Below are positions 1 through 64,000 of a DNA stretch of 64,000 nt, in pieces. This DNA comes from Mesorhizobium loti R88b. Lineage in GTDB: Bacteria > Pseudomonadota > Alphaproteobacteria > Rhizobiales > Rhizobiaceae. The notes under the pieces were generated by a model, which made no database searches, was not told where the DNA came from, and was given only the letters and a program-made list of their open reading frames with translations. Where the stretch lies: the NCBI RefSeq assembly GCF_013170845.1, contig NZ_CP033367.1, positions 4,341,001 to 4,405,000 on the forward strand. Direction: 5' to 3'. How positions within the stretch are numbered: the first letter of the stretch is position 1; each line of letters opens with the position of its first letter. Made by a program: the position numbers and the translations under genes.

Positions 1-80
1 TCAACCGTGGCGGCAGCGCTCCCAGGGGCGGTGGCGGTGGCGGTTCGTCGCGCGAGCTGGACGACGAGATTCCGTTCTGA
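1..80 (+). CDS. ssb: Single-stranded DNA-binding protein, C-terminal end (partial)
   Basis: Only the last 25 codons are present; the gene starts before the window. The frame ending at the TGA (78-80) reads a Gly/Arg/Ser-rich linker followed by RELDDEIPF. A glycine-rich disordered linker closed by an acidic tip DDxIPF is the hallmark of bacterial SSB, where the tip docks repair and replication partners such as RecQ, PriA, RecO and Pol III chi. The OB fold itself lies outside the window, so the call rests on the tail alone, but that tail is very distinctive. A hairpin terminator follows about 40 bases after the stop. Confidence 0.85.
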   Translation, partial: NRGGSAPRGGGGGGSSRELDDEIPF

Positions 81-120
81 TCGAAGCAATACCAACGGCT
101 GACATCGAGTGATCAATATG

Positions 121-154
121 CCCCGAGGGTCCTGCATGGACTTTCGGGGTTTTG
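121..154 (+). terminator. Intrinsic terminator after ssb
   Basis: CCCCGA (121-126) pairs with TCGGGG (144-149), an inner GTCC/GGAC pair extends the stem, and a short T run follows. It lies between ssb and the OsmC gene, so the two are probably separate transcription units. Confidence 0.7.
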
Positions 155-214
155 CGTTGTTGATTTGGGATCAAGAATGTTGATCTGGGATCAAAGGACT
201 GAAAGGGCAGAGCG

Positions 215-640
215 ATGAAGGCACGGGTGAAATGGGTCGAAGAGCGCACCTTCGTCGGCGAGTCCGGCAGCGGCCACAAGATCGTGCTGGGCACAGCCTC
301 CAGCCCTGACGGCAAGACGCCGGGGCCAAGCCCGATGGAACTGATGTTGATCGGCACCGGCAGCTGTTCGGCCTATGATGTCGTCCATATCCTCGAGAAG
401 GGCCGCGAGGCGGTCGAGGACTGCGTCGTCGAACTCGATGCCGACCGGGCCGAGACCGATCCAAGGGTGTTCACACGCATCCACATGCATTTCATCGTCA
501 GGGGCCGGGCGCTGTCGTCGGACAAGGTCAAGCGGGCGATCGATCTGTCGATCGAAAAATACTGCTCGGCCTCCGCCATGATGGCCAAGACGGCCACGAT
601 CACGCATGATTTTGAAGTGATTGATACGGCAGCGAAGTGA
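215..640 (+). CDS. OsmC family protein (YhfA-like peroxidase fold)
   Basis: A 141-residue protein of the OsmC/Ohr superfamily: small cytosolic dimers that reduce organic hydroperoxides with a pair of cysteines. Both expected cysteines are visible, Cys51 in IGTGSCSAYD and Cys117 in IEKYCSAS, with the family-typical PSPMELMLIGTG stretch at 39-49. The sequence is closer to the YhfA branch than to Ohr. The ATG follows a purine-rich GGGCAGAGCG. It stands alone: a terminator precedes it and the next gene, MarC, is convergent only 24 bases away. The physiological substrate cannot be read from sequence. Confidence 0.85.
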   Translation: MKARVKWVEERTFVGESGSGHKIVLGTASSPDGKTPGPSPMELMLIGTGSCSAYDVVHILEKGREAVEDCVVELDADRAETDPRVFTRIHMHFIVRGRALSSDKVKRAIDLSIEKYCSASAMMAKTATITHDFEVIDTAAK

Positions 641-664
641 GGGCAGTAGGGCAGGGACTACCGC

Positions 665-1294
665 TCAACCCGCCATCAGCGCCTTGATGCCATCCGCCAC
701 GAACTGCACGGCGAGCGCCGCCAGAATGACCCCCAACAGGCGGGTCAGGATCGAGCGGCCGGTCTGGCCGAGGATGCGGTCGATGCGCTCCGACAGCACG
801 AACACCAGATAGGTGATGGCGAGGCAGACGAAGATGATGCCGACCAGTGCGGCTTGCGCGGCAAAACCCTGAAACGAGCCGGAGAGCAGCACCGTCGCCG
901 AAATGGCGCCGGGACCGGCGATCAGCGGGATCGCCAGCGGGAAGGCGGCGATGTTGTGGATCATGTCCTTGGTGATGGCGACGTCGCCGATCTTCTCCTT
1001 GCGATCCTGCCGGCGCTCGAACACCATTTCGAAGGCGATGAAGAAGAGCAAAAAGCCGCCGGCGACACGGAAGGCCGGCAGTGTGATGCCGAACACCGAC
1101 AGGATCGATGCGCCGGCGACTGCAAACAGCGCCATCACTAGGAAACCGATGATCGAGGCGCGAACAGAGACTTGCCGGCGCTCCTCGCGGTTCATGCCGC
1201 GTGTCACGGCGAGAAACAGCGGCGCCAGCCCGGGCGGATCAATGGTCACGAGAATGGTGACGAAGGCATTGAACAGGCTGTCGAAACTCGGCAT
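665..1294 (-). CDS. MarC family integral membrane protein
   Basis: A 209-residue hydrophobic protein with about six membrane segments, the usual size and layout for MarC/UPF0056. The N-terminal LVTIDPPGLAPLFLAVTRGM and the internal AGPGAISATVLL segment are typical of the family. MarC proteins sit in the inner membrane; despite the name, a role in multiple antibiotic resistance has not held up and transport activity is unproven. It is convergent with the OsmC gene. The ATG at 1294 gives a normal-length N terminus directly before the first membrane helix. Confidence 0.88.
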   Translation of the reverse strand: MPSFDSLFNAFVTILVTIDPPGLAPLFLAVTRGMNREERRQVSVRASIIGFLVMALFAVAGASILSVFGITLPAFRVAGGFLLFFIAFEMVFERRQDRKEKIGDVAITKDMIHNIAAFPLAIPLIAGPGAISATVLLSGSFQGFAAQAALVGIIFVCLAITYLVFVLSERIDRILGQTGRSILTRLLGVILAALAVQFVADGIKALMAG

Positions 1295-1455
1295 CGCTGA
1301 CCCTCCCGCCGGGCCGAGCCCGCACCACGGTATTGGTAGAGCAAAGCGGGAGCACTGAAAACAGGCTCTGGCCGTGAAATGCCAGGCTCAGCCTTTATGC
1401 TGGTGGGACAGCGCGAAGGATCGTTACCTACTATTTCGATAGACTTTTCAAAAGC

Positions 1456-1989
1456 TTATCGATCTTCATTCGCTCGCCGCGCCAGGAACTCGACCTCGAG
1501 CCGCCATGTCTGGCCATTGTCGTGCGAGCGCTCGCCGAGCCAGCGGAAGCTGTCTTTCGTGATCCGCGAAAAGCTCCAGCGTACCGAAGAGCCGGTGCCG
1601 TCGGAGCCGACCTGCACGATCGTGTCGCCCTCGGCGCGGCCGAGCTGGCGGCTGAAATACCGGTTGCGCGGATCGCTCCAGAAAATGTGCCACGCGTCCG
1701 CGCCGGGATCGTAGACCCGCAGCGTCGTGCCATAGAAAGTCCATGGTCCCAGAGACGGCGAGGGGCCGGCGTCGCGAGCGGGCAGGATCCAGACGTCCTG
1801 GATGGCGCGGCCTTCAAGCACCCAGCCGAAATGCACCTCGCCACGCCCGGTCAGCACGGTGCCATCCCCGAGGTGGCGTGAGGCGTCGAAGGTCCAGGCG
1901 CCGACGAAACGACCGTAAAGGTTCAGTTTTTCACCGAGCCCGCTGATCGGTCCGGGACTGTGCAGGGCTTCGGCAAAGGGGTCGAACAT
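1456..1989 (-). CDS. DUF1579-like hypothetical protein
   Basis: A 177-residue soluble protein with no signal peptide and many aromatic residues. It looks like the DUF1579 type: beta-rich proteins with repeated GxW and GTxLRVYDP motifs, here DAWHIFWSDPRNRYFSRQ near residues 100-117. Function is unknown. It is transcribed away from an AraC-type regulator whose start is 85 bases off, and a perfect 8-bp inverted repeat lies just upstream of its ATG. The arrangement suggests the regulator controls this gene. Family assignment is by general resemblance only. Confidence 0.6.
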   Translation of the reverse strand: MFDPFAEALHSPGPISGLGEKLNLYGRFVGAWTFDASRHLGDGTVLTGRGEVHFGWVLEGRAIQDVWILPARDAGPSPSLGPWTFYGTTLRVYDPGADAWHIFWSDPRNRYFSRQLGRAEGDTIVQVGSDGTGSSVRWSFSRITKDSFRWLGERSHDNGQTWRLEVEFLARRANEDR

Positions 1990-1993
1990 GGCT

Positions 1994-2019
1994 GCGGTCT
2001 CTTCGTGTCAGGAGACCGC
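1994..2019. promoter_or_regulatory. Inverted repeat between the DUF1579-like and AraC genes
   Basis: GCGGTCTC (1994-2001) and GAGACCGC (2012-2019) form a perfect 8-bp inverted repeat around a 10-base spacer. It is 5 bases upstream of the minus-strand start at 1989. It could be an operator for the divergent regulator or a leader hairpin next to the ribosome site. Confidence 0.5.
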
Positions 2020-2074
2020 GAGAAGTAGGCGCTGACGGGGTTCAGGGCTTGGGAAAAATTGCTATATTTCGGCG

Positions 2075-2971
2075 ATGACAGCGACGACGCGCACGCTCGC
2101 ATCCGGAACCGGCTGGCACGTGGCGGATGTGATCTGCACGGCCGGCGTCGGCGACCGGCCATTCGAGGAAGCCCATCGGGATTTCTGCGTTGCCGCGGTG
2201 ACTAGCGGTACGTTCCGTTATCGCGCGCAGCAAGGTACGGCGATGCTGGCGCCGGGGGCGCTGCTGCTTGGCAATTCCGGCACCTGCTATGAATGCGGGC
2301 ACGAGCATGGCAGCGGCGACCGCTGCCTCTCGTTCCATTTCGAGCCGGCTTACATGGAGCGGATCGTCGCTGGCGTGCCGGGCGCCAGGACGCTTACTTT
2401 CGGGGCGCCGCGCCTGCCGCCCTTGCCGACCCTGGCGCCGTTGCTGGCCGAGGCGGAGGCCGCTCGCGAAATGGCCGACAAGGATGCCTTCGAGGAACTT
2501 TCCCTGCGCGTTGCCGCTGCCGCCGTGGCCACGATTTGCGGCGCTTTGCCCATCAGGCGCGCGCCGAGCCGCCTCGATCAGAAACGGGTGGCGGAAGCAG
2601 TGCGGCGGATCGAGCTGGATGCCGACGGGCCGATTTCGCTGTCGGCACTGGCGGATGAGACGGCGACCAGCCCCTATCATTTCCTGCGCATCTTCCGGCA
2701 GGTCGCCGGTATGACGCCCTACCAGTTCCTGCTCAAGACGCGATTACACAGGGCAGCGGTGCGGCTGCGCCTGTCGGACGAGGCCATCTCGGCAATCGCG
2801 TTCGAGGCGGGCTTCAACGATCTGTCGACCTTCAACCGCCGTTTCCGAAGCATCATGGGCGAGACGCCAGGCGCTTATCGCGTCCGCCGCGCAGGGCGGC
2901 CTAAGATGCGCCGAAATTCAGGATCGGCTGAAGCTCAGTCCGACGTTGGCCCACACCAGCCCGGCAGATAG
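2075..2971 (+). CDS. AraC family transcriptional regulator
   Basis: A 298-residue regulator. The N-terminal half (about 1-150) is a cupin-like sensing region, with GTFRYRAQQGTAMLAPGALL and CYECGHEHGSGDRCL, rich in Cys/His. Residues about 170-280 are the double helix-turn-helix of the AraC family: ISLSALADETATSPYHFLRIFRQVAGMTP, then IAFEAGFNDLSTFNRRFRSIMGETP. The ligand is unknown. TATATT at 2063-2068 lies so close to the ATG (2075) that the transcript may be almost leaderless. The 3' end overlaps the convergent ParB-like gene by 37 bases. The adjacent divergent gene is the obvious candidate target. Confidence 0.85.
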   Translation: MTATTRTLASGTGWHVADVICTAGVGDRPFEEAHRDFCVAAVTSGTFRYRAQQGTAMLAPGALLLGNSGTCYECGHEHGSGDRCLSFHFEPAYMERIVAGVPGARTLTFGAPRLPPLPTLAPLLAEAEAAREMADKDAFEELSLRVAAAAVATICGALPIRRAPSRLDQKRVAEAVRRIELDADGPISLSALADETATSPYHFLRIFRQVAGMTPYQFLLKTRLHRAAVRLRLSDEAISAIAFEAGFNDLSTFNRRFRSIMGETPGAYRVRRAGRPKMRRNSGSAEAQSDVGPHQPGR

Positions 2972-3558
2972 TCCGCGTCCTTGCCCTTAGCGAGTGTCAG
3001 CGCCACTTTCATCGCCTTGTCGAAGCTCTTGGCCACGACATCCCTGGCGATGCGACGGCGCAAAAAATCCGCCCAGATGAATTCGCTGAACGGCGTCGTG
3101 TCCTTGGCAAAACCGCCCATTCTGCGCAATTCGCCCGCCATGCTCCGGTAGGGATCGTCGATCAGCTCGCCGATTGTCTTCGGAATTGCCGCGTAATCGC
3201 GGCGCTTGCCGTTCTCGTCGAACGGGTGCATCCAGCCTCTGTTGTCGAGCGCGAAAAGAAACGCGTCCTTGTCGAGCGCGGACAGGTCACTGATCACGGT
3301 CACAAGCACGTCCTTGACGCCTTCCTCGAGCAGGGCGCGAGCGAGGTGATGGTGATCGGTGACGTAGTTGCGGTTTTTGGGACCCAATACGACCGGCACC
3401 ATGTGTCTGCCGAGAAAAGCGCCGGTCTTCTTCTTGGCGTCCTGCGCCCGGATCATCTGGCGCTTCAGCGCAACTTCCCGCATGCCGACCGTTATCTGCG
3501 TCGGCCTCAGTTCGGCGACGGGAACCGGCGTTACACTGGGTTCTCGGGGGTCAATCAT
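2935..3558 (-). CDS. ParB-like nuclease-domain protein (ParBc_2 type)
   Basis: A 207-residue protein from the ATG at 3558. VPVAELRPTQITVGMREV near the N terminus, followed by a V.LGPKNRNYVTDHHHLARAL core, resembles the putative ParB-like nuclease family seen as stand-alone bacterial proteins rather than chromosome-partition ParB: there is no helix-turn-helix after the core. The start is chosen because the ATG overlaps the stop of the upstream SulP gene by four bases (ATGA), which implies translational coupling; a longer in-frame extension exists but would lie inside sulP. The biochemical role is unknown. Confidence 0.7.
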   Translation of the reverse strand: MIDPREPSVTPVPVAELRPTQITVGMREVALKRQMIRAQDAKKKTGAFLGRHMVPVVLGPKNRNYVTDHHHLARALLEEGVKDVLVTVISDLSALDKDAFLFALDNRGWMHPFDENGKRRDYAAIPKTIGELIDDPYRSMAGELRRMGGFAKDTTPFSEFIWADFLRRRIARDVVAKSFDKAMKVALTLAKGKDADYLPGWCGPTSD

Positions 3559-5291
3559 GGCGCTCCATCCTGCTCTTGCTGCTGCTGTGTCCCCGGACCA
3601 AGTGATTTGATCGCTGCATCGACACTGTGAAAAATCCGCTGCGGGCCGACGAGCTCGGCAATGCCGAACCGCGCCAAAGCCGCCTGGGCGCGCAGCGATT
3701 CCAGCCGGGCGATAGCGAAAATCGCGCCTGTCTTGCGGCAATGGGTGATGGTGTCTTTCAGGGCCTGCGCGGCGGTGTAATCGATTTCAACGATATTGCT
3801 GGCCTCCAGCACCACCAGTTTCACGGTCTCGTTCCGGGCGTCGACAAGATCGCAAAGGCCGCGCTTGAAGCGGTCGGCATTGACGAAGGACAGGGGCGCC
3901 TGGAAGGCTGCCACCAGCACGCCAGAGAGTTGTTCACCAGCACTTGGCTTGCCCGGTGGCCACCACACTGAAGTTCCCGGCACCTGTTCGAGTTCGATCG
4001 GCAGCGTCCGGGTCGCGCTCCAGATCCCGTGCAGCAGCGACAGGCCGATGCCGACCGCCACGCCGGTCTCGATCGGCAACACGACAATCGCCGCCATGGT
4101 GATCAGGATCAACACGAATTCGACAGGCGCCTGCCGGTAGACATTGGCGAACACCTTCCAGCGCAATATGTGCTGGGCAACGAACATCAAGACACCCGCA
4201 AGGGCGGCCTGCGGCACATCGGCGAGCAGACCGCCGCCAAAGGCGCCGAGCGCCAGCACGATGGCTGCGGCAATGAGACCTGACAGTTGCGAGCGGCCGC
4301 CCGACTGGGAGACGATGGCCGTGCGCGGCGGGCTGGCATTGACGGCAAAGGCGCCGAACAGGCCGGACGCGATGCTGCCGGCGCCGACACCGACGAAATC
4401 GCGATTGACGTCGGGGTCGCCCTGTTGCGGCACGAAGGAACGCGAGGTGGCCGCCGTCTGCACCATGACAACGATTGAAATCAGCAGCGCCAGCGGAACC
4501 AGTGCCTGCACATCGTCGAAGCTGACAAGCGGCAGGCCCGGCTGCGGCAGGCCGTTGGGCAAGGCGCCAAGCACCTCGACGCCGCGATCCTTGAGGCCGA
4601 AGACGGCGACCGCCGTCGTGGCGAGTACCATGCCGATCAAGGCGCCGGGGATGCGGGCGCTGATACGTTCGGCGCCGAACACGATTGCGAAAACGCCAAG
4701 GCCGAGCCCGAGGCTCCAGGGATTGGTGAGATGGAGATTGCCGGCAATCTCGCCGATACGTCTCAAGGTTTCTCCACTCTCGGACGGCAGGCCGAGAAGT
4801 CCGGGCATTTGCGAAACGATGATGTGGACGGCGATGCCAGCTAGGAAACCTGTCGTGACCGGCACCGACAACAGGTCGGCGATCCAACCAAGGCGAAAGA
4901 CGCCGCTGAGCGTCACGACCAGCCCGACCATCAGCGCCAACATGGCCGCCAGCGCCAGGTAATGCGGCGAACCCGCGGTGGCAAGCAGCGCCAGGCTGCC
5001 GGCAAACAGCGGCGTGATGGTCGAATCCGCGCCGGCAGAGAGGTGACGATTGGCGCCGAACAGGGCAAACGCCACCGAACCGGCAACAAATGCGAAGAAA
5101 CCGATTTCGGGAGCAAAGCCACCGAGCCGGGCCGTTGCCATCTGCTCGGGAATGGCGATCGCGGCCAGCGTCAGACCCGCGATCAGATCACCATTGAGAT
5201 CCGCGGGCTGCCAGCCGCTCAGGGCCCGCAAAGGCAGCCACTGGCTCCAATTCATGGTGCTTACGGCTTTTGTTCGGGGAAGTTGGTCCAT
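3555..5291 (-). CDS. SulP family inorganic anion transporter with STAS domain
   Basis: About 578 residues. Hydrophobic segments spanning roughly the first 400 residues match the SulP/SLC26 fold, starting with DLIAGLTLAAIAIPEQMATA and including the family-typical NASPPRTAIVSQSGGRSQLSG. The last ~120 residues form a STAS domain with LVVLEASNIVEIDYTAAQAL. SulP proteins move sulfate, bicarbonate or other anions across the inner membrane. Substrate cannot be told, and no carbonic anhydrase is adjacent. Possible starts are at 5291, 5255 and a TTG at 5345; none has a strong ribosome site. The ParB-like gene follows with a 4-base overlap. Confidence 0.87.
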   Translation of the reverse strand: MDQLPRTKAVSTMNWSQWLPLRALSGWQPADLNGDLIAGLTLAAIAIPEQMATARLGGFAPEIGFFAFVAGSVAFALFGANRHLSAGADSTITPLFAGSLALLATAGSPHYLALAAMLALMVGLVVTLSGVFRLGWIADLLSVPVTTGFLAGIAVHIIVSQMPGLLGLPSESGETLRRIGEIAGNLHLTNPWSLGLGLGVFAIVFGAERISARIPGALIGMVLATTAVAVFGLKDRGVEVLGALPNGLPQPGLPLVSFDDVQALVPLALLISIVVMVQTAATSRSFVPQQGDPDVNRDFVGVGAGSIASGLFGAFAVNASPPRTAIVSQSGGRSQLSGLIAAAIVLALGAFGGGLLADVPQAALAGVLMFVAQHILRWKVFANVYRQAPVEFVLILITMAAIVVLPIETGVAVGIGLSLLHGIWSATRTLPIELEQVPGTSVWWPPGKPSAGEQLSGVLVAAFQAPLSFVNADRFKRGLCDLVDARNETVKLVVLEASNIVEIDYTAAQALKDTITHCRKTGAIFAIARLESLRAQAALARFGIAELVGPQRIFHSVDAAIKSLGPGTQQQQEQDGAP

Positions 5292-5403
5292 TGCCGGCTT
5301 TTGCCTTGGTGGCGGCGAAAAGCAAGAATGGCCATATCGTCGCAATCAGCGGTATCCATTTGAAATTACCATCAAAAATGACACTGGAAAAGTGCCGGGA
5401 ATA

Positions 5404-5431
5404 TTGGAGTTTCGGCCGTGCATCCTATATA
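5404..5431 (+). promoter_or_regulatory. Candidate sigma-70 promoter for gyrA
   Basis: TTGGAG (5404-5409), a 16-base spacer and TATATA (5426-5431) lie 37 bases upstream of the gyrA start, in the 120-base region shared with the divergent sulP gene. Nothing else is evident in that region. Confidence 0.5.
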
Positions 5432-5467
5432 AGCGGTCAGTGATTCCTGATTAGATTGTGATCCAAT

Positions 5468-8272
5468 TTGACCGACCAAAAAACACCGCGCGGCGCCGAC
5501 GGCGGCCCTACCGGCATCGAGCCCATCTCCATCATCGAGGAGATGCAGAACTCCTATCTCTCTTACGCCATGAGCGTGATCGTGAGCCGTGCGCTGCCCG
5601 ATGTGCGCGACGGCCTGAAGCCCGTGCATCGCCGCATTCTCTACGCGGCGCATGAGAGCGGCTACCACTGGAACCGCAAATATGTGAAGTCGGCGCGCCC
5701 TGTTGCCGACGTGATGGGTAAATACCATCCGCATGGCGATGCCTCGATCTACGACGCCTTGGTGCGTATGGCGCAGGACTGGTCGCTGCGCGTACCGCTG
5801 ATCGACGGGCAGGGCAATTTCGGCTCGATCGACGGCGATCCGCCGGCGGCAATGCGCTACACCGAATCGCGGCTGACCAAGGTCGCGCATGAGCTTCTGG
5901 AGGATATCGACAAGGATACCGTCGATTTCCAGGACACTTATGATGCCTCGGATACCGAACCCAAGGTTCTGCCGGCACGCTTTCCCAATCTGCTGGTCAA
6001 CGGCTCCGGCGGCATCGCCGTCGGCATGGCCACCAACATCCCGCCGCACAATCTGGGCGAAGTCTGCAACGGCGCCATCGCTGTCATCGACAATCCGGCG
6101 ATCGACCTGCCGGCGCTGATGGAGATCATTCCGGGGCCTGATTTCCCGACCGGCGGCATCGTGCTTGGCCGTTCCGGTATTTACAGTGCCTATTCGACCG
6201 GCCGCGGCTCCATCGTCATGCGCGGCAAGGTCAACATCGAGGCGCGCGGCAATGACCGCGAGTCGATCATCATCACCGAAGTTCCCTATCAGGTGAACAA
6301 GTCGTCGATGATCGAGAAGATGGCCGAACTGGTGCGCGACAAGCGCATCGAGGGCATTTCCGACATTCGCGACGAGAGCGACCGCCAGGGCTATCGCGTC
6401 GTCATCGAGCTGAAGCGCGATGCGGTTGCCGACGTCATCCTCAACCAGCTTTACCGTTTCACGCCGCTGCAGACCTCCTTCGGCGCCAATATGGTGGCGC
6501 TGAACGGCGGCAAACCTGAAGTGATGAACCTGACCGACATCCTGAAGGCTTTTGTGTCCTTCCGCGAGGAGGTCATCACAAGGCGGACGAAATTCCTGCT
6601 GCGCAAGGCGCGCGACCGCGCCCATGTGCTGGTGGGCCTCGCCATCGCCGTCGCCAATATCGACGAGGTCATCAAGCTGATCCGCACCGCGCCCGATCCG
6701 CAGACGGCGCGCGAGCAGTTGATGGAGCGGCGCTGGCCGTCCGGCGATGTCGAATCGCTGATCCTTCTGATCGACGATCCGCGCCACCGCATCAATGAGG
6801 ACGGCACCTACAATCTGTCCGAGGAACAGGCGCGCGCCATCCTCGAACTGCGCCTGCAGCGCCTGACCGCGCTCGGCCGCGACGAAATCGCCGACGAGCT
6901 GAACACGATCGGCGACGAGATCAAGGATTACCTCGACATCCTGTCGTCGCGCGCGCGCGTCCAGCAGATCGTCAAGGACGAACTCGCCGCCGTGCGCGAC
7001 GAGTTCGGCACGCCACGCCGCACCGAGCTCACCGACGGCGGCGCGGACATGGAAGACGAGGACCTGATCCAGCGTGAGGACATGGTCGTGACGGTTAGCC
7101 ATTCGGGCTATATCAAGCGCGTGCCACTGTCGCTTTACCGGGCGCAACGCCGTGGCGGCAAGGGCCGCTCCGGCATGTCGACCAAGGAAGAGGATTTCGT
7201 CACCAGGCTGTTCGTGGCCAATACCCACACGCCGGTGCTGTTCTTCTCCTCGCGCGGCATCGTCTACAAGGAAAAGGTCTGGCGGCTGCCGATCGGCAAT
7301 CCGCAGTCACGCGGCAAGGCGCTGATCAACATGCTGCCGCTGGAGCAGGGCGAGCGCATCACCACCATCATGCCGCTGCCCGAGGACGAGACCAGCTGGG
7401 GCGAACTCGACGTGATGTTCGCCACCACGCGCGGCACCGTACGCCGCAACAAGCTGTCCGATTTCGTTCAAGTCAACCGCAACGGCAAGATCGCCATGAA
7501 GCTGGAGGAGGAGGGCGACGAGATTCTCGGCGTCGAAACCTGCACCGATAATGACGATGTGCTTTTGACCGCCAGCTCCGGCCAGTGCATCCGCTTCTCG
7601 GTCGGCGACGTGCGCGTCTTCCAGAGCCGCAATTCTGTCGGCGTGCGTGGTATCACCATGGCCGAGACCGACCGCATCATCTCGATGTCGGTGATCGAGC
7701 ATGTCGATGCGCCGCCGGCCGAACGTGCCGCCTATCTCAAGCGGGCTGCGACCGAACGGCGGACTGCCGCCGGTATCGCGGCCGGCGAAGAGGAAGAGAT
7801 CGCGCTGACCAATGAAGAGGTCGGCGAGGAGACAGAGCTTTCCGACGAGCGCTATGAGTTCCTCAAGGCACATGAGCAGTATGTGCTGACGGTGACCGAA
7901 TATGGCTACGGCAAGCGCTCTTCGTCTTACGATTTCCGCCTGACCGGCCGCGGCGGCAAGGGTATTCGCGCCACCGACGTGTCGAAAGTGGCGGAGATCG
8001 GCCGGCTGGTGGCGACTTTCCCGGTCGGCAATGATGACCAGATCATGCTGGTGTCGGACGGTGGCACGGTCATTCGGGTGCCGGTCAACGGCATCCGTTT
8101 TGCCAGCCGCGCCACGAAGGGCGTGACCATCTTCAACACGGCTGAAGGTGAGAAGGTTGTGTCGGTCGAGCGGATCTCGGAGCCGCAGGCGGACGAGGAA
8201 AGCGACGAGGCCGTCGAGGGTGGCGTTGAGCCTGGTCTGGAGACCGATACTGGTCCGGACAGCGCTGAGTAA
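5468..8272 (+). CDS. gyrA: DNA gyrase subunit A
   Basis: A 934-residue GyrA, the breakage-reunion subunit of gyrase, which works with GyrB to add negative supercoils. The N-terminal winged-helix/tower region carries the catalytic Tyr131 in [10 protein letters not shown], and the GyrA box QRRGGKG is at 560-566 at the start of the beta-pinwheel. The quinolone region reads [13 protein letters not shown], so the residue equivalent to E. coli Ser83 is Ala92 while Asp96 (Asp87) is kept. The start is a TTG. The protein is longer than E. coli GyrA (875) because of an acidic insertion around 755-790 in the C-terminal domain and an acidic tail, both usual in alphaproteobacteria. Confidence 0.97.
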
Positions 8273-8301
8273 ATTCTGGGGAACGGCGTTCTACACAGCA
8301 A

Positions 8302-8321
8302 CGCCGGCCCATTGGCCGGCG
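8302..8321 (+). terminator. Hairpin after gyrA
   Basis: CGCCGGCC (8302-8309) and GGCCGGCG (8314-8321) form a perfect 8-bp stem with a 4-base loop, 30 bases after the gyrA stop. There is no T run, so it may be a 3'-end stabiliser or a Rho-assisted terminator. It also sits just downstream of the convergent small gene. Confidence 0.5.
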
Positions 8322-8342
8322 CGGCAGCAAGTTCAGACTGGT

Positions 8343-8495
8343 TTAGTAGTGACTATACGGTTTGCGCGGGCCGAAGCCTTCGAAGCGCTTGGTGGTTGCC
8401 TTGACGCGGACGCGTTGTGCCTCCTGATGCAGCCCAAATACGGTGGCGATCAGCATGGCGACGGTCATTGCGGTGGCGAGCATGTAGATCAGCAT
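8343..8495 (-). CDS. Small single-pass membrane protein, 50 residues
   Basis: The minus strand encodes MLIYMLATAMTVAMLIATVF followed by a basic tail that ends in KPYSHY. One hydrophobic helix spans residues 1-21 and the tail is rich in Arg and Lys, so the tail probably faces the cytoplasm. Translation signals are good: AGGAG (8505-8509 on the plus strand) lies 9 bases before the ATG at 8495. It is convergent with gyrA and divergent from coaD. I do not recognise a family. It fills most of the otherwise non-coding 8273-8689 gap; nothing else is evident in 8496-8689 beyond the leader regions of the two flanking genes. Confidence 0.65.
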   Translation of the reverse strand: MLIYMLATAMTVAMLIATVFGLHQEAQRVRVKATTKRFEGFGPRKPYSHY

Positions 8496-8689
8496 TTGCG
8501 TGTTCTCCTGCGCCTTACAACGGATAAATGGGATTTTGGTTTCATCTTATTAAGGTGCAATCTAGTGAACGCTGCGTGAAGGCTTCGTGATCAGCGTGTT
8601 CATCTGTCGTTCATGCGCCGGAAAAGGTTCACGACCGTTGCGCCAATCGGATTTGCCTTTGCGAGAGAGGCTCGCTAGAAGCACCTGCC

Positions 8690-9190
8690 ATGACTGAACG
8701 CACCGCCCTTTATGCCGGCTCCTTCGACCCGCTGACCAACGGCCATCTCGATGTGCTGAAGGCATCGCTGGCGGTCGCCGACATCGTTTATGCCGCGATC
8801 GGCATTCATCCGGGCAAGAAGCCGCTGTTCTCCTTCGAGGAGCGGGTGCAACTCATTGAGACCGCGACGAAAGCCGAATTCGGCAGGGATGGCGCCCGCA
8901 TCAGGGTGGTCGCCTTTGACGGGCTGGTCATTGATGCCGCCAGGAGAGAGGGTGCCTCGATCATGATCCGCGGCCTGCGCGACGGCACCGATCTCGATTA
9001 CGAAATGCAGATGGCCGGCATGAACGAAACCATGGCGCCCGAGCTGCAGACGGTTTTTCTGCCCGCCAGCCCGTCGGTACGCACCATTACCGCCACACTT
9101 GTGCGCCAGATAGCCTCGATGGGAGGCGACATCCGCCCCTTCGTGCCGGCCGCTGTTGCCGGCGCGCTCACCGCCAAATTCGCGAAATAA
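8690..9190 (+). CDS. coaD: Phosphopantetheine adenylyltransferase
   Basis: A 166-residue CoaD, the penultimate step of coenzyme A synthesis: ATP plus 4'-phosphopantetheine gives dephospho-CoA. The nucleotidyltransferase signature is intact: [18 protein letters not shown] at 6-23 holds the TNGH (T/HxGH) motif, and the later [19 protein letters not shown] and [20 protein letters not shown] match the family. Length is typical (about 160). It begins a same-strand run with two cyclophilins 17 bases downstream, which suggests an operon reaching to tgt. Confidence 0.96.
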
Positions 9191-9207
9191 GTCCGGAGAA
9201 AATCCTC

Positions 9208-9795
9208 ATGCAGCTGAAAAAGCTTGCCTCGTTCCTCGTTGTGCTTGCCGGTCTCGTGACCGCATCGGTCTCGGCCTACGCCGCCGACCCGGAAAACACG
9301 ATGATCATCACGCTGAAAGATGGCGACGTCACCATCGCGTTGCGGCCTGACCTCGCGCCCAAGCATGTCGCACAGATCAAGAAGCTCGTGCGTGACCATG
9401 CCTATGACAATGTCGCGTTCCATCGCGTCATCGACGGCTTCATGGCGCAGACCGGCGACGTCAAGTTTGGCAACATGAAGAAGGGTTTCAATGCCCAGGC
9501 CGTCGGCACCGGCGGTTCAGATCTGCCCGACCTGCCGGCCGAATTCTCGCAGACCGAACACTACAAGCGTGGCGTGGTCGGCATGGCCCGCTCGCAGGAC
9601 CCGAACTCGGCTAATTCGCAGTTCTTCATCATGTTCGCGCCGGCGCCGCCGCTCGATGGCCAGTACACCATCGTTGGCAATGTCGTCAGCGGCATGGAGC
9701 TGGTGGACAAGATCAAGAAGGGTGACGAGACCGACAACGGTACTGTCTCCGACCCCGACCGGATGATCAAGGTGCGCATCGCCGGCGACAAATAA
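9208..9795 (+). CDS. Peptidyl-prolyl cis-trans isomerase, exported cyclophilin
   Basis: A 195-residue cyclophilin with an N-terminal signal peptide (basic start MQLKKLA, hydrophobic stretch, SAYAAD cleavage region around residue 26). It would act on prolyl bonds in the periplasm. Catalytic motifs are FHRVIDGFMAQTGD (about 71-84) and SANSQFFIMF with the key Arg and Phe/Gln residues kept. It is followed 30 bases later by a second, cytoplasmic cyclophilin that shares the same motifs, so the pair probably arose by duplication. Both belong to the coaD-tgt run. Confidence 0.93.
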   Translation: MQLKKLASFLVVLAGLVTASVSAYAADPENTMIITLKDGDVTIALRPDLAPKHVAQIKKLVRDHAYDNVAFHRVIDGFMAQTGDVKFGNMKKGFNAQAVGTGGSDLPDLPAEFSQTEHYKRGVVGMARSQDPNSANSQFFIMFAPAPPLDGQYTIVGNVVSGMELVDKIKKGDETDNGTVSDPDRMIKVRIAGDK

Positions 9796-9825
9796 TTCTG
9801 TTTTTGAGAAAGAAGGATATCTGAC

Positions 9826-10338
9826 ATGGCTGAGATCAAGGACCGCGAGAACGCGCTCATCCTGGAAACGACCAAGGGCAAGGTCGTCATCGAACTGTTC
9901 CCCGATTTGGCTCCCGGCCATGTCGCCCGCATCAAGGAACTGGCCAGGGAAGGCGCTTATGACGGCGTGGTTTTCCACCGCGTCATCGACGGCTTCATGG
10001 CGCAGACCGGCGACGTGAAGTTCGGCAATTCGAGCAAGCCCACCTTTGCTCCGTCCCGCGCGGGCATGGGCGGTTCCGAGAAGCCGGACCTGAAGGCCGA
10101 GTTCTCCAACGCCAACCATGGCCGCGGCACCTGCTCGATGGCCCGTTCGCAGAACCCGAACTCGGCCAATTCGCAGTTCTTCATCTGCTTCGACGATGCC
10201 GCCTTCCTCAACCGCCAGTACACGGTCTGGGGCCAGGTGATCGAAGGCATGGACAATGTCGACAAGATCAAGCGCGGCGAGCCGGTGGTCGATCCCGACA
10301 AGATCGTGTCGCTGAAGGTCGCGGCCGACGTCAAGTAA
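9826..10338 (+). CDS. Peptidyl-prolyl cis-trans isomerase, cytoplasmic cyclophilin
   Basis: A 170-residue cyclophilin without a signal peptide, so cytosolic, in contrast to its neighbour. FHRVIDGFMAQTGD and SANSQFFICF carry the catalytic and binding residues, and the fold runs the whole length. The start ATG at 9826 follows AGAAGGA with good spacing. Paired exported/cytosolic cyclophilin genes in tandem are common in rhizobia. Precise folding clients are unknown. Confidence 0.93.
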   Translation: MAEIKDRENALILETTKGKVVIELFPDLAPGHVARIKELAREGAYDGVVFHRVIDGFMAQTGDVKFGNSSKPTFAPSRAGMGGSEKPDLKAEFSNANHGRGTCSMARSQNPNSANSQFFICFDDAAFLNRQYTVWGQVIEGMDNVDKIKRGEPVVDPDKIVSLKVAADVK

Positions 10339-10350
10339 GGTAGAACGACA

Positions 10351-10800
10351 ATGATGGGCGTCGTCTGGTCGCTTCTCGGCATCCTGTCCGGCGCCTTCAT
10401 TGCCATTCAGGCCCCGATCAACTCGCAGCTGGCGCGCGGCCTGGGTCTCCCGGTCGCGGCGGCTGCGTTTTCGTTCTTTTCGGGTGCGGTCGTGCTCGGC
10501 ATTATCTCCGTCACGGTGGTGAAGCTGCAAGGCATCACGCTCGACTGGAAGGCGCCAGCGTCCTGGCTGTTCGTCGCTGGCGGCATGCTCGGCGGCTTCT
10601 ATGTGACGCTCTCCACAATCCTGACGCCGCGCATCGGTGCCGCCGCGCTGATGGCGTTCCTGGTGGCCGGCCAGCTGCCGGCAGGCATGCTCATCGACCG
10701 TATCGGCTTCATCGGCGTCGCGGTGCGTGAAATCTCGCTCGGCCGCATCGCCGGCGCGGTGCTGCTCTTGGCCGGAGCGCTGCTCGTCCGGCTCTATTGA
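10351..10800 (+). CDS. YdcZ/DUF606-type DMT membrane protein
   Basis: A 149-residue hydrophobic protein with about five helices. It resembles the DUF606 (YdcZ) half-size members of the drug/metabolite transporter superfamily: [19 protein letters not shown] near the N terminus, [20 protein letters not shown] in the middle. Half-size DMT proteins generally dimerise in the inner membrane. Substrate is unknown. Its TGA shares one base with the queA ATG (TGATG), so translation of queA is probably coupled to it. Confidence 0.8.
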
Positions 10801-11888
10801 TGCGCGTTGACCTCTTTGACTTCGATCTGCCGGAGGAGCGCATCGCGCTTCGCCCGGCTGAGCCGCGCGACAGCGCCAAGCTGCTGGTGGTCAAACCGGG
10901 CGAGGCACTCGATGACCGGACAGTTGGCGACCTGCCGTCCATGCTCAGAGCCGGCGATGTGCTGGTGTTCAACGACACCAAGGTCATTCCGGCGCAGCTC
11001 AAAGGCATCCGGCGGCGCGGGGAAGCCACGGCGCAGGTCGAAGCAACGCTGCATATGCGGATGGCGCCGGACCGCTGGCTGGCCTTCATGCGGCCTGGCA
11101 AGCGCATTGCCGCCGGCGATCGCATCCATTTCGGCCATGACGGCAATTCCTGTTTCCTCGGCCAGCTCGACGCCACGGTGATCGAGAAGGGCGAGGGCGG
11201 CGAGGCGCTGCTCGGCTTCGACCTGTCGGGGCCTTTCCTCGACGAAGCTCTGCACGCCGTCGGCCATATTCCGCTGCCGCCCTATATCGCGTCGAAGCGC
11301 GATGATGATGCGCGCGACCGCGCCGACTACCAGACCATTTATGCCCGGGAGGAAGGCGCCGTTGCGGCGCCCACTGCCGGCCTACATTTCACGCCGGAGC
11401 TGTTTGCAGAGCTCGATGCCAAGGGGGTCGAACGCCACTTCGTCACTCTTCACGTCGGTGCCGGTACGTTCTTGCCGGTGAAGGCGGACGACACCGCCGA
11501 TCATAAGATGCATGCCGAAATCGGCTCGGTCAGCGAGGCGACCGCCGATGCGCTGAACGCCGCCAAGGCGAGGGGCGGGCGCATCATCGCTGTCGGTACG
11601 ACCTCGCTGCGCCTGCTGGAGAGTGCCGCGCGTCAGGACGGCACGTTGGCTGCATGGTCCGGACCGACCGACATCTTCATCACGCCAGGCTACCGCTTTC
11701 GCACCGCAGACATGCTGATGACCAATTTCCACCTGCCGCGCTCGACCTTGTTCATGCTGGTTTCGGCCTTCAGCGGTCTCGACACGATGCGCGCCGCCTA
11801 TGTGCATGCCATTGCGAACCGCTACAGGTTCTACTCCTATGGCGACGCAAGCCTGCTTTATCGCGCGGAGATTAGCGATGGACGATGA
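10800..11888 (+). CDS. queA: S-adenosylmethionine:tRNA ribosyltransferase-isomerase
   Basis: A 362-residue QueA, which transfers and rearranges the ribosyl part of SAM onto preQ1 in tRNA to give epoxyqueuosine. Family landmarks include [19 protein letters not shown] at the start, [42 protein letters not shown] and the C-terminal [17 protein letters not shown]. The ATG at 10800 is preferred to a TTG one codon upstream because it overlaps the previous stop. The 3' end overlaps the next small gene by 11 bases; tgt, the preceding pathway enzyme, comes right after. Confidence 0.96.
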
Positions 11889-12139
11889 CCTGCAGACCCT
11901 TGATCGCGAGGCCCTGATCGCCGAGGTGAAGAAACTGCGCGCTGGTATTCGTGCGCATCGCGACACATCGGGCCATGATCTCTGCTGGCATCACCCCGAT
12001 CTGTGGGATCTGCTGCCTGAAAAGACCGAGCCGTCGATCGCCGTACCGCCCTGGCCAAAATTCATGCGCGGCTGCGTGCAATACCGCCAATCACTTGACA
12101 GCCAAGCGCCGGATGCGCCGGTCCATGATAAGGAATTCA

Positions 12140-12147
<8 letters not shown>
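11878..12147 (+). CDS. Conserved-looking small protein between queA and tgt
   Basis: An 89-residue soluble protein that overlaps queA by 11 bases and tgt by 8 bases. Residues 1-25 look helical ([20 protein letters not shown]), and 33-48 read [16 protein letters not shown], a compact Cys/His cluster that could bind metal (H33, C36, H38, H39); another Cys is at 66. I do not recognise a named family. Being nested between the two queuosine enzymes suggests a role in tRNA modification, but that is inference from position only. Confidence 0.7.
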
Positions 12148-13270
<1,123 letters not shown>

Positions 13271-13273
13271 ACC

Positions 13274-13693
13274 TCAGGTGCTCAGCGAGTTGGATGCCCG
13301 CAAGCTGCAGCCGGTGATCTGGAATGTGCCGTCGGGCTGCTGCTGCAGCGTGTAGACCGCCTCGTAATCCTTGCCGTCGGGGCCGACGATCAGCACCTGC
13401 TGGACAATCGAACCCGGGCCTGTCTGCTCGACCTTGCCGAAAGAATAGGACTGTGGTTTGCGCACTGGCGGGTAACCATTGGTCACCATGTTCATGAAAG
13501 CATCGACGGTCGGGAAGATCTGCTTCACATTCGGGGCGGCGAAGCTGTAGGCCTTGGCGCCGTCATTGGCGATGAGAGCCTTAAGCTGGCCGTCGATGAC
13601 AGTCTGGCCCGCCTTGATCTCGGCGTCGCCGGCAAACGCCGATGAAGCCAGCATGAGCGAAACGAACGCGAATGCGAAAAAGGGGCGGCGCAT
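13274..13693 (-). CDS. DUF4864 exported protein
   Basis: A 139-residue protein with a clear signal peptide (MRRPFFAFAFVSLMLASSAFA, cleavage after residue 21). The mature part has IKAGQTVIDGQLKALIANDGAKAYSFAAP and FGKVEQTGPG, which match DUF4864: a small NTF2-like periplasmic domain of unknown function. It is convergent with tgt with only 3 bases between stops. No enzymatic residues are evident. Confidence 0.78.
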   Translation of the reverse strand: MRRPFFAFAFVSLMLASSAFAGDAEIKAGQTVIDGQLKALIANDGAKAYSFAAPNVKQIFPTVDAFMNMVTNGYPPVRKPQSYSFGKVEQTGPGSIVQQVLIVGPDGKDYEAVYTLQQQPDGTFQITGCSLRASNSLST

Positions 13694-13886
13694 GGCCTGT
13701 CTCCGTTGTCCCTCGAAAGTTGTCTCCGGAAAGCTGTTCCAGGCGACAACCTAACATACGCGCGACAGCGCTCCACGGTTTCAACGGCCGCCAATATTCG
13801 TCTTTCCGTGGTGGATTCCGTATGCTTAAGCCTCCTTTAAGGCGGGGCCTTCATCGTGGGGCTGGGGGAGAGAGCGTGCAAAACCC

Positions 13887-14510
13887 ATGGGACGAATGAT
13901 TTTCACGCAGTCGGTTGATCGACGCTTCTTGCTGAAAGGTGCCGGCAGCCTCGCTGCCCTGGCGCCGCTGCCGGCCTGGGCGAAGATGTCTCCGACGGTC
14001 ACCGAAGTGGCCTTCGATCCGGCGATACCGGCGCTCGGCAATCCCTCAGGCGATGTCACCATCGCCGAATTCGTCGACTACCAGTGCCCGGTGTGCAAGC
14101 TCGTCTTTGTTGAACTGAAGAAGCTGATGGCTGAAGATAGTGGTATCCGGCTGGTGATGAAGGACTGGCCGATCTTCGGTGACGTCTCGCGCGACGCGGC
14201 GCGGATGGCGTTGTTGGCCGGTGAGCACTATGCAGCCGCGGTGGATGCGCTGATGGCCAATGAACGTGGGCTTTCCCAGCATCGCACCGATGATATTCTC
14301 GGCGCGATCGGTGTCGATGTCGCCGGTGCCCGCGCCGGCCTTGCCACCCGCCAGCCGGAGATCGACGCACTGCTGTCGCGTAACGATGCCCAGGCAACGG
14401 CATTCAAGCTTCAAGGCACACCGGCGCTGGTGATCGGTGGCAGGCTGTTCAAGCGCGGCATGCCGGTTGCGGAGCTGCGCGAGGCCGTGGCCAGGGCCCG
14501 CGCCGGCTAA
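13887..14510 (+). CDS. DsbA-family thioredoxin-fold protein
   Basis: A 207-residue exported protein. The N terminus DRRFLLKGAGSLAALAPLPAWA has twin arginines before a hydrophobic stretch and so looks like a Tat rather than Sec signal. The thioredoxin active site is C67-P-V-C70, and the cis-proline loop is QGTPALVIGG near the C terminus, with an inserted helical domain between, as in DsbA/ScsC-type oxidoreductases (DSBA-like thioredoxin family). It probably makes or isomerises disulfides in periplasmic proteins. The partner DsbB is not in the window. Confidence 0.85.
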   Translation: MGRMIFTQSVDRRFLLKGAGSLAALAPLPAWAKMSPTVTEVAFDPAIPALGNPSGDVTIAEFVDYQCPVCKLVFVELKKLMAEDSGIRLVMKDWPIFGDVSRDAARMALLAGEHYAAAVDALMANERGLSQHRTDDILGAIGVDVAGARAGLATRQPEIDALLSRNDAQATAFKLQGTPALVIGGRLFKRGMPVAELREAVARARAG

Positions 14511-14591
14511 GTGCGGATTCCAACGCTTGAAAGCCCGCCTCCAGTCTGCCAGAAGGGCCGCTTGGACTTGGACGTTTAGCGGGACGAAGCC

Positions 14592-14828
14592 ATGAAGGCG
14601 TTTTTCGTGCAGATCAAATGCGAGCTGGGCAAATCCTATGAGGTCGCCAGCGCGCTTGCCGATGCCGAGATCGCCTCGGAAATCTATTCCACCGCGGGCA
14701 ACTACGACCTGCTCGCCAAATTCTACGTCGATGATGAGGAAGATGTCGGCCACTTCGTCAACGAGAAGGTGCAGATTCTCCCCGGCATCAAGGATACGTT
14801 TACGGTCGTCACGTTTCGCGCCTTCTAG
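14592..14828 (+). CDS. Stand-alone Lrp/AsnC ligand-binding (RAM) domain protein
   Basis: A 78-residue protein that covers only the RAM domain of Lrp/AsnC regulators, with no helix-turn-helix. It reads MKAFFVQIKCELGKSYEV at the start and TAGNYDLLAKFYV in the centre, the motif that binds amino acids at dimer interfaces. Stand-alone RAM proteins may modulate full-length Lrp proteins or sense effectors themselves. It is monocistronic by position: 81 bases after the DsbA-like gene and about 165 before the Anbu operon. Confidence 0.85.
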   Translation: MKAFFVQIKCELGKSYEVASALADAEIASEIYSTAGNYDLLAKFYVDDEEDVGHFVNEKVQILPGIKDTFTVVTFRAF

Positions 14829-14886
14829 CCAGGGAACCTACCTGCCTGGGCGTCGGGCAAAGCCTGACCAAGGTCATGTTTCTCGT

Positions 14887-14901
14887 GCCTAAATTTTAGG
14901 C
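14887..14901. promoter_or_regulatory. Perfect palindrome upstream of the Anbu operon
   Basis: GCCTAAATTTTAGGC is a perfect 15-base palindrome (7-base arms, one central base), 93 bases upstream of the likely ATP-grasp start at 14994. It has no T tail, so an operator for a dimeric regulator is more likely than a terminator. Confidence 0.5.
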
Positions 14902-14993
14902 AGCCGAAACATACTGATCGCCCGCTTCCTCCAAATCACCGATTGCGCTTGATTTTCTCCGGCGACGCCATTGAAATGGTGTCACAGGGGAGT

Positions 14994-16412
14994 ATGCGAT
15001 TGGCAGCGTTTGATGAAATGCTTCCGGAAGTCTCCGGATTGAGAAGACCGTATTCGGCTTATGACCGCTGGCTGAAGGAGCAGGATCCAGCCAGGCTTAC
15101 CGAGAAGATGCAGGATGCCGAACGCGTCTTCCGCAAGACCGGCATCACCTTCGCCGTCTATGGTGAGCAGGAAGCCTCCGAACGGCTGATTCCGTTCGAT
15201 ATCGTTCCACGCATCATTTCAGGCAATGAGTGGCGGCGCCTGACGCAAGGCATCGAACAGCGCGTGCAGGCGCTGAATGCCTTCCTCGACGATATCTACC
15301 ATCGTCAGGAGATACTGCGCGCCGGCCGCGTTCCCAGGGACCTGATCGCCAAGAACGAGGCTTTCCTGCCTGAGATGATCGGGGTGCGGCCGCCGGCCGG
15401 CGTCTACACCCACATCATCGGCGTCGATATCGTGCGCATCTCAGAGGACGAGTTCTATGTCCTGGAGGACAATGCCCGCACGCCGTCCGGTGTCTCCTAC
15501 ATGCTTGAGAACCGCGAGACGATGATGCAGCTGTTCCCCGAGCTGTTCCAGAAGATCAAGGTTCGCCCGGTGGAGAACTACCCGCAGCTCTTGCGCCAGT
15601 CGCTGGCGGCGGTTCGTCCGCAGAGCACCAAGGGCGCGCCGACCATCGCCGTGCTGACGCCTGGCAGTTTCAACTCGGCCTATTTCGAACATGCCTTCCT
15701 GGCCGACCAGATGGGCGTGCAACTGGTCGAGGGCCAGGACCTGCGCGTCGTCGACGGCCATGTCGCGATGCGCACGACCGAAGGCTACAAGCAGATCGAC
15801 GTGCTCTACCGCCGCGTCGATGATTCCTACCTCGACCCGCTGACCTTCAGGCCCGATTCGGCTCTTGGCATACCGGGCATCATGGATGTCTACCGCGCCG
15901 GCAACATCACCATCGCCAACGCGCCGGGCACCGGCATCGCCGACGACAAGGCGATCTATTCCTACATGCCCGAGATCATCGAGTTCTACACCGGCCGCAA
16001 GGCGATCCTCGGCAACATCCCGACCTGGCGCTGCTCGGAGCCGGACAGTCTGAAATATGTGATCGAGCACATCCACGAACTGGTGATCAAGGAAGTGCAT
16101 GGTTCCGGCGGCTACGGCATGCTGGTCGGGCCGGCAGCGACCAAGAAGGAATGCGAGGCGTTCGCCAAGAAGCTGGCGGCAAAGCCTTCGAACTATATCG
16201 CCCAGCCGACACTGGCGCTGTCGACCTGTCCAATCTTGACGGAAAAGGGCCTGGCGCCGCGCCATGTCGATCTCAGGCCCTATGTGCTGGTCTCCGACCG
16301 CATCCAGATCGTGCCGGGCGGACTGACGCGCGTCGCGCTCAAGGAAGGCTCGCTGGTGGTGAACTCGTCGCAGGGCGGCGGCACAAAGGACACATGGGTG
16401 CTGGATGATTGA
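14994..16412 (+). CDS. Circularly permuted ATP-grasp protein (COG2308) of the Anbu operon
   Basis: A 472-residue protein of the circularly permuted ATP-grasp type 2 family. Recognisable blocks are MRLAAFDEMLPEVSGLRRPY at the start, GVYTHIIGVDIVRISEDEFYVLEDNARTPSG (phosphate/metal-binding loop region), GIADDKAIYSYMPEIIEFY and IKEVHGSGGYGMLVGP near the C terminus. ATP-grasp enzymes join carboxylates to amines; this clade is predicted to make peptide-like bonds. Starts at 14943 (TTG) and 14976 are also in frame; 14994 is preferred because AGGGGAG abuts it, though spacing is short. The alpha-E gene follows 21 bases later. Confidence 0.87.
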   Translation: MRLAAFDEMLPEVSGLRRPYSAYDRWLKEQDPARLTEKMQDAERVFRKTGITFAVYGEQEASERLIPFDIVPRIISGNEWRRLTQGIEQRVQALNAFLDDIYHRQEILRAGRVPRDLIAKNEAFLPEMIGVRPPAGVYTHIIGVDIVRISEDEFYVLEDNARTPSGVSYMLENRETMMQLFPELFQKIKVRPVENYPQLLRQSLAAVRPQSTKGAPTIAVLTPGSFNSAYFEHAFLADQMGVQLVEGQDLRVVDGHVAMRTTEGYKQIDVLYRRVDDSYLDPLTFRPDSALGIPGIMDVYRAGNITIANAPGTGIADDKAIYSYMPEIIEFYTGRKAILGNIPTWRCSEPDSLKYVIEHIHELVIKEVHGSGGYGMLVGPAATKKECEAFAKKLAAKPSNYIAQPTLALSTCPILTEKGLAPRHVDLRPYVLVSDRIQIVPGGLTRVALKEGSLVVNSSQGGGTKDTWVLDD

Positions 16413-16433
16413 TTTTCATTTGAAGGGGTTTGG

Positions 16434-17375
16434 ATGCTTTTAGGCCGGACCGCCAACGGGCTTTACTGGATGAACCGCTATATCGAGCGGGCGGAAAACA
16501 TGGCGCGGCTGGTCGACGCGGGGCTGCGCATGGCGCTGACCCGCACCCAGAGCGCTTCGGAAGAGTGGAATTCGGTGCTGCTCAGCGCCGGCTCCGATGT
16601 CACCTTCAAGCAGAAGCATTCGGAATACACGGCCGCCAACGTGTCCGATTTCCTGCTGCGCGACACATCGAACCCGTCGAGCACGATGTCGTCGATCGAG
16701 ACGGCCCGCAACAACGCCCGCATGGTGCGCACCGCGCTGACGCGCGAGACATGGGAAAGCATCAACGAAGCCTGGATGTCATTGAAGCGGATGCTGGCCA
16801 GGCCGATTGACGAGCGCGACCTGCCAAGCGTGCTCGACGCGATCAAACGCGAGACGGCCCTCATCCGCGGCTCGTTCTACGGCACCATGCTGCGCAACGA
16901 GATCTTCGACTTCTCGCAGCTCGGCACCTATGTCGAGCGCGCTGACAACACCGCGCGCATCCTCGATGTGAAATATTACGTGCTGTTGCCTTCAATTTCC
17001 TGGGTTGGTTCGACGCTCGACAACTATCAATGGGAATCGATCCTGCGCTCTGTGTCGGCGCATCGCTCCTACCGCTGGGTCTACGATGCCGACTACAAGC
17101 CGACCAACATTGCCGACTATCTCATCCTCAATGTCCGTATGCCGCGTTCGCTGACCTTCTGCTACCGCTTCCTGTCGGAACATCTGAAATTCCTCAGCGA
17201 CGACTACGGCGAACATCACGCCTGCCACGCTACAGTCGAAAGGACACAGGCGATGCTGAGGGCTGGGTCGATCAAGAACATATTCGACACCGGCCTGCAC
17301 GAATTCCTTGCCAACTTCATTCAGGACAACACCAAGCTCGGCGACGAGATCGCGCAAGATTACCGGTTCAATTGA
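16434..17375 (+). CDS. Alpha-E domain protein (COG2307) of the Anbu operon
   Basis: A 313-residue all-helical protein that starts MLLGRTANGLYWMNRYIERAENMARLVD, the typical opening of the bacterial alpha-E family. It has no predicted catalytic motif. In many genomes it is encoded beside the permuted ATP-grasp gene or fused to it, so it is thought to be its structural partner. It lies 21 bases after that gene. Its TGA stop is built partly from the first two bases of a palindromic repeat (17374-17422). Confidence 0.88.
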   Translation: MLLGRTANGLYWMNRYIERAENMARLVDAGLRMALTRTQSASEEWNSVLLSAGSDVTFKQKHSEYTAANVSDFLLRDTSNPSSTMSSIETARNNARMVRTALTRETWESINEAWMSLKRMLARPIDERDLPSVLDAIKRETALIRGSFYGTMLRNEIFDFSQLGTYVERADNTARILDVKYYVLLPSISWVGSTLDNYQWESILRSVSAHRSYRWVYDADYKPTNIADYLILNVRMPRSLTFCYRFLSEHLKFLSDDYGEHHACHATVERTQAMLRAGSIKNIFDTGLHEFLANFIQDNTKLGDEIAQDYRFN

Positions 17376-17422
17376 GCATGATCCCGAAAAGTGGGCTCCG
17401 GTTTTCGGGCGAGATCATGCTC
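17374..17422. repeat. Rhizobial palindromic intergenic repeat (RIME/REP-like)
   Basis: GAGCATGATC (17374-17383) and GATCATGCTC (17413-17422) are perfect inverted arms, with a central CCGAAAA/GGTTTTCGG complementarity. From memory, elements with this GAGCATGATCCCGAAAAGTG opening recur in intergenic regions of Mesorhizobium and relatives. It lies inside the Anbu operon and contributes to the stop codon of the alpha-E gene. Confidence 0.7.
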
Positions 17423-17439
17423 ACAAACGGAAAATAGAT

Positions 17440-18234
17440 ATGCGGCTCAAGATCACCCACCGGACCGAATACCGCTACGATGCGCCGGTGCAATATCTGC
17501 TGCAGCGGCTGCGGCTGCTTCCGGTCAGTGGATCGACGCAGACCGTCCTGTCCTGGGCGCTGACGATCGAAGGTGCACGCGAAGAGGTTCGCTTTGTCGA
17601 CCATTTCGGCAACGACACAAGGCTGTTGAGTGTCGAAGGCGAACGCGATTTCATCACCGTGGAGGCGGCCGGCGAGGTGGTGACACGCGACACCGCGGGC
17701 GTTTCCGGTCCGCATCAAGGCTTCACGCCGCTCTGGCTCTACAGCCATGAAACGCCATTGACCGCGATCGGCGATGGGATTCGCGAACTCGCCGCATCGA
17801 TCGGCAAGGGAACCGATATTGAACGGCTTCACCGGCTGATGGCTGTCATCGGCGAGCGTGTGATTTACACGCCCGGTACCACCAATGCGGCGACGCCGGC
17901 CGAGCAGGCCTTGGCGCTCAAGACCGGTGTCTGCCAGGACCACACCCATATTTTCGCAGCCGCGGCGCGCGCAATGGGCTTTCCGGCCCGTTACGTCAGC
18001 GGCTATTTGATGCTGGACGCGACGGTCGAACAGGCGGCAAGCCATGCCTGGGCCGAAGCACACGTCGTTGGCCTGGGCTGGGTCGCCTTCGACGCCGCCA
18101 ATGGCATCTCGCCCGACGAGCGCTACGTGAAGGTGGCCACTGGCCGTGACTATCGCGACGCCACGCCGGTGTCGGGAATTCGACTGGGACAGGCGGAAGA
18201 ACAGCTTGCGGTCACGGTCACGGTAGAGCAGTAA
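17440..18234 (+). CDS. Transglutaminase-like protein (COG1305) of the Anbu operon
   Basis: A 264-residue protein with an N-terminal beta domain (MRLKITHRTEYRYDAPVQYL) and a C-terminal transglutaminase-like papain fold. The catalytic triad is visible: Cys in LKTGVCQDHTHIFAAAARA, His in AASHAWAEAHV and Asp in WVAFDAANG. In bacteria such domains act mostly as cysteine peptidases or amidases. The start at 17440 is the only one giving the family-typical N terminus. The Anbu gene follows 31 bases later, and the repeat element separates it from the alpha-E gene. Confidence 0.9.
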   Translation: MRLKITHRTEYRYDAPVQYLLQRLRLLPVSGSTQTVLSWALTIEGAREEVRFVDHFGNDTRLLSVEGERDFITVEAAGEVVTRDTAGVSGPHQGFTPLWLYSHETPLTAIGDGIRELAASIGKGTDIERLHRLMAVIGERVIYTPGTTNAATPAEQALALKTGVCQDHTHIFAAAARAMGFPARYVSGYLMLDATVEQAASHAWAEAHVVGLGWVAFDAANGISPDERYVKVATGRDYRDATPVSGIRLGQAEEQLAVTVTVEQ

Positions 18235-18265
18235 TCCGGCAAGGATTGCCGCCAGAAGAGATTCC

Positions 18266-18997
18266 ATGACTTATTGCGTCGGGCTCAAGATCGATCGCGG
18301 GCTCGTGTTCATGTCGGACACGCGCACCAATGCCGGCATGGATTCGATCTCGACCTTCAAGAAGATGCATGTCTGGGAAGAGCCCGGCGAGCGCGTCATC
18401 GTCTTGATGTCGGCCGGCAATCTGGCGACGACGCAGGCCGTGGTCAGCCTGCTCGAAGAGCGCACGAAAGCCGTGGCGGACCGCCGCGCGACACTGCTTG
18501 AAACGCCATCCATGTATCAGACGGTTCGGCTGGTCGGCGACACGGTCAAAGAGGTGATCGCGCATTCGTCGCCCGCCGGAGAGAAGGCCGATTCCTATTT
18601 CAACGCCTCCTTCATCCTGGGCGGCCAGATCAAGGGCAGCCCGCCACGGCTGTTCATGATCTATCCCGAGGGCAATTTCATCGAATCGACCGACGACACG
18701 CCGTTCTTCCAGATCGGCGAGACCAAATACGGCAAGCCGATCATCATTCGTGCCTACGAAAAGACGATGAGCCTCGCCGAGACTGTGAAGCTGCTGCTGG
18801 TATCGTTCGATTCGACGCTGAAATCGAACCTGTCGGTCGGCTTGCCGCTTGATCTGCTGTTCCTGGAGAAGGACGCTTTCAAAGTCGGCCTGAAGAAACG
18901 CATTGGCCAGGACGACCAGTACTACCGGACGATCTCCGATGGTTGGTCGAACGCGTTGAAGACGGCCTTCGCCAGCCTGCCGGATTTCCCGGGGTAG
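18266..18997 (+). CDS. Anbu proteasome-like peptidase
   Basis: A 243-residue Ntn-hydrolase of the Anbu (ancestral beta subunit, COG3484) class. The sequence begins MTYCVGLKIDRGLVFMSDTRTNAG: removal of Met exposes Thr as the N-terminal nucleophile, and the GLVFMSDTR block holds the conserved Asp. A Lys expected about 30 residues in is offered by TFKKMHVW. Anbu proteins of other bacteria form open helical assemblies rather than closed rings. It closes the ATP-grasp/alpha-E/transglutaminase run, the usual company of Anbu, which suggests that the ligase marks or makes a peptide that the peptidase handles. Confidence 0.9.
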   Translation: MTYCVGLKIDRGLVFMSDTRTNAGMDSISTFKKMHVWEEPGERVIVLMSAGNLATTQAVVSLLEERTKAVADRRATLLETPSMYQTVRLVGDTVKEVIAHSSPAGEKADSYFNASFILGGQIKGSPPRLFMIYPEGNFIESTDDTPFFQIGETKYGKPIIIRAYEKTMSLAETVKLLLVSFDSTLKSNLSVGLPLDLLFLEKDAFKVGLKKRIGQDDQYYRTISDGWSNALKTAFASLPDFPG

Positions 18998-19089
18998 GGC
19001 GGACAATCGGGGCCGCAGTTGCCTCATTGTATTTAACATGTTAATCAAAAATTTAAACGGCTGAACCGATCGGCGCGTCGGGAGGACAC

Positions 19090-20505
19090 ATGGACAACGA
19101 GCAATTCCGCGATTGGTCAAGGCGCGCCGCCGACTGGGGCGCCGATTACCGCGCCGGCCTTCGCGATCGACCTGTAAGACCTGCCATCACGCCGGGCGAC
19201 ATATTCAGGAGCATCGAAGCTTCTCCGCCGGAGACGGCCGAACCGATGGAAAAGATTTTCGCCGACTTCGAGGAGAAGATCGTGCCGGGGATGACGCATT
19301 GGCAGCATCCGCGCTTCTTTGCTTACTTCCCGGCCAACGCGGCGCCCGTCTCGGTGGTGGCCGAGTACCTGGTCTCGGCAATGGCTGCGCAATGCATGCT
19401 TTGGCAGACGTCGCCGGCGGCAACAGAACTCGAAACGCGCATCATCGACTGGATGCGTCAGGCGCTCGGCCTGCCCGAAGGTTTTTCCGGGGCGATCCAG
19501 GATTCTGCGTCTTCGGCGACACTCAACGCCGTACTGACCATGCGCGAGCGTACACTCGACTGGCAAGGCAACAAAAAGGGACTGGCCGGGCAGCGGCGCT
19601 TGCGCATCTACTCCTCGGATCAGGTGCACACCTCGATCGACCGGGCGATCTGGGTTTCGGGCATCGGCGAGGACAATCTGGTGCGCATTCCGGTCTCCGG
19701 CCGTTTTCGCGCCATGGATACCGCAGCCCTGGAAGCAGCCATCATCGCCGACCGGAAAGCCGGCCTGCTGCCGGCTGGCATCATCGCTTGCGTCGGCGGC
19801 ACCAGCACCGGTGGCACGGACGACATTGCGGCCGTCGCTGATGTCGCCAGGCGGCACGGCCTCTACCTCCATGTCGACGCGGCCTGGGCCGGATCGGCGA
19901 TGATCTGTCCGGAATACCGACATTTCTGGACCGGTGTCGAAGGCGCTGATTCGATCGTCTTCAATCCGCATAAATGGCTCGGTGCGCAGTTCGACTGCTC
20001 GATCCAGTTCCTGCGCGATCCCGAAAGCCATGTCAGGACGCTGGCCATCAAGCCGGACTATCTCAGGACTCACGGCCATGACGGCATCATCAACTATTCC
20101 GAATGGTCGGTGCCGCTTGGCCGCCGCTTCCGCGCCTTGAAATTGTGGTTCCTGCTGCGTGCGCACGGACTGGAAAACCTGCGCACCATGATCCGCAACC
20201 ATGTCGCCTGGAGCGAGGGCCTTGCCGCACGGCTGGCAAGGGAGACGGATTTCGAGATCGTCAGCGAACCGATGCTGTCGCTGTTTTCGTTCAGGCACAA
20301 GGCGGCTCCAAGCGCTGACGCCGACGAGCACAATTTGCGGCTGGTCAATGCGATCAACGACGATGGCCGTATCTACCTGACGCAGACGAGGGTCGATGGC
20401 CATGTGGCAATCCGCTTCCAGGTCGGCCAGTTCGAGGCAACGGCGCAAGATGTCGCTGCAGCCTTCGATGTGATTTGCGAGCGCGCAAGATCACTTGTCC
20501 CCTGA
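19090..20505 (+). CDS. PLP-dependent amino acid decarboxylase (group II)
   Basis: A 471-residue member of the aromatic-L-amino-acid/tyrosine decarboxylase family. The PLP lysine is Lys295 in NPHKWLGAQFDCS, and the pyridine-N aspartate is in YLHVDAAWAGS. The N terminus has PGMTHWQHPRFFAYFPAN, matching substrate-pocket residues of aromatic amino acid decarboxylases. It probably decarboxylates an aromatic amino acid (Tyr, Phe, Trp or DOPA), but specificity cannot be fixed. ATG at 19090 follows GGGAGGAC. It stands between the Anbu operon and an orphan and appears monocistronic. Confidence 0.9.
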   Translation: MDNEQFRDWSRRAADWGADYRAGLRDRPVRPAITPGDIFRSIEASPPETAEPMEKIFADFEEKIVPGMTHWQHPRFFAYFPANAAPVSVVAEYLVSAMAAQCMLWQTSPAATELETRIIDWMRQALGLPEGFSGAIQDSASSATLNAVLTMRERTLDWQGNKKGLAGQRRLRIYSSDQVHTSIDRAIWVSGIGEDNLVRIPVSGRFRAMDTAALEAAIIADRKAGLLPAGIIACVGGTSTGGTDDIAAVADVARRHGLYLHVDAAWAGSAMICPEYRHFWTGVEGADSIVFNPHKWLGAQFDCSIQFLRDPESHVRTLAIKPDYLRTHGHDGIINYSEWSVPLGRRFRALKLWFLLRAHGLENLRTMIRNHVAWSEGLAARLARETDFEIVSEPMLSLFSFRHKAAPSADADEHNLRLVNAINDDGRIYLTQTRVDGHVAIRFQVGQFEATAQDVAAAFDVICERARSLVP

Positions 20506-20558
20506 CAACAAAACATGAGAATGGGACCAGAGTCACCGCACTGCCTTAGAGGGCCAAT

Positions 20559-20963
20559 GTGAGCGCGAATGGCGAGAAAACAACAGAAAGCCTGACAGGG
20601 ATTTGGCACGGGCGATATTTCTATCCGCGCAGCCTGGAGCCGGTCTCGTTTGTTGCGACGCTGATCGAGACCGCTACAAGGCTCACAGGTGCAGTCCACG
20701 AACCCGCGTCTTCGCTGGATGGTTCGATAGTTTACGCGACTATACTGGGAGATTGCGCGGGCGCCATCGTCGCTTTCGTCAAGACATATGACAACCTCAA
20801 ACGGAACCCGCATCCGGTTGAATATAACGGTGTTCTGAATGGTGATGCCACGGAGATTGAGGGAACGTGGCGGATCAAGGGCTACTGGTCCGGCACGTTC
20901 CTGATGATACGGTCGCCAGGCAAGGCAGTCTCCGTTTCCCGAAAAGCCGTCGAACAGGTCTGA
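20559..20963 (+). CDS. Hypothetical protein, 134 residues
   Basis: A soluble protein I do not recognise. The GTG at 20559 follows AGAGGG with suitable spacing. The sequence has alternating hydrophobic residues and GxW motifs (LTGIWHGRYFYP, IEGTWRIKGYWSGTFLM), suggesting a small beta-barrel of lipocalin-like type. It is 53 bases after the decarboxylase stop and could share its transcript. No cysteine pair, signal peptide or membrane helix is evident. Confidence 0.6.
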   Translation: MSANGEKTTESLTGIWHGRYFYPRSLEPVSFVATLIETATRLTGAVHEPASSLDGSIVYATILGDCAGAIVAFVKTYDNLKRNPHPVEYNGVLNGDATEIEGTWRIKGYWSGTFLMIRSPGKAVSVSRKAVEQV

Positions 20964-21042
20964 CGCACTCAGTCGGCTTTGCACGGCGGTTTGCCTTTGC
21001 GATCAGGCGATTTCAATTAGCCGGCTTACACCTTCCCATCGC

Positions 21043-21075
21043 TTTCGTTTTCCGCTATAGACAAGAAAAACGAAA
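21043..21075. promoter_or_regulatory. Inverted repeat over the glpR promoter (candidate GlpR operator)
   Basis: TTTCGTTTT (21043-21051) and AAAACGAAA (21067-21075) form a perfect 9-bp inverted repeat around TCCGCTATAGACAAG, which includes a -10-like TATAGA. It ends 16 bases before the glpR ATG. The same TTTCG core recurs upstream of glpD, as expected for an autoregulated DeoR-type repressor. Confidence 0.55.
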
Positions 21076-21090
21076 ACGGGGAGGTTCTCA

Positions 21091-21858
21091 ATGTATCTGT
21101 CGCCACGTCATGCCGAGATCATCCAGATGGCCAAGGACCATGGCCGCGTGCTGGTTGATGATCTGGCTACCCACTTCAACGTGACGCCGCAGACCATACG
21201 CAAGGACCTCAACGATCTCTGCGATCAGCGGCTGCTTTCGCGCATCCATGGTGGCGCATTGTTCCCGTCCGGTATCGAGAACATGGAGTATGAGGCCAGA
21301 CGCAAGATCGCGGCGGACGAGAAGGAGGCAATCGGGCGCGCTGCGGCTAGGCTGATACCCGACAATGCCTCGCTGTTCATTAACATAGGCACCACGACGG
21401 AGTCGGTCAGCAAGGCGTTGCTCGACCATAACGGCCTGATGGTCATCACCAATAACATCAATGTTGCCAACAGGATGCGCATCTATCCCTCAATCGAGGT
21501 GGTGATCGCCGGTGGGGTGGTGCGGGGTTCGGACGGTGGCGTCGTCGGCGAGGCGGCCGTCGACTTCATCAGGCAGTTCAAGGTCGACTACGCCGTGATC
21601 GGTGCCTCGGCCATCGACCATGACGGCGCCCTGCTCGATTTCGATTTCCGTGAGGTCAAGGTGGCGCAGGCGATCATTGCCAACGCCAGGCATGTGATTC
21701 TGGTTTCCGACCAGACCAAATTCGAACGGACGGCACCGGTGCGCATCGGCCACCTCTCCCAGGTCAACACTTTCATCACCGACCGTTGCGACATCCCGTC
21801 CGTGCGCAAGATCTGCCAGGAAGCAGAGGTTCAACTGATCGAGACATCGCTCGCTTAG
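21091..21858 (+). CDS. glpR: DeoR/GlpR family transcriptional repressor
   Basis: A 255-residue DeoR-family regulator. The N-terminal helix-turn-helix covers MYLSPRHAEIIQMAKDHGRVLVDDLATHFNVTPQTIRKDLNDL, and the C-terminal sugar-phosphate-binding domain shows NIGTTTESVSKAL, NNINVANRM and LVSDQTKFERTAPVRIG. It is 126 bases upstream of glpD and the glycerol transport operon, so glycerol 3-phosphate is the likely inducer and this is the local GlpR. A strong ribosome site GGGGAGG precedes the ATG. TTTCG-type repeats flank the gene on both sides. Confidence 0.9.
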   Translation: MYLSPRHAEIIQMAKDHGRVLVDDLATHFNVTPQTIRKDLNDLCDQRLLSRIHGGALFPSGIENMEYEARRKIAADEKEAIGRAAARLIPDNASLFINIGTTTESVSKALLDHNGLMVITNNINVANRMRIYPSIEVVIAGGVVRGSDGGVVGEAAVDFIRQFKVDYAVIGASAIDHDGALLDFDFREVKVAQAIIANARHVILVSDQTKFERTAPVRIGHLSQVNTFITDRCDIPSVRKICQEAEVQLIETSLA

Positions 21859-21891
21859 GCGCCGTCACAGGCCTCTCACGGGTTTGTGACA

Positions 21892-21941
21892 TTTCGTTTG
21901 ACATTCGTTCTCATTTCGAAATAATTCCGCCACGGTTTCGT
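21892..21941. promoter_or_regulatory. Helically phased TTTCG repeats upstream of glpD
   Basis: TTCG cores have their C at 21895, 21906, 21917 and 21939, that is intervals of 11, 11 and 22 bases. The missing slot holds TTCCG (21925-21929). The array fills the glpR-glpD gap and ends about 45 bases before the glpD start, so it is a good candidate GlpR operator. Confidence 0.6.
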
Positions 21942-21984
21942 AAAAAGCCAAAAATGGTGCAATGCGAAATCGTGGAGGAGTTCA

Positions 21985-23511
21985 GTGGACAAATCTTCAG
22001 TCCGGGACATTTTCGTCATAGGGGGCGGAATCAACGGTTGCGGCATCGCCCGTGACGCCGTTGGGCGCGGTTTTTCTGTCTTTCTGGCCGAGATGAACGA
22101 TCTCGCTAGCGGAACTTCCTCAGGCTCGACCAAGCTCATTCATGGCGGCCTGCGCTATCTCGAATTCTACGAATTCCGCCTGGTGCGCGAAGCGCTGATG
22201 GAGCGCGAGGTTCTGTGGAAGAACGCGCCGCACATCATCTGGCCGATGCGCTTTGTGTTGCCCTATGCCAAGGGCCTGCGTCCCGCCTGGCTGATCCGGC
22301 TCGGTTTGTTTCTCTACGACAATATTGGCGGTCGCAAATTGCTGCCGGCGACCAAGACGCTGGACATGACCAACGACCCGGCGGGCAAGCCTCTGAAGCC
22401 GCTGTTTAAAAAAGCTTTCGAGTATTCGGACGGTTGGGTCAATGACGCGCGGCTGGTCGCGCTTAACGCACGCGATGCCGCAGATCGGGGCGCGACGATC
22501 CGAACCCGCACGAAGGTTGTTGGCGCGCGCCGCGAAGGCGGCATCTGGACGATCAAGATCGAGAATCTGCAGAGCGGCGAGACCGAAGAGGTCAAGGCCA
22601 GGCTGCTGGTCAATGCCGCCGGACCATGGGTCGATCATGTACTCTCCGGTGTCGTCGGCCTCAACGATGTGCACAATGTTCGCCTCGTGCAGGGCAGCCA
22701 TATCGTCATCGCCAAGAAATTCGACGATCCGCGTGCCTATTTCTTTCAGAACAAGGATGGCCGCATCATCTTCGCCATCCCCTACGAGGATGAGTTCACG
22801 CTGATCGGTACCACCGACCGGGATTATCCCGGCGATCCGCACGACGTGAAGATCAGCGACACCGAGATCGACTATCTCTGTGCCGCGGCCAGCGAATACT
22901 TTGCGCAACCCGTCAAGCGCTCGGACATCGTCTGGACCTATTCGGCCGTGCGCCCGCTCTACGATGACGGCGCCTCCAAGGCACAGGAAGCGACGCGCGA
23001 CTATGTGCTGAAGGCCGAGGGCGGCGAGGGCGCGGCCCCGATCGTCAATGCTTTCGGCGGCAAGATCACCACCTATCGCCGGCTGTCGGAATCGATGCTG
23101 GAAAAGATTGAAGGTTTCCTCGGCAAGCGCGGCAAGCCATGGACTTCCAATGCGCCGCTGCCGGGCGGCGACTTCCCGGCTACCGGTTTCGACGCGCAGG
23201 TTGCAAAGCTCAAGGCGGCCTATCCGTTTCTCGACGCCCGGCTCGCCCGCCGACTGACGCGGCTCTATGGGACGCGTGCCCAGGTTCTGCTCGGTCTCGC
23301 CAAGTCCAATGCCGATCTTGGCCGGGACTTCGGCTGCCACCTCTATGAGGCAGAGGTGCGCTATCTCATTGAAAACGAATGGGCTGTGACATCTGAAGAT
23401 GTGCTGTGGCGCCGGACCAAGCGCGGCTTGCATCTCAGCCGTGAGCAGGTCGCGGCGCTTGATGAATTTATGCGCGGCATAAGCCGGCAGCATGTGGCGG
23501 CGGCCGAATGA
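21985..23511 (+). CDS. glpD: Aerobic glycerol-3-phosphate dehydrogenase
   Basis: A 508-residue FAD enzyme that oxidises glycerol 3-phosphate to dihydroxyacetone phosphate at the inner membrane and passes electrons to quinone. The FAD-binding motif VIGGGINGCGIARDAVGRG is at 10-28, followed by the family signature GTSSGSTKLIHGGLRYLE; the C-terminal DAO_C domain runs from about 390. The start is a GTG at 21985 after GGAGGAG. Next come the GlpS-V transporter genes, 42 bases on, so uptake and catabolism are joined in one operon. Confidence 0.96.
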   Translation: MDKSSVRDIFVIGGGINGCGIARDAVGRGFSVFLAEMNDLASGTSSGSTKLIHGGLRYLEFYEFRLVREALMEREVLWKNAPHIIWPMRFVLPYAKGLRPAWLIRLGLFLYDNIGGRKLLPATKTLDMTNDPAGKPLKPLFKKAFEYSDGWVNDARLVALNARDAADRGATIRTRTKVVGARREGGIWTIKIENLQSGETEEVKARLLVNAAGPWVDHVLSGVVGLNDVHNVRLVQGSHIVIAKKFDDPRAYFFQNKDGRIIFAIPYEDEFTLIGTTDRDYPGDPHDVKISDTEIDYLCAAASEYFAQPVKRSDIVWTYSAVRPLYDDGASKAQEATRDYVLKAEGGEGAAPIVNAFGGKITTYRRLSESMLEKIEGFLGKRGKPWTSNAPLPGGDFPATGFDAQVAKLKAAYPFLDARLARRLTRLYGTRAQVLLGLAKSNADLGRDFGCHLYEAEVRYLIENEWAVTSEDVLWRRTKRGLHLSREQVAALDEFMRGISRQHVAAAE

Positions 23512-23553
23512 AGAGGCTCTTGAGGTGATGCAGCAAGCCTGGGAGGAGGCGTC

Positions 23554-24633
23554 ATGCTTGAACTGAGGAACGTCACCAAGACAGTTGGTGCGGTCGAGCA
23601 CATCAGCGACGTGTCGCTGACGCTTCAGCACGGCTCGCTCAACGTTCTGCTTGGACCTACACTGTCCGGCAAGACCAGCTTGATGCGGCTCATGGCCGGT
23701 CTCGATGTGCCGACCTCCGGCTCGATCTGGTTCGACGGCCAGGATGTCACCGGCACGCCGGTGCAGAAGCGCAAGATCGCGATGGTCTACCAGCAGTTCA
23801 TCAATTATCCGGCGATGACCGTTTATGAAAACATAGCCTCGCCGCTCAGGGTAGCCGGCGTCGAGCAGGCCAGGATCGACAGCCAGGTGCGCGAGGCCGC
23901 GGGACTGCTCAAGCTGACGCCCTATCTTGACCGCACGCCGCTCAGCCTGTCGGGCGGCCAGCAGCAGCGCACCGCGCTTGCCCGCGCCATCGTAAAGAAT
24001 GCCAGCCTGGTGCTGCTCGACGAACCGCTGGCCAATCTCGACTACAAATTGCGCGAGGAGTTGCGGGCCGAACTGCCGAGGATCTTTGCCGCCGCCGGCA
24101 CCATTTTCGTCTACGCCACCACCGAACCGCACGAGGCGCTGCTGCTCGGCGGCAACACGGCAACGCTGTCGGAAGGCCGCATCACCCAGTTCGGGCCGAC
24201 CATTGACGTGTTCCGCAAGCCGATCGATCTGGTGACGGCGAGAACCTTCGCCGATCCGCCGCTCAACACTATCGTGCTGGCCAAGAAGGGCGCCGACTTC
24301 CTGCTTGAAGGCGGGGTCAAGCTGCCGGTGCCCGCGGAACTCGTCGGCATAGCCGACGGCAACTATACGGTCGGCTTCCAGCCGCACCATCTCTCGCTCG
24401 AACGGCCCAATGCCTCCGCCGTGCCGGTGCGGGCCAAGGTCACGATCACCGAGATAACGGGGTCGGAAAGTTTCATCCATCTCGACTTTGCCGACGTCCG
24501 CTGGGTCATGCTGACCCATGGCATCCGCGATTTCGAGACCGACGAGGTGATCGAGGTGTTCATCGACCCGCGTCACATCATGGTCTTCGACGGGCAAGGC
24601 CGCGCCGTCAGCGAGCCGAAGCTAGCGGCATAG
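23554..24633 (+). CDS. glpS: Glycerol ABC transporter ATP-binding protein GlpS
   Basis: A 359-residue MalK/UgpC-type ATPase with a C-terminal TOBE-like region. Walker A is G34-PTLSGKT41, Q-loop Gln80, ABC signature LSGGQ at 132-136 and Walker B LVLLDE at 152-157. The switch histidine is missing: the H-loop reads VYATTEPHEA, with Thr190 where VYVTHD would place His. In Rhizobium leguminosarum the orthologous GlpS works with GlpT. Its defect complements that of GlpT, predicting a heterodimer with one consensus ATP site. It starts at an ATG after GGGAGGAGG and is 10 bases from glpT. Confidence 0.9.
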   Translation: MLELRNVTKTVGAVEHISDVSLTLQHGSLNVLLGPTLSGKTSLMRLMAGLDVPTSGSIWFDGQDVTGTPVQKRKIAMVYQQFINYPAMTVYENIASPLRVAGVEQARIDSQVREAAGLLKLTPYLDRTPLSLSGGQQQRTALARAIVKNASLVLLDEPLANLDYKLREELRAELPRIFAAAGTIFVYATTEPHEALLLGGNTATLSEGRITQFGPTIDVFRKPIDLVTARTFADPPLNTIVLAKKGADFLLEGGVKLPVPAELVGIADGNYTVGFQPHHLSLERPNASAVPVRAKVTITEITGSESFIHLDFADVRWVMLTHGIRDFETDEVIEVFIDPRHIMVFDGQGRAVSEPKLAA

Positions 24634-24643
24634 GGAGCAAGCC

Positions 24644-25726
24644 ATGGCGCGCATCGACGTCAATCATGTCAGGCATTCCTATCTGCCGAACCCGCAGAAG
24701 GATGCGGATTTCGCGCTCAGGGAAGTGCATCACACTTTTGAGGATGGCGGCGCCTATGCGCTGCTCGGGCCGTCTGGCTGCGGCAAGACCACGCTGCTCA
24801 ACATCATTTCCGGCCTGCTTCACCCCTCGCACGGACAGCTGCTGTTCAACGGCAGGGACGTGACCAATCTGTCGACGCAGGAACGCAACATCGCGCAGGT
24901 GTTCCAGTTCCCGGTCATCTACGACACCATGACCGTCTACGACAATCTGGCCTTCCCGCTGCGCAATCGTGGCGTGCCGGAGGCAGACGTCGATCGCAAG
25001 GTGCGCGAGACGTTGGAGATGATCGACCTGGCGTCCTGGGCCAGGAAGAAGGCGAGGGGCCTGACCGCCGACCAGAAGCAGAAGATCTCGCTCGGTCGCG
25101 GCCTGGTGCGCTCCGACGTCAACGCCATCCTCTTCGACGAGCCGCTGACCGTCATCGACCCGCATATGAAGTGGGTGCTGCGTTCGCAATTGAAGCAGCT
25201 CCACCGCCGCTTCGGCTACACCATGGTCTATGTCACGCACGACCAGACCGAAGCGCTGACCTTCGCCGACCAGGTTGTCGTGATGTATGATGGCGGCATC
25301 GTCCAGATCGGCACGCCGGCGGAACTGTTCGAGCGGCCGCGCCACACCTTTGTCGGTTATTTCATCGGTTCGCCAGGGATGAACGTCATGCCGGTGGCGA
25401 TCGAGGGCAAGACGGCAACGCTCGGCTCGCAGCGGATCGAGTTGCCGGGCGCTCCGAAGACGGCCAACGGCGCTGTCGAGCTCGGCATCCGCCCCGAATA
25501 TATCAGGCTCGGCCGCGAGGGCATGGCCGTATCAATAAGCAAGGTCGAGGATGTCGGCCGCCACAAGGTGGTGCGCGCCAAATTGGAAGGCCGCGACATC
25601 GCGGCCGTCATCGGCGAGGACGAGACCGTTCCGGCTGAGCCGAAGGTACGCTTCGATCCGGCGGGCATCAACATCTATGCCGATTCCTGGCTAGTTGAGA
25701 TGGGGCGTGTCGAGGTGGGGGCATAG
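24644..25726 (+). CDS. glpT: Glycerol ABC transporter ATP-binding protein GlpT
   Basis: A 360-residue ATPase paralogous to GlpS. Walker A G42-PSGCGKT49, Q-loop Gln88, Walker B AILFDE 161-166 and switch His199 (VYVTHD) are all intact. The ABC signature is degenerate, LTADQ at 140-144 instead of LSGGQ, and the D-loop reads LTVID. It is not the E. coli GlpT glycerol-3-phosphate antiporter; the name follows the rhizobial glpSTPQUV scheme. Its stop is directly followed by the glpP ATG. Confidence 0.9.
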   Translation: MARIDVNHVRHSYLPNPQKDADFALREVHHTFEDGGAYALLGPSGCGKTTLLNIISGLLHPSHGQLLFNGRDVTNLSTQERNIAQVFQFPVIYDTMTVYDNLAFPLRNRGVPEADVDRKVRETLEMIDLASWARKKARGLTADQKQKISLGRGLVRSDVNAILFDEPLTVIDPHMKWVLRSQLKQLHRRFGYTMVYVTHDQTEALTFADQVVVMYDGGIVQIGTPAELFERPRHTFVGYFIGSPGMNVMPVAIEGKTATLGSQRIELPGAPKTANGAVELGIRPEYIRLGREGMAVSISKVEDVGRHKVVRAKLEGRDIAAVIGEDETVPAEPKVRFDPAGINIYADSWLVEMGRVEVGA

Positions 25727-26593
25727 ATGGACAAGACCTGGAACAACAAGGCTTGGTTCCTCGTGCTGCCGGTGCTGGTGCTGGTGGCCTTCACCGCGGT
25801 CATCCCGCTGATGACGGTCGTCAACTATTCGGTGCAGGACACGTTCGGCAACAATGTCTTCACCTGGGCCGGCACCGAATGGTTCGAGGAGTTGCTGTCG
25901 TCCAGCCGCTTCTGGGAAGCGATGGTCCGCAACCTGACCTTCTCCTTCATCATCCTGGCGATCGAAGTGCCACTTGGCATCTTCATCGCGCTCAACATGC
26001 CGAAAAAAGGCTGGGGCGTGCCGGTTTGCCTCGTCCTGATGTCGCTGCCGCTGCTGATCCCGTGGAACGTCGTCGGCACGATCTGGCAGGTGTTCGGCCG
26101 CAACGACATCGGGCTCATGGGCTATTACCTCAACGCGATCGGTATCGACTACAACTATGTGCAGGATCCCTTCGACGCCTGGGTGACGATCATCATCATG
26201 GATGTCTGGCACTGGACCAGCCTCGTCGTGCTGCTCTGCTATGCCGGCCTGGTTTCGATCCCGGATGCCTTTTACCAGGCAGCCAAGATCGACGGTGCCT
26301 CGCGCTGGGCGGTGTTCCGCTACATCCAGCTGCCGAAGATGCAGCGCGTGCTTCTGATCGCCGTGCTGCTGCGCTTCATGGACTCATTCATGATCTACAC
26401 CGAACCCTTCGTCGTCACCGGTGGTGGCCCTGGTAACTCGACGACGTTCCTGTCCATCGACCTGGTCAAGACCGCCCTCGGCCAGTTTGACCTCGGTCCG
26501 GCGGCGGCGATGTCGCTGGTCTACTTCCTCATCATCCTGTTGTTGTCATGGGTGTTCTACACCGTGATGACCAATTACGACGCGGAGCGCTGA
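25727..26593 (+). CDS. glpP: Glycerol ABC transporter permease GlpP
   Basis: A 288-residue permease of the MalF/UgpA type with six membrane segments. The EAA loop that docks the ATPase is ALYQ-like here: DAFYQAAKIDGASRWAVFRYIQLPKM near residues 182-207. It forms the translocation pore with GlpQ. The ATG directly abuts the glpT stop, with no gap, and glpQ starts one base after its own stop, so all components are translated together. Substrate assignment to glycerol comes from context (glpR, glpD, glpK). Confidence 0.9.
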   Translation: MDKTWNNKAWFLVLPVLVLVAFTAVIPLMTVVNYSVQDTFGNNVFTWAGTEWFEELLSSSRFWEAMVRNLTFSFIILAIEVPLGIFIALNMPKKGWGVPVCLVLMSLPLLIPWNVVGTIWQVFGRNDIGLMGYYLNAIGIDYNYVQDPFDAWVTIIIMDVWHWTSLVVLLCYAGLVSIPDAFYQAAKIDGASRWAVFRYIQLPKMQRVLLIAVLLRFMDSFMIYTEPFVVTGGGPGNSTTFLSIDLVKTALGQFDLGPAAAMSLVYFLIILLLSWVFYTVMTNYDAER

Positions 26594-26594
26594 A

Positions 26595-27512
26595 ATGGCC
26601 GGCGCCAATGAACGAACCGAGCGCAATGCGATGAACGGGACCGCCTCGGAAGGTCTCGCCAGTACGCTGTCGCAAAGCGATCTCGACAGACGGATGCGCC
26701 GGCGGGGCGAGGAATCGCGCTGGTGGTGGATCGTGCCCACGCTCTACATCATCGTGCTTTTGCTGCCGATCTACTGGCTCATCAACATGAGCTTCAAGAC
26801 CAATGCGGAGATCGTCAACTCGCTGACGCTCTACCCGCATCAGCCTACGATCGCCAACTATGTCACCATCTTCACCGAGAAGGTCTGGTATTCCGGCTAC
26901 ATCAATTCGATCACCTATGTGGTCATGAACATGGTGATTTCGGTGTCCGTGGCGCTGCCGGCGGCTTACGCCTTCTCGCGCTACCGCTTCCTTGGTGACA
27001 AGCATCTGTTCTTCTGGCTTTTGACCAACCGCATGGCGCCGCCAGCGGTGTTCGCGCTGCCGTTCTTCCAGCTCTACTCGGCCTTCGGCCTGATCGACAC
27101 GCACATTGCGGTAGCGCTCGCCCACTGCCTGTTCAACGTGCCGCTGGCAGTGTGGATCCTCGAAGGCTTCATGTCGGGCGTGCCGAAGGAGATCGACGAG
27201 ACCGCCTATATCGACGGCTATTCGTTCCCGCGCTTCTTCCTGAAAATCTTCATGCCGCTGATCGCCAGCGGCATCGGCGTCGCCTGCTTCTTCTGCTTCA
27301 TGTTTTCATGGGTGGAACTGCTGATCGCCCGTACGCTGACCACGACCGATGCCAAGCCGATCGCCGCAACCATGACCCGCACTGTCTCGGCTTCCGGTAT
27401 GGATTGGGGTCTGCTCGCTGCTGCCGGCGTGCTGACGCTGATTCCTGGCGCCCTCGTGATCTGGTTCGTGCGCAACTACATCGCCAAGGGCTTCGCCCTA
27501 GGGAGGGTGTGA
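26595..27512 (+). CDS. glpQ: Glycerol ABC transporter permease GlpQ
   Basis: A 305-residue MalG/UgpE-type permease. It has a polar cytoplasmic N terminus (about 45 residues), six membrane helices, and the EAA loop EIDETAYIDGYSFPRFFLKIFMPL around 200-223. It pairs with GlpP. It is not the E. coli GlpQ phosphodiesterase. The ATG is one base after the glpP stop. An internal Met at residue 13 is an alternative start. Confidence 0.9.
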   Translation: MAGANERTERNAMNGTASEGLASTLSQSDLDRRMRRRGEESRWWWIVPTLYIIVLLLPIYWLINMSFKTNAEIVNSLTLYPHQPTIANYVTIFTEKVWYSGYINSITYVVMNMVISVSVALPAAYAFSRYRFLGDKHLFFWLLTNRMAPPAVFALPFFQLYSAFGLIDTHIAVALAHCLFNVPLAVWILEGFMSGVPKEIDETAYIDGYSFPRFFLKIFMPLIASGIGVACFFCFMFSWVELLIARTLTTTDAKPIAATMTRTVSASGMDWGLLAAAGVLTLIPGALVIWFVRNYIAKGFALGRV

Positions 27513-27514
27513 TC

Positions 27515-27802
27515 ATGAACTTCGACTTCTCCTGGATGGCATGGACCTGGCCGACGGCCGCTTTTTTTGCCGTCATCGCCCTGCTGCTGGTCGGCATGGG
27601 TGCTTGGGAATACGCCTCGCCAGGCGGCAATCCGCGCGTTGGCGTGCTGCGCTTCGAGACGACGCGCGGCGACCGCCTGTTCCTATCGCTGCTCGGCAGC
27701 GCCTTTATCCATCTCGCTTGGCTGGGTCTTGTCGGACCGAGCCTCTGGTGGGCTCTCGCTCTCTCCGTGGTCTACGCCATCGGCGTGTTCCGCTACGTAT
27801 AG
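27515..27802 (+). CDS. glpU: Small membrane protein of the glycerol transporter operon (DUF2160)
   Basis: A 95-residue protein with two or three membrane helices (WPTAAFFAVIALLLVGMGAW; FIHLAWLGLV; ALALSVVYAIGVF). It matches the DUF2160 family, encoded between the permease and binding-protein genes of rhizobial glycerol operons and called GlpU there. Its contribution to transport is not established; it may be an accessory subunit. The ATG is 2 bases after the glpQ stop with GGGAGGG in front. Confidence 0.82.
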   Translation: MNFDFSWMAWTWPTAAFFAVIALLLVGMGAWEYASPGGNPRVGVLRFETTRGDRLFLSLLGSAFIHLAWLGLVGPSLWWALALSVVYAIGVFRYV

Positions 27803-27816
27803 AGGGGGAAACTGTT

Positions 27817-27844
27817 GGAGCGGCAGCGTGCCGGCCGCCGCTCC
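27817..27844 (+). promoter_or_regulatory. Intercistronic hairpin between glpU and glpV
   Basis: GGAGCGGC (27817-27824) pairs with GCCGCTCC (27837-27844) around a 12-base loop. There is no T run. Such hairpins in ABC operons often protect transcript ends next to the binding-protein gene. Confidence 0.55.
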
Positions 27845-27881
27845 AGATCGCACTTGAAACCTGAAACAGTGGAGGAAACAC

Positions 27882-29606
27882 ATGCGACGGCAATTTTTAA
27901 CATCAACAACGGCCCTTGTCCTGTTGCTCGGCGTAGGCAATGCCTATGCAGGGATGGATGAGGCAAAAGCCTTTCTGGACAAGGAGATAGGCGGCGTGTC
28001 GACGCTTTCTCGCGCCGACCAGGAAAAGCAAATGCAGTGGTTTATCGACGCTGCCAAGCCCTTCGCCGGCATGGATATCAAGGTGGTCTCGGAAACCCTG
28101 ACGACCCACAAGTATGAATCAGAGGTGCTGGCACCGGCCTTTACCGCCATCACCGGCATCAAGGTCACGCATGACGTCATCCAGGAAGGCGACGTCGTCG
28201 AAAAGATCCAGACCCAGATGCAGACCGGCCAGAACATCTATGACGGCTGGGTCAACGATTCCGATCTGATCGGCACGCACTGGCGCTATCAGCAGGTGCG
28301 CAACCTGACCGACTGGATGGCGGGCGAAGGCAAGGACGTTACCGATCCGATGCTCGATGTCGACGACTTCATCGGCACCAAGTTCACCACCGCTCCGGAC
28401 AAGAAGCTCTATCAGCTGCCCGACCAGCAATTCGCGAACCTCTACTGGTTCCGTTACGACTGGTTCAACGACGAGAAGAACAAGGCCGACTTCAAGGCCA
28501 AGTACGGCTACGATCTCGGTGTGCCGGTCAACTGGTCGGCCTATGAGGACATTGCCGAATTCTTCACGGGCCGCGACGTCAACGGCAAGAAGGTCTATGG
28601 CCACATGGACTACGGCAAGAAGGATCCGTCGCTCGGCTGGCGGTTTACCGACGCCTGGCTGTCGATGGCCGGCAACGGCGACAAGGGCCTGCCGAACGGC
28701 CTGCCGGTCGACGAATGGGGCATCAAGGTCGATGCGAATTCGCGGCCTGTCGGCTCGTGCACCGCGCGTGGCGGCGACACCAATGGACCAGCATCGGTCT
28801 ATGCCATCCAGAAGTATCTTGATTGGCTGAAAGCCTATGCGCCGCCGGAAGCCCAGGGCATGACCTTCTCTGAATCCGGCCCCGTACCGTCGCAAGGCAA
28901 TGTTGCCCAGCAGATCTTCTGGTACACCGCGTTCACCGCCGACATGGTCAAGCCTGGCCTGCCGGTCATGAACGACGACGGTACGCCGAAATGGCGCATG
29001 GCGCCGTCTCCGCACGGCTCCTACTGGAAGGACGGCATGAAACTCGGCTATCAGGACGTTGGTTCCTGGACGCTGATGAAGTCGACGCCGACCGACCGCG
29101 CCAAGGCCGCCTGGCTTTATGCGCAGTTCGTCACCTCGAAGACCGTCGACGTGAAGAAGAGCCAGGTTGGCCTGACCTTCATTCGCGACTCCACCATCCA
29201 TGACAAGAGCTTCACCGAACGTGCGCCGAAGCTCGGCGGTCTGATCGAGTTCTACCGCTCGCCGGCCCGTGTGCAGTGGACGCCGACCGGTACCAACGTG
29301 CCGGATTATCCGAAGCTGGCGCAGCTCTGGTGGCAGAACATCGGTGACGCATCCTCGGGTGCCAAGACACCGCAGGAAGCCATGGATTCGCTCTGCGCCG
29401 ATCAGGAAAAAGTCATGGCCCGTATCGAGAAATCCGGTGTCCAGGGCGACATCGGACCGAAGATGGCCGAAGAGCATGACCTTGCCTACTGGAACGCCGA
29501 CGCGGTCAAGGGCGGCAATCTGGCGCCTCAGCTGAAGCTCGAGAAGGAGAAGGACAAGCCGATCACCATCAACTACGACGAACTGGTGAAGAGCTGGCAG
29601 AAATAG
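27882..29606 (+). CDS. glpV: Glycerol ABC transporter substrate-binding protein GlpV
   Basis: A 574-residue periplasmic binding protein with a signal peptide (MRRQFLTSTTALVLLLGVGNAYA). It is larger than usual carbohydrate-binding proteins (about 430) and matches the long GlpV-type proteins of glycerol operons. Features include FWYTAFTADMVKPGLPVMNDDG-like hinge segments and a Lys-rich C terminus. It follows an intercistronic hairpin and ends before a terminator-like hairpin, which could raise its level relative to membrane subunits, as binding proteins require. The ATG follows TGGAGGA. Confidence 0.92.
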   Translation: MRRQFLTSTTALVLLLGVGNAYAGMDEAKAFLDKEIGGVSTLSRADQEKQMQWFIDAAKPFAGMDIKVVSETLTTHKYESEVLAPAFTAITGIKVTHDVIQEGDVVEKIQTQMQTGQNIYDGWVNDSDLIGTHWRYQQVRNLTDWMAGEGKDVTDPMLDVDDFIGTKFTTAPDKKLYQLPDQQFANLYWFRYDWFNDEKNKADFKAKYGYDLGVPVNWSAYEDIAEFFTGRDVNGKKVYGHMDYGKKDPSLGWRFTDAWLSMAGNGDKGLPNGLPVDEWGIKVDANSRPVGSCTARGGDTNGPASVYAIQKYLDWLKAYAPPEAQGMTFSESGPVPSQGNVAQQIFWYTAFTADMVKPGLPVMNDDGTPKWRMAPSPHGSYWKDGMKLGYQDVGSWTLMKSTPTDRAKAAWLYAQFVTSKTVDVKKSQVGLTFIRDSTIHDKSFTERAPKLGGLIEFYRSPARVQWTPTGTNVPDYPKLAQLWWQNIGDASSGAKTPQEAMDSLCADQEKVMARIEKSGVQGDIGPKMAEEHDLAYWNADAVKGGNLAPQLKLEKEKDKPITINYDELVKSWQK

Positions 29607-29644
29607 GACTTTCTATGCGGGCGTTCGCGTCCGTGTGAAATTGG

Positions 29645-29675
29645 GGGAGGCGGCGCGTTGCCGTCTCCCTTCTTT
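29645..29675 (+). terminator. Terminator-like hairpin between glpV and glpK
   Basis: GGGAGGCGGC (29645-29654) pairs fully with GCCGTCTCCC (29660-29669), with one G-T wobble and a 5-base loop, then TTCTTT. It probably ends or attenuates the transport transcript before glpK. Confidence 0.65.
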
Positions 29676-29698
29676 GTATCGAAGCGGAGGACGTTGGG

Positions 29699-31189
29699 AT
29701 GAGCGGTTTTGTGCTGGCAATCGACCAGGGAACGACATCGACCCGGGCGATCTTGTTCGATGGCCAGTTGAAAGTCGTGGGCAGCGGGCAGCAGGAATTC
29801 ACGCAGCACTATCCTGCTTCCGGCTGGGTGGAGCATGATCCCGAAGAAATCTGGGCAAGCGTCGTCACGACCGCGAAGGCTGCCTTGAAGAAAGCCGGAC
29901 GCGACGCTTCCGAAGTTGCAGCGCTCGGCATCACCAACCAGCGCGAGACCGTCGTCATCTGGGACAGAGCGACGGGCAAGCCAATCCACAACGCCATTGT
30001 CTGGCAAGATCGGCGCACCGCTCCGCTGTGCCAGAAACTGAAGAAGCAGGGACTGGAGAAGAAATTCACCCGCAAGACAGGGTTGCTGCTCGATCCCTAT
30101 TTCTCCGGCACCAAGATCGCCTGGATGCTCGACAAGGTGAAGGGCGCAAGGAAGCGCGCCGAGAAGGGCGAATTGCTGGCCGGCACCATCGACAGTTTTC
30201 TGATCTGGCGGCTGACCGGCGGCAAGGTTCACGCCACCGACGCCACCAACGCGTCGCGCACGCTGGTCTACAACATCGAGAAAAATGCCTGGGACGACGA
30301 GCTTCTGGGCGTTCTCAACATCCCGGCGAGAATGCTTCCCGAGGTAAAGGATTGCGCCGATGATTATGGAATCACGGAGAAAAGTCTGTTTGGCGCCGAG
30401 ATAAGGATTCTCGGCGTCGCCGGTGACCAGCACGCCGCGACCATCGGCCAGGCGTGTTTCGAACCGGGCATGATGAAATCCACCTATGGCACTGGCTGCT
30501 TCGCGCTGCTCAACACCGGCACGGATCTGGTTCGCTCGAAGAACCGGCTGCTGACCACCATTGCCTACAGGCTGAATGGCAAGACCACCTATGCGCTGGA
30601 GGGCTCGATCTTTATCGCGGGGGCTGCCGTGCAATGGCTCCGCGACGGCATCAAGGTGATCGGCAAGGCCGAGCAGAGCGGCAAACTGGCTGCCGAGGCT
30701 GATCCGACGCAAAATGTATATCTGGTGCCGGCCTTTGTCGGGCTTGGCGCGCCGCATTGGGATGCGGAGGCGCGTGGTGCGATCTTCGGGCTGACCCGCA
30801 ATTCCGGACCGGCGGAGTTCGCGCGTGCCGCCCTGGAGGCTGTCGCCTACCAGACCCGCGACCTGCTCGACGCCATGCGCAGGGATTGGAAAGGGGCTTC
30901 GGCCAGGACAGTGCTCAGGGTCGATGGCGGCATGGTGGCGTCCGACTGGACCATGCAACGGCTGGCCGACATTCTCGACGCGCCGGTCGACCGCCCGACC
31001 ATTCTGGAGACGACGGCGCTGGGTGCGGCCTGGCTTGCTGGTTCAAAGGCGGGTGTGTGGCCGAAGGCACGAGAGTTCGCGAAAAGCTGGGCATTGGAGC
31101 GGCGGTTCCAGCCGGAGATGGAAGGCGCCGACCGTGCAGCGAAACTCGCAGGCTGGCGCGACGCCGTGCGCAGGACCTTGAGCGCCTAA
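29699..31189 (+). CDS. glpK: Glycerol kinase
   Basis: A 496-residue FGGY-family kinase that phosphorylates glycerol to glycerol 3-phosphate, the substrate of GlpD. The N terminus [18 protein letters not shown] holds the ATP phosphate loop; [38 protein letters not shown] and the C-terminal [19 protein letters not shown] are diagnostic. Length matches E. coli GlpK (502). The ATG follows GGAGGACG. A hairpin separates it from glpV, so it may be read at a lower level than the transporter. Confidence 0.96.
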
Positions 31190-31193
31190 GAAA

Positions 31194-31219
31194 GACCCGC
31201 GCCGTTTCCGACGCGGGTC
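31194..31219 (+). terminator. Terminator hairpin after glpK
   Basis: GACCCGCG (31194-31201) and CGCGGGTC (31212-31219) form a perfect 8-bp stem with a 10-base loop, starting 4 bases after the stop. The downstream sequence is only moderately T-rich. It also faces the convergent BA14K gene. Confidence 0.65.
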
Positions 31220-31259
31220 CCTTACTCACACTTGTCGGCTACTGATACTCAGCCTTGGA

Positions 31260-31775
31260 TCAGTATGGCGAACGGCATTCTTGGCGCGGACCGTAATTCG
31301 GCTGGAAGGTGTTGTCCGAGGAACGGTAGCTGCGATAGTGGTCATAGCACCACTGCACATGCGAATTGCCTTCGTAGCGGTTGTTCTCGCTGTTGACGAT
31401 CGCACCCGTGATCAGGGCGCCAGTGGCGAAGGCCGCGAGCGGGAACCAATAGTCGCCATGACGGCGATAACCCTCATGGTAGTCGCGATAGCCACGATGG
31501 CCATTCCAATAGCCGCCGCCATCATTGTTGCGGGCAAAGTTACGACCGCCGAAATTGCGATTTCCGAAATTGCGGTTGCCGAAATTGCGGTTGCCGAAAT
31601 TGCGATTGCCGTGGTGGTTCTTCATCCAGGGCTTGTAGTCGACGCTCTGCACGTCGCTCGAAGTCGATGCCGCCTGCGGCACGAACATTTGCGCCGCATT
31701 GGCCGGCATGGCTGCGGCTGCTCCAAACGAAACTGACAAAGTGGTCGCCAGTATACCCGTTACGATCTTGTTCAT
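31260..31775 (-). CDS. BA14K family exported protein with NRNFG repeats
   Basis: A 171-residue protein with a signal peptide ([27 protein letters not shown]). After a short linker come four NRNFG-type pentapeptides and a related GRNFA, then a His/Tyr/Arg-rich stretch, a membrane-like segment ([17 protein letters not shown]) and a C-terminal BA14K motif WCYDHYRSY...PRQEC. BA14K proteins of Brucella are immunoreactive and lectin-like; the rhizobial role is unknown. The start at 31775 is chosen because AAGGAGA precedes it; an in-frame extension to 31859 is unlikely. Confidence 0.85.
31551..31610 (-). repeat. Four tandem 15-bp repeats inside the BA14K gene
   Basis: GAAATTGCGNTTNCC occurs four times head to tail (plus-strand sense), differing at two positions. 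On the coding strand each unit gives one NRNFG pentapeptide. Because the unit is a multiple of three, copy-number changes would keep the frame. Confidence 0.85.
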
Positions 31776-32013
31776 TGTCTTCTCCTTCGAAAGGGTGATT
31801 GACGTCCCTTGTGGCGAGACAACGAGCAATACACGGGATGGTTCCTCCCAAAACACCAAGTTACTGATCTGTAATGTTTCTCTTGCCCGACATCCAAACT
31901 ATAATATGCTCAGCCAATGGCCCTTCGGAGCTTGTACCTCCCTCGATCGAAGTGGTCGTTTGGGCAAGGCGACGACGCTGGAAAAGCTTGGCTCCCGGAT
32001 CCGTTTTTTCCGG

Positions 32014-32042
32014 TTGACCGGTCGAGGCACTCTCCCTATGTT
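32014..32042 (+). promoter_or_regulatory. Candidate sigma-70 promoter of tRNA-Lys
   Basis: TTGACC (32014-32019), a 17-base spacer and TATGTT (32037-32042) end 36 bases before the tRNA. No other feature is evident in 31776-32013 apart from the BA14K leader. Confidence 0.6.
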
Positions 32043-32078
32043 CCGCGCAATTTCGAGGGCCGCCTTTCGCGCCCGCGG

Positions 32079-32154
32079 GAGCGCGTAGCTCAGCCGGTAG
32101 AGCAACTGACTTTTAATCAGTAGGTCATGGGTTCGAATCCCATCGCGCTCACCA
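32079..32154 (+). tRNA. tRNA-Lys (anticodon UUU)
   Basis: The 76 bases fold as a cloverleaf: acceptor GAGCGCG/CGCGCTC, D arm GCTCAGCCGGTAGAGC, anticodon stem ACTGA/TCAGT with loop CTTTTAA (anticodon TTT), T arm ATGGGTTCGAATCCCAT, discriminator A and an encoded CCA. It reads AAA and AAG lysine codons. There is no integrase nearby, so no sign of use as an integration site. Confidence 0.97.
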
Positions 32155-32217
32155 TTGTCAAAGGACTTACTGGCGCCATTGATTGGCCTGTGAACCTTCG
32201 CAACGCGCTTCGACCGT

Positions 32218-32658
32218 TCAGACACTCCGCGACAGATGCACGTCCAGAACGGCGGCCTTCTTGGCAATCAGGCCTTCCAGATCCGCGTCCGAGCGCTTGG
32301 TGCCGGTCCGTTCGCGCAGCAGCGAGACTATCGCGCTCATCGAAAGCGCGGCGATCTGGCCGCGCAGGATAGCATCCACGGCGCCGACAACATCCAAGAT
32401 CTCGGTTGGTGCCCGCATCGTCGGTTCCTTCCTGTTGAGGTCGGCCTCGATGGCCGATCCTCTTGCGCCACGATCGAAGATGACCGCCAAGCCGTTCTTC
32501 ACGGCCAGTGCAGCGACCATATCATCGAGCTGGCGGTCGGTGAGGGCTGGGTCAGCAAGGGTGGGTTTGAGGATCTTGCGGATGACCATGGCAGCCTGGT
32601 CCGTGGACACGAAGCCATAGTGCCGTTTTCTGGCCTCGACATATTGTTCGATGATCAT
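32218..32658 (-). CDS. Hypothetical protein, about 146 residues
   Basis: I do not recognise this protein. From MIIEQYVEARKRHYGFVSTDQAAMVI onward it is soluble and helical, with DRQLDDMVAALAVKNGLAVIF, EILDVVGAVDAILRGQIAALSM and DADLEGLIAKKAAVLDVHLS segments. The frame extends upstream to 32784 but that part is Arg/Cys-rich and unconvincing. No clear ribosome site precedes the chosen ATG. It is convergent with tRNA-Lys and divergent from the glycosyltransferase. Codon use looks normal for the region, so it is probably real. Confidence 0.5.
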   Translation of the reverse strand: MIIEQYVEARKRHYGFVSTDQAAMVIRKILKPTLADPALTDRQLDDMVAALAVKNGLAVIFDRGARGSAIEADLNRKEPTMRAPTEILDVVGAVDAILRGQIAALSMSAIVSLLRERTGTKRSDADLEGLIAKKAAVLDVHLSRSV

Positions 32659-32873
32659 GCTCAGGCGTCGGGCTGCGACATCCCTGGGTTCCTGCACCTC
32701 GGCCTCCTTGGGCTGCCGCAAGTGTCGGCAGCACCAAGACGAAGTAGGGCGGCTTGATCGAACATCAAACGGGGAACGGATCAATCATCCGATGCATCTT
32801 CCACTGATGGAGGAACGATCCCGCTGCTGAAGCATTGGGTTCCATGACCAGCTCATTGAGGGAAGGCCGGGCC

Positions 32874-33935
32874 ATGAAGATTGCCCATGTCGCACCACTA
32901 TACGAATCGGTGCCGCCAAGGCTCTATGGTGGCACCGAGCGCATCATCTCCTACCTGACCGAGGCTCTCGTGGACCTTGGCCATGACGTAACGTTGTTCG
33001 CCAGCGGCGATACGAAGACCTCTGCCAAACTGGTGCCATGCCGTGAACGGGCGCTTCGTCTCGATACCCGTCCTTTGAAATCCGAGATTGCGGCGCATCT
33101 GTCGATGCTCGACGAGGTGAGGAAACGGGCCGACGATTTCGACGTTATCCATTTCCACCTCAGCCATTTCCTGCATTTTCCGTTTTTCCGCGATATGCCA
33201 CAACGCACAGTGACGACGCCGCATGGCAGGCTGGATTACGCGGATTTGGCACAAGCCTATGATCGGTTCCCGCGGTTCCCGATGATTTCCATATCCCGCA
33301 GCCAGCGGGCGCGGTTTGCATCGGCGAACTGGCTGGCGACAATCCACCACGGGCTGCCCGTCGATCTCTACAAACCCAATTTCGAGACAGCCCCTGACGG
33401 CGGCTATCTTGCGTTTCTCGGCAGAATGTCGCGCGACAAGCGTCCGGACCGGGCGATCGAGATCGCCCGCCGTACCGGGCTGAAACTCAAGCTCGCGGCC
33501 AAGGTCGGTGCTGACGATCGCGCCTATTTCGAGGAGGTCGTCCAACCGATGATCGATGGCGATCAGATCGAATATGTCGGCGAGATCAATGAGGAGCAGA
33601 AGACGGCGTTTCTCGGAAACGCCGCCGCCCTGCTTTTCCCGATCGATTGGCCGGAGCCGTTCGGCCTTGCCGTGATCGAAGCGATGGCTTGCGGGACACC
33701 TGTCATGGCCTGGAATTGCGGTGCCATGCCCGAGATCCTCGATGATGGCGTCACCGGTTTCGTCGTCGAGACCATAGAAGATGCCGTTGCCTCGATGCCG
33801 GCTCTCCTGCAGCTCGACAGGCGGCGCGTCAGGGCCGTGTTCGAACGACGCTTTTCAGCCCGCAGGATGGGTCAGGATTACGCCGCTGCTTACGCGGAGC
33901 TGGTCGATGCCGGCGGCCGCGCCAAGGCCTCGTAG
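32874..33935 (+). CDS. Glycosyltransferase family 4 protein
   Basis: A 353-residue GT-B fold glycosyltransferase. The N-terminal MKIAHVAPLYESVPPRLYGGTERI holds the Gly-rich acceptor loop, and residues about 258-283 carry the GT4 donor motif WPEPFGLAVIEAMACGTPVMAW, with the conserved E-x7-E. Donor is probably a nucleotide sugar; product unknown. It opens a same-strand cluster with a debranching-type glycosidase, OtsA and OtsB, so a role in trehalose, glucan or compatible-solute metabolism is likely. The start at 32874 follows GGGAAGG. Confidence 0.87.
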   Translation: MKIAHVAPLYESVPPRLYGGTERIISYLTEALVDLGHDVTLFASGDTKTSAKLVPCRERALRLDTRPLKSEIAAHLSMLDEVRKRADDFDVIHFHLSHFLHFPFFRDMPQRTVTTPHGRLDYADLAQAYDRFPRFPMISISRSQRARFASANWLATIHHGLPVDLYKPNFETAPDGGYLAFLGRMSRDKRPDRAIEIARRTGLKLKLAAKVGADDRAYFEEVVQPMIDGDQIEYVGEINEEQKTAFLGNAAALLFPIDWPEPFGLAVIEAMACGTPVMAWNCGAMPEILDDGVTGFVVETIEDAVASMPALLQLDRRRVRAVFERRFSARRMGQDYAAAYAELVDAGGRAKAS

Positions 33936-33970
33936 CGGCGTTGTCTTCAAAATGAACAGGGACAGGCCAC

Positions 33971-36139
33971 TTGACCATCAGCCAACTTGACGAACGCACG
34001 CTCGATCCAGCGATAGCACTGGCGTCTCTCGATGAGACGGCGCCCCGCGAGCCGCACAGGCTGTTCGCCCTCAAGCATGGCGACTGCTTCGTGGTCGCCG
34101 ACGGCTATGGCGACATACGCGGCGTTGGTGACGGGTTCTTCCGCGACGACACGCGCGTGCTTTCGGAATTTCGCCTCACCGTCGGTGGGCGGTCGACGTC
34201 GTTGCTTGGCGCGTCACTTAGCCAGGACAACGTCCTGTTCACCACCAATTTGACTAATCTGCCGATCGAGAGCGCCGCGGGCCGCCAAATCCCGCAAGGC
34301 GCTATCCATATCGAGCGCGTCCGGCTGCTGTGGCAGGAAAGGCTGTATGAGCGCATCACGCTCTCCAACTACAGCCGGGAGCATTCGACGATCCTGCTGT
34401 CGCTGCGCTTTGGTGCCGATTTCCGCGACATGTTCGAGGTCCGCGGCTCGATCCGCGCGAAGCGTGGGACTGCGCATACGGCCGAGATTGCCCGGGCCGC
34501 GGTCGTGCTTCGCTATGAAGGCCTGGACAAGGTGGTGCGGACATCGGCGATATCATTTTCGCAGACGCCCGATGAGCTGACCTCCGAGCGGGCGGATTTC
34601 GTCATCGCCGTCACCAAGCGCAGCAGCCAGACGCTTTACCTGGAAGTGGGCGACGAAACAGACGAACGCCCTGAAAGCCGCCGGTTTCGCGCTGCGGCCG
34701 CCCGGGCTCGTTTCGGCATGCGCGCCAAACGCCGGCATGGCGCGACGCTGCACAGTTCGGGCCGCGTTTTCAACGACTGGATGGCGCGGGCTCGCGCCGA
34801 TGTCGCGCTGCTCACCACGGAACTGGCGACCGGGCCTTACCCCTATGCCGGCATTCCGTGGTTCTCCACTGCCTTCGGCCGGGACGGCGTGATTTCAGCC
34901 CTGCAGATGCTTTGGCTCAATCCCGGGCTGGCGCGAGGCGTTTTGGCCTTTCTTGCCCAGCACCAGGCGACCGAGACCTCTCCCTTCAGCGATTCCGAAC
35001 CCGGCAAGATCATGCACGAGACCCGCAAGGGCGAGATGGTGGCGCTCAGCGAGCTGCCGTTCGGCCGCTATTATGGCGGCGTCGACACGACGCCACTCTA
35101 CATCCATCTTGCCTGCGCCTATGCGGACCGCACGGGGGACACGGCCTTCATCGATACGCTGTGGCCATCCCTGTGCGCCGCTGCCGAATGGATCGAGACG
35201 GCGAGCCGCTCGACAGGATTCCTCACCTACCAGCGCGCCGCGGAATCCGGTCTCGCCAACCAGGGATGGAAAGACAGTTTCGATTCCGTCTTTCACGCCG
35301 ATGGCCGCATTCCGAAGGGACCGATCGCGCTGGTCGAAGTCCAGGGCTATGTCTTTGCGGCGTTCCAGGGGCTGGCGAAACTGGCACGGCTGCGCGGAGA
35401 AAGGGAGCGGGCGGAGGGGTGGGAAATACGCGCCGACACACTTCGCCAGCAAGTCGAACGCGATTTCTGGATCGAGGAGCTTGGCTACTATGCGCTGGCG
35501 CTCGATGGCGAGGGCCAGGCCTGCAAGGTGCGCACATCCAATGCCGGCCACCTGCTTTACGTCGGCCTTCCCAACCCGGAGCGCGCGCGCATGGTCGCCG
35601 ACCAGCTGCTGTCGGCCTCGTTTCATTCCGGCTGGGGCCTGAGAACGCTGGCGGACGAAGCGATCTTCTTCAATCCGATGTCCTATCACAACGGGTCGAT
35701 CTGGCCGCACGACACCGCGATCTGTGCCGCTGGGCTGGCGCGATATGGCAACCGCGACGGCGTGGTGCGGCTGATGAGCGGAACCTTCGAATCCGCCGTT
35801 CATTTCAACATGAGGCTGCCCGAACTCTTCTGCGGTTTTACACGTGCGGCGGGTGAGGCGCCGATTGCCTATCCGGTGGCATGCCTGCCGCAAGCCTGGT
35901 CCGCCGGTTCCGCCTTCATGCTCATGCAATCGTGCCTCGGCCTTCAGGTCGATGGCTGGACAGGCGAGATCCATGTGACCCGGCCGCGCCTGCCGATCGG
36001 CATAGACAGCCTGATCATTCGTCATCTTTCGGTCGGGCACGCGGCAGTGGATCTGACATTCCAGCGCGTCGGAGATCGTGTCGGCGCTTTCCTTGCCGCG
36101 CCGCATGAGGGGCTGGTGCCTCTCGTGGTCACGAGCTGA
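33971..36139 (+). CDS. Amylo-alpha-1,6-glucosidase-like (glycogen debranching N-terminal domain) protein
   Basis: A 722-residue cytosolic glycosidase. Residues about 25-220 form the glycogen-debranching N-terminal beta domain (LFALKHGDCFVVADGYGDI, GVGDGFFRDDTRVLSEFRLTV). The rest is an (alpha/alpha)6 barrel like GH15/GH133, with GIPWFSTAFGRDGVISALQ, DTTPLYIHLACAYADRTGD and NQGWKDSFDS. Homologues are annotated as amylo-alpha-1,6-glucosidases but few are tested. It lies 35 bases after the GT4 gene and 109 bases before otsA, so it may trim glucan or make glucose for trehalose synthesis. Confidence 0.87.
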   Translation: MTISQLDERTLDPAIALASLDETAPREPHRLFALKHGDCFVVADGYGDIRGVGDGFFRDDTRVLSEFRLTVGGRSTSLLGASLSQDNVLFTTNLTNLPIESAAGRQIPQGAIHIERVRLLWQERLYERITLSNYSREHSTILLSLRFGADFRDMFEVRGSIRAKRGTAHTAEIARAAVVLRYEGLDKVVRTSAISFSQTPDELTSERADFVIAVTKRSSQTLYLEVGDETDERPESRRFRAAAARARFGMRAKRRHGATLHSSGRVFNDWMARARADVALLTTELATGPYPYAGIPWFSTAFGRDGVISALQMLWLNPGLARGVLAFLAQHQATETSPFSDSEPGKIMHETRKGEMVALSELPFGRYYGGVDTTPLYIHLACAYADRTGDTAFIDTLWPSLCAAAEWIETASRSTGFLTYQRAAESGLANQGWKDSFDSVFHADGRIPKGPIALVEVQGYVFAAFQGLAKLARLRGERERAEGWEIRADTLRQQVERDFWIEELGYYALALDGEGQACKVRTSNAGHLLYVGLPNPERARMVADQLLSASFHSGWGLRTLADEAIFFNPMSYHNGSIWPHDTAICAAGLARYGNRDGVVRLMSGTFESAVHFNMRLPELFCGFTRAAGEAPIAYPVACLPQAWSAGSAFMLMQSCLGLQVDGWTGEIHVTRPRLPIGIDSLIIRHLSVGHAAVDLTFQRVGDRVGAFLAAPHEGLVPLVVTS

Positions 36140-36248
36140 AAAACCGGAACCATCATGCGGGGTGGGGCGTTGGACAACCAGACTATGGGCGCCGGAGTTC
36201 CAGTCGATGGAGTTTCTTCGGTATCCCATTGAAAGGTAATCTATTTCA

Positions 36249-38018
36249 ATGCCCGACAACAGTTCGTACCTGGTCGTTCCCCTCTTCGCATTGTGGCTCT
36301 TCATTCTTGCAGCTGTCGGCGTCCTGTTCATTGTGCTGGTGACGATGATGTTGCGGTCGCGCAAAGGCCGCAGACTTGCTGCCGTGAAGGCCGATCCAGC
36401 TCGCGGCCCACTGCCGGAATTAGAGAAGAATGGGCAGTCCACCGTCGCCGCTCTGGCGCAGTGGTCGCCCGAGACTTTGCGTCATATCCTGGCAACGGAG
36501 CTTCCCGATGCCCAGGTGATCGTCGTCTCGAATCGCGAACCTTATATCCACAACCGCAAGGGTGACGACATCGAACTGGTCGTACCTGCCAGCGGGCTCG
36601 TCTCCGCCCTGGAGCCGATCACGCGCGCTTGTGCCGGCACGTGGATCGCCTATGGCGGCGGTTCGGCCGACGCCCTTGTGGTCGACAAGAACGACCGGAT
36701 CGAGGTGCCGCCTGACAATCCTTCCTACACACTGCGCCGCGTCTGGCTAAGCGAGGAAGAACAGCAAGGCTATTATCTCGGCTTTGCCAATGAAGGCCTT
36801 TGGCCGCTGTGTCATATCGCCTTCACCCGGCCAATGTTCCGCACATCCGATTGGGAGGCCTACGAGGCGGTCAACCGCAAATTCGCCGACACTGTCGTGG
36901 CGGAGGCCCGCAACGAGCGGCCGATCGTGCTGGTCCAGGATTACCATTTCGCGCTGTTGCCGCGAATGATCCGAGAGCGCCTGCCCGAGGCGATCATCAT
37001 CACCTTCTGGCACATCCCTTGGCCGAATTCGGAAGTGTTCAGCATATGCCCGTGGCGCGAGAAGATTCTCGAAGGTCTGCTCGGCAGTTCAATCGTCGGT
37101 TTCCACACCCAGTTCCATTGCAACAACTTCATCGACAGCGTGGATCGTTTCCTGGAAAGCAGGATCGAGCGCGAGGATTCGGCCATCTCTTATGGCGGCC
37201 AGATCAGTCTGGTTCACGCCTATCCGATTTCTATCGAATGGTCGCCGCCGCAACTGGACAAGCTGCCGGACGTGGCAACCTGCCGTCGGCAGGTTCGCGA
37301 GAAATTCGGCCTGGCCGACCATGTCAGACTGTGCGTGGGCGTTGAGCGTCTCGACTACACCAAAGGCATCCTCGATCGCTTCAATGCACTTGATGAACTG
37401 CTGACGCTTCATCCGGAATGGATCGGCAAGGTGGCGTTCCTGCAGATCGCGGCGCCCAGCCGCGGCACCTTGCCCGCCTACCAGCAATTGTATGAAGAGT
37501 GCATGCGCCATGCCGAGGATCTCAACCAGCGCTATGGCCGCGAAGGCTACACGCCGGTCCTGATGGTGACGGAACATCACTCGCAGCAGCAGGTCTACGA
37601 AATCTACCGGGCCGCCGACGTTTGCATGGTGACCAGCCTGCATGACGGCATGAACCTGGTTGCCAAGGAGTTTGTCGCGGCGCGCGAGGATGAACAAGGT
37701 GTGCTGCTGCTGAGCATGTTCGCCGGCGCCTCCAAGGAGCTGCTGGAGGCGCTGATCGTCAATCCCTATGACGCGGCAATGATGGGTGACGTCCTGCTGC
37801 AGGCCTTGACCATGTCGCAGGAGGAGCAAACGCAGCGCATGCGACGCATGCGCGAGATCGTGCGCGAGAACAACGTTTATAAATGGGCGGGAAGCATGCT
37901 TTTGGATGCCGCGCATTTGCGCAAACGCAATGCAGTCGACCGAGCCGTCGGCGCTGCTCCCACGGTACCTGCCAACGTGATATCGCTGCTCGAACGCAAA
38001 TGTGTGGCGGCGCTGTGA
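36249..38018 (+). CDS. otsA: Trehalose-6-phosphate synthase with N-terminal membrane anchor
   Basis: A 589-residue GT20 enzyme, about 110 residues longer than E. coli OtsA (474). The catalytic part begins near residue 90 with [14 protein letters not shown] and carries the key blocks [36 protein letters not shown] (Arg/Lys for phosphate), APSRGT and [15 protein letters not shown]. Unusually, residues about 8-35 are a strongly hydrophobic helix followed by RSRKGRR, so the enzyme is probably tethered to the inner membrane with its catalytic part in the cytoplasm. UDP- versus ADP-glucose preference is unknown. Its TGA overlaps the otsB ATG. Confidence 0.9.
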
Positions 38019-38794
38019 TGTCGATATCGTCAAACCTGCCGGAACCCGTCGTCCCGCAAGGGCCATGGAGCCTGTTCCTCGATATCGATGGCACGCTTCT
38101 CGAACATGCCGCGCATCCCGATGCGGTGGCTGTCAGTGAGGAGCTGCGCATGCTGTTGGCACGGCTTGAAACGCAATTGGACGGAGCCTTGGCGTTCATC
38201 ACGGGACGCTCGATCGCCGCTGTCGACCATCTCTTCCAGCCCCTCAGATTGCGCGCCGCCGGGCTTTATGGGCTCGAGCACAGGCTGGTGCGTGATGGAC
38301 CGGTCGAGGCGGCCGGCGAACCGGCAGACATTGCCGCACTTGCCGAGGAGATCGAAGCGGAACTGGCCAGTGCCGACGTCTATATCGAGCGCAAGGGGCC
38401 GATCCTGGCCATTCATACGCGCGCGGCGCCGCATTTGCTGCAGCGCGCCATACAGCTGGTCGAACAGGCACTGGACAGGCTGCCTGTGGGATATCGGGTG
38501 CTGGCCGGCAATGCAGGGGTTGAACTGATGCCGCTGGAGGCGGCGAAAGGAGCAGCCATCCGACGGTTCATGGAACAACCGGCTTTTGCAGGCCGCAGCC
38601 CCGTCTTCCTTGGAGATGACACTTCCGACGAACACGGCTTTGATGTCATCAACGAGATGGATGGCGTCTCGGTGCGCATCAAACCGCGCGGACCGACCGC
38701 TGCGCGCCACGCGCTTGCCGGTGTCGAGGAGGCGCTGGCCTGGCTTGATGGTGTGAGCCACAGCGCTGCGGAGAGATCGACCGTCACCACATGA
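38018..38794 (+). CDS. otsB: Trehalose-6-phosphate phosphatase
   Basis: A 258-residue HAD phosphatase that removes phosphate from trehalose 6-phosphate. Motif I is WSLFLDIDGTLLEH with nucleophile Asp22 and acid/base Asp24; motif II/III are FITGRS and the C-terminal FLGDDTSDEHGF. The ATG shares one base with the otsA stop (TGATG), so the two are made together. It has no membrane segment. Length and motifs are typical of bacterial OtsB (about 266). Confidence 0.94.
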   Translation: MSISSNLPEPVVPQGPWSLFLDIDGTLLEHAAHPDAVAVSEELRMLLARLETQLDGALAFITGRSIAAVDHLFQPLRLRAAGLYGLEHRLVRDGPVEAAGEPADIAALAEEIEAELASADVYIERKGPILAIHTRAAPHLLQRAIQLVEQALDRLPVGYRVLAGNAGVELMPLEAAKGAAIRRFMEQPAFAGRSPVFLGDDTSDEHGFDVINEMDGVSVRIKPRGPTAARHALAGVEEALAWLDGVSHSAAERSTVTT

Positions 38795-38810
38795 ATCGAA
38801 GGAGCCGGCA

Positions 38811-39011
38811 ATGACCCAGTTTACCAGCCTCATCCGCGAGATCATGCCTGCCTGGTTGCGCCGGCGCTCGACCGTGCAAGAGACCGAGACGAGCTTCGAT
38901 TCATCGCGTCCGCAGGATGCGGACATGGTGTGGCACAAGGTCGTCGAAAAGGATCTCTTTGGCGCAAACACGCAGGACTATGCCCAGGACGAAAAGACCA
39001 ATCGCCACTGA
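38811..39011 (+). CDS. Small hypothetical protein downstream of otsB
   Basis: A 66-residue basic-then-acidic polypeptide, starting MTQFTSLIREIMPAWLRRRS. GAAGGAG lies 9 bases before the ATG and the gene begins 16 bases after otsB, so it is likely the last member of the trehalose operon. I recognise no family; residues 1-20 could form an amphipathic helix. It ends 9 bases before the corrected end of the convergent dprA, which supports it as a separate gene. Confidence 0.55.
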   Translation: MTQFTSLIREIMPAWLRRRSTVQETETSFDSSRPQDADMVWHKVVEKDLFGANTQDYAQDEKTNRH

Positions 39012-39020
39012 CGATCAGCT

Positions 39021-40170
39021 TTAGTTTCCGAAAACCAGCGAAACATTGCCGCCGGCATGGCGTTCGAGCCGGCCGGCGAGGTCGAGTTCCAGCAACACCA
39101 TGAAGACCTGGGCCGGGTGCAGGCCGGTGTGGCGGATGATTTCGTCGACCGACACGCGTCGGGCCGAGCGCCTCGATTACCTTGGCGCGGTCGCTCTCGC
39201 CGGGTGGCGGCGTGGCCGAAAAGTCGGGCGGGTCTTCAAATGGGGGCACATCCGGCGCGCGCATGCCTGTCAGCGGCGCGATCGCCCTGGAAATGTCGGA
39301 TGCCTCGGTGACCAGCGTGGCGCCGTCCTTGAGCAGGCCGTTGGTGCCGGCGGCGCGTGGATCGAGCGGTGAACCCGGTACGGCGAACACCAACCGCCCC
39401 ATTTCGCCGGCAAGCCTGGCGCTGATCAGCGATCCCGAGCGTTGCGCTGCCTCGACCACCACCAGCCCAAGGGCGGCGCCCGCGACAAGGCGATTGCGGC
39501 GCGGAAAATCCTGGGCGCGCGGCTGCCATCCGAACGGCATTTCGGAGATTATGGCGCCACGCTCGGCGATTTCCTCGCACAGGCCGGCATTCTCGGGCGG
39601 GTAGGGCAGGTCGAGACCTCCGGCCAGGACGCCGATCGTGCCGGTCGCCAGGCTGCCCTGGTGTGCCGCCGTGTCGATGCCGCGTGCCAGGCCGGATACG
39701 ATGCCATAGCCGTCGCCGCCAAGACTGGCAGCCAGCATACGCGCCATCTTGATGCCGGCCAGCGATGCGTTGCGGGCACCGACAATGGCGACCCCCGGCA
39801 GCCGGAAGACGGCGGCATTGCCTTTCACCGCCAGTAGGGGCGGTGGATTGTCCATGCTCCTCAGCAATGGTGGATAGTCGGGCTCGCCGATACCGACAAA
39901 GCGCGCGCCAGCCTTGCGGGCTGCTTCCAGTTCTGCCTCGGCTTCGGCGATCGAGGGAATGCGGGCGATCCGGCTGGCGCCACCCGAAATCATCAGCTCC
40001 GGCAGGATTTCCAGTGCCACCTCGGCGGACCCGAAGCGGTTGATCAGGTCGCGAAAGGAGGCGGGGCCGACATTCTGGGTGCGGATCAACCGCAGCCAGC
40101 TCAGCCGCTGCCGGTCGCTGAGGCGCGGCCCGGCGGCCGGCTCGCTCACCACGATGGCGCGCTTGCTCAC
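39021..40170 (-). pseudogene. dprA: DNA processing protein DprA, frameshifted near the 3' end
   Basis: DprA loads RecA on incoming single-stranded DNA. Residues 1-337 are intact, with a SAM-like N terminus and the Rossmann core VAIVGARNASLAGIKMA, VSGLARGIDTAAH and FPRRNRLVAGAALG. Near 39153-39159 the frame breaks: the annotated frame runs on with Arg/Pro-rich residues, whereas another frame gives [20 protein letters not shown] and ends NVSLVFGN at 39021, the normal C-terminal winged-helix domain. A lost CG in a short CG tract would explain it. It may be genuine or a sequencing error. GTG start overlaps the plsY stop by 4 bases. Confidence 0.82.
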
Positions 40171-40754
40171 CCCTTGGCTCCGATCTTGCCCTCGGTGCCG
40201 GCAAGCAGCCGCGAAATGTTCGCCCTGTGCTTGATGAAGACGATGATGCTCATCACCACGAACAGAATGGCAATCTGCGGTGTGCTCATGAAATACAGGG
40301 CAACGGGGACGACGACGGCCGCTGTCAGCGCCGCCAGCGATGAGAACCGGAACAGGAACGCCATCACCAGCCAGACGACGGCGAAGATCAGCGCCACCTG
40401 CCAGGCAAGGCCGATCAGCACGCCGAGATATGTCGCGACGCCCTTGCCACCCTTGAAGCCGAGCCAGGCCGGAAAGAGGTGACCAAGAAAGGCGCCGAGG
40501 CCGGCCCAGACCGCCGTTTCCGGCGCGAAGTGACCAGCAATCAGCACGGCGGCCGTGCCTTTCAGGGCATCGAGCAGCAAGGTCGCGGCGGCCAGGCCCT
40601 TGTTGCCGGTGCGCAGCACATTGGTGGCGCCGATATTGCCGGAGCCGATCTTGCGCACGTCACCAAGGCCGGCGGCTCGCGTCAGCAGCAGGCCGAAAGG
40701 AATCGAGCCTAAGAGATAGCCGAATACCAACGCTGGGATGAGGCCGTAAGTCAT
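40167..40754 (-). CDS. plsY: Glycerol-3-phosphate acyltransferase PlsY
   Basis: A 195-residue membrane enzyme that moves the acyl group from acyl-phosphate to glycerol 3-phosphate, the first step of phospholipid synthesis. The three PlsY motifs are present: [30 protein letters not shown] and [13 protein letters not shown]. About five to seven membrane segments span the length. It lies 57 bases downstream of pyrC' and overlaps dprA by four bases (GTGA), an arrangement common in rhizobia. Confidence 0.95.
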
Positions 40755-40811
40755 TGTTTCCCCCGCAGTTCTCCCAAACGGTCAGGTCAGGCTCAGTGCG
40801 CGATTGCCGGA

Positions 40812-42098
40812 TCAGACCGAGAACACTGTGCGGCCCGCCACCAGCGTTTGCAAGACCTTGCCTTGCAGGCGGGCGCCTTCGAAGCAGGTGTTCTTCGAGC
40901 GCGAGCGAATGCCGCTTTCGCTGACGATCCAGGGCTCATCGAGATCGACAAGTGCAAGGTCGGCAAGAGCACCCGGCTTCAGTGTGCCGCCGGGCAATCC
41001 GAACAGTCTTGCCGGCGCGGTGGACAAGGTCTCGATCAGCCGCAGCAGCGGCACATCGCCATTGTGGTAGAGCCGCAAGGCCGCGCCAAGCAGCGTCTCC
41101 AATCCGATGGCACCGGCGGCCGCGTCGGCGAAGGGCAGGCGCTTGGTGTCGACATCCTGTGGATCGTGCGAGGATACGATGATGTCGACGGTGCCGTCCC
41201 TGACCGCCTCAATCATCGCCAACCGGTCTTCCTCGGCGCGCAGCGGCGGCGTCAGCCGGAAGAAGGTGCGGTATTCGCCGACATCGTTTTCGTTGAGCGA
41301 CAGATTGTGGATCGACACGCCTGAGGTGACGGCAGCACCATCGGCTTTGGCGCGCGTCACGGCGTTTGCCGCCATCGCCGTCGAGATTTTTGCCGCGTGA
41401 TAGGACCCGCGCGTCAGTCGGGCCAGAGCCAGATCGCGCTCCAGCGGGATCGATTCGGCTTCACGCGGAATGCCGGAAAGGCCGAGCCAGCTGGCGTACA
41501 GGCCCTCATTCATGACGCCTGATGAACCGAGGTCGGCATCCTGGGTTTCATGCACGATGGTGGCGCCGAAATCGCGGGCGTAGGTCAGTGCGCGGCGCAT
41601 CACCAGCGCGCTTGCTATGGTGTGGCGGCCATCGGTGAAGGCGACGGCGCCAGCCTCACGCAGCAGGCCGAATTCGGTCATCTCGCGGCCGGCGAGGCCC
41701 TTGGTGATCGCCGCCGCCGGAAAGACGTTGACGATAGCCGTGTCCTTGGCGGTGCGCAGCACGAACTCGACCAATGCCACATTGTCGATCACCGGGTCGG
41801 TATCGGGCATCATGACGACAGAGGTGACGCCGCCGGCGGCCGCCGCGACACTTGCCGAAGCGATGGTTTCGCGATGCTCGCCGCCGGGCTCGCCGATGAA
41901 GACGCGGCCATCGATCAGGCCGGGAATGATCGCCTTGCCGGCGCAATCAATTGTTATGGCGCCCTCGGGGGCGCCCTGGTTCAACGCCGCTTTGCCCGCG
42001 GCAACGATCTTGCGGCCCTCGACAATGACGGAGCCGACTTCGTCGATACCGCGCGAGGGGTCGACAATGCGGGCGCGTTCAAAGACCGTCGTGCTCAT
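40812..42098 (-). CDS. pyrC: Dihydroorotase homologue lacking metal ligands (PyrC')
   Basis: A 428-residue amidohydrolase-fold protein. Active dihydroorotases have DxHxH after PGL(V/I); here the sequence is [14 protein letters not shown], so both histidines are replaced by Arg65 and Phe67. The late TDHAPH motif is replaced by SSHDPQD. It is therefore probably inactive, like Pseudomonas pyrC', which is needed to assemble aspartate carbamoyltransferase. The ATG overlaps the pyrB stop by 4 bases. An active pyrC is expected elsewhere in the genome. Confidence 0.9.
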
Positions 42099-43060
42099 TC
42101 GCCGCGGCCCTCTTGATTACGGCGGGGGTCGAGCAGCGCTTCCATCACCGCCATCCGCACGGCGACGCCCATTTCCACCTGCTCCTGAATGACGCTTTGC
42201 GGGCCGTCGGCGATTTCCGAGGCAATCTCGACGCCGCGGTTCATTGGGCCGGGATGCATCACCATCGCGTCGTCCTTGGCGGCCTTCAGCTTTTCGGCGT
42301 CGAGGCCGAAATAGCGGAAATATTCGCGAACCGAAGGCACGAAGGCGCCTTCCATCCGCTCGCGCTGTAGGCGCAGCATCATCACCACGTCGGCGTCTTT
42401 CAGGCCTTCGGCCATCGAGCGCGTGACAATCACACCCATTCGTTCGATGCCGGAGGGCAGCAGCGTTGAAGGGGCGACGACCCGAACCTGTGCGCCGAGC
42501 GCGTTGAGCAGCATGATGTTGGAGCGCGCCACGCGCGAATGCAGGATGTCGCCGCAAATCGCCACGATCAGCTTCGACAGCGGCCCCTTGGCGCGACGGA
42601 TGGTCAGCGCATCGAGCAGCGCCTGTGTCGGGTGTTCATGCGCGCCATCGCCGGCATTGACGACGGAGCAGCCGACTTTTTGGGCCAGAAGGGCGGCGGC
42701 ACCCGCCGACTGGTGGCGGATGATCAATATATCCGGCCGCATGGCGTTCAGCGTCATTGCCGTGTCGATGAGGGTCTCGCCCTTTTTCACCGAGGAGCTC
42801 GCCACCGACATGTTCATGACATCGGCGCCGAGCCGCTTTCCGGCCAGCTCGAACGAGGACTGCGTACGGGTCGATGCCTCGTAGAACAGGTTGATCTGGG
42901 TGCGGCCGCGCAGCGTCGAGGTTTTCTTCTCGGACTGCCGCGAAATCGCGACAGCCAGATCCGCCCGGTCGAGCAACAGCTCGATGTCGGCGGGCGAAAG
43001 ATCGCTGATGCCCAGAAGATGGCGGTGAGGGTAGAGTGGCAGGGACGAAGCGTCGGTCAT
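42095..43060 (-). CDS. pyrB: Aspartate carbamoyltransferase catalytic subunit
   Basis: A 321-residue PyrB that joins carbamoyl phosphate to aspartate, the committed step of pyrimidine synthesis. The carbamoyl-phosphate motif is [22 protein letters not shown]; further blocks are [18 protein letters not shown] and [14 protein letters not shown]. No PyrI regulatory subunit is present. It is coupled by an ATGA overlap to the dead dihydroorotase, with which it probably forms a large mixed complex. The promoter must lie in the short 43061-43237 gap shared with aidB. Confidence 0.96.
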
Positions 43061-43237
43061 CTCAAGGGGGTGCTATAGGGTGCGGATTTTGCGCCTGCAA
43101 GCACCAGCTTTACATTGGCGCCGTTCTCCCCGGTATTTTCGTCGCGCGCGCGGCAACGCTTGGCTATATCTAGCCGATGGCCTCGGATTCGTGGCTTTCG
43201 CACGACAGGGACCTTTCTACGGATTGAAGGATTGGGC

Positions 43238-44866
43238 GTGACCGACGACGTAACGAACCAGCCGCCGCCGCTGACGGGCGGCAACGCCTGGCGAGGCGAT
43301 CCGTTGCTGATCCAGCTTGCCGAGCGCTTTTCCGATCCGGTGCGCAGGGAACTCGACGGGCTTGGCCGTTTCGTGCTGACCCAGGAAGCGCAGGAACTGG
43401 CCCGCCTCGCCAATGTCGAGACGCCGAAACTGAGGACACATGACCGCCAGGGGCGGCGCCTCGACCTGGTCGAGTTCCATCCCGCTTACCACGCCCTCAT
43501 GCGTCGTTCGGTGGCGAACGGGTTGCACTCCTCGGTCTGGGAGAATGGTGACGCCGAGATCGGCCGCCGCCATCAGGTGCGTGCCGCGCGTTTCTATCTG
43601 ACCGCCGAACTCGAAACCGGACACCTCTGTCCCATCACCATGACCAGCGCCTCGCTGGCGGCATTGATGGCCAGCCCAAAGCTGTTTCGCGAATGGGCGC
43701 CGCGCGTGACGACGCGCAAATACGACCAGAGCCAGAAGCCGCCGGTGGAGAAGACCGGGCTGACGCTCGGCATGGGCATGACCGAGAAGCAGGGCGGCAC
43801 CGATGTGCGCGCTAATGTGACGAGGGCCGAGCGTGCCGGCAGCGGTTTTTATCGCCTGACCGGGCACAAATGGTTCATGTCGGCGCCAATGTCGGACGCC
43901 TTCCTGGTGCTGGCGCAGGCGCCGGAAGGGCTATCCTGCTTCCTCGTGCCGCGTGTTCTCGGCGACGGATCGGGCAATGGCTTCCGCTTCCAGCGGCTGA
44001 AGGACAAGCTCGGCAACCGCTCCAACGCGTCTTCCGAGGTCGAATTCGTCAACGCCATCGGCGAAATGGTCGGCGAACCCGGCGCCGGCGTGAAGACGAT
44101 CATGGACATGGTGACCTTGACCCGGCTCGACTGCGCGGTGGCGTCCTCGGCCATCATGCGGGCAGGGCTGGCGGAAGCGGTTCATCATGCCCGCCATCGC
44201 CAGGTTTTCGGCTCGGCCTTGATCGAGCAGCCGCTGATGCAGCGCGTGCTGGCCGATATGGCGCTGGATGTCGCCGCGGCAACCGCGCTGTCGTTTAGGC
44301 TGGCGCGCTCCTTCGACGAGGCGGCGGGCGATCGCGGCGAGGCGGCCTTTGCGCGCGCCATGACGGCGGTCGTCAAATACTGGGTCTGCAAGATCGCGCC
44401 AGCACTGCTTTACGAAGCGATGGAGTGCCTTGGCGGTAACGGCTATGTCGAGGAGGCGCCGCTCGCCCGCTACTATCGCGAGGCCCCGGTCAACGCGATC
44501 TGGGAAGGGTCGGGCAATGTCATGGCGCTCGACGTGCTGCGTGTGCTTGGCCGCGCGCCCGGCCTGTTCGAAGAGGTACTGGGGGGGATAGACCGTGATC
44601 TCGGTGCCGGCGGACGTGGCACGGTAGGCGTCCTGAAGGCGGCGATGCAGGTTGCTTCAACCGACGAGGGCTCAGCCCGGTTGCTGACGGAACAGCTGGC
44701 GCTGTCAGCCGCGGCGGCCGAGCTGCGCCGGCTTGGGGCAGGGCGGATTGCCGATGCCTTCGTCGAGACGCGCCTGGCTGGCCAATGGCGCAACACCTAC
44801 GGCATGCTCGATTCGCGCCACGACGCGCGCATGATCATCGATACGCTCTATCCGCCGGTGAACTGA
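43238..44866 (+). CDS. aidB: AidB-like acyl-CoA dehydrogenase family protein
   Basis: A 542-residue flavoprotein that parallels E. coli AidB (541) throughout: LARLANVETPKLRTHDRQGRRLD, FHPAYHALM, LCPITMTSAS, GMGMTEKQGGTDV, GHKWFMSAPMSDAFLVLAQ, KLGNRSNAS and NSIWEGSGN-like NAIWEGSGNVMALDVLRVL. AidB is induced by alkylation damage, binds DNA and protects it, with weak isovaleryl-CoA dehydrogenase activity. The GTG at 43238 follows GAAGG with good spacing and gives the family length; a frame extension to 43115 is not needed. Confidence 0.92.
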   Translation: MTDDVTNQPPPLTGGNAWRGDPLLIQLAERFSDPVRRELDGLGRFVLTQEAQELARLANVETPKLRTHDRQGRRLDLVEFHPAYHALMRRSVANGLHSSVWENGDAEIGRRHQVRAARFYLTAELETGHLCPITMTSASLAALMASPKLFREWAPRVTTRKYDQSQKPPVEKTGLTLGMGMTEKQGGTDVRANVTRAERAGSGFYRLTGHKWFMSAPMSDAFLVLAQAPEGLSCFLVPRVLGDGSGNGFRFQRLKDKLGNRSNASSEVEFVNAIGEMVGEPGAGVKTIMDMVTLTRLDCAVASSAIMRAGLAEAVHHARHRQVFGSALIEQPLMQRVLADMALDVAAATALSFRLARSFDEAAGDRGEAAFARAMTAVVKYWVCKIAPALLYEAMECLGGNGYVEEAPLARYYREAPVNAIWEGSGNVMALDVLRVLGRAPGLFEEVLGGIDRDLGAGGRGTVGVLKAAMQVASTDEGSARLLTEQLALSAAAAELRRLGAGRIADAFVETRLAGQWRNTYGMLDSRHDARMIIDTLYPPVN

Positions 44867-44987
44867 GCAGCGAGCGGCTCGTCGCTGGATTTGGACATGC
44901 CTGAGGGCATCGTCGTGCGCCCTGTGGATGGCCGTTAACCTTAACAAATGGTTTACGTTGCGGCGACGAGGCGTAAAGCCCACTGTT

Positions 44988-45007
44988 ATTCCTGTCGAAG
45001 CAGGAAT
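44988..45007 (+). promoter_or_regulatory. Hairpin that includes the ribosome site of the next gene
   Basis: ATTCCTG (44988-44994) and CAGGAAT (45001-45007) form a perfect 7-bp stem with a 6-base loop. The AGGA that serves the ATG at 45012 lies in the 3' arm, so the stem could hide it. Confidence 0.55.
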
Positions 45008-45011
45008 CACG

Positions 45012-45590
45012 ATGCGACACGTATTGACCTCATTCTTGTCGGTGCACTGGGCGATCGTTTTCGCCCTGCTGGCGCTGATCTGCATCGATGGAAACCGCGG
45101 TGTTGCGGCAGCGCTTGGCGTGCTGGGCGTGACCGTCGAGAGCGCCCGCTTCGTCAATCTGGAAAACATCGTGGTGGTCGCGCCGCTGGCGGTTGCACTG
45201 CTGGTCGTGTCGGTGCTGTTCTTCTGGGCCTTTATCGATACGCTGATCAACGATGCGGCGGGCCCCGGCGCCGACAGCGTGGTGCGCATCGCCTTCATTT
45301 CCGCTTCCGGCGTGATGTCGATGATCCTGATCGGCGGCGCGGCCCAAGGCATCAACGGGCTCTTTATGGTTGTCGCGGTGCAACTCGCCGCGCTTCTGGC
45401 CTCCTATGTCGCGATGCTTGCCGAGCGGCGCTCGGCAGCGCTGTCTGATGACGCCGCTTTCCACGCCACGGCGCACAACATGGCGAAGGCGGCGGCTCAC
45501 AACTCGCTTCTCTCCCTGATATCGGGCCGCGCCGGCCCCAACGGGATCGGCCCCGGGCGGACTGGCCCTAAAGCGAAGGGAGGCCGCTGA
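45012..45590 (+). CDS. Hypothetical integral membrane protein
   Basis: A 192-residue protein with four or five membrane segments (SVHWAIVFALLALICI; IVVVAPLAVALLVVSVLFFWAF; VVRIAFISASGVMSMILIGG; FMVVAVQLAALLASYVAML) and a Gly/Pro-rich cytoplasmic tail ending GPKAKGGR. I do not recognise a named family. The ATG at 45012 is preferred over 44928 because the first helix follows directly. Its stop TGA shares a base with the ATG of the next membrane gene, so the two are coupled and may interact. Confidence 0.75.
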   Translation: MRHVLTSFLSVHWAIVFALLALICIDGNRGVAAALGVLGVTVESARFVNLENIVVVAPLAVALLVVSVLFFWAFIDTLINDAAGPGADSVVRIAFISASGVMSMILIGGAAQGINGLFMVVAVQLAALLASYVAMLAERRSAALSDDAAFHATAHNMAKAAAHNSLLSLISGRAGPNGIGPGRTGPKAKGGR

Positions 45591-45931
45591 TGCGCTACAT
45601 CTTCGCATTTTGGGCGGCTCCGATGGGGCTGTTCTGGGGCTGGTTCTACCTGTCGGCCAATGACATGAATTTCGGTTATGTGATGCTCAGCCGGCAGATG
45701 CATGACTTTTTCTTCCAGCTCTATGGCCAGATGCTAGGCGTCGATCCCACGATCATCCCCGGCATGGTGGCGAAGACCTGCATCTTCGACGGATTTCTGC
45801 TAATGGCGCTGTGGGCGTTCCGCCGCCGCCGCGAAATCGCCGGCTGGGTCAGACGGCGCTGGGCGGGTCCTGTCCCGTTCGATCGGCTGCATCGAGTGAC
45901 TGAAGCCGGTCCAAAACTCCCTGCAGAATAA
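45590..45931 (+). CDS. Small membrane protein (DUF6105-like)
   Basis: A 113-residue protein with two membrane helices: [22 protein letters not shown] at the start and [19 protein letters not shown] in the middle, then an Arg-rich [14 protein letters not shown] tail. It resembles rhizobial small membrane proteins called DUF6105, an assignment made from memory. It is translationally coupled to the gene before it. Its last 83 bases overlap the convergent ruvX gene. Confidence 0.7.
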
Positions 45932-46355
45932 AGGCCGCGGCCGCCGAATCGATCTTGCCGGCGCGTTTGGCGCGCGAGAAATCCATTTCGATCAGCGTCC
46001 GTTCGGCGGCGACCGTCGACAGCCGCTCATCCCAGAACACGAAGGGCAGGTCGCTTAGCTGCGCCATGTTGCGCACGAAGGCGCGTGACTTCTGCGCACG
46101 CGGACCTTCCGAACCATCCATGTTGATCGGCAGCCCGATCGCCACCGCGCCAACGTTCTCCTTCTGCATCAAGGCCAGCAGGACCGCGGCATCGAGCGAG
46201 AACTTCCTTCGCATGATGACCGGGCGCGGATGAGCGAAGGAGAATCCCCGGTCGGAAACCGCAACGCCGATCGTCTTGTCGCCAAGATCGAGCCCCGCCA
46301 GAGTTTTTCCGCCGGCAAGCCGGGCCGGCAATTCTTCGATCGTGACAATGCCCAA
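45849..46355 (-). CDS. ruvX: Holliday junction resolvase-like protein RuvX/YqgF
   Basis: A 168-residue RNase H-fold protein. The first catalytic Asp is in [45 protein letters not shown] and the final [16 protein letters not shown] supply the other conserved acidic residues. In E. coli YqgF matures pre-16S rRNA; recombination roles are proposed elsewhere. The start is a TTG at 46355, with no better in-frame choice. The end overlaps the convergent small membrane gene by 83 bases, which places most of the variable tail in the overlap. Confidence 0.92.
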
Positions 46356-46479
46356 CGGTGGTCCTTCGCCTTTTCACCACCACGTGTCTTGTGAAGCGCG
46401 CGGTGGACACAGTAACCCTTTGATCTCAGGGCCATCGGCGTTCTATCCTTTGGCAAGGCAAAAATCGAGGAAAGCATTC

Positions 46480-47187
46480 ATGAAACTGACCTGGTACGGC
46501 CACTCGGCCTTCCGCATCGAAGCTGGCGACGCCAAGATCCTCATCGACCCCTACCTGATCGGCAATCCGTCCTGGACGGGCGGCTGGGAAGGACCGGCGG
46601 AGGGAGTAACGCATGTTCTGCTGACGCACGGGCACAGCGACCACATCAGCGGCGCACTGGAAGTCCTCGGCAAGAGCGGCGCCCAGCTGGTCGCCAATTT
46701 CGAGATCTGCATGTATCTGGTCGGCAAGGGTGCCGACGGCAACAAGATCAATCCCGGCAATATCGGCGGCACCGTCGATTGCGGCGGCTTCACCACGACA
46801 TTCGTCCAGGCGCTGCACTCCTCTTCGTTTGGCGAAGACGGCGGCAAGAACACCTATCTCGGCAATCCGGGCGGCCTCGTCCTGCATTTCCCGGAAGACC
46901 GGACGCTCTACCACATGGGCGATACCGATATCTTCTCCGACATGGCGTTGATCAACGAGTTGCATGAGCCCAAGATCGGCATCGTGCCGATCGGCGACCG
47001 TTTCACCATGGGCGGTGCTGTGGCGGCACTCGCCTGCCGCCGCTTCTTCAAGTTCGAGACGGTGGTCCCTTGCCACTTCGGCACGTTTCCAATGATCGAT
47101 CCGACGGCCGAGAAATTCCAGGCCGGCCTGGAAGGGTCCGGCGTCGATATAGCGTTGCCGAAGATTGGTGAGACGATTACGATCTAG
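46480..47187 (+). CDS. UPF0173 metal-dependent hydrolase (metallo-beta-lactamase fold)
   Basis: A 235-residue protein that begins MKLTWYGHSAFRIEAGDAKILIDPY, the UPF0173 signature. The metal motif HxHxDH is LLTHGHSDHISGA; later ligands are in ALHSSSF and YHMGDTDIF, and VVPCHFGTFPMID holds the last histidine. Members are hydrolases of unknown substrate. The ATG at 46480 follows CGAGGAAAG. It is divergent from ruvX. Confidence 0.92.
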   Translation: MKLTWYGHSAFRIEAGDAKILIDPYLIGNPSWTGGWEGPAEGVTHVLLTHGHSDHISGALEVLGKSGAQLVANFEICMYLVGKGADGNKINPGNIGGTVDCGGFTTTFVQALHSSSFGEDGGKNTYLGNPGGLVLHFPEDRTLYHMGDTDIFSDMALINELHEPKIGIVPIGDRFTMGGAVAALACRRFFKFETVVPCHFGTFPMIDPTAEKFQAGLEGSGVDIALPKIGETITI

Positions 47188-47211
47188 AGACAGCTAAAGC
47201 GGAACAAATCC

Positions 47212-47628
47212 ATGGCGTTGCGGCAAACTCTTTTCGTTTCGATGTTTGCCGCGGCGTCGCCGGCGATTGCCGCGGATGATTTCATCGAAGGCATCTACCT
47301 TCAGTCCGAGGAGCTTTGTGCGCAGGCCAAAAAGGATACGCTGCAGACGCTGATCGACGCCGGCAATGTCGTTTTGTCGGCGCATGGCCTGCAAGGCGTT
47401 GAATACAATTGCGAATTCGTTCAGATCAGCAAGGCGACACGCTCGCCAAGCTGGGCGGTGACAGCCATCTGCCAAGAACCGGGCTATATCTTTCCGGACG
47501 TGCTTTCGGTGACGCAAATGAACCCGACGCAGGTTGATCTCGTCTCGGTCCGGCCCATCGATGACGAAAGCGAGGCGAGCGGCAACAGTGGCAGCTACTA
47601 TCTGTGCGAGGGCGTTGCCCTGCCATGA
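47212..47628 (+). CDS. Exported protein with four cysteines
   Basis: A 138-residue protein with a signal peptide (MALRQTLFVSMFAAASPAIA). The mature part has exactly four cysteines, Cys36, Cys67, Cys87 and Cys132, which could form two disulfides. I recognise no family. The stop overlaps the start of the radical SAM gene (ATGA), so the two are translated together, and the pair may be functionally linked. No repeated or leader-peptide pattern typical of classic RiPP precursors is seen. Confidence 0.7.
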   Translation: MALRQTLFVSMFAAASPAIAADDFIEGIYLQSEELCAQAKKDTLQTLIDAGNVVLSAHGLQGVEYNCEFVQISKATRSPSWAVTAICQEPGYIFPDVLSVTQMNPTQVDLVSVRPIDDESEASGNSGSYYLCEGVALP

Positions 47629-48485
47629 CGATGCTGAAACGTGTCAGGGCGCTTTTTCGCCGCGAGCGGCCGGTGTTCCCAAAACTGGAACTCCACGTCG
47701 CGCATGGCTGCAATCTGTCTTGCGAAAGTTGCGCGCACTACTCCAACCATGGTCATTCCGGCACCGTTTCGCTCGAGGAGGCGGACCGCTGGATGGGATT
47801 TTGGAGTCGGCGCGTGTCGGTCACCTGGTTCAATATCCTGGGTGGAGAGCCCACCATACACCCGCAGTTGCCCGCTTTCGTTGGACTGGTGCGGCGGCAC
47901 TGGCCAGAGGCCATAATAGAAATCGTCAGCAACGGCTTTTTCCTGCACCGTCATCCGACATTGCCGGCAATTCTTGCCGCTGATCGGGACGCTCGGCTGA
48001 CCGTCTCGGTTCATCATGGTTCGCAGGAGTACCAGGAGAGATTGAAACCGGTGTTCGATCTCGTGGAGGCTTGGCGTCGGGAACACGGGCTGCATATCGA
48101 GATCCGCCCGTCCGACAAGAACTGGACCCGTCGCTACGAAGGCTTCGGCAACACCATGTTGCCGTTCGAGGATGGCGATCCTCGCGCCAGTTGGGAAATC
48201 TGCCCGGCTCGCCATTGCAAGCAACTCCACGCCGGACAGATCTGGAAGTGTGCGCCTCTCGCCTATCTGCCGATGCAGAAGGCAAAATACCGCCTTTCCG
48301 ACAAGTGGGATCCCTATCTGGCGTATCGACCGCTTGAGCCGGGCTGTTCCAATGCGGAATTGCAGGCCTTCGCCGCGCTGGAAGACGAGGACGCATGCAG
48401 CATGTGTTCGGCAAAGAAGCGATTGTTCGAATTGCCCAATCCGCTGCGGCGCCCCAAGGACCGGGTCAGCCCTGCTGTGGTCTAG
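47625..48485 (+). CDS. Radical SAM protein with C-terminal cysteine cluster
   Basis: A 286-residue radical SAM enzyme. [20 protein letters not shown] holds the CxxxCxxC that binds the [4Fe-4S] (Cys29, Cys33, Cys36); [11 protein letters not shown] is the GGE motif for SAM. Six more cysteines follow at 192, 197, 208, 240, 257 and 260, which suggests an auxiliary cluster of the SPASM/twitch kind. The substrate is unknown. It overlaps the stop of the upstream exported Cys protein, so that protein or its product is one candidate. The ATG at 47625 is chosen for this coupling. Confidence 0.87.
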
Positions 48486-48565
48486 CGCTGCGTCCGACAC
48501 GATGGATGTTGCGTGCCGCGCGCGGCGCCGCTATAGCCCGGACTGGTTTTTCCCGAGGCAAAAAC

Positions 48566-48853
48566 ATGTCCGTTGATGTCAAGACAGTGAAGCGTGTCGC
48601 GCGTCTCGCCCGCATCGCGGTGAGCGAAGAAGATGCAGAACGCATGACCGGCGAGTTGAATGCGATACTGGGCTTCGTCGAGCAACTGAACGAGGTCGAT
48701 GTTTCCGGCGTCGAGCCGATGACCTCGGTGACGCCGATGGAGATGAAGAAACGCCGGGATGTCGTCACCGACGGCAACAAGGCGGCTGATATCGTCGCCA
48801 ATGCACCGGCGACCGAAGAGAATTTCTTCCTCGTGCCAAAGGTCGTGGAGTAA
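48566..48853 (+). CDS. gatC: Asp/Glu-tRNA amidotransferase subunit C
   Basis: A 95-residue GatC, the linker subunit of the GatCAB amidotransferase that converts Glu-tRNA(Gln) or Asp-tRNA(Asn) to Gln/Asn-t[47 protein letters not shown] and RRDVVTDG are characteristic. Length is typical. A GNAT gene stands 7 bases downstream, before gatA; gatB is not in the window. Confidence 0.95.
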
Positions 48854-48860
48854 GGCTGCG

Positions 48861-49316
48861 ATGGCAATCGAGATCGCCATCGAGACGCCGCTGCAGGACG
48901 ACGTGCGCGGCCTGGTCAACGAACTCAACGAGACGTTGCTCGAACTGACGCCGCCGGAGCACTGCTACCACCTGACCGTCGAGCAGATGGCAGGCCAGGA
49001 CACCACCGTTTTCATCGCCCGCGACAATGGCATTGCCATTGGTTGTGGCGCGCTGAAGCGTCATGGCGACGCCATCGGCGAGGTCAAGCGCATGTACACC
49101 AGGCCTTCGCATCGCGGCCGCAAGATCGGCGCCAGGATCGTCGAGCGTGTCGAGGCGCTGGCCCGCGATGAAGGGCTGAAGCGGCTGGTGCTGGAGACGG
49201 GCGACCGTCATCCCGCCGCCTGGACCGTCTATGAACGTGCCGGATTTTCGCGCTGCGGCCCCGTACTGGATTATCCCGACTCCGAGTGGTCGGTTTTTTA
49301 CGAAAAGAGCCTTTGA
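48861..49316 (+). CDS. GNAT family N-acetyltransferase between gatC and gatA
   Basis: A 151-residue acetyltransferase. Motif A for acetyl-CoA is [28 protein letters not shown], followed by [31 protein letters not shown]. Substrate is unknown; it could be a small metabolite or a protein N terminus. It starts 7 bases after gatC, and its TGA shares one base with the gatA ATG, so it is embedded in the amidotransferase operon. The start at 48861 gives a full-length domain. Confidence 0.88.
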
Positions 49317-50881
49317 TGAGCGACCTGACCCGACTGACGATTTCGCAGGCCCGTGCCAAGCTGCGCGGCAAGGAAATCACGGCGACCGAGATTACCGAAG
49401 CCTATCTCGCGGCCATCGATCGCGCCAATCCGGCGCTCAATGCCTATGTCGCGGTCACCGGAGACAGAGCGCGCGATATGGCCAAGGCGTCCGACACCAG
49501 GCTGGTCAAGGGCGAGGGTGGTGCGCTGGAAGGCATTCCGTTGGGGATCAAGGACCTGTTCGGCACGGAAGGTGTCCATACCCAGGCCTGCAGCCACGTG
49601 CTCGATGGCTTCAAGCCGCGTTACGAATCGACCGTCACGACCAATCTGTGGGCCGATGGCGCCGTGATGCTCGGCAAGCTCAACATGGACGAGTTCGCCA
49701 TGGGCTCTTCCAACGAGACGTCCTTTTATGGCCCGGTCATCAACCCTTGGCGGCGTTCGCGCCTCGACACGGTGGTGATGCCGACGACGCATCAGGGCGA
49801 CGGCGGCTTCGTATCGGCCGGTGGCACAAAAACCCGGCGCAGCCTGGACAATGCGCAGTTGGTGCCGGGTGGCTCTTCGGGTGGTTCGGCAACCGCGGTC
49901 TCCGCCTTCCTGTGTGCCGGCGCAACCGCGACGGATACGGGCGGCTCGATCCGCCAGCCCGCCGCCTTCACTGGCACGGTCGGCATCAAGCCGACTTATG
50001 GCCGCTGCTCGCGCTGGGGCATTGTCGCCTTTGCCTCGTCGCTCGACCAGGCTGGCCCAATCGCGCGCGACGTGCGCGATGCCGCGATCCTTTTGAAATC
50101 AATGGCTTCGGTCGATCCGAAGGACACCACCTCAGTCGACCGGCCGGTGCCGGACTATGAGGCGGCGATCGGCAAGCCGATCAAGGGTATGAAGGTCGGC
50201 ATTCCCAAGGAATACCGCGTCGACGGCATGCCCGAAGAGATCGAGGCGCTGTGGCAGAAGGGCATTGCCTGGCTCAGGGATGCCGGCGCCGAGATCGTCG
50301 ACATTTCCCTGCCGCACACCAAATACGCGCTGCCGGCCTATTACATCGTGGCGCCCGCCGAGGCGTCTTCCAACCTGGCGCGCTATGACGGCGTCCGTTA
50401 CGGGCTGCGCGTGCCGGGCAAGGACATCATAGAGATGTACGAGAAGACCCGCGCCGCCGGCTTTGGCCGCGAGGTCAAGCGCCGCATCATGATCGGCACC
50501 TATGTGCTGTCGGCCGGCTATTACGACGCCTACTATCTGCAGGCACAGAAGGTGCGCAACCTGATCAAGCGCGACTTCGAGAATGTCTTTGCCGCCGGCG
50601 TCGATGTCATCCTGACCCCGGCAACACCGTCCGCCGCCTTCGGCATCGCCGATGAGGACATGGCCGCCGATCCGGTCAAGATGTACCTCAACGACATTTT
50701 CACCGTCACCGTGAACATGGCCGGCCTGCCGGGTATCGCCGTGCCCGCCGGTCTCGACCCCAAGGGGCTGCCGCTCGGCCTGCAGCTGATCGGCCGGCCG
50801 TTCGAGGAAGAGACGCTGTTCCAGACGGCGGCCGTCATCGAGCAGGCGGCCGGCACATTTCAGCCGGAGAAGTGGTGGTAG
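49316..50881 (+). CDS. gatA: Asp/Glu-tRNA amidotransferase subunit A, with an inserted loop
   Basis: A 521-residue amidase-signature protein that hydrolyses glutamine to supply ammonia to GatB. The triad is Lys79 (PLGIKDLF), the cis-Ser at about 188 in [10 protein letters not shown] and the nucleophile Ser211 ([12 protein letters not shown]). Between NPW (143-145) and LVPGGSSGG (182-190) there is an unusual loop of about 37 residues, 25 or so more than usual, containing [15 protein letters not shown]. Total length exceeds the usual 490 accordingly. It is coupled to the GNAT gene by a TGATG overlap. Confidence 0.94.
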
Positions 50882-50909
50882 GGATATCGCTCGTCTGAAG
50901 GGGTGAGCG

Positions 50910-51707
50910 ATGTTCTACTATCTTTCCAAGATCCTCTGGTTCTTCATCCAGCCGCTTAACCTGACGATTTTCCTGCTTCTGGCGGGGCTGATTGCCGGGA
51001 TGATCGGCCGGCGGCGGCTGGCCGTCACCGGCAGCGTTCTGGCGTTTCTGATTCTGGCGCTATCGGCCTGGACGTCGCTTGGCGCCATGATGCTCAACCC
51101 GCTCGAAGGACGCTTTCCACGGCCGCCGCTGCCGGAAAAGGTCGACGGCATCGTCGTGCTCGGTGGCGGGTTCGAGGGCGGGATCAATCTGGTTCGCGGC
51201 GGCTACGAATTGAGCAGCGGCGGCGATCGCATGGTCGAGACCGCTATCCTCGCCCGGCGCTTCCCGCAGGCCAAGGTGGTTGTATCAGGCGGAAACGGCT
51301 CGCTTTTCCTTGATGGCGAGGGCGACGCTGACACCGCGCCCCGCCTCCTTGGCCCGCTGGGTGTATCGGCCGATCGTCTGATCCTCGAGGACAAGTCCCG
51401 CAACACCTATGAAAATGCGGTCTTCAGCCGCCAACTTGTCGAACCGAAGCCGGGCGAGACGTGGCTGCTGGTGACCTCCGCCTTCCACATGCCACGGGCC
51501 AAGGCACTGTTCGACAAGGCTGGTTTTCCAACCGTCCCATGGCCGGTCGACTATCGCACCTCGGGCAAAGAAGGTGTCGGCTTGTTCCGCGACAATGCGT
51601 CGGATTCAGTAGAGAATACGACCACTGCGATCCGCGAATGGATCGGGCTTTTCGCCTATTGGCTTTCCAGCCGCATCGATCAGCCTTTTCCAGCACCTGG
51701 CGGCTGA
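50910..51707 (+). CDS. YdcF/ElyC family membrane protein (DUF218)
   Basis: A 265-residue protein with two N-terminal membrane helices (LWFFIQPLNLTIFLLLAGLIAGMI and RLAVTGSVLAFLILALSAW) and a periplasmic or cytoplasmic DUF218 domain: VDGIVVLGGGFEGG, VVSGGNGSLF, LEDKSRNTYENAVFSRQL and LLVTSAFHMPRAKALFDKAGF. ElyC, its E. coli relative, affects envelope/peptidoglycan biogenesis. The ATG follows AAGGGGTGAGCG. It overlaps the convergent DUF599 gene by 28 bases. Confidence 0.85.
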   Translation: MFYYLSKILWFFIQPLNLTIFLLLAGLIAGMIGRRRLAVTGSVLAFLILALSAWTSLGAMMLNPLEGRFPRPPLPEKVDGIVVLGGGFEGGINLVRGGYELSSGGDRMVETAILARRFPQAKVVVSGGNGSLFLDGEGDADTAPRLLGPLGVSADRLILEDKSRNTYENAVFSRQLVEPKPGETWLLVTSAFHMPRAKALFDKAGFPTVPWPVDYRTSGKEGVGLFRDNASDSVENTTTAIREWIGLFAYWLSSRIDQPFPAPGG

Positions 51708-52399
51708 CCGATGACAGCGCGCCGTGCCGCCGAAAAGAACTGGCGCCGCACCAGCACGGCCAGCAGCAGAAGCGTCGACAGCACGAACACCACCGGGTCG
51801 ACGAACCAGCCGAGGTAGCCGATCGAGAAGAACACGCCGCGCAAGCCCGAGTTGAAATGCTTGCCGGCAAGCATGTTCATCTGCGCCGCGCGCCACACCG
51901 CCGTCTCGGTGACCGGATTGCGCGAGGCTTCGCCATGCGGGATCGGCACGGCGCCGATCAGGATCGAGCAATAGTTGAACAGCCGGTAGGCCCAGCCGAA
52001 TTTGAAGAAGGAAAAGGCCAGAATTAACACCAGCCCCAGCACCTTGATCTGGAAGGCCGGGCGCGACGGCGCGCCGCCGAGCGGCAGGTTGCTTAGCACC
52101 TCAAGCACCCGGTCGGATGCACCGAGCAAGGCAAAACAGCCGCCGAGCGCGATCAGCGAGCTGGAGGCGAAGAAGGCGGTTCCCTGTTGCAGGCCGCTCA
52201 TGATGGCGGTGTCGACGATACGGATCTCGCGCTCGGCCATGGTACGCATCCAGGCCTCGCGCTGCGCATTCATTGCCGTCGTCAGAGAAATGCGGCTGAC
52301 CAGCTTGCCGTCAGAGGCGAGCGTGTGCAGCAGCCAGGCGATGAGGAAGAGGGCCAACGCCCCGAAATCAGCCGTCGAAAGATAGAAGGAATCGCCCAT
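51680..52399 (-). CDS. DUF599 membrane protein
   Basis: A 239-residue protein with four or five membrane helices, starting with DFGALALFLIAWLLHTLA. The central RISLTTAMNAQREAWMRTMAEREIRIVDTAIMSGLQQGTAFFASS is a conserved block of DUF599. Function is unknown. It is convergent with the YdcF gene (28-base overlap) and divergent from sdaA. Confidence 0.82.
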   Translation of the reverse strand: MGDSFYLSTADFGALALFLIAWLLHTLASDGKLVSRISLTTAMNAQREAWMRTMAEREIRIVDTAIMSGLQQGTAFFASSSLIALGGCFALLGASDRVLEVLSNLPLGGAPSRPAFQIKVLGLVLILAFSFFKFGWAYRLFNYCSILIGAVPIPHGEASRNPVTETAVWRAAQMNMLAGKHFNSGLRGVFFSIGYLGWFVDPVVFVLSTLLLLAVLVRRQFFSAARRAVIGQPPGAGKG

Positions 52400-52579
52400 G
52401 GCCTGAATTTACCACATCTCGCGCGGTCGCTTCGATGGCTGGCTCCAGCGATCGACAGCAATGTCGCTGCCGGAGCAAACAAGGTCGGCAGGTGCAGCGC
52501 CGCGATTGTCAAAAGAGCGGAAACATCCTTGGAATTCCTATATGCAGTCCTCGACGTGACCTGCGGAGACAACGCCCTC

Positions 52580-53983
52580 GTGTTCCTTTCGGTTTTCGAC
52601 CTGTTCAAGATCGGCATCGGTCCATCGAGCTCGCACACGATGGGGCCGATGACGGCGGCTGCCCGTTTCCTCGACGAAATCCTCAATGGCGACTGGCCGC
52701 GCCCGGCCGGCGTGAAGGTCGACCGGCTGGGCGCCAGCCTGCACGGCTCGCTTGCCTATACCGGCATCGGCCACGGCAGCGATCGCGCCGTCGTGCTCGG
52801 CCTTGCCGGCCTGACACCGCAGACTGTCGATCCTGATCAGGCTGATGGGATTGCCAGCCTCATCGCTGATGAAAGGCGCATTTCGCCTCCCGGCCATCCA
52901 TCCTATCGCTTCGACCCAGCCACCGATCTGGTGCTCGATCGCAAGACACAGCTCACGGGTCATGCCAACGGCATGGCGTTCTATGCCTACGATGCCGGCG
53001 ACCGTCTGCTGCTCAAGCGCATCTACTATTCGATCGGTGGCGGCTTCGTGGTTTCGGAAGAAGAACTGCAGCGCATGAAGGCCAAGGGCTCGGTGACGAC
53101 CGAAGGCAGACGAGTGCCTTATCCTTTCAAGAATGCGGTCGAGATGCTGAAGATGGCGGCCAAAAGCGGCCTTTCCATCGCCGAGATGAAGCGCGTCAAC
53201 GAGGAAACGCAGATGACGCGCGAAGAGCTCGACTCCGGCCTCGACGCCATCTGGGGTGCGATGAAGAGCTGCATCGACCGCGGCCTGTCGCAGGACGGCA
53301 TCATGCCGGGCGGGCTGAAGGTCCGGCGCCGTGCGCGTATGCTGCACGACAAGCTGCAGGAACAGTGGCAGCAGAACAAACCCAATCCGTTGCTCGCCAA
53401 TGACTGGCTGTCGATCTACGCCATGGCGGTCAACGAGGAGAACGCGGCCGGGGGCCGCGTCGTCACCGCGCCGACCAACGGGGCCGCCGGTACACTGCCG
53501 GCGGTGCTGCGCTACTGGCTGCATTTCCATCCCGAGGCCGACCAGCCAAGCATCCGCGACTTCCTGCTGACGGCGGCGGCCGTTGGCGGCATCATCAAGA
53601 CCAACGCCTCGATCTCCGGTGCCGAGGTCGGCTGCCAGGGCGAAGTGGGGTCTGCCTCGGCAATGGCCGCGGCCGGCCTGTGCGCCGTCATGGGCGGCAC
53701 GCCGATGCAGGTCGAGAACGCCGCCGAAATCGCGCTCGAACACCATCTCGGCATGACCTGCGACCCGGTCGGCGGCCTGGTCCAGGTGCCGTGCATCGAG
53801 CGCAATGCGCTGGGCGCGGTCAAGGCGGTGACCGCTGCGTCACTGGCGATCAAGGGTGACGGCGTCCATTTCGTGCCGCTCGACGCCGCGATCGAGACCA
53901 TGCGCCAGACCGGCCTCGACATGAACGAGAAGTACAAGGAGACCAGCCTTGGCGGTCTTGCGGTCAATGTCGTGGAATGCTGA
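52580..53983 (+). CDS. sdaA: L-serine ammonia-lyase (serine deaminase)
   Basis: A 467-residue iron-sulfur enzyme that converts L-serine to pyruvate and ammonia. It begins [23 protein letters not shown], the SDH beta-domain signature, and the alpha domain has [40 protein letters not shown] and [18 protein letters not shown], whose cysteines bind the [4Fe-4S]. The GTG at 52580, after GGAGA with 9-10 base spacing, gives the classic N terminus; the open frame extends far upstream but only as a shadow of DUF599. Confidence 0.95.
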
Positions 53984-54060
53984 GGGGCTGGCCTAAACCG
54001 GCACTGTGGAGAAGTCCCTCAGGTCGTTGACGTCGCGGCGCTCCGGACTAACCTTAGCGA

Positions 54061-54498
54061 ATGGCTCTCAATCTCCTAAAACTGTGCGTCGGCTGCGACA
54101 GCGTCGAGGATCTCGAGGAATGGATCGAGTTTCGCCTCGACGAGCGTCGCCGGGCCGGTGAACCGGCCGAACACTGGCACACCACGCGCATGGTGCCGAC
54201 GCGGGGCGCCGAAATCATCGATGGCGGTTCGCTCTACTGGGTGGTCAAGGGCAACGTGCAATGCCGCCAGTTGATCACCGAGATCCGGCCGTTCACGGAC
54301 GACGACGGCATCGGTCGCTGCCATCTGATGCTCGACCCACAAGTCGTGCGCACCGATTGGCAGCCGCGTCGGGCTTTTCAGGGCTGGCGCTACCTGAAAC
54401 CGTCGGATGCGCCGGTCGATCTCGGCAAGGGCAAGGCGGGGCTGATCGAAATGCCGCCGAAACTCAGGCGCGAACTTGCCGATCTCGGCCTGCTGTAG
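54061..54498 (+). CDS. DUF1489 family protein
   Basis: A 145-residue soluble protein with MALNLLKLCVGCDSVEDLEEW at the start and HTTRMVPTRGAEIIDGGSLYWVVKG in the first third, matching DUF1489, an alphaproteobacterial family of unknown function. RCHLMLDPQVVRTDWQPRRAFQGWRYL is also typical. Size is normal. It is 77 bases after sdaA and may be transcribed with it. The 54499-54753 stretch that follows contains no gene I can support. Confidence 0.85.
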   Translation: MALNLLKLCVGCDSVEDLEEWIEFRLDERRRAGEPAEHWHTTRMVPTRGAEIIDGGSLYWVVKGNVQCRQLITEIRPFTDDDGIGRCHLMLDPQVVRTDWQPRRAFQGWRYLKPSDAPVDLGKGKAGLIEMPPKLRRELADLGLL

Positions 54499-54753
54499 GT
54501 TATCGCGCAGCAGCGTCGCCTGTTCGTGCGCGGGCTATCTCTGGCCCTCAATCTTGCTTCGCTCTGGACTTGCAAGCGGCGAGACCTCGCCACATCTTGA
54601 AATTCACGCCCGATGAAAAGCTGTCGAAATCGGCAAAGGGATCGCAAGGCGGTCCGCTTCCGGTCCCCGAGGCCATGATTCCGGCGCAGAAAAAGTGTTT
54701 GATGAAATGGCGCGGTTGTCCAAACGTTCAGGGGATCCGCGAGGCGGTGGGAA

Positions 54754-55455
54754 ATGCTAGGCGCAATTATCGTTCTGGTCGCATTGCTGTTGGTGCTGCT
54801 GAGCGTAGCCACCGCGTTTCTGCGTGCCGATCCGGCAAGGCTCGCAAATGGAACGAGGACGGCTGGGCCGATCCTGTTGGCTCTGGTTGGCGGCGCGGTG
54901 CTTCTGGTTGGCCGAAGCGGAATCGGCGGCGTCATGCTGTTCGTGGCAATCGGCTGGTATGCCGCCACGCGCACAAACCGGCCTGATGTCAGGCTGGCGC
55001 CGGGAAAACGCTCAACGGTGCGGACGGCAGCGCTCGAAATGGAGCTGGATCACGATACGGGCGGCCTCGAAGGGCTGGTTCTGGCCGGCCGCCACGACGG
55101 CAAGATGCTTGGCGCGATGGGGCTTGCGGAGTTGCAGCATCTCTACCGCGAGCTCTCCGGCGACGCGGAGAGCCGCCAGTTGCTAGAGACGTATCTTGAC
55201 GGCAGATTTCCCGTCTGGCGCAAAAACACTGAGACGAACGGTGGCGAAGGGCTGGGTGTTGCGCCAGGTCCGGGCGCCATGACTAAGGAGGAGGCCTACA
55301 AGGTCCTTGGTCTTGAAGCGGGGGCCGCCGCGGCGGATGTCCGCAAGGCGCACCGCCGCCTGATGCAGCGCCTGCACCCCGATATCGGCGGCACGTCTTT
55401 CCTGGCGGCGCGAATCAACGAAGCCAAGGACGTCTTGCTCTCCAACCACAACTAG
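54754..55455 (+). CDS. Membrane-anchored J-domain protein
   Basis: A 233-residue protein. Residues 1-70 contain two or three membrane helices (MLGAIIVLVALLLVLLSVATAFL; AGPILLALVGGAVLLVG; GVMLFVAIGWYAA), a central soluble part contains RTAALEMELDHDTGGLEGLVLAGRHDGK, and the last 60 residues are a J domain: MTKEEAYKVLGLEAGA...RKAHRRLMQRLHPDIGG with the HPD motif intact. It resembles the Tim14/DjlA-like J proteins that recruit DnaK to the membrane. Its client is unknown. It is convergent with the carboxypeptidase gene. Confidence 0.85.
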   Translation: MLGAIIVLVALLLVLLSVATAFLRADPARLANGTRTAGPILLALVGGAVLLVGRSGIGGVMLFVAIGWYAATRTNRPDVRLAPGKRSTVRTAALEMELDHDTGGLEGLVLAGRHDGKMLGAMGLAELQHLYRELSGDAESRQLLETYLDGRFPVWRKNTETNGGEGLGVAPGPGAMTKEEAYKVLGLEAGAAAADVRKAHRRLMQRLHPDIGGTSFLAARINEAKDVLLSNHN

Positions 55456-55501
55456 TCTCCTTCGACGCAAAAAATTTCCGGGAGATCGTTTCCACGCCGT
55501 C

Positions 55502-56953
55502 CTATTGCTGGACGGCGTAGCACGAGATTTTCTTCTTCTTCAAAGCGGTACAAGCCTTCCAGGCGGCGTCCTTCGAACCAAAGCCGCCGAAGCGGGCGCG
55601 GTAGTAGGTGACCCCGTCCTTGTCGAAGGCGACGGTGAAACCGGCAGCATCGGCCAGTACCTTGGGCGCCTGCTTGCTGGTCTTGTCGAGGAAGGCCTGG
55701 GCTTCGGACTGCTTCGGCGAAGAGGCGACCTGAATGGCCCAGCCCGACGGGACCGACGCGGTGTTGACCGGATCGACAGCCGGTGTCGGCTCGGCATAGG
55801 CGGATACGACCTGGGCTGTGGCGACCTTGGGGGCGGAGACGATGACCGTCTTCACCTTCTTTGCCGGCACAACCAGCTTGGGTGCTTCGGCCTCGGCGCT
55901 CTCTTCGTCGTCACTGTCGCCCTGCGCAACGGGGGTGTCTTCGGCAACGGCTGCGTCTTCGGCAACGGCCGTGTCATCGGCGCTGGCCACGGCCACCGGC
56001 TTGTCATCCGGGGTCGGCGCGTCGTGCTTGGGCAGGAGAACCTTGGCAAGCGCCTTGATCGGATTTCCGCGATCGGCATCAGCATCAGCGACCAGGGCGC
56101 CACCGCCACGGGTCGAGGCCCTTGGCATGTAAGTGTTTATCAGGCCTGCCATCTGATTGTCGCGGCTACCGCCCGACGTGCCGCCCATGACAACGGCGAC
56201 GAGACGGCGGTTGCCGTCATTGACCGACGAGACGAGGTTGAAGCCGGACGCGCGGGTGTAACCGGTCTTGATGCCGTCGACGCCCTTGATGCGTCCCAGC
56301 AGACGGTTGTGACCGTTGATGCGCTGACGGCCGTAGAGAAAGGAGCGCTGTGAGAAATAGCCGTAATATTGCGGAAAATGCTCGCGCAGAGCGATGCCGA
56401 GCGTCGCCATGTCGCGCGCGGTCGTGAACTGGCCGGGATCGGGCAAACCGTTGGCGTTGCGGAAGACGGTGCCGTTCATGCCCAGTGCCCGCGCCTTGGC
56501 GGTCATCATGCGGGCAAAAGTGGTTTCGTTGCCGCCGAGCATTTCACCAAGCGCGGTGGCCGAGTCGTTCGCCGACTTGGTGACGATCGACAGGATTGCG
56601 GTGTCGACAGTGACCGAACCGCCCGGCTTCACACCGAGTTTCGTCGGCGCCTCGGCAGAGGCATGGGCCGAAAACACGACCGGTGAGTTCCGGCTGATCT
56701 TGCCCTTCGCCAGAGCCTCGAACGTCAGGTAAAGCGTCATCATCTTGGTCAGCGACGCCGGATAGCGCCTGCCGTTGGCATCCGCCGAGTACAGCACCTT
56801 GCCAGTCTTGGCGTCCACGACGATGGCCGCCGGCCGGGCTGCCAATGACGAGGCAACGTCGGCGCAAACGAATGTCAACGCCAAGGCGAAGACCATGACC
56901 GCTTTGAGGGGGGAGGTGGATTTGGAAACGATGCCCAACAACGCCTTACGCAC
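55502..56953 (-). CDS. D-alanyl-D-alanine carboxypeptidase with SPOR domain
   Basis: A 483-residue penicillin-binding protein of peptidase family S11. After a long signal sequence, the motifs are SLTK (YPASLTKMMTLYL), SAN (TKSANDSATALGEML) and KTG (GVDGIKTGYTRASG). A Pro/Ala/acidic linker of about 110 residues leads to a C-terminal SPOR domain (GWAIQVASSPKQSEAQAFLDK...YYRARFGGF), which binds denuded peptidoglycan at division sites. It trims pentapeptides in the periplasm. The GTG at 56953 follows AAGGG by 8 bases; an ATG-less extension to 57019 is possible. Confidence 0.9.
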   Translation of the reverse strand: MRKALLGIVSKSTSPLKAVMVFALALTFVCADVASSLAARPAAIVVDAKTGKVLYSADANGRRYPASLTKMMTLYLTFEALAKGKISRNSPVVFSAHASAEAPTKLGVKPGGSVTVDTAILSIVTKSANDSATALGEMLGGNETTFARMMTAKARALGMNGTVFRNANGLPDPGQFTTARDMATLGIALREHFPQYYGYFSQRSFLYGRQRINGHNRLLGRIKGVDGIKTGYTRASGFNLVSSVNDGNRRLVAVVMGGTSGGSRDNQMAGLINTYMPRASTRGGGALVADADADRGNPIKALAKVLLPKHDAPTPDDKPVAVASADDTAVAEDAAVAEDTPVAQGDSDDEESAEAEAPKLVVPAKKVKTVIVSAPKVATAQVVSAYAEPTPAVDPVNTASVPSGWAIQVASSPKQSEAQAFLDKTSKQAPKVLADAAGFTVAFDKDGVTYYRARFGGFGSKDAAWKACTALKKKKISCYAVQQ

Positions 56954-57149
56954 TGATACTACCCTTGAATTCTTCGTTGCGTTGGAGGCGGCAAAGGGTC
57001 CTGCCTCACTTGCAGCCAAGCTAGCCGGGCAGCGTTACCAATCCGTTTATGGTAACCGCCGCGTTCACCATTTTCTTCGGGCTTGAAACTCACTTTATTT
57101 GATTTTTAGCCATTGCCTGCGCAGGCGGGCCCCGCACGCCGGCGAAATA

Positions 57150-57177
57150 TTGACTTTTGTGCGGCGCACAATATATT
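57150..57177 (+). promoter_or_regulatory. Sigma-70-type promoter of the phasin gene
   Basis: TTGACT (57150-57155), a 16-base spacer and TATATT (57172-57177) match the consensus closely and lie about 60 bases upstream of the phasin ATG. Confidence 0.7.
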
Positions 57178-57191
57178 AAGGTGCATTGCAC
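57157..57191. promoter_or_regulatory. Two TGC-N3-GCA palindromes in the phasin promoter (PhaR-type operator)
   Basis: TTGTGCGGCGCACAA (57157-57171) fills the promoter spacer and GTGCATTGCAC (57181-57191) follows the -10. Both have the form TGC-N3-GCA and their centres are 22 bases apart, two helical turns. PhaR/PhbF-type repressors of polyhydroxybutyrate genes bind such TGC-N3-GCA sites. Confidence 0.6.
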
Positions 57192-57238
57192 AAGGGCGCC
57201 CCGAAGAAGGACGCCACAACCGTCAAGGGAATCGTGAA

Positions 57239-57568
57239 ATGACCCAGACCTATGAGGACTTCAGCAAATACGGCAAGGAATTTGCCGACACCGGATTGAA
57301 GAGCTTCGCTTCGCTCTCCAAGGGCGCGCAGGCGATCGCGACCGAGGCCGGTGAATACACCAAGAAGAGCTTCGAAGCCGGCAGCGCCACTGTCGAGAAG
57401 CTGTTCTCGGCCAAGTCGCTGGACAAGGCTATCGAGATTCACACAGACTATGCCAAGCAGTCCTACGAGGCGTTCGTCGCCGAGGCCACCAAGATCGGCG
57501 ACCTCTATGCCGAACTCGCCAAGGAAGCCTACAAGCCGTTCGAATCGATCGTTGCCAAGGCGAAGTAA
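57239..57568 (+). CDS. Phasin family protein
   Basis: A 109-residue helical protein with no signal peptide or cysteine, MTQTYEDFSKYGKEFADTGLKSFASLSKGAQAI at the start and AEATKIGDLYAELAKEAYKPFESIVAKAK at the end. It fits the phasin_2 family: amphipathic proteins that coat polyhydroxyalkanoate granules and control their size. The start at 57239 follows CAAGGGAATCGTGAA. A strong promoter with PhaR-like palindromes upstream supports the assignment. A 15-bp terminator follows, so the gene is monocistronic. Confidence 0.88.
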   Translation: MTQTYEDFSKYGKEFADTGLKSFASLSKGAQAIATEAGEYTKKSFEAGSATVEKLFSAKSLDKAIEIHTDYAKQSYEAFVAEATKIGDLYAELAKEAYKPFESIVAKAK

Positions 57569-57628
57569 TTTCGCCCAGGCGAGGTGATCTTCGTCTGGCA
57601 TCTCAAAATCCGGCCCTTTGGGTCCGGA

Positions 57629-57662
57629 CAAAACCCGGTCGCGGAAGCGCGGCCGGGTTTTG
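57629..57662 (+). terminator. Strong intrinsic terminator after the phasin gene
   Basis: CAAAACCCGGTCGCG (57629-57643) pairs along its whole length, with one G-T wobble, with CGCGGCCGGGTTTTG (57648-57662), closed by a GAAG loop. The 3' T run lies in the stem. Confidence 0.85.
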
Positions 57663-57825
57663 TCATGTGAATTTCCCCCTGGGAACCGCGTACCGCTTCA
57701 CGATTGCGAAAATCCGCCAAGTTTGGTCACCTAGCCATATTGTCAGCTAACCAGAAGGGCTTAAAATCGTCCATCGAACACCTACATGTCGAACTCGCAT
57801 GAGGATTCGAAAGAGGCAGGATTAC

Positions 57826-58194
57826 GTGACGATCGCTTTGACTGCCACGAGACAAGTGGCGCGGATGGCAAACGGCGGCGGCGACGGCAATGAAGCCGGC
57901 CGCGGGACCGCCGTCATTACGCGCACCAAAACCAAGACCAAGAAGCCCAGCCTTTACCGGGTCCTCATCCTCAACGACGACTACACTCCGATGGAGTTCG
58001 TGGTTCACGTGCTGGAGCGTTTTTTTCAGAAGGACCGCGAAGCCGCCACACGCATCATGCTTCATGTTCACAATCATGGGGTGGGCGAGTGCGGGGTCTA
58101 TACATTCGAGGTGGCCGAGACCAAAGTGTCTCAGGTCATGGATTTCGCCCGACAGAATCAGCATCCGCTGCAATGCGTGATGGAGAAGAAGTGA
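57826..58194 (+). CDS. clpS: ATP-dependent Clp protease adaptor ClpS
   Basis: A 122-residue ClpS, which delivers N-degron substrates to ClpAP. The core is [24 protein letters not shown] with the Asn-Asp substrate pocket, and [18 protein letters not shown]. The N-terminal extension (about 35 residues) is low in complexity (KTKTKKPS), as usual. The GTG at 57826, 5 bases after GAGGCAGG, is chosen; an ATG at 57799 and one at 57892-side Met codons are alternatives. clpA starts 6 bases after the stop. Confidence 0.93.
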
Positions 58195-58200
58195 GGTAAC

Positions 58201-60672
58201 ATGCCGGCTTTCTCCCAAGGCCTGGAAAAGGCGCTTCACCAGGCGCTGACGCTCGCCAATGAGCGGCACCACGAATACGCAACCCTTGAACATCTGCTGC
58301 TTGCGCTGATCGACGACACCGAGGCCGCCGCCGTCATGCGCGCCTGTAACGTCGATCTCGACGAACTGAAGCACACTGTTCTCACCTATATCGACACCGA
58401 GCTGGACAACCTCGTCACCGGTTACGACGAGGATTCCAAGCCGACCGCCGGCTTCCAGCGCGTCATCCAGCGCGCGGTGATCCATGTGCAGTCTTCCGGC
58501 CGCGAGGAAGTGTCGGGCGCCAACGTGCTCGTCGCCATCTTCGCCGAACGCGAAAGCCATGCCGCCTATTTCCTGCAGGAACAGCAGATGACCCGCTACG
58601 ACGCGGTCAACTACATCTCGCACGGCATCGCCAAGCGCCCCGGTGCTTCGGAAACGCGCTCGCCGCGCGGCGCCGATGATGAGCAGGGCAATGGCCAGAA
58701 CGGCTCCGAGCCACAAGAAGAGGGCGGCAAGAAGAAGCAGCAGCAGGATGCGCTGACCGCTTACTGCGTCAACCTCAACAACAAGGCCAAAGCCGGCAAG
58801 ATCGATCCGCTGATCGGCCGCGAGACCGAGATCAACCGCACCATCCAGGTGCTGTGCCGCCGCTCCAAGAACAACCCGCTCTATGTCGGTGATCCCGGCG
58901 TCGGCAAGACGGCGATCGCCGAGGGCCTCGCCAAGCGTATCGTCGAGGGTGACGTCCCCGAAGTGCTGCACAACGCCACCATCTTCGCGCTCGACATGGG
59001 TACGCTGCTGGCCGGCACGCGCTATCGCGGCGATTTCGAGGAACGGCTGAAGCAGGTCGTCAAGGAGCTCGAGGATTATCCGGGTGCCGTGCTGTTCATC
59101 GACGAGATCCACACGGTGATCGGGGCCGGGGCCACGTCAGGCGGCGCCATGGACGCATCGAACCTGTTGAAGCCGGCCCTGTCTTCGGGTGCGATCCGCT
59201 GCATCGGCTCGACCACCTACAAGGAATTCCGCCAGTTCTTCGAGAAGGACCGCGCTCTGGTGCGGCGTTTCCAGAAGATCGACGTGAACGAGCCGACCAT
59301 CGAGGACGCCATCGAGATCATGAAGGGCCTCAAGCCCTATTATGAGGAGTTCCACAAGGTGAAGTTCACCAACGAGGCGATCAAGGCGTCGGTGGAACTG
59401 TCGGCGCGCTACATCAATGACCGCAAGCTGCCGGACAAGGCGATCGACGTGATCGACGAGACCGGCGCCTCGCAGATGCTGGTGCCGGAAGCCAAGCGTA
59501 AGAAGACGATCGGCATCAAGGAGATCGAAGCGACGATCGCTACCATGGCGCGTATTCCGCCGAAGACGGTTTCGGCCGACGACGAGAAGGTGCTGCAAGG
59601 ACTCGATATCGAGCTGAAGCGCGTCGTCTATGGCCAGGACACCGCCATCAGCGCGCTGACCTCGGCGATCAAGCTGGCCCGTGCCGGCCTGCGCGAACCG
59701 GAGAAGCCGATCGGCTCCTACCTGTTCTCGGGTCCGACGGGCGTCGGCAAGACGGAAGTCGCCAAGCAACTCGCCGCCTCGCTCGGCGTCGAACTGATCC
59801 GCTTCGACATGTCGGAATATATGGAACGCCACACCGTTTCCCGGTTGATCGGCGCGCCTCCCGGCTATGTCGGCTTCGACCAGGGCGGCCTTTTGACCGA
59901 CGGCGTCGACCAGCATCCGCACTGCGTGCTGTTGCTGGACGAAGTCGAGAAGGCGCATCCGGACCTGTTCAACATCCTGTTGCAGGTGATGGACCACGGC
60001 AAGCTGACCGACCACAATGGCAAGCAGATCGACTTCCGCAATGTCATCCTGATCATGACCACCAATGCGGGCGCATCCGATGCCCAGCGCGCGGCGATCG
60101 GATTCGGTTCGACCAAGCGCGAGGGCGACGATGTCGAGGCGATCAACCGGCTGTTCACGCCGGAGTTCCGCAACCGTCTCGATGCGATCATCCCGTTCGG
60201 CTCGCTGCCGGTGCCGGTCATCCATCAGGTCGTGCAGAAGTTCGTCATGCAGCTCGAGGCGCAGCTCTCGGAACGCGGCGTCACCTTCGACCTGTCGCCG
60301 GACGCCATCGCCTGGCTCGCCGACAAGGGCTATGATGAGCGCATGGGTGCCCGGCCGCTCGGCCGTGTGATCCAGGAGCACATCAAGAAGCCGCTGGCCG
60401 ATGAGGTGCTTTTCGGCAAGCTCAAGAAGGGCGGAACGGTGCGTGTCACCGTCGAGAAAAAGGAAACCGGCGAAACCGGCCTGAAGCTCGAATCGCTGGC
60501 CGACGAGGCGCCCGTGACGCCGAAGAAGGAAGAGCCGGAAGACGCGCCGAAGCCACCCAAGGCCGTGGCCAAGAAGCCTGCCGCAAAGAAGCTGGTGGCG
60601 CAGAAGCCAGAGCCCAAGGGCAAGGATGGCGGCAAGCGCAGCCTGGTACCGCAACTGCCTCGCAAGGGCTGA
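58201..60672 (+). CDS. clpA: Clp protease ATP-binding subunit ClpA
   Basis: An 823-residue AAA+ unfoldase that feeds ClpP. The N domain (1-145) binds ClpS, from [38 protein letters not shown]. Walker A motifs are GDPGVGKT at 230-237 and GPTGVGKT at 511-518, each with a DE Walker B ([22 protein letters not shown]). It is about 65 residues longer than E. coli ClpA (758) because of a Lys/Pro/Ala-rich C-terminal tail ([15 protein letters not shown]). clpS is immediately upstream. A textbook terminator follows. Confidence 0.97.
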
Positions 60673-60686
60673 TCGGCACTCACTCG

Positions 60687-60712
60687 AAAAAGCCCCGGCA
60701 ACGGGGCTTTTT
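60687..60712 (+). terminator. Intrinsic terminator after clpA
   Basis: AAAAAGCCCCG (60687-60697) and CGGGGCTTTTT (60702-60712) form an 11-bp stem with a GCAA loop; the T run forms the 3' arm. Confidence 0.92.
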
Positions 60713-60734
60713 CCATTTGGACAATGGGGTGGCT

Positions 60735-61394
60735 ATGCCAGGCCAGATCATCATCCTCAACGGCGCGCCCCGATCGGGGAAGTCGAGCATCGCCCGAGCC
60801 ATTCAGGAAAGCTTTGACGGCCCATGGATGAATCTGGGCGTCGACAGCTATGAGCAGATCACGCCTCCTCAACTTCGTCCGGGAATAGGGTTGCGCCCTG
60901 GCGGCGAACGCCCCGATCTCGAAGGGTTCGTGCCGCGTTTGTACGCCGCTCTCTACGGATCGATCGCGGCCCACAGCCGGCTCGGCCTGAATGTCGTGAC
61001 GGATGTCGGCCATCACGATGCGTATTCGAAGCCACTCGACTGCCTGATCGATGGCGCGCGCCGGCTCGCCGGCCTGCCGGTGCTGTTTGTCGGTGTCCGT
61101 TGCCCGGTTGACATCATCATGGAGCGGCGAGCTGCCAGCGAGCCGGGCAGGGGCTATGTCACCGGCTCTTCAGACGATCCTGTGCCACTGCCGGTGCGTC
61201 TGTGGCAGGAGGAGGTGCACCGGCCGGGCATATATGATCTTGAGGTCGACACCTCGGTCCTCAGCCCTGAACAGTGCGCGCATGCGATCCGCCAACGGCT
61301 GATGCGAAGTGACGCCCGGCCAAACGCGATCGAGCGGCTGGCTCAAGTCGCGACTAAGCAGTTCACCGTTTCACGGAAACGCAAACCGCTCTAA
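60735..61394 (+). CDS. Chloramphenicol phosphotransferase-like P-loop kinase
   Basis: A 219-residue P-loop protein. Walker A is GAPRSGKSS in MPGQIIILNGAPRSGKSSIARAIQE, and NVVTDVGHHDAYSKPLDCLIDGARRLAG plus VGVRCPVDIIMERR follow the CPT family. The Streptomyces venezuelae CPT phosphorylates chloramphenicol; most homologues have unknown substrates. It begins 22 bases after the clpA terminator, so it should have its own promoter or depend on read-through. A palindromic repeat lies just after its stop. Confidence 0.8.
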   Translation: MPGQIIILNGAPRSGKSSIARAIQESFDGPWMNLGVDSYEQITPPQLRPGIGLRPGGERPDLEGFVPRLYAALYGSIAAHSRLGLNVVTDVGHHDAYSKPLDCLIDGARRLAGLPVLFVGVRCPVDIIMERRAASEPGRGYVTGSSDDPVPLPVRLWQEEVHRPGIYDLEVDTSVLSPEQCAHAIRQRLMRSDARPNAIERLAQVATKQFTVSRKRKPL

Positions 61395-61408
61395 CTCTTT
61401 GTTTTGAC

Positions 61409-61476
61409 GCAATTCCCACGGGAAAGCGCTATGCGCTTTTCCCGGGAAAACCGTTTCACACTTTTCCTGGAATTGC
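61409..61476. repeat. Composite palindromic intergenic repeat
   Basis: Outer arms GCAATTCC (61409-61416) and GGAATTGC (61469-61476) enclose an inner hairpin GGGAAAGCGC (61420-61429) / GCGCTTTTCCC (61433-61443). From memory, elements opening with TTTGTTTTGACGCAATTCC recur in Mesorhizobium. It sits between two convergent genes and may terminate both. Nothing else is evident in 61395-61512. Confidence 0.65.
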
Positions 61477-61512
61477 TCCAGACTTTCTCCTGCCCGTGAA
61501 ACAAGGTGCGGG

Positions 61513-61938
61513 TCAGTTTCCCAGAGCCGCGCGAATCTTTTCGGCGTTCTCAGCAAGCACCTCAGGCTTTTCCATGCTGCCCGTGTGCGGCTTCAACGGG
61601 ACTCCGTCAAAGCGCGGGATGACATGGACATGCAGGTGATAGACGGTCTGCCCGGAGGCCGGCTCGTTGAACTGCAGGATGGTGACGCCGTCGGCATCAA
61701 GCGCCTTCTTCACTGCCAGCGCCACTTTCTGAACGACAGTGAAAAGTGGGCCGAAGGTCGACGGGTAGGCGTCGAGCAGGTTGCGCGACGGGGCTTTTGG
61801 CACCACCAGCGTATGGCCCGGTCCTTGCGGCATCACATCCATGAAGGCGATGACGGCGTCATCTTCGTAGACGCGGTGTGATGGAATCTCGCCGCGCAGG
61901 ATCTTTGCGAAGATATTGCCGGGATCATAGTCGGCCAT
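61513..61938 (-). CDS. HIT family protein
   Basis: A 141-residue nucleotide-binding hydrolase or transferase of the histidine triad superfamily. It starts MADYDPGNIFAKILRGEIPSHRVYED, has FMDVMPQGPGHTLVVPK and the triad HLHVHVIPR (about 100-108). HINT-type enzymes hydrolyse adenosine phosphoramidates; the natural substrate here is unknown. The ATG at 61938 is chosen because it gives the family N terminus; an in-frame extension to 62097 is unlikely. It lies 64 bases downstream of the sulfatase-fold gene on the same strand. Confidence 0.92.
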   Translation of the reverse strand: MADYDPGNIFAKILRGEIPSHRVYEDDAVIAFMDVMPQGPGHTLVVPKAPSRNLLDAYPSTFGPLFTVVQKVALAVKKALDADGVTILQFNEPASGQTVYHLHVHVIPRFDGVPLKPHTGSMEKPEVLAENAEKIRAALGN

Positions 61939-62002
61939 GGCGGGCGCTCCGGGTTGCAGCTCGCCATCGGTGTAGCGAAGCCGCTCTTGAGCGGCAAGAC
62001 GT

Positions 62003-63676
62003 TCAAGAGAGATCGACCATGCCGGCGTCGACAAGCGCGCGATGGAAGCGTCTTTTACGCGGCGATGCGGCATCGAAATAAGCTGCGGCGCAGTCATTCA
62101 GCAAGGCGGCCCGCGTGGCGAACACCGGATCGAGCGGAAGTCCGGCCGCGAGCAAGGTCAGTGTCGACAGAAAAGCGCAATCGAGGACTGGCGGAGCCAC
62201 AACATCGTCCGGCAGCCTGCAGTTTACGGCCTCGATGGCGTAAAATGTTTGACACAAGGCCATATGGGAAGGCGGCAACCCGGTAAGGGCCGTGGTGAAT
62301 GACGGCTGGTGATCGCCGTAGCGCACGATAATGGCCGGCTCGCCGCTCAACATGATGTCGAGCCGCCTGCGAAAGGCGGCATAGGCTTTGACGCTTTCGG
62401 CCAGCCGCACTGTATATTCGCCATAGTAGGGAACGCCGGTTGCCGCGACGGCCTCGCGGCGAAGCTCCGCATGACGCTCGATCGGAAAGATCCGGCGGCG
62501 GTGGTCGCCATGGTTCATCAGGGTCGTGATCGAAAGGAAGCATGGCTTGCTGGCCGCGACGCGGTTCGAAAGTTGATCAAGCGCGTGATCGTAGAGTTGT
62601 TCGTCGTGATTTTCCCGTTTCCAGCGCTCGACATCGAATGGCTGCGGCAAGGTTTCGGCATAGCTGACCTGGTCAAACCCGACCGATTGGTAGAACCGGC
62701 CACAATTGACGAAGGAAGGCCGGTCGCAGCTGATATGGGACACGTTGTAGCCGATACCGCTCAGCACGGATGGAAGGGAATGCCGGACGCGTCCGCTCAG
62801 AAGGTGAAAGACGTAGCGGCTGTCGTTGCCGAAGGAGAGCGAAGAAAGGCCCGTCAGCACCGAAAACTCGGTCTGCAACGTGCTGCCGCCGAAGACGTCG
62901 ACATGCAGCGCGCCGGAGAGAGCGTCCGGCGGCGTGAAGAACCGTTCGAATGCTTCATTGGCCGCCATGCCGAGCCGCTTCGGGTCGAATGTCGATTCGT
63001 GCAGGATCATCACGATGTGCGGCGCTCGCTCACCGGCTGGTCTCCTAGCCGGCACTGGCGGCAGCAGCGGCATCGGCTCCGGATCGATGTCGACAAAGCC
63101 GGGTCGCCGTGATGGCCCCGCGCCAAACCATGAGGCGACAAAGGCGGAAAGGTGAAACCGGTCGCCGGTCAAATGGTGAAAGCGAAATCGCTTCGGGCCG
63201 CCACTTGCCCAGAAGACACATAGATACACAAAGGCCGCCGCGCTGAACAAGGCAAGACGCTGCGGGAGCGGCATCGCCGGCTCGGCGAGCATCAGCGCCA
63301 GGACAATTATTCCCAGGACGATCGCGATCACGGCCGCGAGGGCAGGGACCGCCATACGCGCATGGTCGGCCAGCACGCTTCGAAAACTGCTTGCCGCGAG
63401 ATGATAGATGTCCCCGGCGAGGAAATTGAAGCCGAGATAGCGATGCTTCAGTTTGGAGATGATGCCGATTATGGCCGTCAGAACCAGCGCCGCCCACAAG
63501 GCGACGATATCACCCGCAAACAGGAGATGCGCGAGGCCGAAAAGGAGAAAAAAGGTCGCGAAGCCGAGAGGCCAGGCCGAGCGCTTGCCTTCGAGCCAGG
63601 CAACCAGAGGCGGCGTGACCACCAGCCCCGCCGCACCGAGCCATTGCCCGACACCCAGAGATGCCAAACCCTGCAT
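62003..63676 (-). CDS. Membrane sulfatase-fold enzyme (LTA synthase/phosphotransferase-like)
   Basis: A 557-residue protein. Residues 1-155 hold four or five membrane helices; a periplasmic alkaline-phosphatase-superfamily domain begins near 215. The metal/nucleophile segment is HIVMILHESTFDP, with Glu227 and Thr229 as the likely metal ligand and nucleophile, and RYGDHQPSF carries the late Asp-His ligands. Such proteins transfer phosphoglycerol or phosphoethanolamine from lipids to glycans or lipid A. In rhizobia cyclic glucan substitution is one option. The ATG at 63676 follows GGGGGA, with a hairpin just upstream. Confidence 0.82.
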   Translation of the reverse strand: MQGLASLGVGQWLGAAGLVVTPPLVAWLEGKRSAWPLGFATFFLLFGLAHLLFAGDIVALWAALVLTAIIGIISKLKHRYLGFNFLAGDIYHLAASSFRSVLADHARMAVPALAAVIAIVLGIIVLALMLAEPAMPLPQRLALFSAAAFVYLCVFWASGGPKRFRFHHLTGDRFHLSAFVASWFGAGPSRRPGFVDIDPEPMPLLPPVPARRPAGERAPHIVMILHESTFDPKRLGMAANEAFERFFTPPDALSGALHVDVFGGSTLQTEFSVLTGLSSLSFGNDSRYVFHLLSGRVRHSLPSVLSGIGYNVSHISCDRPSFVNCGRFYQSVGFDQVSYAETLPQPFDVERWKRENHDEQLYDHALDQLSNRVAASKPCFLSITTLMNHGDHRRRIFPIERHAELRREAVAATGVPYYGEYTVRLAESVKAYAAFRRRLDIMLSGEPAIIVRYGDHQPSFTTALTGLPPSHMALCQTFYAIEAVNCRLPDDVVAPPVLDCAFLSTLTLLAAGLPLDPVFATRAALLNDCAAAYFDAASPRKRRFHRALVDAGMVDLS

Positions 63677-63686
63677 GTTTCCCCCA

Positions 63687-63702
63687 GGGTGCTTTCGCAC
63701 CC
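63687..63702 (-). promoter_or_regulatory. Leader hairpin with GAAA tetraloop before the sulfatase-fold gene
   Basis: On the minus strand GGGTGC-GAAA-GCACCC forms a perfect 6-bp stem with a GNRA loop, ending 10 bases before the ATG and adjoining the GGGGGA ribosome site. Confidence 0.5.
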
Positions 63703-63773
63703 ATGTCCCGGGCCATGGCTTAGCGGATTCCGGCCGGGCGGTAAACACGGCAGGCGGCAAGCCGGAGGGCCTG

Positions 63774-64000
63774 TTATTCCTCCAGATCCTTGCGAAACGG
63801 GGTATGTTCTTCCAGGTATTCGCCCATCCGCTCCACCTCGCGCCGCTCGCGCCTGAGATAATCGGCCACGGCGTTGCGCAAGCCAGGGTGGGAAATGTAG
63901 TGGGCGGAATGCATGGTCACCGGCCGGTAGCCGCGCGCCAGCTTGTGTTCGCCCTGCGCGCCCGCCTCGACCACTTTCAGCTTGCGTTCGATGGCGAAGT
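63774..64000 (-). CDS. GNAT-fold acyltransferase, COG3146 type, C-terminal end (partial)
   Basis: The frame is open to the window edge, so only the last 75 residues are present. FAIERKLKVVEAGAQGEHKLARGYRPVTMHSAHYISHPGLRNAVADYLRRER is the strongly conserved C terminus of COG3146, FemAB-like N-acyltransferases once called peptidogalycan biosynthesis proteins. The substrate of this family is not established. A GTG inside the frame at 63974 could be mistaken for a start, but the conserved motif continues upstream of it. Confidence 0.82.
   Translation of the reverse strand, partial: FAIERKLKVVEAGAQGEHKLARGYRPVTMHSAHYISHPGLRNAVADYLRRERREVERMGEYLEEHTPFRKDLEE

Follow-up and report, generated by a model that had tools for sequence, protein, structure and literature searches.

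A candidate NtrC-type operator upstream of the Anbu-1 operon of Mesorhizobium, and the uneven occurrence of Anbu and its partner genes

The Anbu-1 operon of Mesorhizobium probably belongs to the NtrC regulon, with its first three genes (ATP-grasp, alpha-E and transglutaminase-fold, referred to below as the trio) forming or remodelling amide bonds and Anbu acting as an accessory hydrolase. What can be read from the DNA is the gene content, the intact active sites, the resemblance of a palindrome to an NtrC-type operator and the asymmetric occurrence of the genes. The operon itself was already known from a 2009 prediction and 2017 structures, and the copy described here is an ordinary one; newly added to it is the palindrome at 14886-14902, which looks like an NtrC-type operator. 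The following features were located in the 64,000-nucleotide stretch analyzed (the window).

14592..14828, + strand, Lrp/AsnC ligand-binding domain gene (PF01037, 1.5e-12; no HTH match)
14843..14859, no strand, distal TGCC-N9-GGCA, possible second NtrC half-site pair, centred 43 bp upstream of the main site
14886..14902, no strand, main palindrome TGCCTAAATTTTAGGCA, predicted NtrC-type operator, within a wider imperfect dyad (14876-14912)
14948..14977, + strand, promoter-like core CTTGA-N19-TGAAAT, predicted start near 14984
15000..16412, + strand, ATP-grasp gene, circularly permuted (PF14403 CP_ATPgrasp_2, 7.2e-167; PDB 3n6x, E 3.6e-196)
16434..17375, + strand, alpha-E gene (PF04168, 5.4e-93)
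17373..17423, no strand, dispersed palindromic repeat in the alpha-E/transglutaminase gap, an inverted repeat that is not operon-specific
17440..18234, + strand, transglutaminase-fold gene (PF01841 Transglut_core, 4.4e-24; PF08379 Bact_transglu_N, 4.1e-21)
18266..18997, + strand, Anbu gene, Anbu-1 type (Proteasome Pfam, 5e-8; five PDB Anbu sequences)

The first-pass annotation had described a complete operon on a single strand, in the order ATP-grasp, alpha-E, transglutaminase, Anbu and with gaps of 21-64 bases. Pfam assigned all four families, the gaps are 21, 64 and 31 bases given starts at 16434, 17440 and 18266, and the gene order was intact in 78/78 complete loci of relatives (genus and near kin, taken from named records). 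Wide separation of the genes in close relatives, named beforehand as the finding that would speak against the operon, was seen in none of these 78 loci. The shortness of the gaps is not conserved: in three loci (L062, L066 and L091) approximately 470-505 bases separate the ATP-grasp and alpha-E genes. A 17-mer of the dispersed repeat in the 64-base gap (AGCATGATCNNGAAAAG) was found at 13 places in the genome. The ATP-grasp gene probably starts at TTG 15000, which is present in 19/19 aligned same-genus loci; ATG 14994, present in 9/19, and TTG 14943, from which the reading frame is broken by indels between relatives, are also possible starts. The alpha-E protein had no sequence relative in the PDB at E values up to 10, and its AlphaFold model, built from 34 near-identical sequences, showed a mean pLDDT of 49.

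The Anbu protein matched five solved Anbu sequences (5loy, 5nyj, 5nyf, 5nyw and 5lox) with E values from 1.7e-66 to 6.5e-96. Its N-terminus is Met-Thr-Tyr-Cys, in agreement with the earlier proposal of a Thr nucleophile after Met removal. Thr1, Asp17 and Lys32 are common to this protein and the Anbu-1 subfamily (P. aeruginosa, Hyphomicrobium, Y. bercovieri and other structures), and in an alignment of 21 sequences Asp and Lys were invariant, with Thr in 20/21 and Ser in one. The S1 pocket (T20, F30, S48, L52, T55, compared with T20, F30, T48, L52, S55 in Pa-Anbu) is of the amphiphilic type, unlike the basic Anbu-2 pocket, using the positions given in the available text of PMC5666114, and the differences from solved Anbu-1 members amount to ordinary sequence divergence. 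Membership of the Ntn-hydrolase family PF00227 is shared with HslV and the 20S proteasome beta subunits, and none of the curated proteasome models was passed (best score 25.9 bits vs a cut-off of 224; 22-26 bits vs cut-offs of 219-287 for the archaeal proteasome NCBIfam models). The transglutaminase triad had also been called intact, and its residues Cys165, His202 and Asp218 were invariant in 11/11 aligned proteins.

Across genomes the four-gene set is not indivisible: Anbu depends on the trio and the trio does not depend on Anbu. The ATP-grasp gene was present in 101/102 genomes with Anbu, whereas Anbu was absent from 55 of the 156 genomes with the ATP-grasp gene, and since Anbu is so rarely kept without this gene while the reverse is frequent, Anbu is taken as the accessory component. 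The ATP-grasp gene lay within 10 kb in 84/102 Anbu genomes, upstream and on the same strand in 76 of the 84, and in 7/102 the listed ATP-grasp gene was more than 200 kb off on the same contig. The trio without Anbu was found in three genomes of the same genus (G005, G268 and G271) and also elsewhere in the family (G338, G123 and G326); in G183 the ATP-grasp and alpha-E genes are followed by the contig end. The Mesorhizobium clade that lost Anbu has 100/100 support, and dN/dS values of 0.007-0.097 for its trio indicate purifying selection. A horizontal origin from Rhodobacterales-like donors was also considered for the operon, as identity was 59-66% in some other families of the class vs 44-49% in many members of its own order. 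It is weakened by a family sample in which 67/109 genera have Anbu and identity is graded, reaching 87% outside the genus.

These counts bear on the published peptide-tag model cited in the first-pass annotation. In this model the tagging of proteins with a peptide is the work of the trio, and Anbu either takes the tag off, in a deubiquitinase-like role, or degrades the tagged proteins. The linkage of the operon, with the ATP-grasp gene within 10 kb in most Anbu genomes, the presence of an Ntn hydrolase beside two folds of amide-bond enzymes and the binding of epoxomicin and MG132 at Thr1 of Pa-Anbu (PMC5666114, available text) agree with it. However, it is one of several published ideas, and Fuchs et al., in the same text, regard a peptide-synthesis role as less likely and prefer protein degradation. 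Retention of the ATP-grasp gene without Anbu in 55/156 genomes implies that an Anbu-mediated removal or degradation step is dispensable in some cases. In the sections available of Vielberg et al. (PMC6376114), the ATP-grasp protein released phosphate from ATP, but neither peptidase activity of the Anbu-1 members assayed nor a specific complex of the operon proteins was seen. The model is thus neither proved nor refuted, and we regard it as a real possibility with the odds somewhat against it. As the first-pass annotation stated, the substrate is still unreported, no Anbu substrate or activity being given in the available text of PMC5666114 and PMC6376114.

Control by NtrC is suggested by the region upstream of the operon. 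The palindrome noticed there earlier is real, with 18-nt arms (14876-14893 and 14895-14912) that are 83% complementary; positions 14886-14902 form a perfect core, TGCCTAA-ATT-TTAGGCA. An exact match to the pattern TGCCTNAATNTTAGGCA occurs once in the 7.2 Mb genome. When up to 2 mismatches were allowed, the palindrome was found at 5 other places of its own genome vs 5 strand matches for a reversed control pattern, so that the counts alone show no regulon membership; the assignment to the NtrC regulon comes from the neighbouring genes, as 2 of the 5 sites precede glnK and a glutamine synthetase gene presumed to be glnII. Elsewhere in the class, 20 symmetric sites like the palindrome were taken from other genomes, and 15 of them lie directly before nitrogen-assimilation operons (glnK-amtB, glnB-glnA, dusB-ntrB, urtA and urease genes). 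An Lrp/AsnC operator, suggested by the AA-N3-TT centre of the palindrome and by the lone Lrp gene, was considered and dropped, because like sites elsewhere precede nitrogen genes and because sites are also present at loci where no Lrp gene was detected. The lone Lrp/AsnC sensor domain gene reported just upstream does exist and was on the same strand, 145-419 bases upstream of the operon, in 78/78 loci; it was not detected beside the operon at L104-L108 and L111-L118. Since it persists where Anbu has been lost, it is regarded as a genus-level syntenic neighbour rather than an established part of the operon. The NtrC regulon core is described as glnA, amtB, glnBK and ntrBC, to which some taxa add urease and urea transport (PMC5343134, available text).

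A matrix was trained on the 15 nitrogen-gene sites, which had been picked by likeness to the palindrome, several from one family or genome, and without a control set of unlike sites. The window site scored 29.9 and led the 64 kb by 20 bits, the next best site scored 9.4 and the maximum of 20 shuffles was 15.3. Weaker matrix sites precede glnK, glnB and the putative glnII in the same genome, whose dusB-ntrB promoter scored only 8.0. Scores above the null maximum of 18.2 were obtained for 76/78 loci. Among same-genus loci with Anbu, 4/19 fell below threshold, three of which branch early (L064, L068 and L076) while the fourth (L063) has a partly deleted main site; the same-genus loci without Anbu were below threshold in 3/3 cases. 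Outside the genus, 26/89 operons of the class, counted without the paralogue loci L088-L090, exceeded the 99% null (binomial p 1e-30), with sites at -73 to -186 from the gene start, and 63/89 were below it. Within a phylum sample, 15 of all 55 genomes of the order or class that carry an ATP-grasp gene had a site, and operons outside the class were below the matrix threshold in 8/8 cases. The scan covered loci with an ATP-grasp start, leaving out L109, L119, L125, L126, L129, L130, L210 and L213. Matrix sites also precede the Anbu-less operons of G123, G183, G326, G222 and G358, indicating that NtrC-type control is not specific to Anbu. The distal and main sites occurred together in 55/78 loci, with a spacing of 42-43 in 51 of these 55; alone the distal site is weak, because YGCC-N9-GGCR occurs 45 times in the window and just 3 of the 15 nitrogen-gene sites had a second copy nearby.

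The promoter-like core, which we take to be of the sigma-70/32 type, was present in 78/78 distinct leaders from the genus and its close relatives (shuffled rate 0.001) and in 19/30 other leaders (shuffled rate 0.000), the pattern having been defined after inspection of the same leader sequences. No sigma-54 site was found at the window operon, where the best match was 6/12 vs 11/12, 10/12 and 9/12 before the genome's own glnII, glnB and glnK, and among the 78 loci the top score was 9 in one and at most 8 in 77. The NtrC of this genome carries GAFTGA (sigma-54 type), and with a sigma-54 match of only 6/12 activation may not be the mode of NtrC at the Anbu operon. We propose that the dyad at 14886-14902, and possibly the pair at 14843-14859 as well, is where NtrC docks, and that NtrC thereby sets the activity of the sigma-70-like promoter (14948-14977); the operon would follow nitrogen supply and most likely be up under nitrogen scarcity. 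The ATP-grasp enzyme with alpha-E would form a bond of the amide or isopeptide type on a peptide or protein, the transglutaminase-fold enzyme would move or cut such bonds, and Anbu would act downstream of the trio as an accessory Thr hydrolase.

Related operons under nitrogen control are known. P. putida PP_2685-PP_2688, an operon with proteasome-beta-like and transglutaminase genes as here, is described as induced by nitrogen limitation and was assigned to NtrB/NtrC (PMC7801951, available text); from the gene order, PP_2687 would be the alpha-E gene and PP_2688 the ATP-grasp gene. The Anbu gene PP_2685 changed only 1.12, 4.81 and 1.45-fold in one P. putida data set and gave 11.1 and 4.0 in another. 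Unlike the P. putida operon, that of Mesorhizobium has an operator of the TGCC-N9-GGCA type and is without a sigma-54 site. The NtrC- and sigma-54-dependent cluster I35_5080-5083 of B. cenocepacia shares DUF404/DUF407 (read as ATP-grasp), DUF403 (alpha-E) and transglutaminase-like domains with the operon here, but includes a large transglutaminase-like protein, and Anbu is not named in the available text (PMC5491218). A distant paralogue in the same genome (L098, G000:C1, ~2.45 Mb) has an 803-aa frame matching alpha-E and ATP-grasp, the latter 29% identical, with transglutaminase matches on both sides; Anbu was not detected there.

NtrC could instead repress the operon in Mesorhizobium, as with NfeR1 in S. 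meliloti, where a promoter lacking a sigma-54 site is under NtrC repression (PMC10746234, available text). A dyad without a sigma-54 site beside a conserved sigma-70-like core, in a genome whose NtrC carries GAFTGA, fits this precedent. However, the predicted start is approximately 90 bp downstream of the dyad centre, a large distance if NtrC were a simple repressor, and genes of the P. putida operon rise under nitrogen limitation; we consider repression doubtful.

It seems unlikely that Anbu degrades proteins non-specifically in nitrogen starvation, the trio being a separate, co-regulated amide salvage system. NtrC-type control, the induction in P. putida and the seven Anbu genomes with a distant ATP-grasp gene are compatible with such bulk turnover, but the presence of the ATP-grasp gene in all but one of the Anbu genomes points to a functional tie, and neither an unfoldase partner nor peptidase activity is reported for Anbu in the available text of PMC5666114 and PMC6376114.

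Reading the palindrome as an RNA hairpin, either a leader element or a terminator of the Lrp gene, and not as a DNA operator is highly improbable: a 182-nt stretch folds better than 200/200 shuffles (z -3.5) and the dyad forms a hairpin, but a T-run is absent after the palindrome, and the same 17-mer precedes many nitrogen genes and lies at varying distances ahead of the ATP-grasp gene at loci without a detected Lrp gene, for example L104, L114 and L116. An RNA leader hiding the start codon is improbable as well, despite this fold, since the conserved segments look more like a promoter and turn up in other genera without the stem.

Membership of the Anbu operon in the NtrC regulon, our preferred reading, points to nitrogen limitation as the condition under which to study it, and perhaps also to the transition from free-living growth to the nodule, a setting in which silencing of NtrBC has been reported (PMC10746234, available text). 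The basis for this condition is the conservation of the operator in most Mesorhizobium relatives examined and its occurrence before 26/89 other operons of the class. On a broader and rather improbable view, the system in alphaproteobacteria would be a nitrogen-economy device and not protein quality control, the trio building and remodelling an amide-linked peptide conjugate as a nitrogen store or carrier, with Anbu as its optional releasing hydrolase, under NtrC control via a promoter without sigma-54; if so, Anbu-less clades would keep the store and empty it differently. The Anbu-less Mesorhizobium clade offers a natural control for telling what the trio does apart from what Anbu does, and the function of Anbu becomes approachable by ordinary genetics and proteomics in harmless soil bacteria.

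The first-pass annotation had read four genes as ATP-grasp, alpha-E, transglutaminase and Anbu, and all four matched Pfam families accordingly: CP_ATPgrasp_2 (7.2e-167), Alpha-E (5.4e-93), Transglut_core and Bact_transglu_N (4.4e-24 and 4.1e-21) and Proteasome (5e-8). The nearest solved structures by sequence were 3n6x for the ATP-grasp protein, 3isr for the transglutaminase fold and Anbu chains for Anbu; none matched alpha-E with E up to 10. The window (G000:C1:4341001-4405000, in a genome of one 7.2 Mb contig) contains the following features:

14592..14828, Lrp-domain gene
14876-14912, dyad, perfect core 14886-14902
15000..16412, + strand, ATP-grasp gene
16434..17375, + strand, alpha-E gene
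17440..18234, + strand, transglutaminase-fold gene
18266..18997, + strand, Anbu gene
19090-20505, PLP-dependent decarboxylase gene, 92 bases after Anbu
32079-32154, tRNA-Lys (ttt), the window's sole ARAGORN hit and sole Rfam hit at gathering score

The intergenic gaps in the operon are 21, 64 and 31 bases. The Anbu N-terminus reads Met-Thr-Tyr-Cys, in agreement with the claimed Thr nucleophile after Met removal; Thr1 was found in 20 of 21 aligned Anbu proteins (Ser in the remaining one), and Asp17 and Lys32 (mature numbering) were unchanged in all 21. The S1 pocket (T20, F30, S48, L52, T55) agrees with the Anbu-1 kind as described by Fuchs et al (PMC5666114). The transglutaminase triad, annotated as intact, was unchanged in 11/11 aligned proteins (Cys165, His202, Asp218). 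The window operon is a real, intact copy of a known operon type.

The gene order queA, tgt, Lrp domain, ATP-grasp, alpha-E, transglutaminase, Anbu was found in 19/19 same-genus operon loci, the decarboxylase gene following in 16. Among 80 relatives of the window Anbu (77 from Mesorhizobium, top identity 99%), two loci (L252, L281) lacked genes at contig ends and were left out; in all 78 others, a set sharing some genomes with the 19, the four genes stand together in order and the Lrp gene, already annotated just upstream, lies 145-419 bases before the operon. It was not detected adjoining the operon in loci of other families. In L128 (genome G361) and in G179, Anbu and ATP-grasp do not form one operon: roughly 200 bases separate them and their strands are opposite. 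G389 and G319 have two Anbu genes each, and the copies L109 (G389:C4), L125 and L126 (G319) had no ATP-grasp match within the 20 kb examined. In L070 (G015, ~9869-10593) Anbu is frameshifted into two pieces (residues 1-209 and 198-242), a pseudogene or assembly error, the remaining operon genes matching over full length; in L073 (G030, 6568-7984) the ATP-grasp gene matched as two overlapping, frameshift-like pieces. A paralogous locus of the window's genome (L098, G000:C1 2441000-2460900) has an 803-aa frame with an alpha-E and ATP-grasp match, flanked on either side by transglutaminase matches.

Upstream-region comparison gave the motif TGCCYAA-N3-TTRGGCA, which in other families, too, stands ahead of the ATP-grasp gene. 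When 65 + 62 genomes were scanned, 21 symmetric matches lay away from any ATP-grasp gene, and 20 of these were examined (G288:C5 was left out). Fifteen were directly upstream of glnK-amtB (5), glnB-glnA (3), dusB-ntrB (5), urtA (1) or ureD (1), although partly non-independent (three come from G202 and two each from G164 and G323). Pfam matches of reference copies were P-II, ammonium transporter, glutamine synthetase, Dus, histidine kinase, periplasmic binding protein and UreD; the names dusB, ntrB and urtA are our finer reading. The other five (L143-L147) adjoined no such nitrogen gene; L145 and L147, from related genomes (G309, G160), have the same perfect 17-mer ahead of a gene of 621-627 aa that by eye looks like uvrC. 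The genes behind the 15 sites agree with the core and urea branch of the NtrC regulon in Proteobacteria as outlined in PMC5343134. We infer that the palindrome is an NtrC-type site, a name given because of the genes that the motif adjoins, the consensus itself not coming from a paper.

A matrix was built from these 15 sites, none beside an ATP-grasp gene or from the window's genome. The window site scored 29.9 (next best in 64 kb 9.4; maximum of 20 shuffled windows 15.3), a value partly built in because the 15 were picked by likeness to the palindrome; the gene company of the motif is not built in by that selection. Elsewhere in this genome, sites lie before glnK (19.9), glnB (18.0) and the presumed glnII, a glutamine synthetase gene (19.2 and 18.0), and the dusB-ntrB promoter scores only 8.0. 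NtrC-like sites were also seen where the two genes of a histidine kinase/response regulator pair meet (L132, G000:C1:222606, 19.9) and before a GntR-aminotransferase gene (L136, G000:C1:5171939, 21.5). The 300 bases upstream of one ATP-grasp gene per genome exceeded the 99% null from shuffles (10.6) in 15/19 same-genus genomes with Anbu, 0/3 without, 26/89 others of the class (9 beyond the null's maximum) and 0/8 outside it; the same held for 15 of the 55 genomes of the order and class with an ATP-grasp gene in the phylum sample, all examined. G123, G183, G326, G222 and G358 bear the site yet lack Anbu. The score was above 18.2 in 76/78 Anbu-relative loci, and a looser core, YGCC-N9-GGCR, lay near the main-site place in 77/78. 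A second copy further upstream in 55/78 (spaced 42-43 bases in 51 of them) is weak evidence alone, since this core occurs 45 times in 64 kb.

The ATP-grasp gene probably starts at 15000, since this TTG, well spaced from AGGGGAG, is kept in 19/19 same-genus loci and ATG 14994 in 9/19. No sigma-54 site was found before the window operon (best 6/12) or in the 78 loci (best 9/12); glnII, glnB and glnK of this genome score 11/12, 10/12 and 9/12, and relatives L190, L200 and L123 have sigma-54-like sites (11/12) before the operon. About 50 nt before the start lies CTTGM-N18-20-TNNNAT, a pattern picked after the leaders had been seen and present in all 78 distinct leaders from the genus and its close relatives and in 19/30 others. 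Since the operon lacks a sigma-54 site although the NtrC of this genome carries GAFTGA, the motif of sigma-54 activators, NtrC may either activate or repress it; in S. meliloti, a promoter without sigma-54 signals is described as repressed by NtrC (PMC10746234).

In an evenly drawn phylum sample of 299 genomes, Anbu was found in 102 and an ATP-grasp match in 156, one of which (incomplete G224, E 9e-67) is probably a fused paralogue. Only G171 had Anbu without ATP-grasp (both in 101/102), and Anbu was absent from 55/156 ATP-grasp genomes (Fisher p 2e-37, kin genomes counted separately). ATP-grasp lay within 10 kb of Anbu in at least 84/102, upstream on the same strand in 76 of the 84. In the other 18, ATP-grasp is listed on the Anbu contig but over 200 kb off (seven) or on another contig (six), has its place outside the matches listed (four) or is absent (G171). 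Within the genus sample, 46/49 genomes have Anbu; the exceptions (G005, G268, G271) form one fully supported clade that keeps Lrp, ATP-grasp, alpha-E, transglutaminase and decarboxylase genes in order. Their dN/dS values (ATP-grasp 0.007-0.019, alpha-E 0.014-0.024, transglutaminase 0.057-0.097; dS 0.49-0.87) indicate that the trio is under purifying selection. The asymmetric counts and this clade together argue that Anbu is accessory and depends on the trio more than the other way round.

The operon and tag prediction reportedly stem from Iyer et al. 2009. Operon, conserved gene order and prediction, that the trio makes and Anbu removes a peptide tag, are already published (PMC6376114, PMC5666114), and PMC6376114 describes a Y. 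bercovieri ATP-grasp protein that releases phosphate from ATP and an Anbu for which no peptidase activity was seen. NtrC control is published for the P. putida Anbu operon (PMC7801951) and a related B. cenocepacia cluster (PMC5491218). In the P. putida data, PP_2686-PP_2688 rose under nitrogen limitation whether the strain was wild type, rpoN or relA/spoT, and Anbu (PP_2685) rose less (PMC7801951); in another data set it was up 11.1- and 4.0-fold (PMC3325844). The literature searched gave no report of NtrC control of the Anbu operon in rhizobia. What is new, judged by the same searches, is the operator, seen both in Mesorhizobium and elsewhere in its class, together with the absent sigma-54 site, the asymmetric gene counts and the Anbu-loss clade. 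The predicted operator would be a good new handle on when the operon is used.
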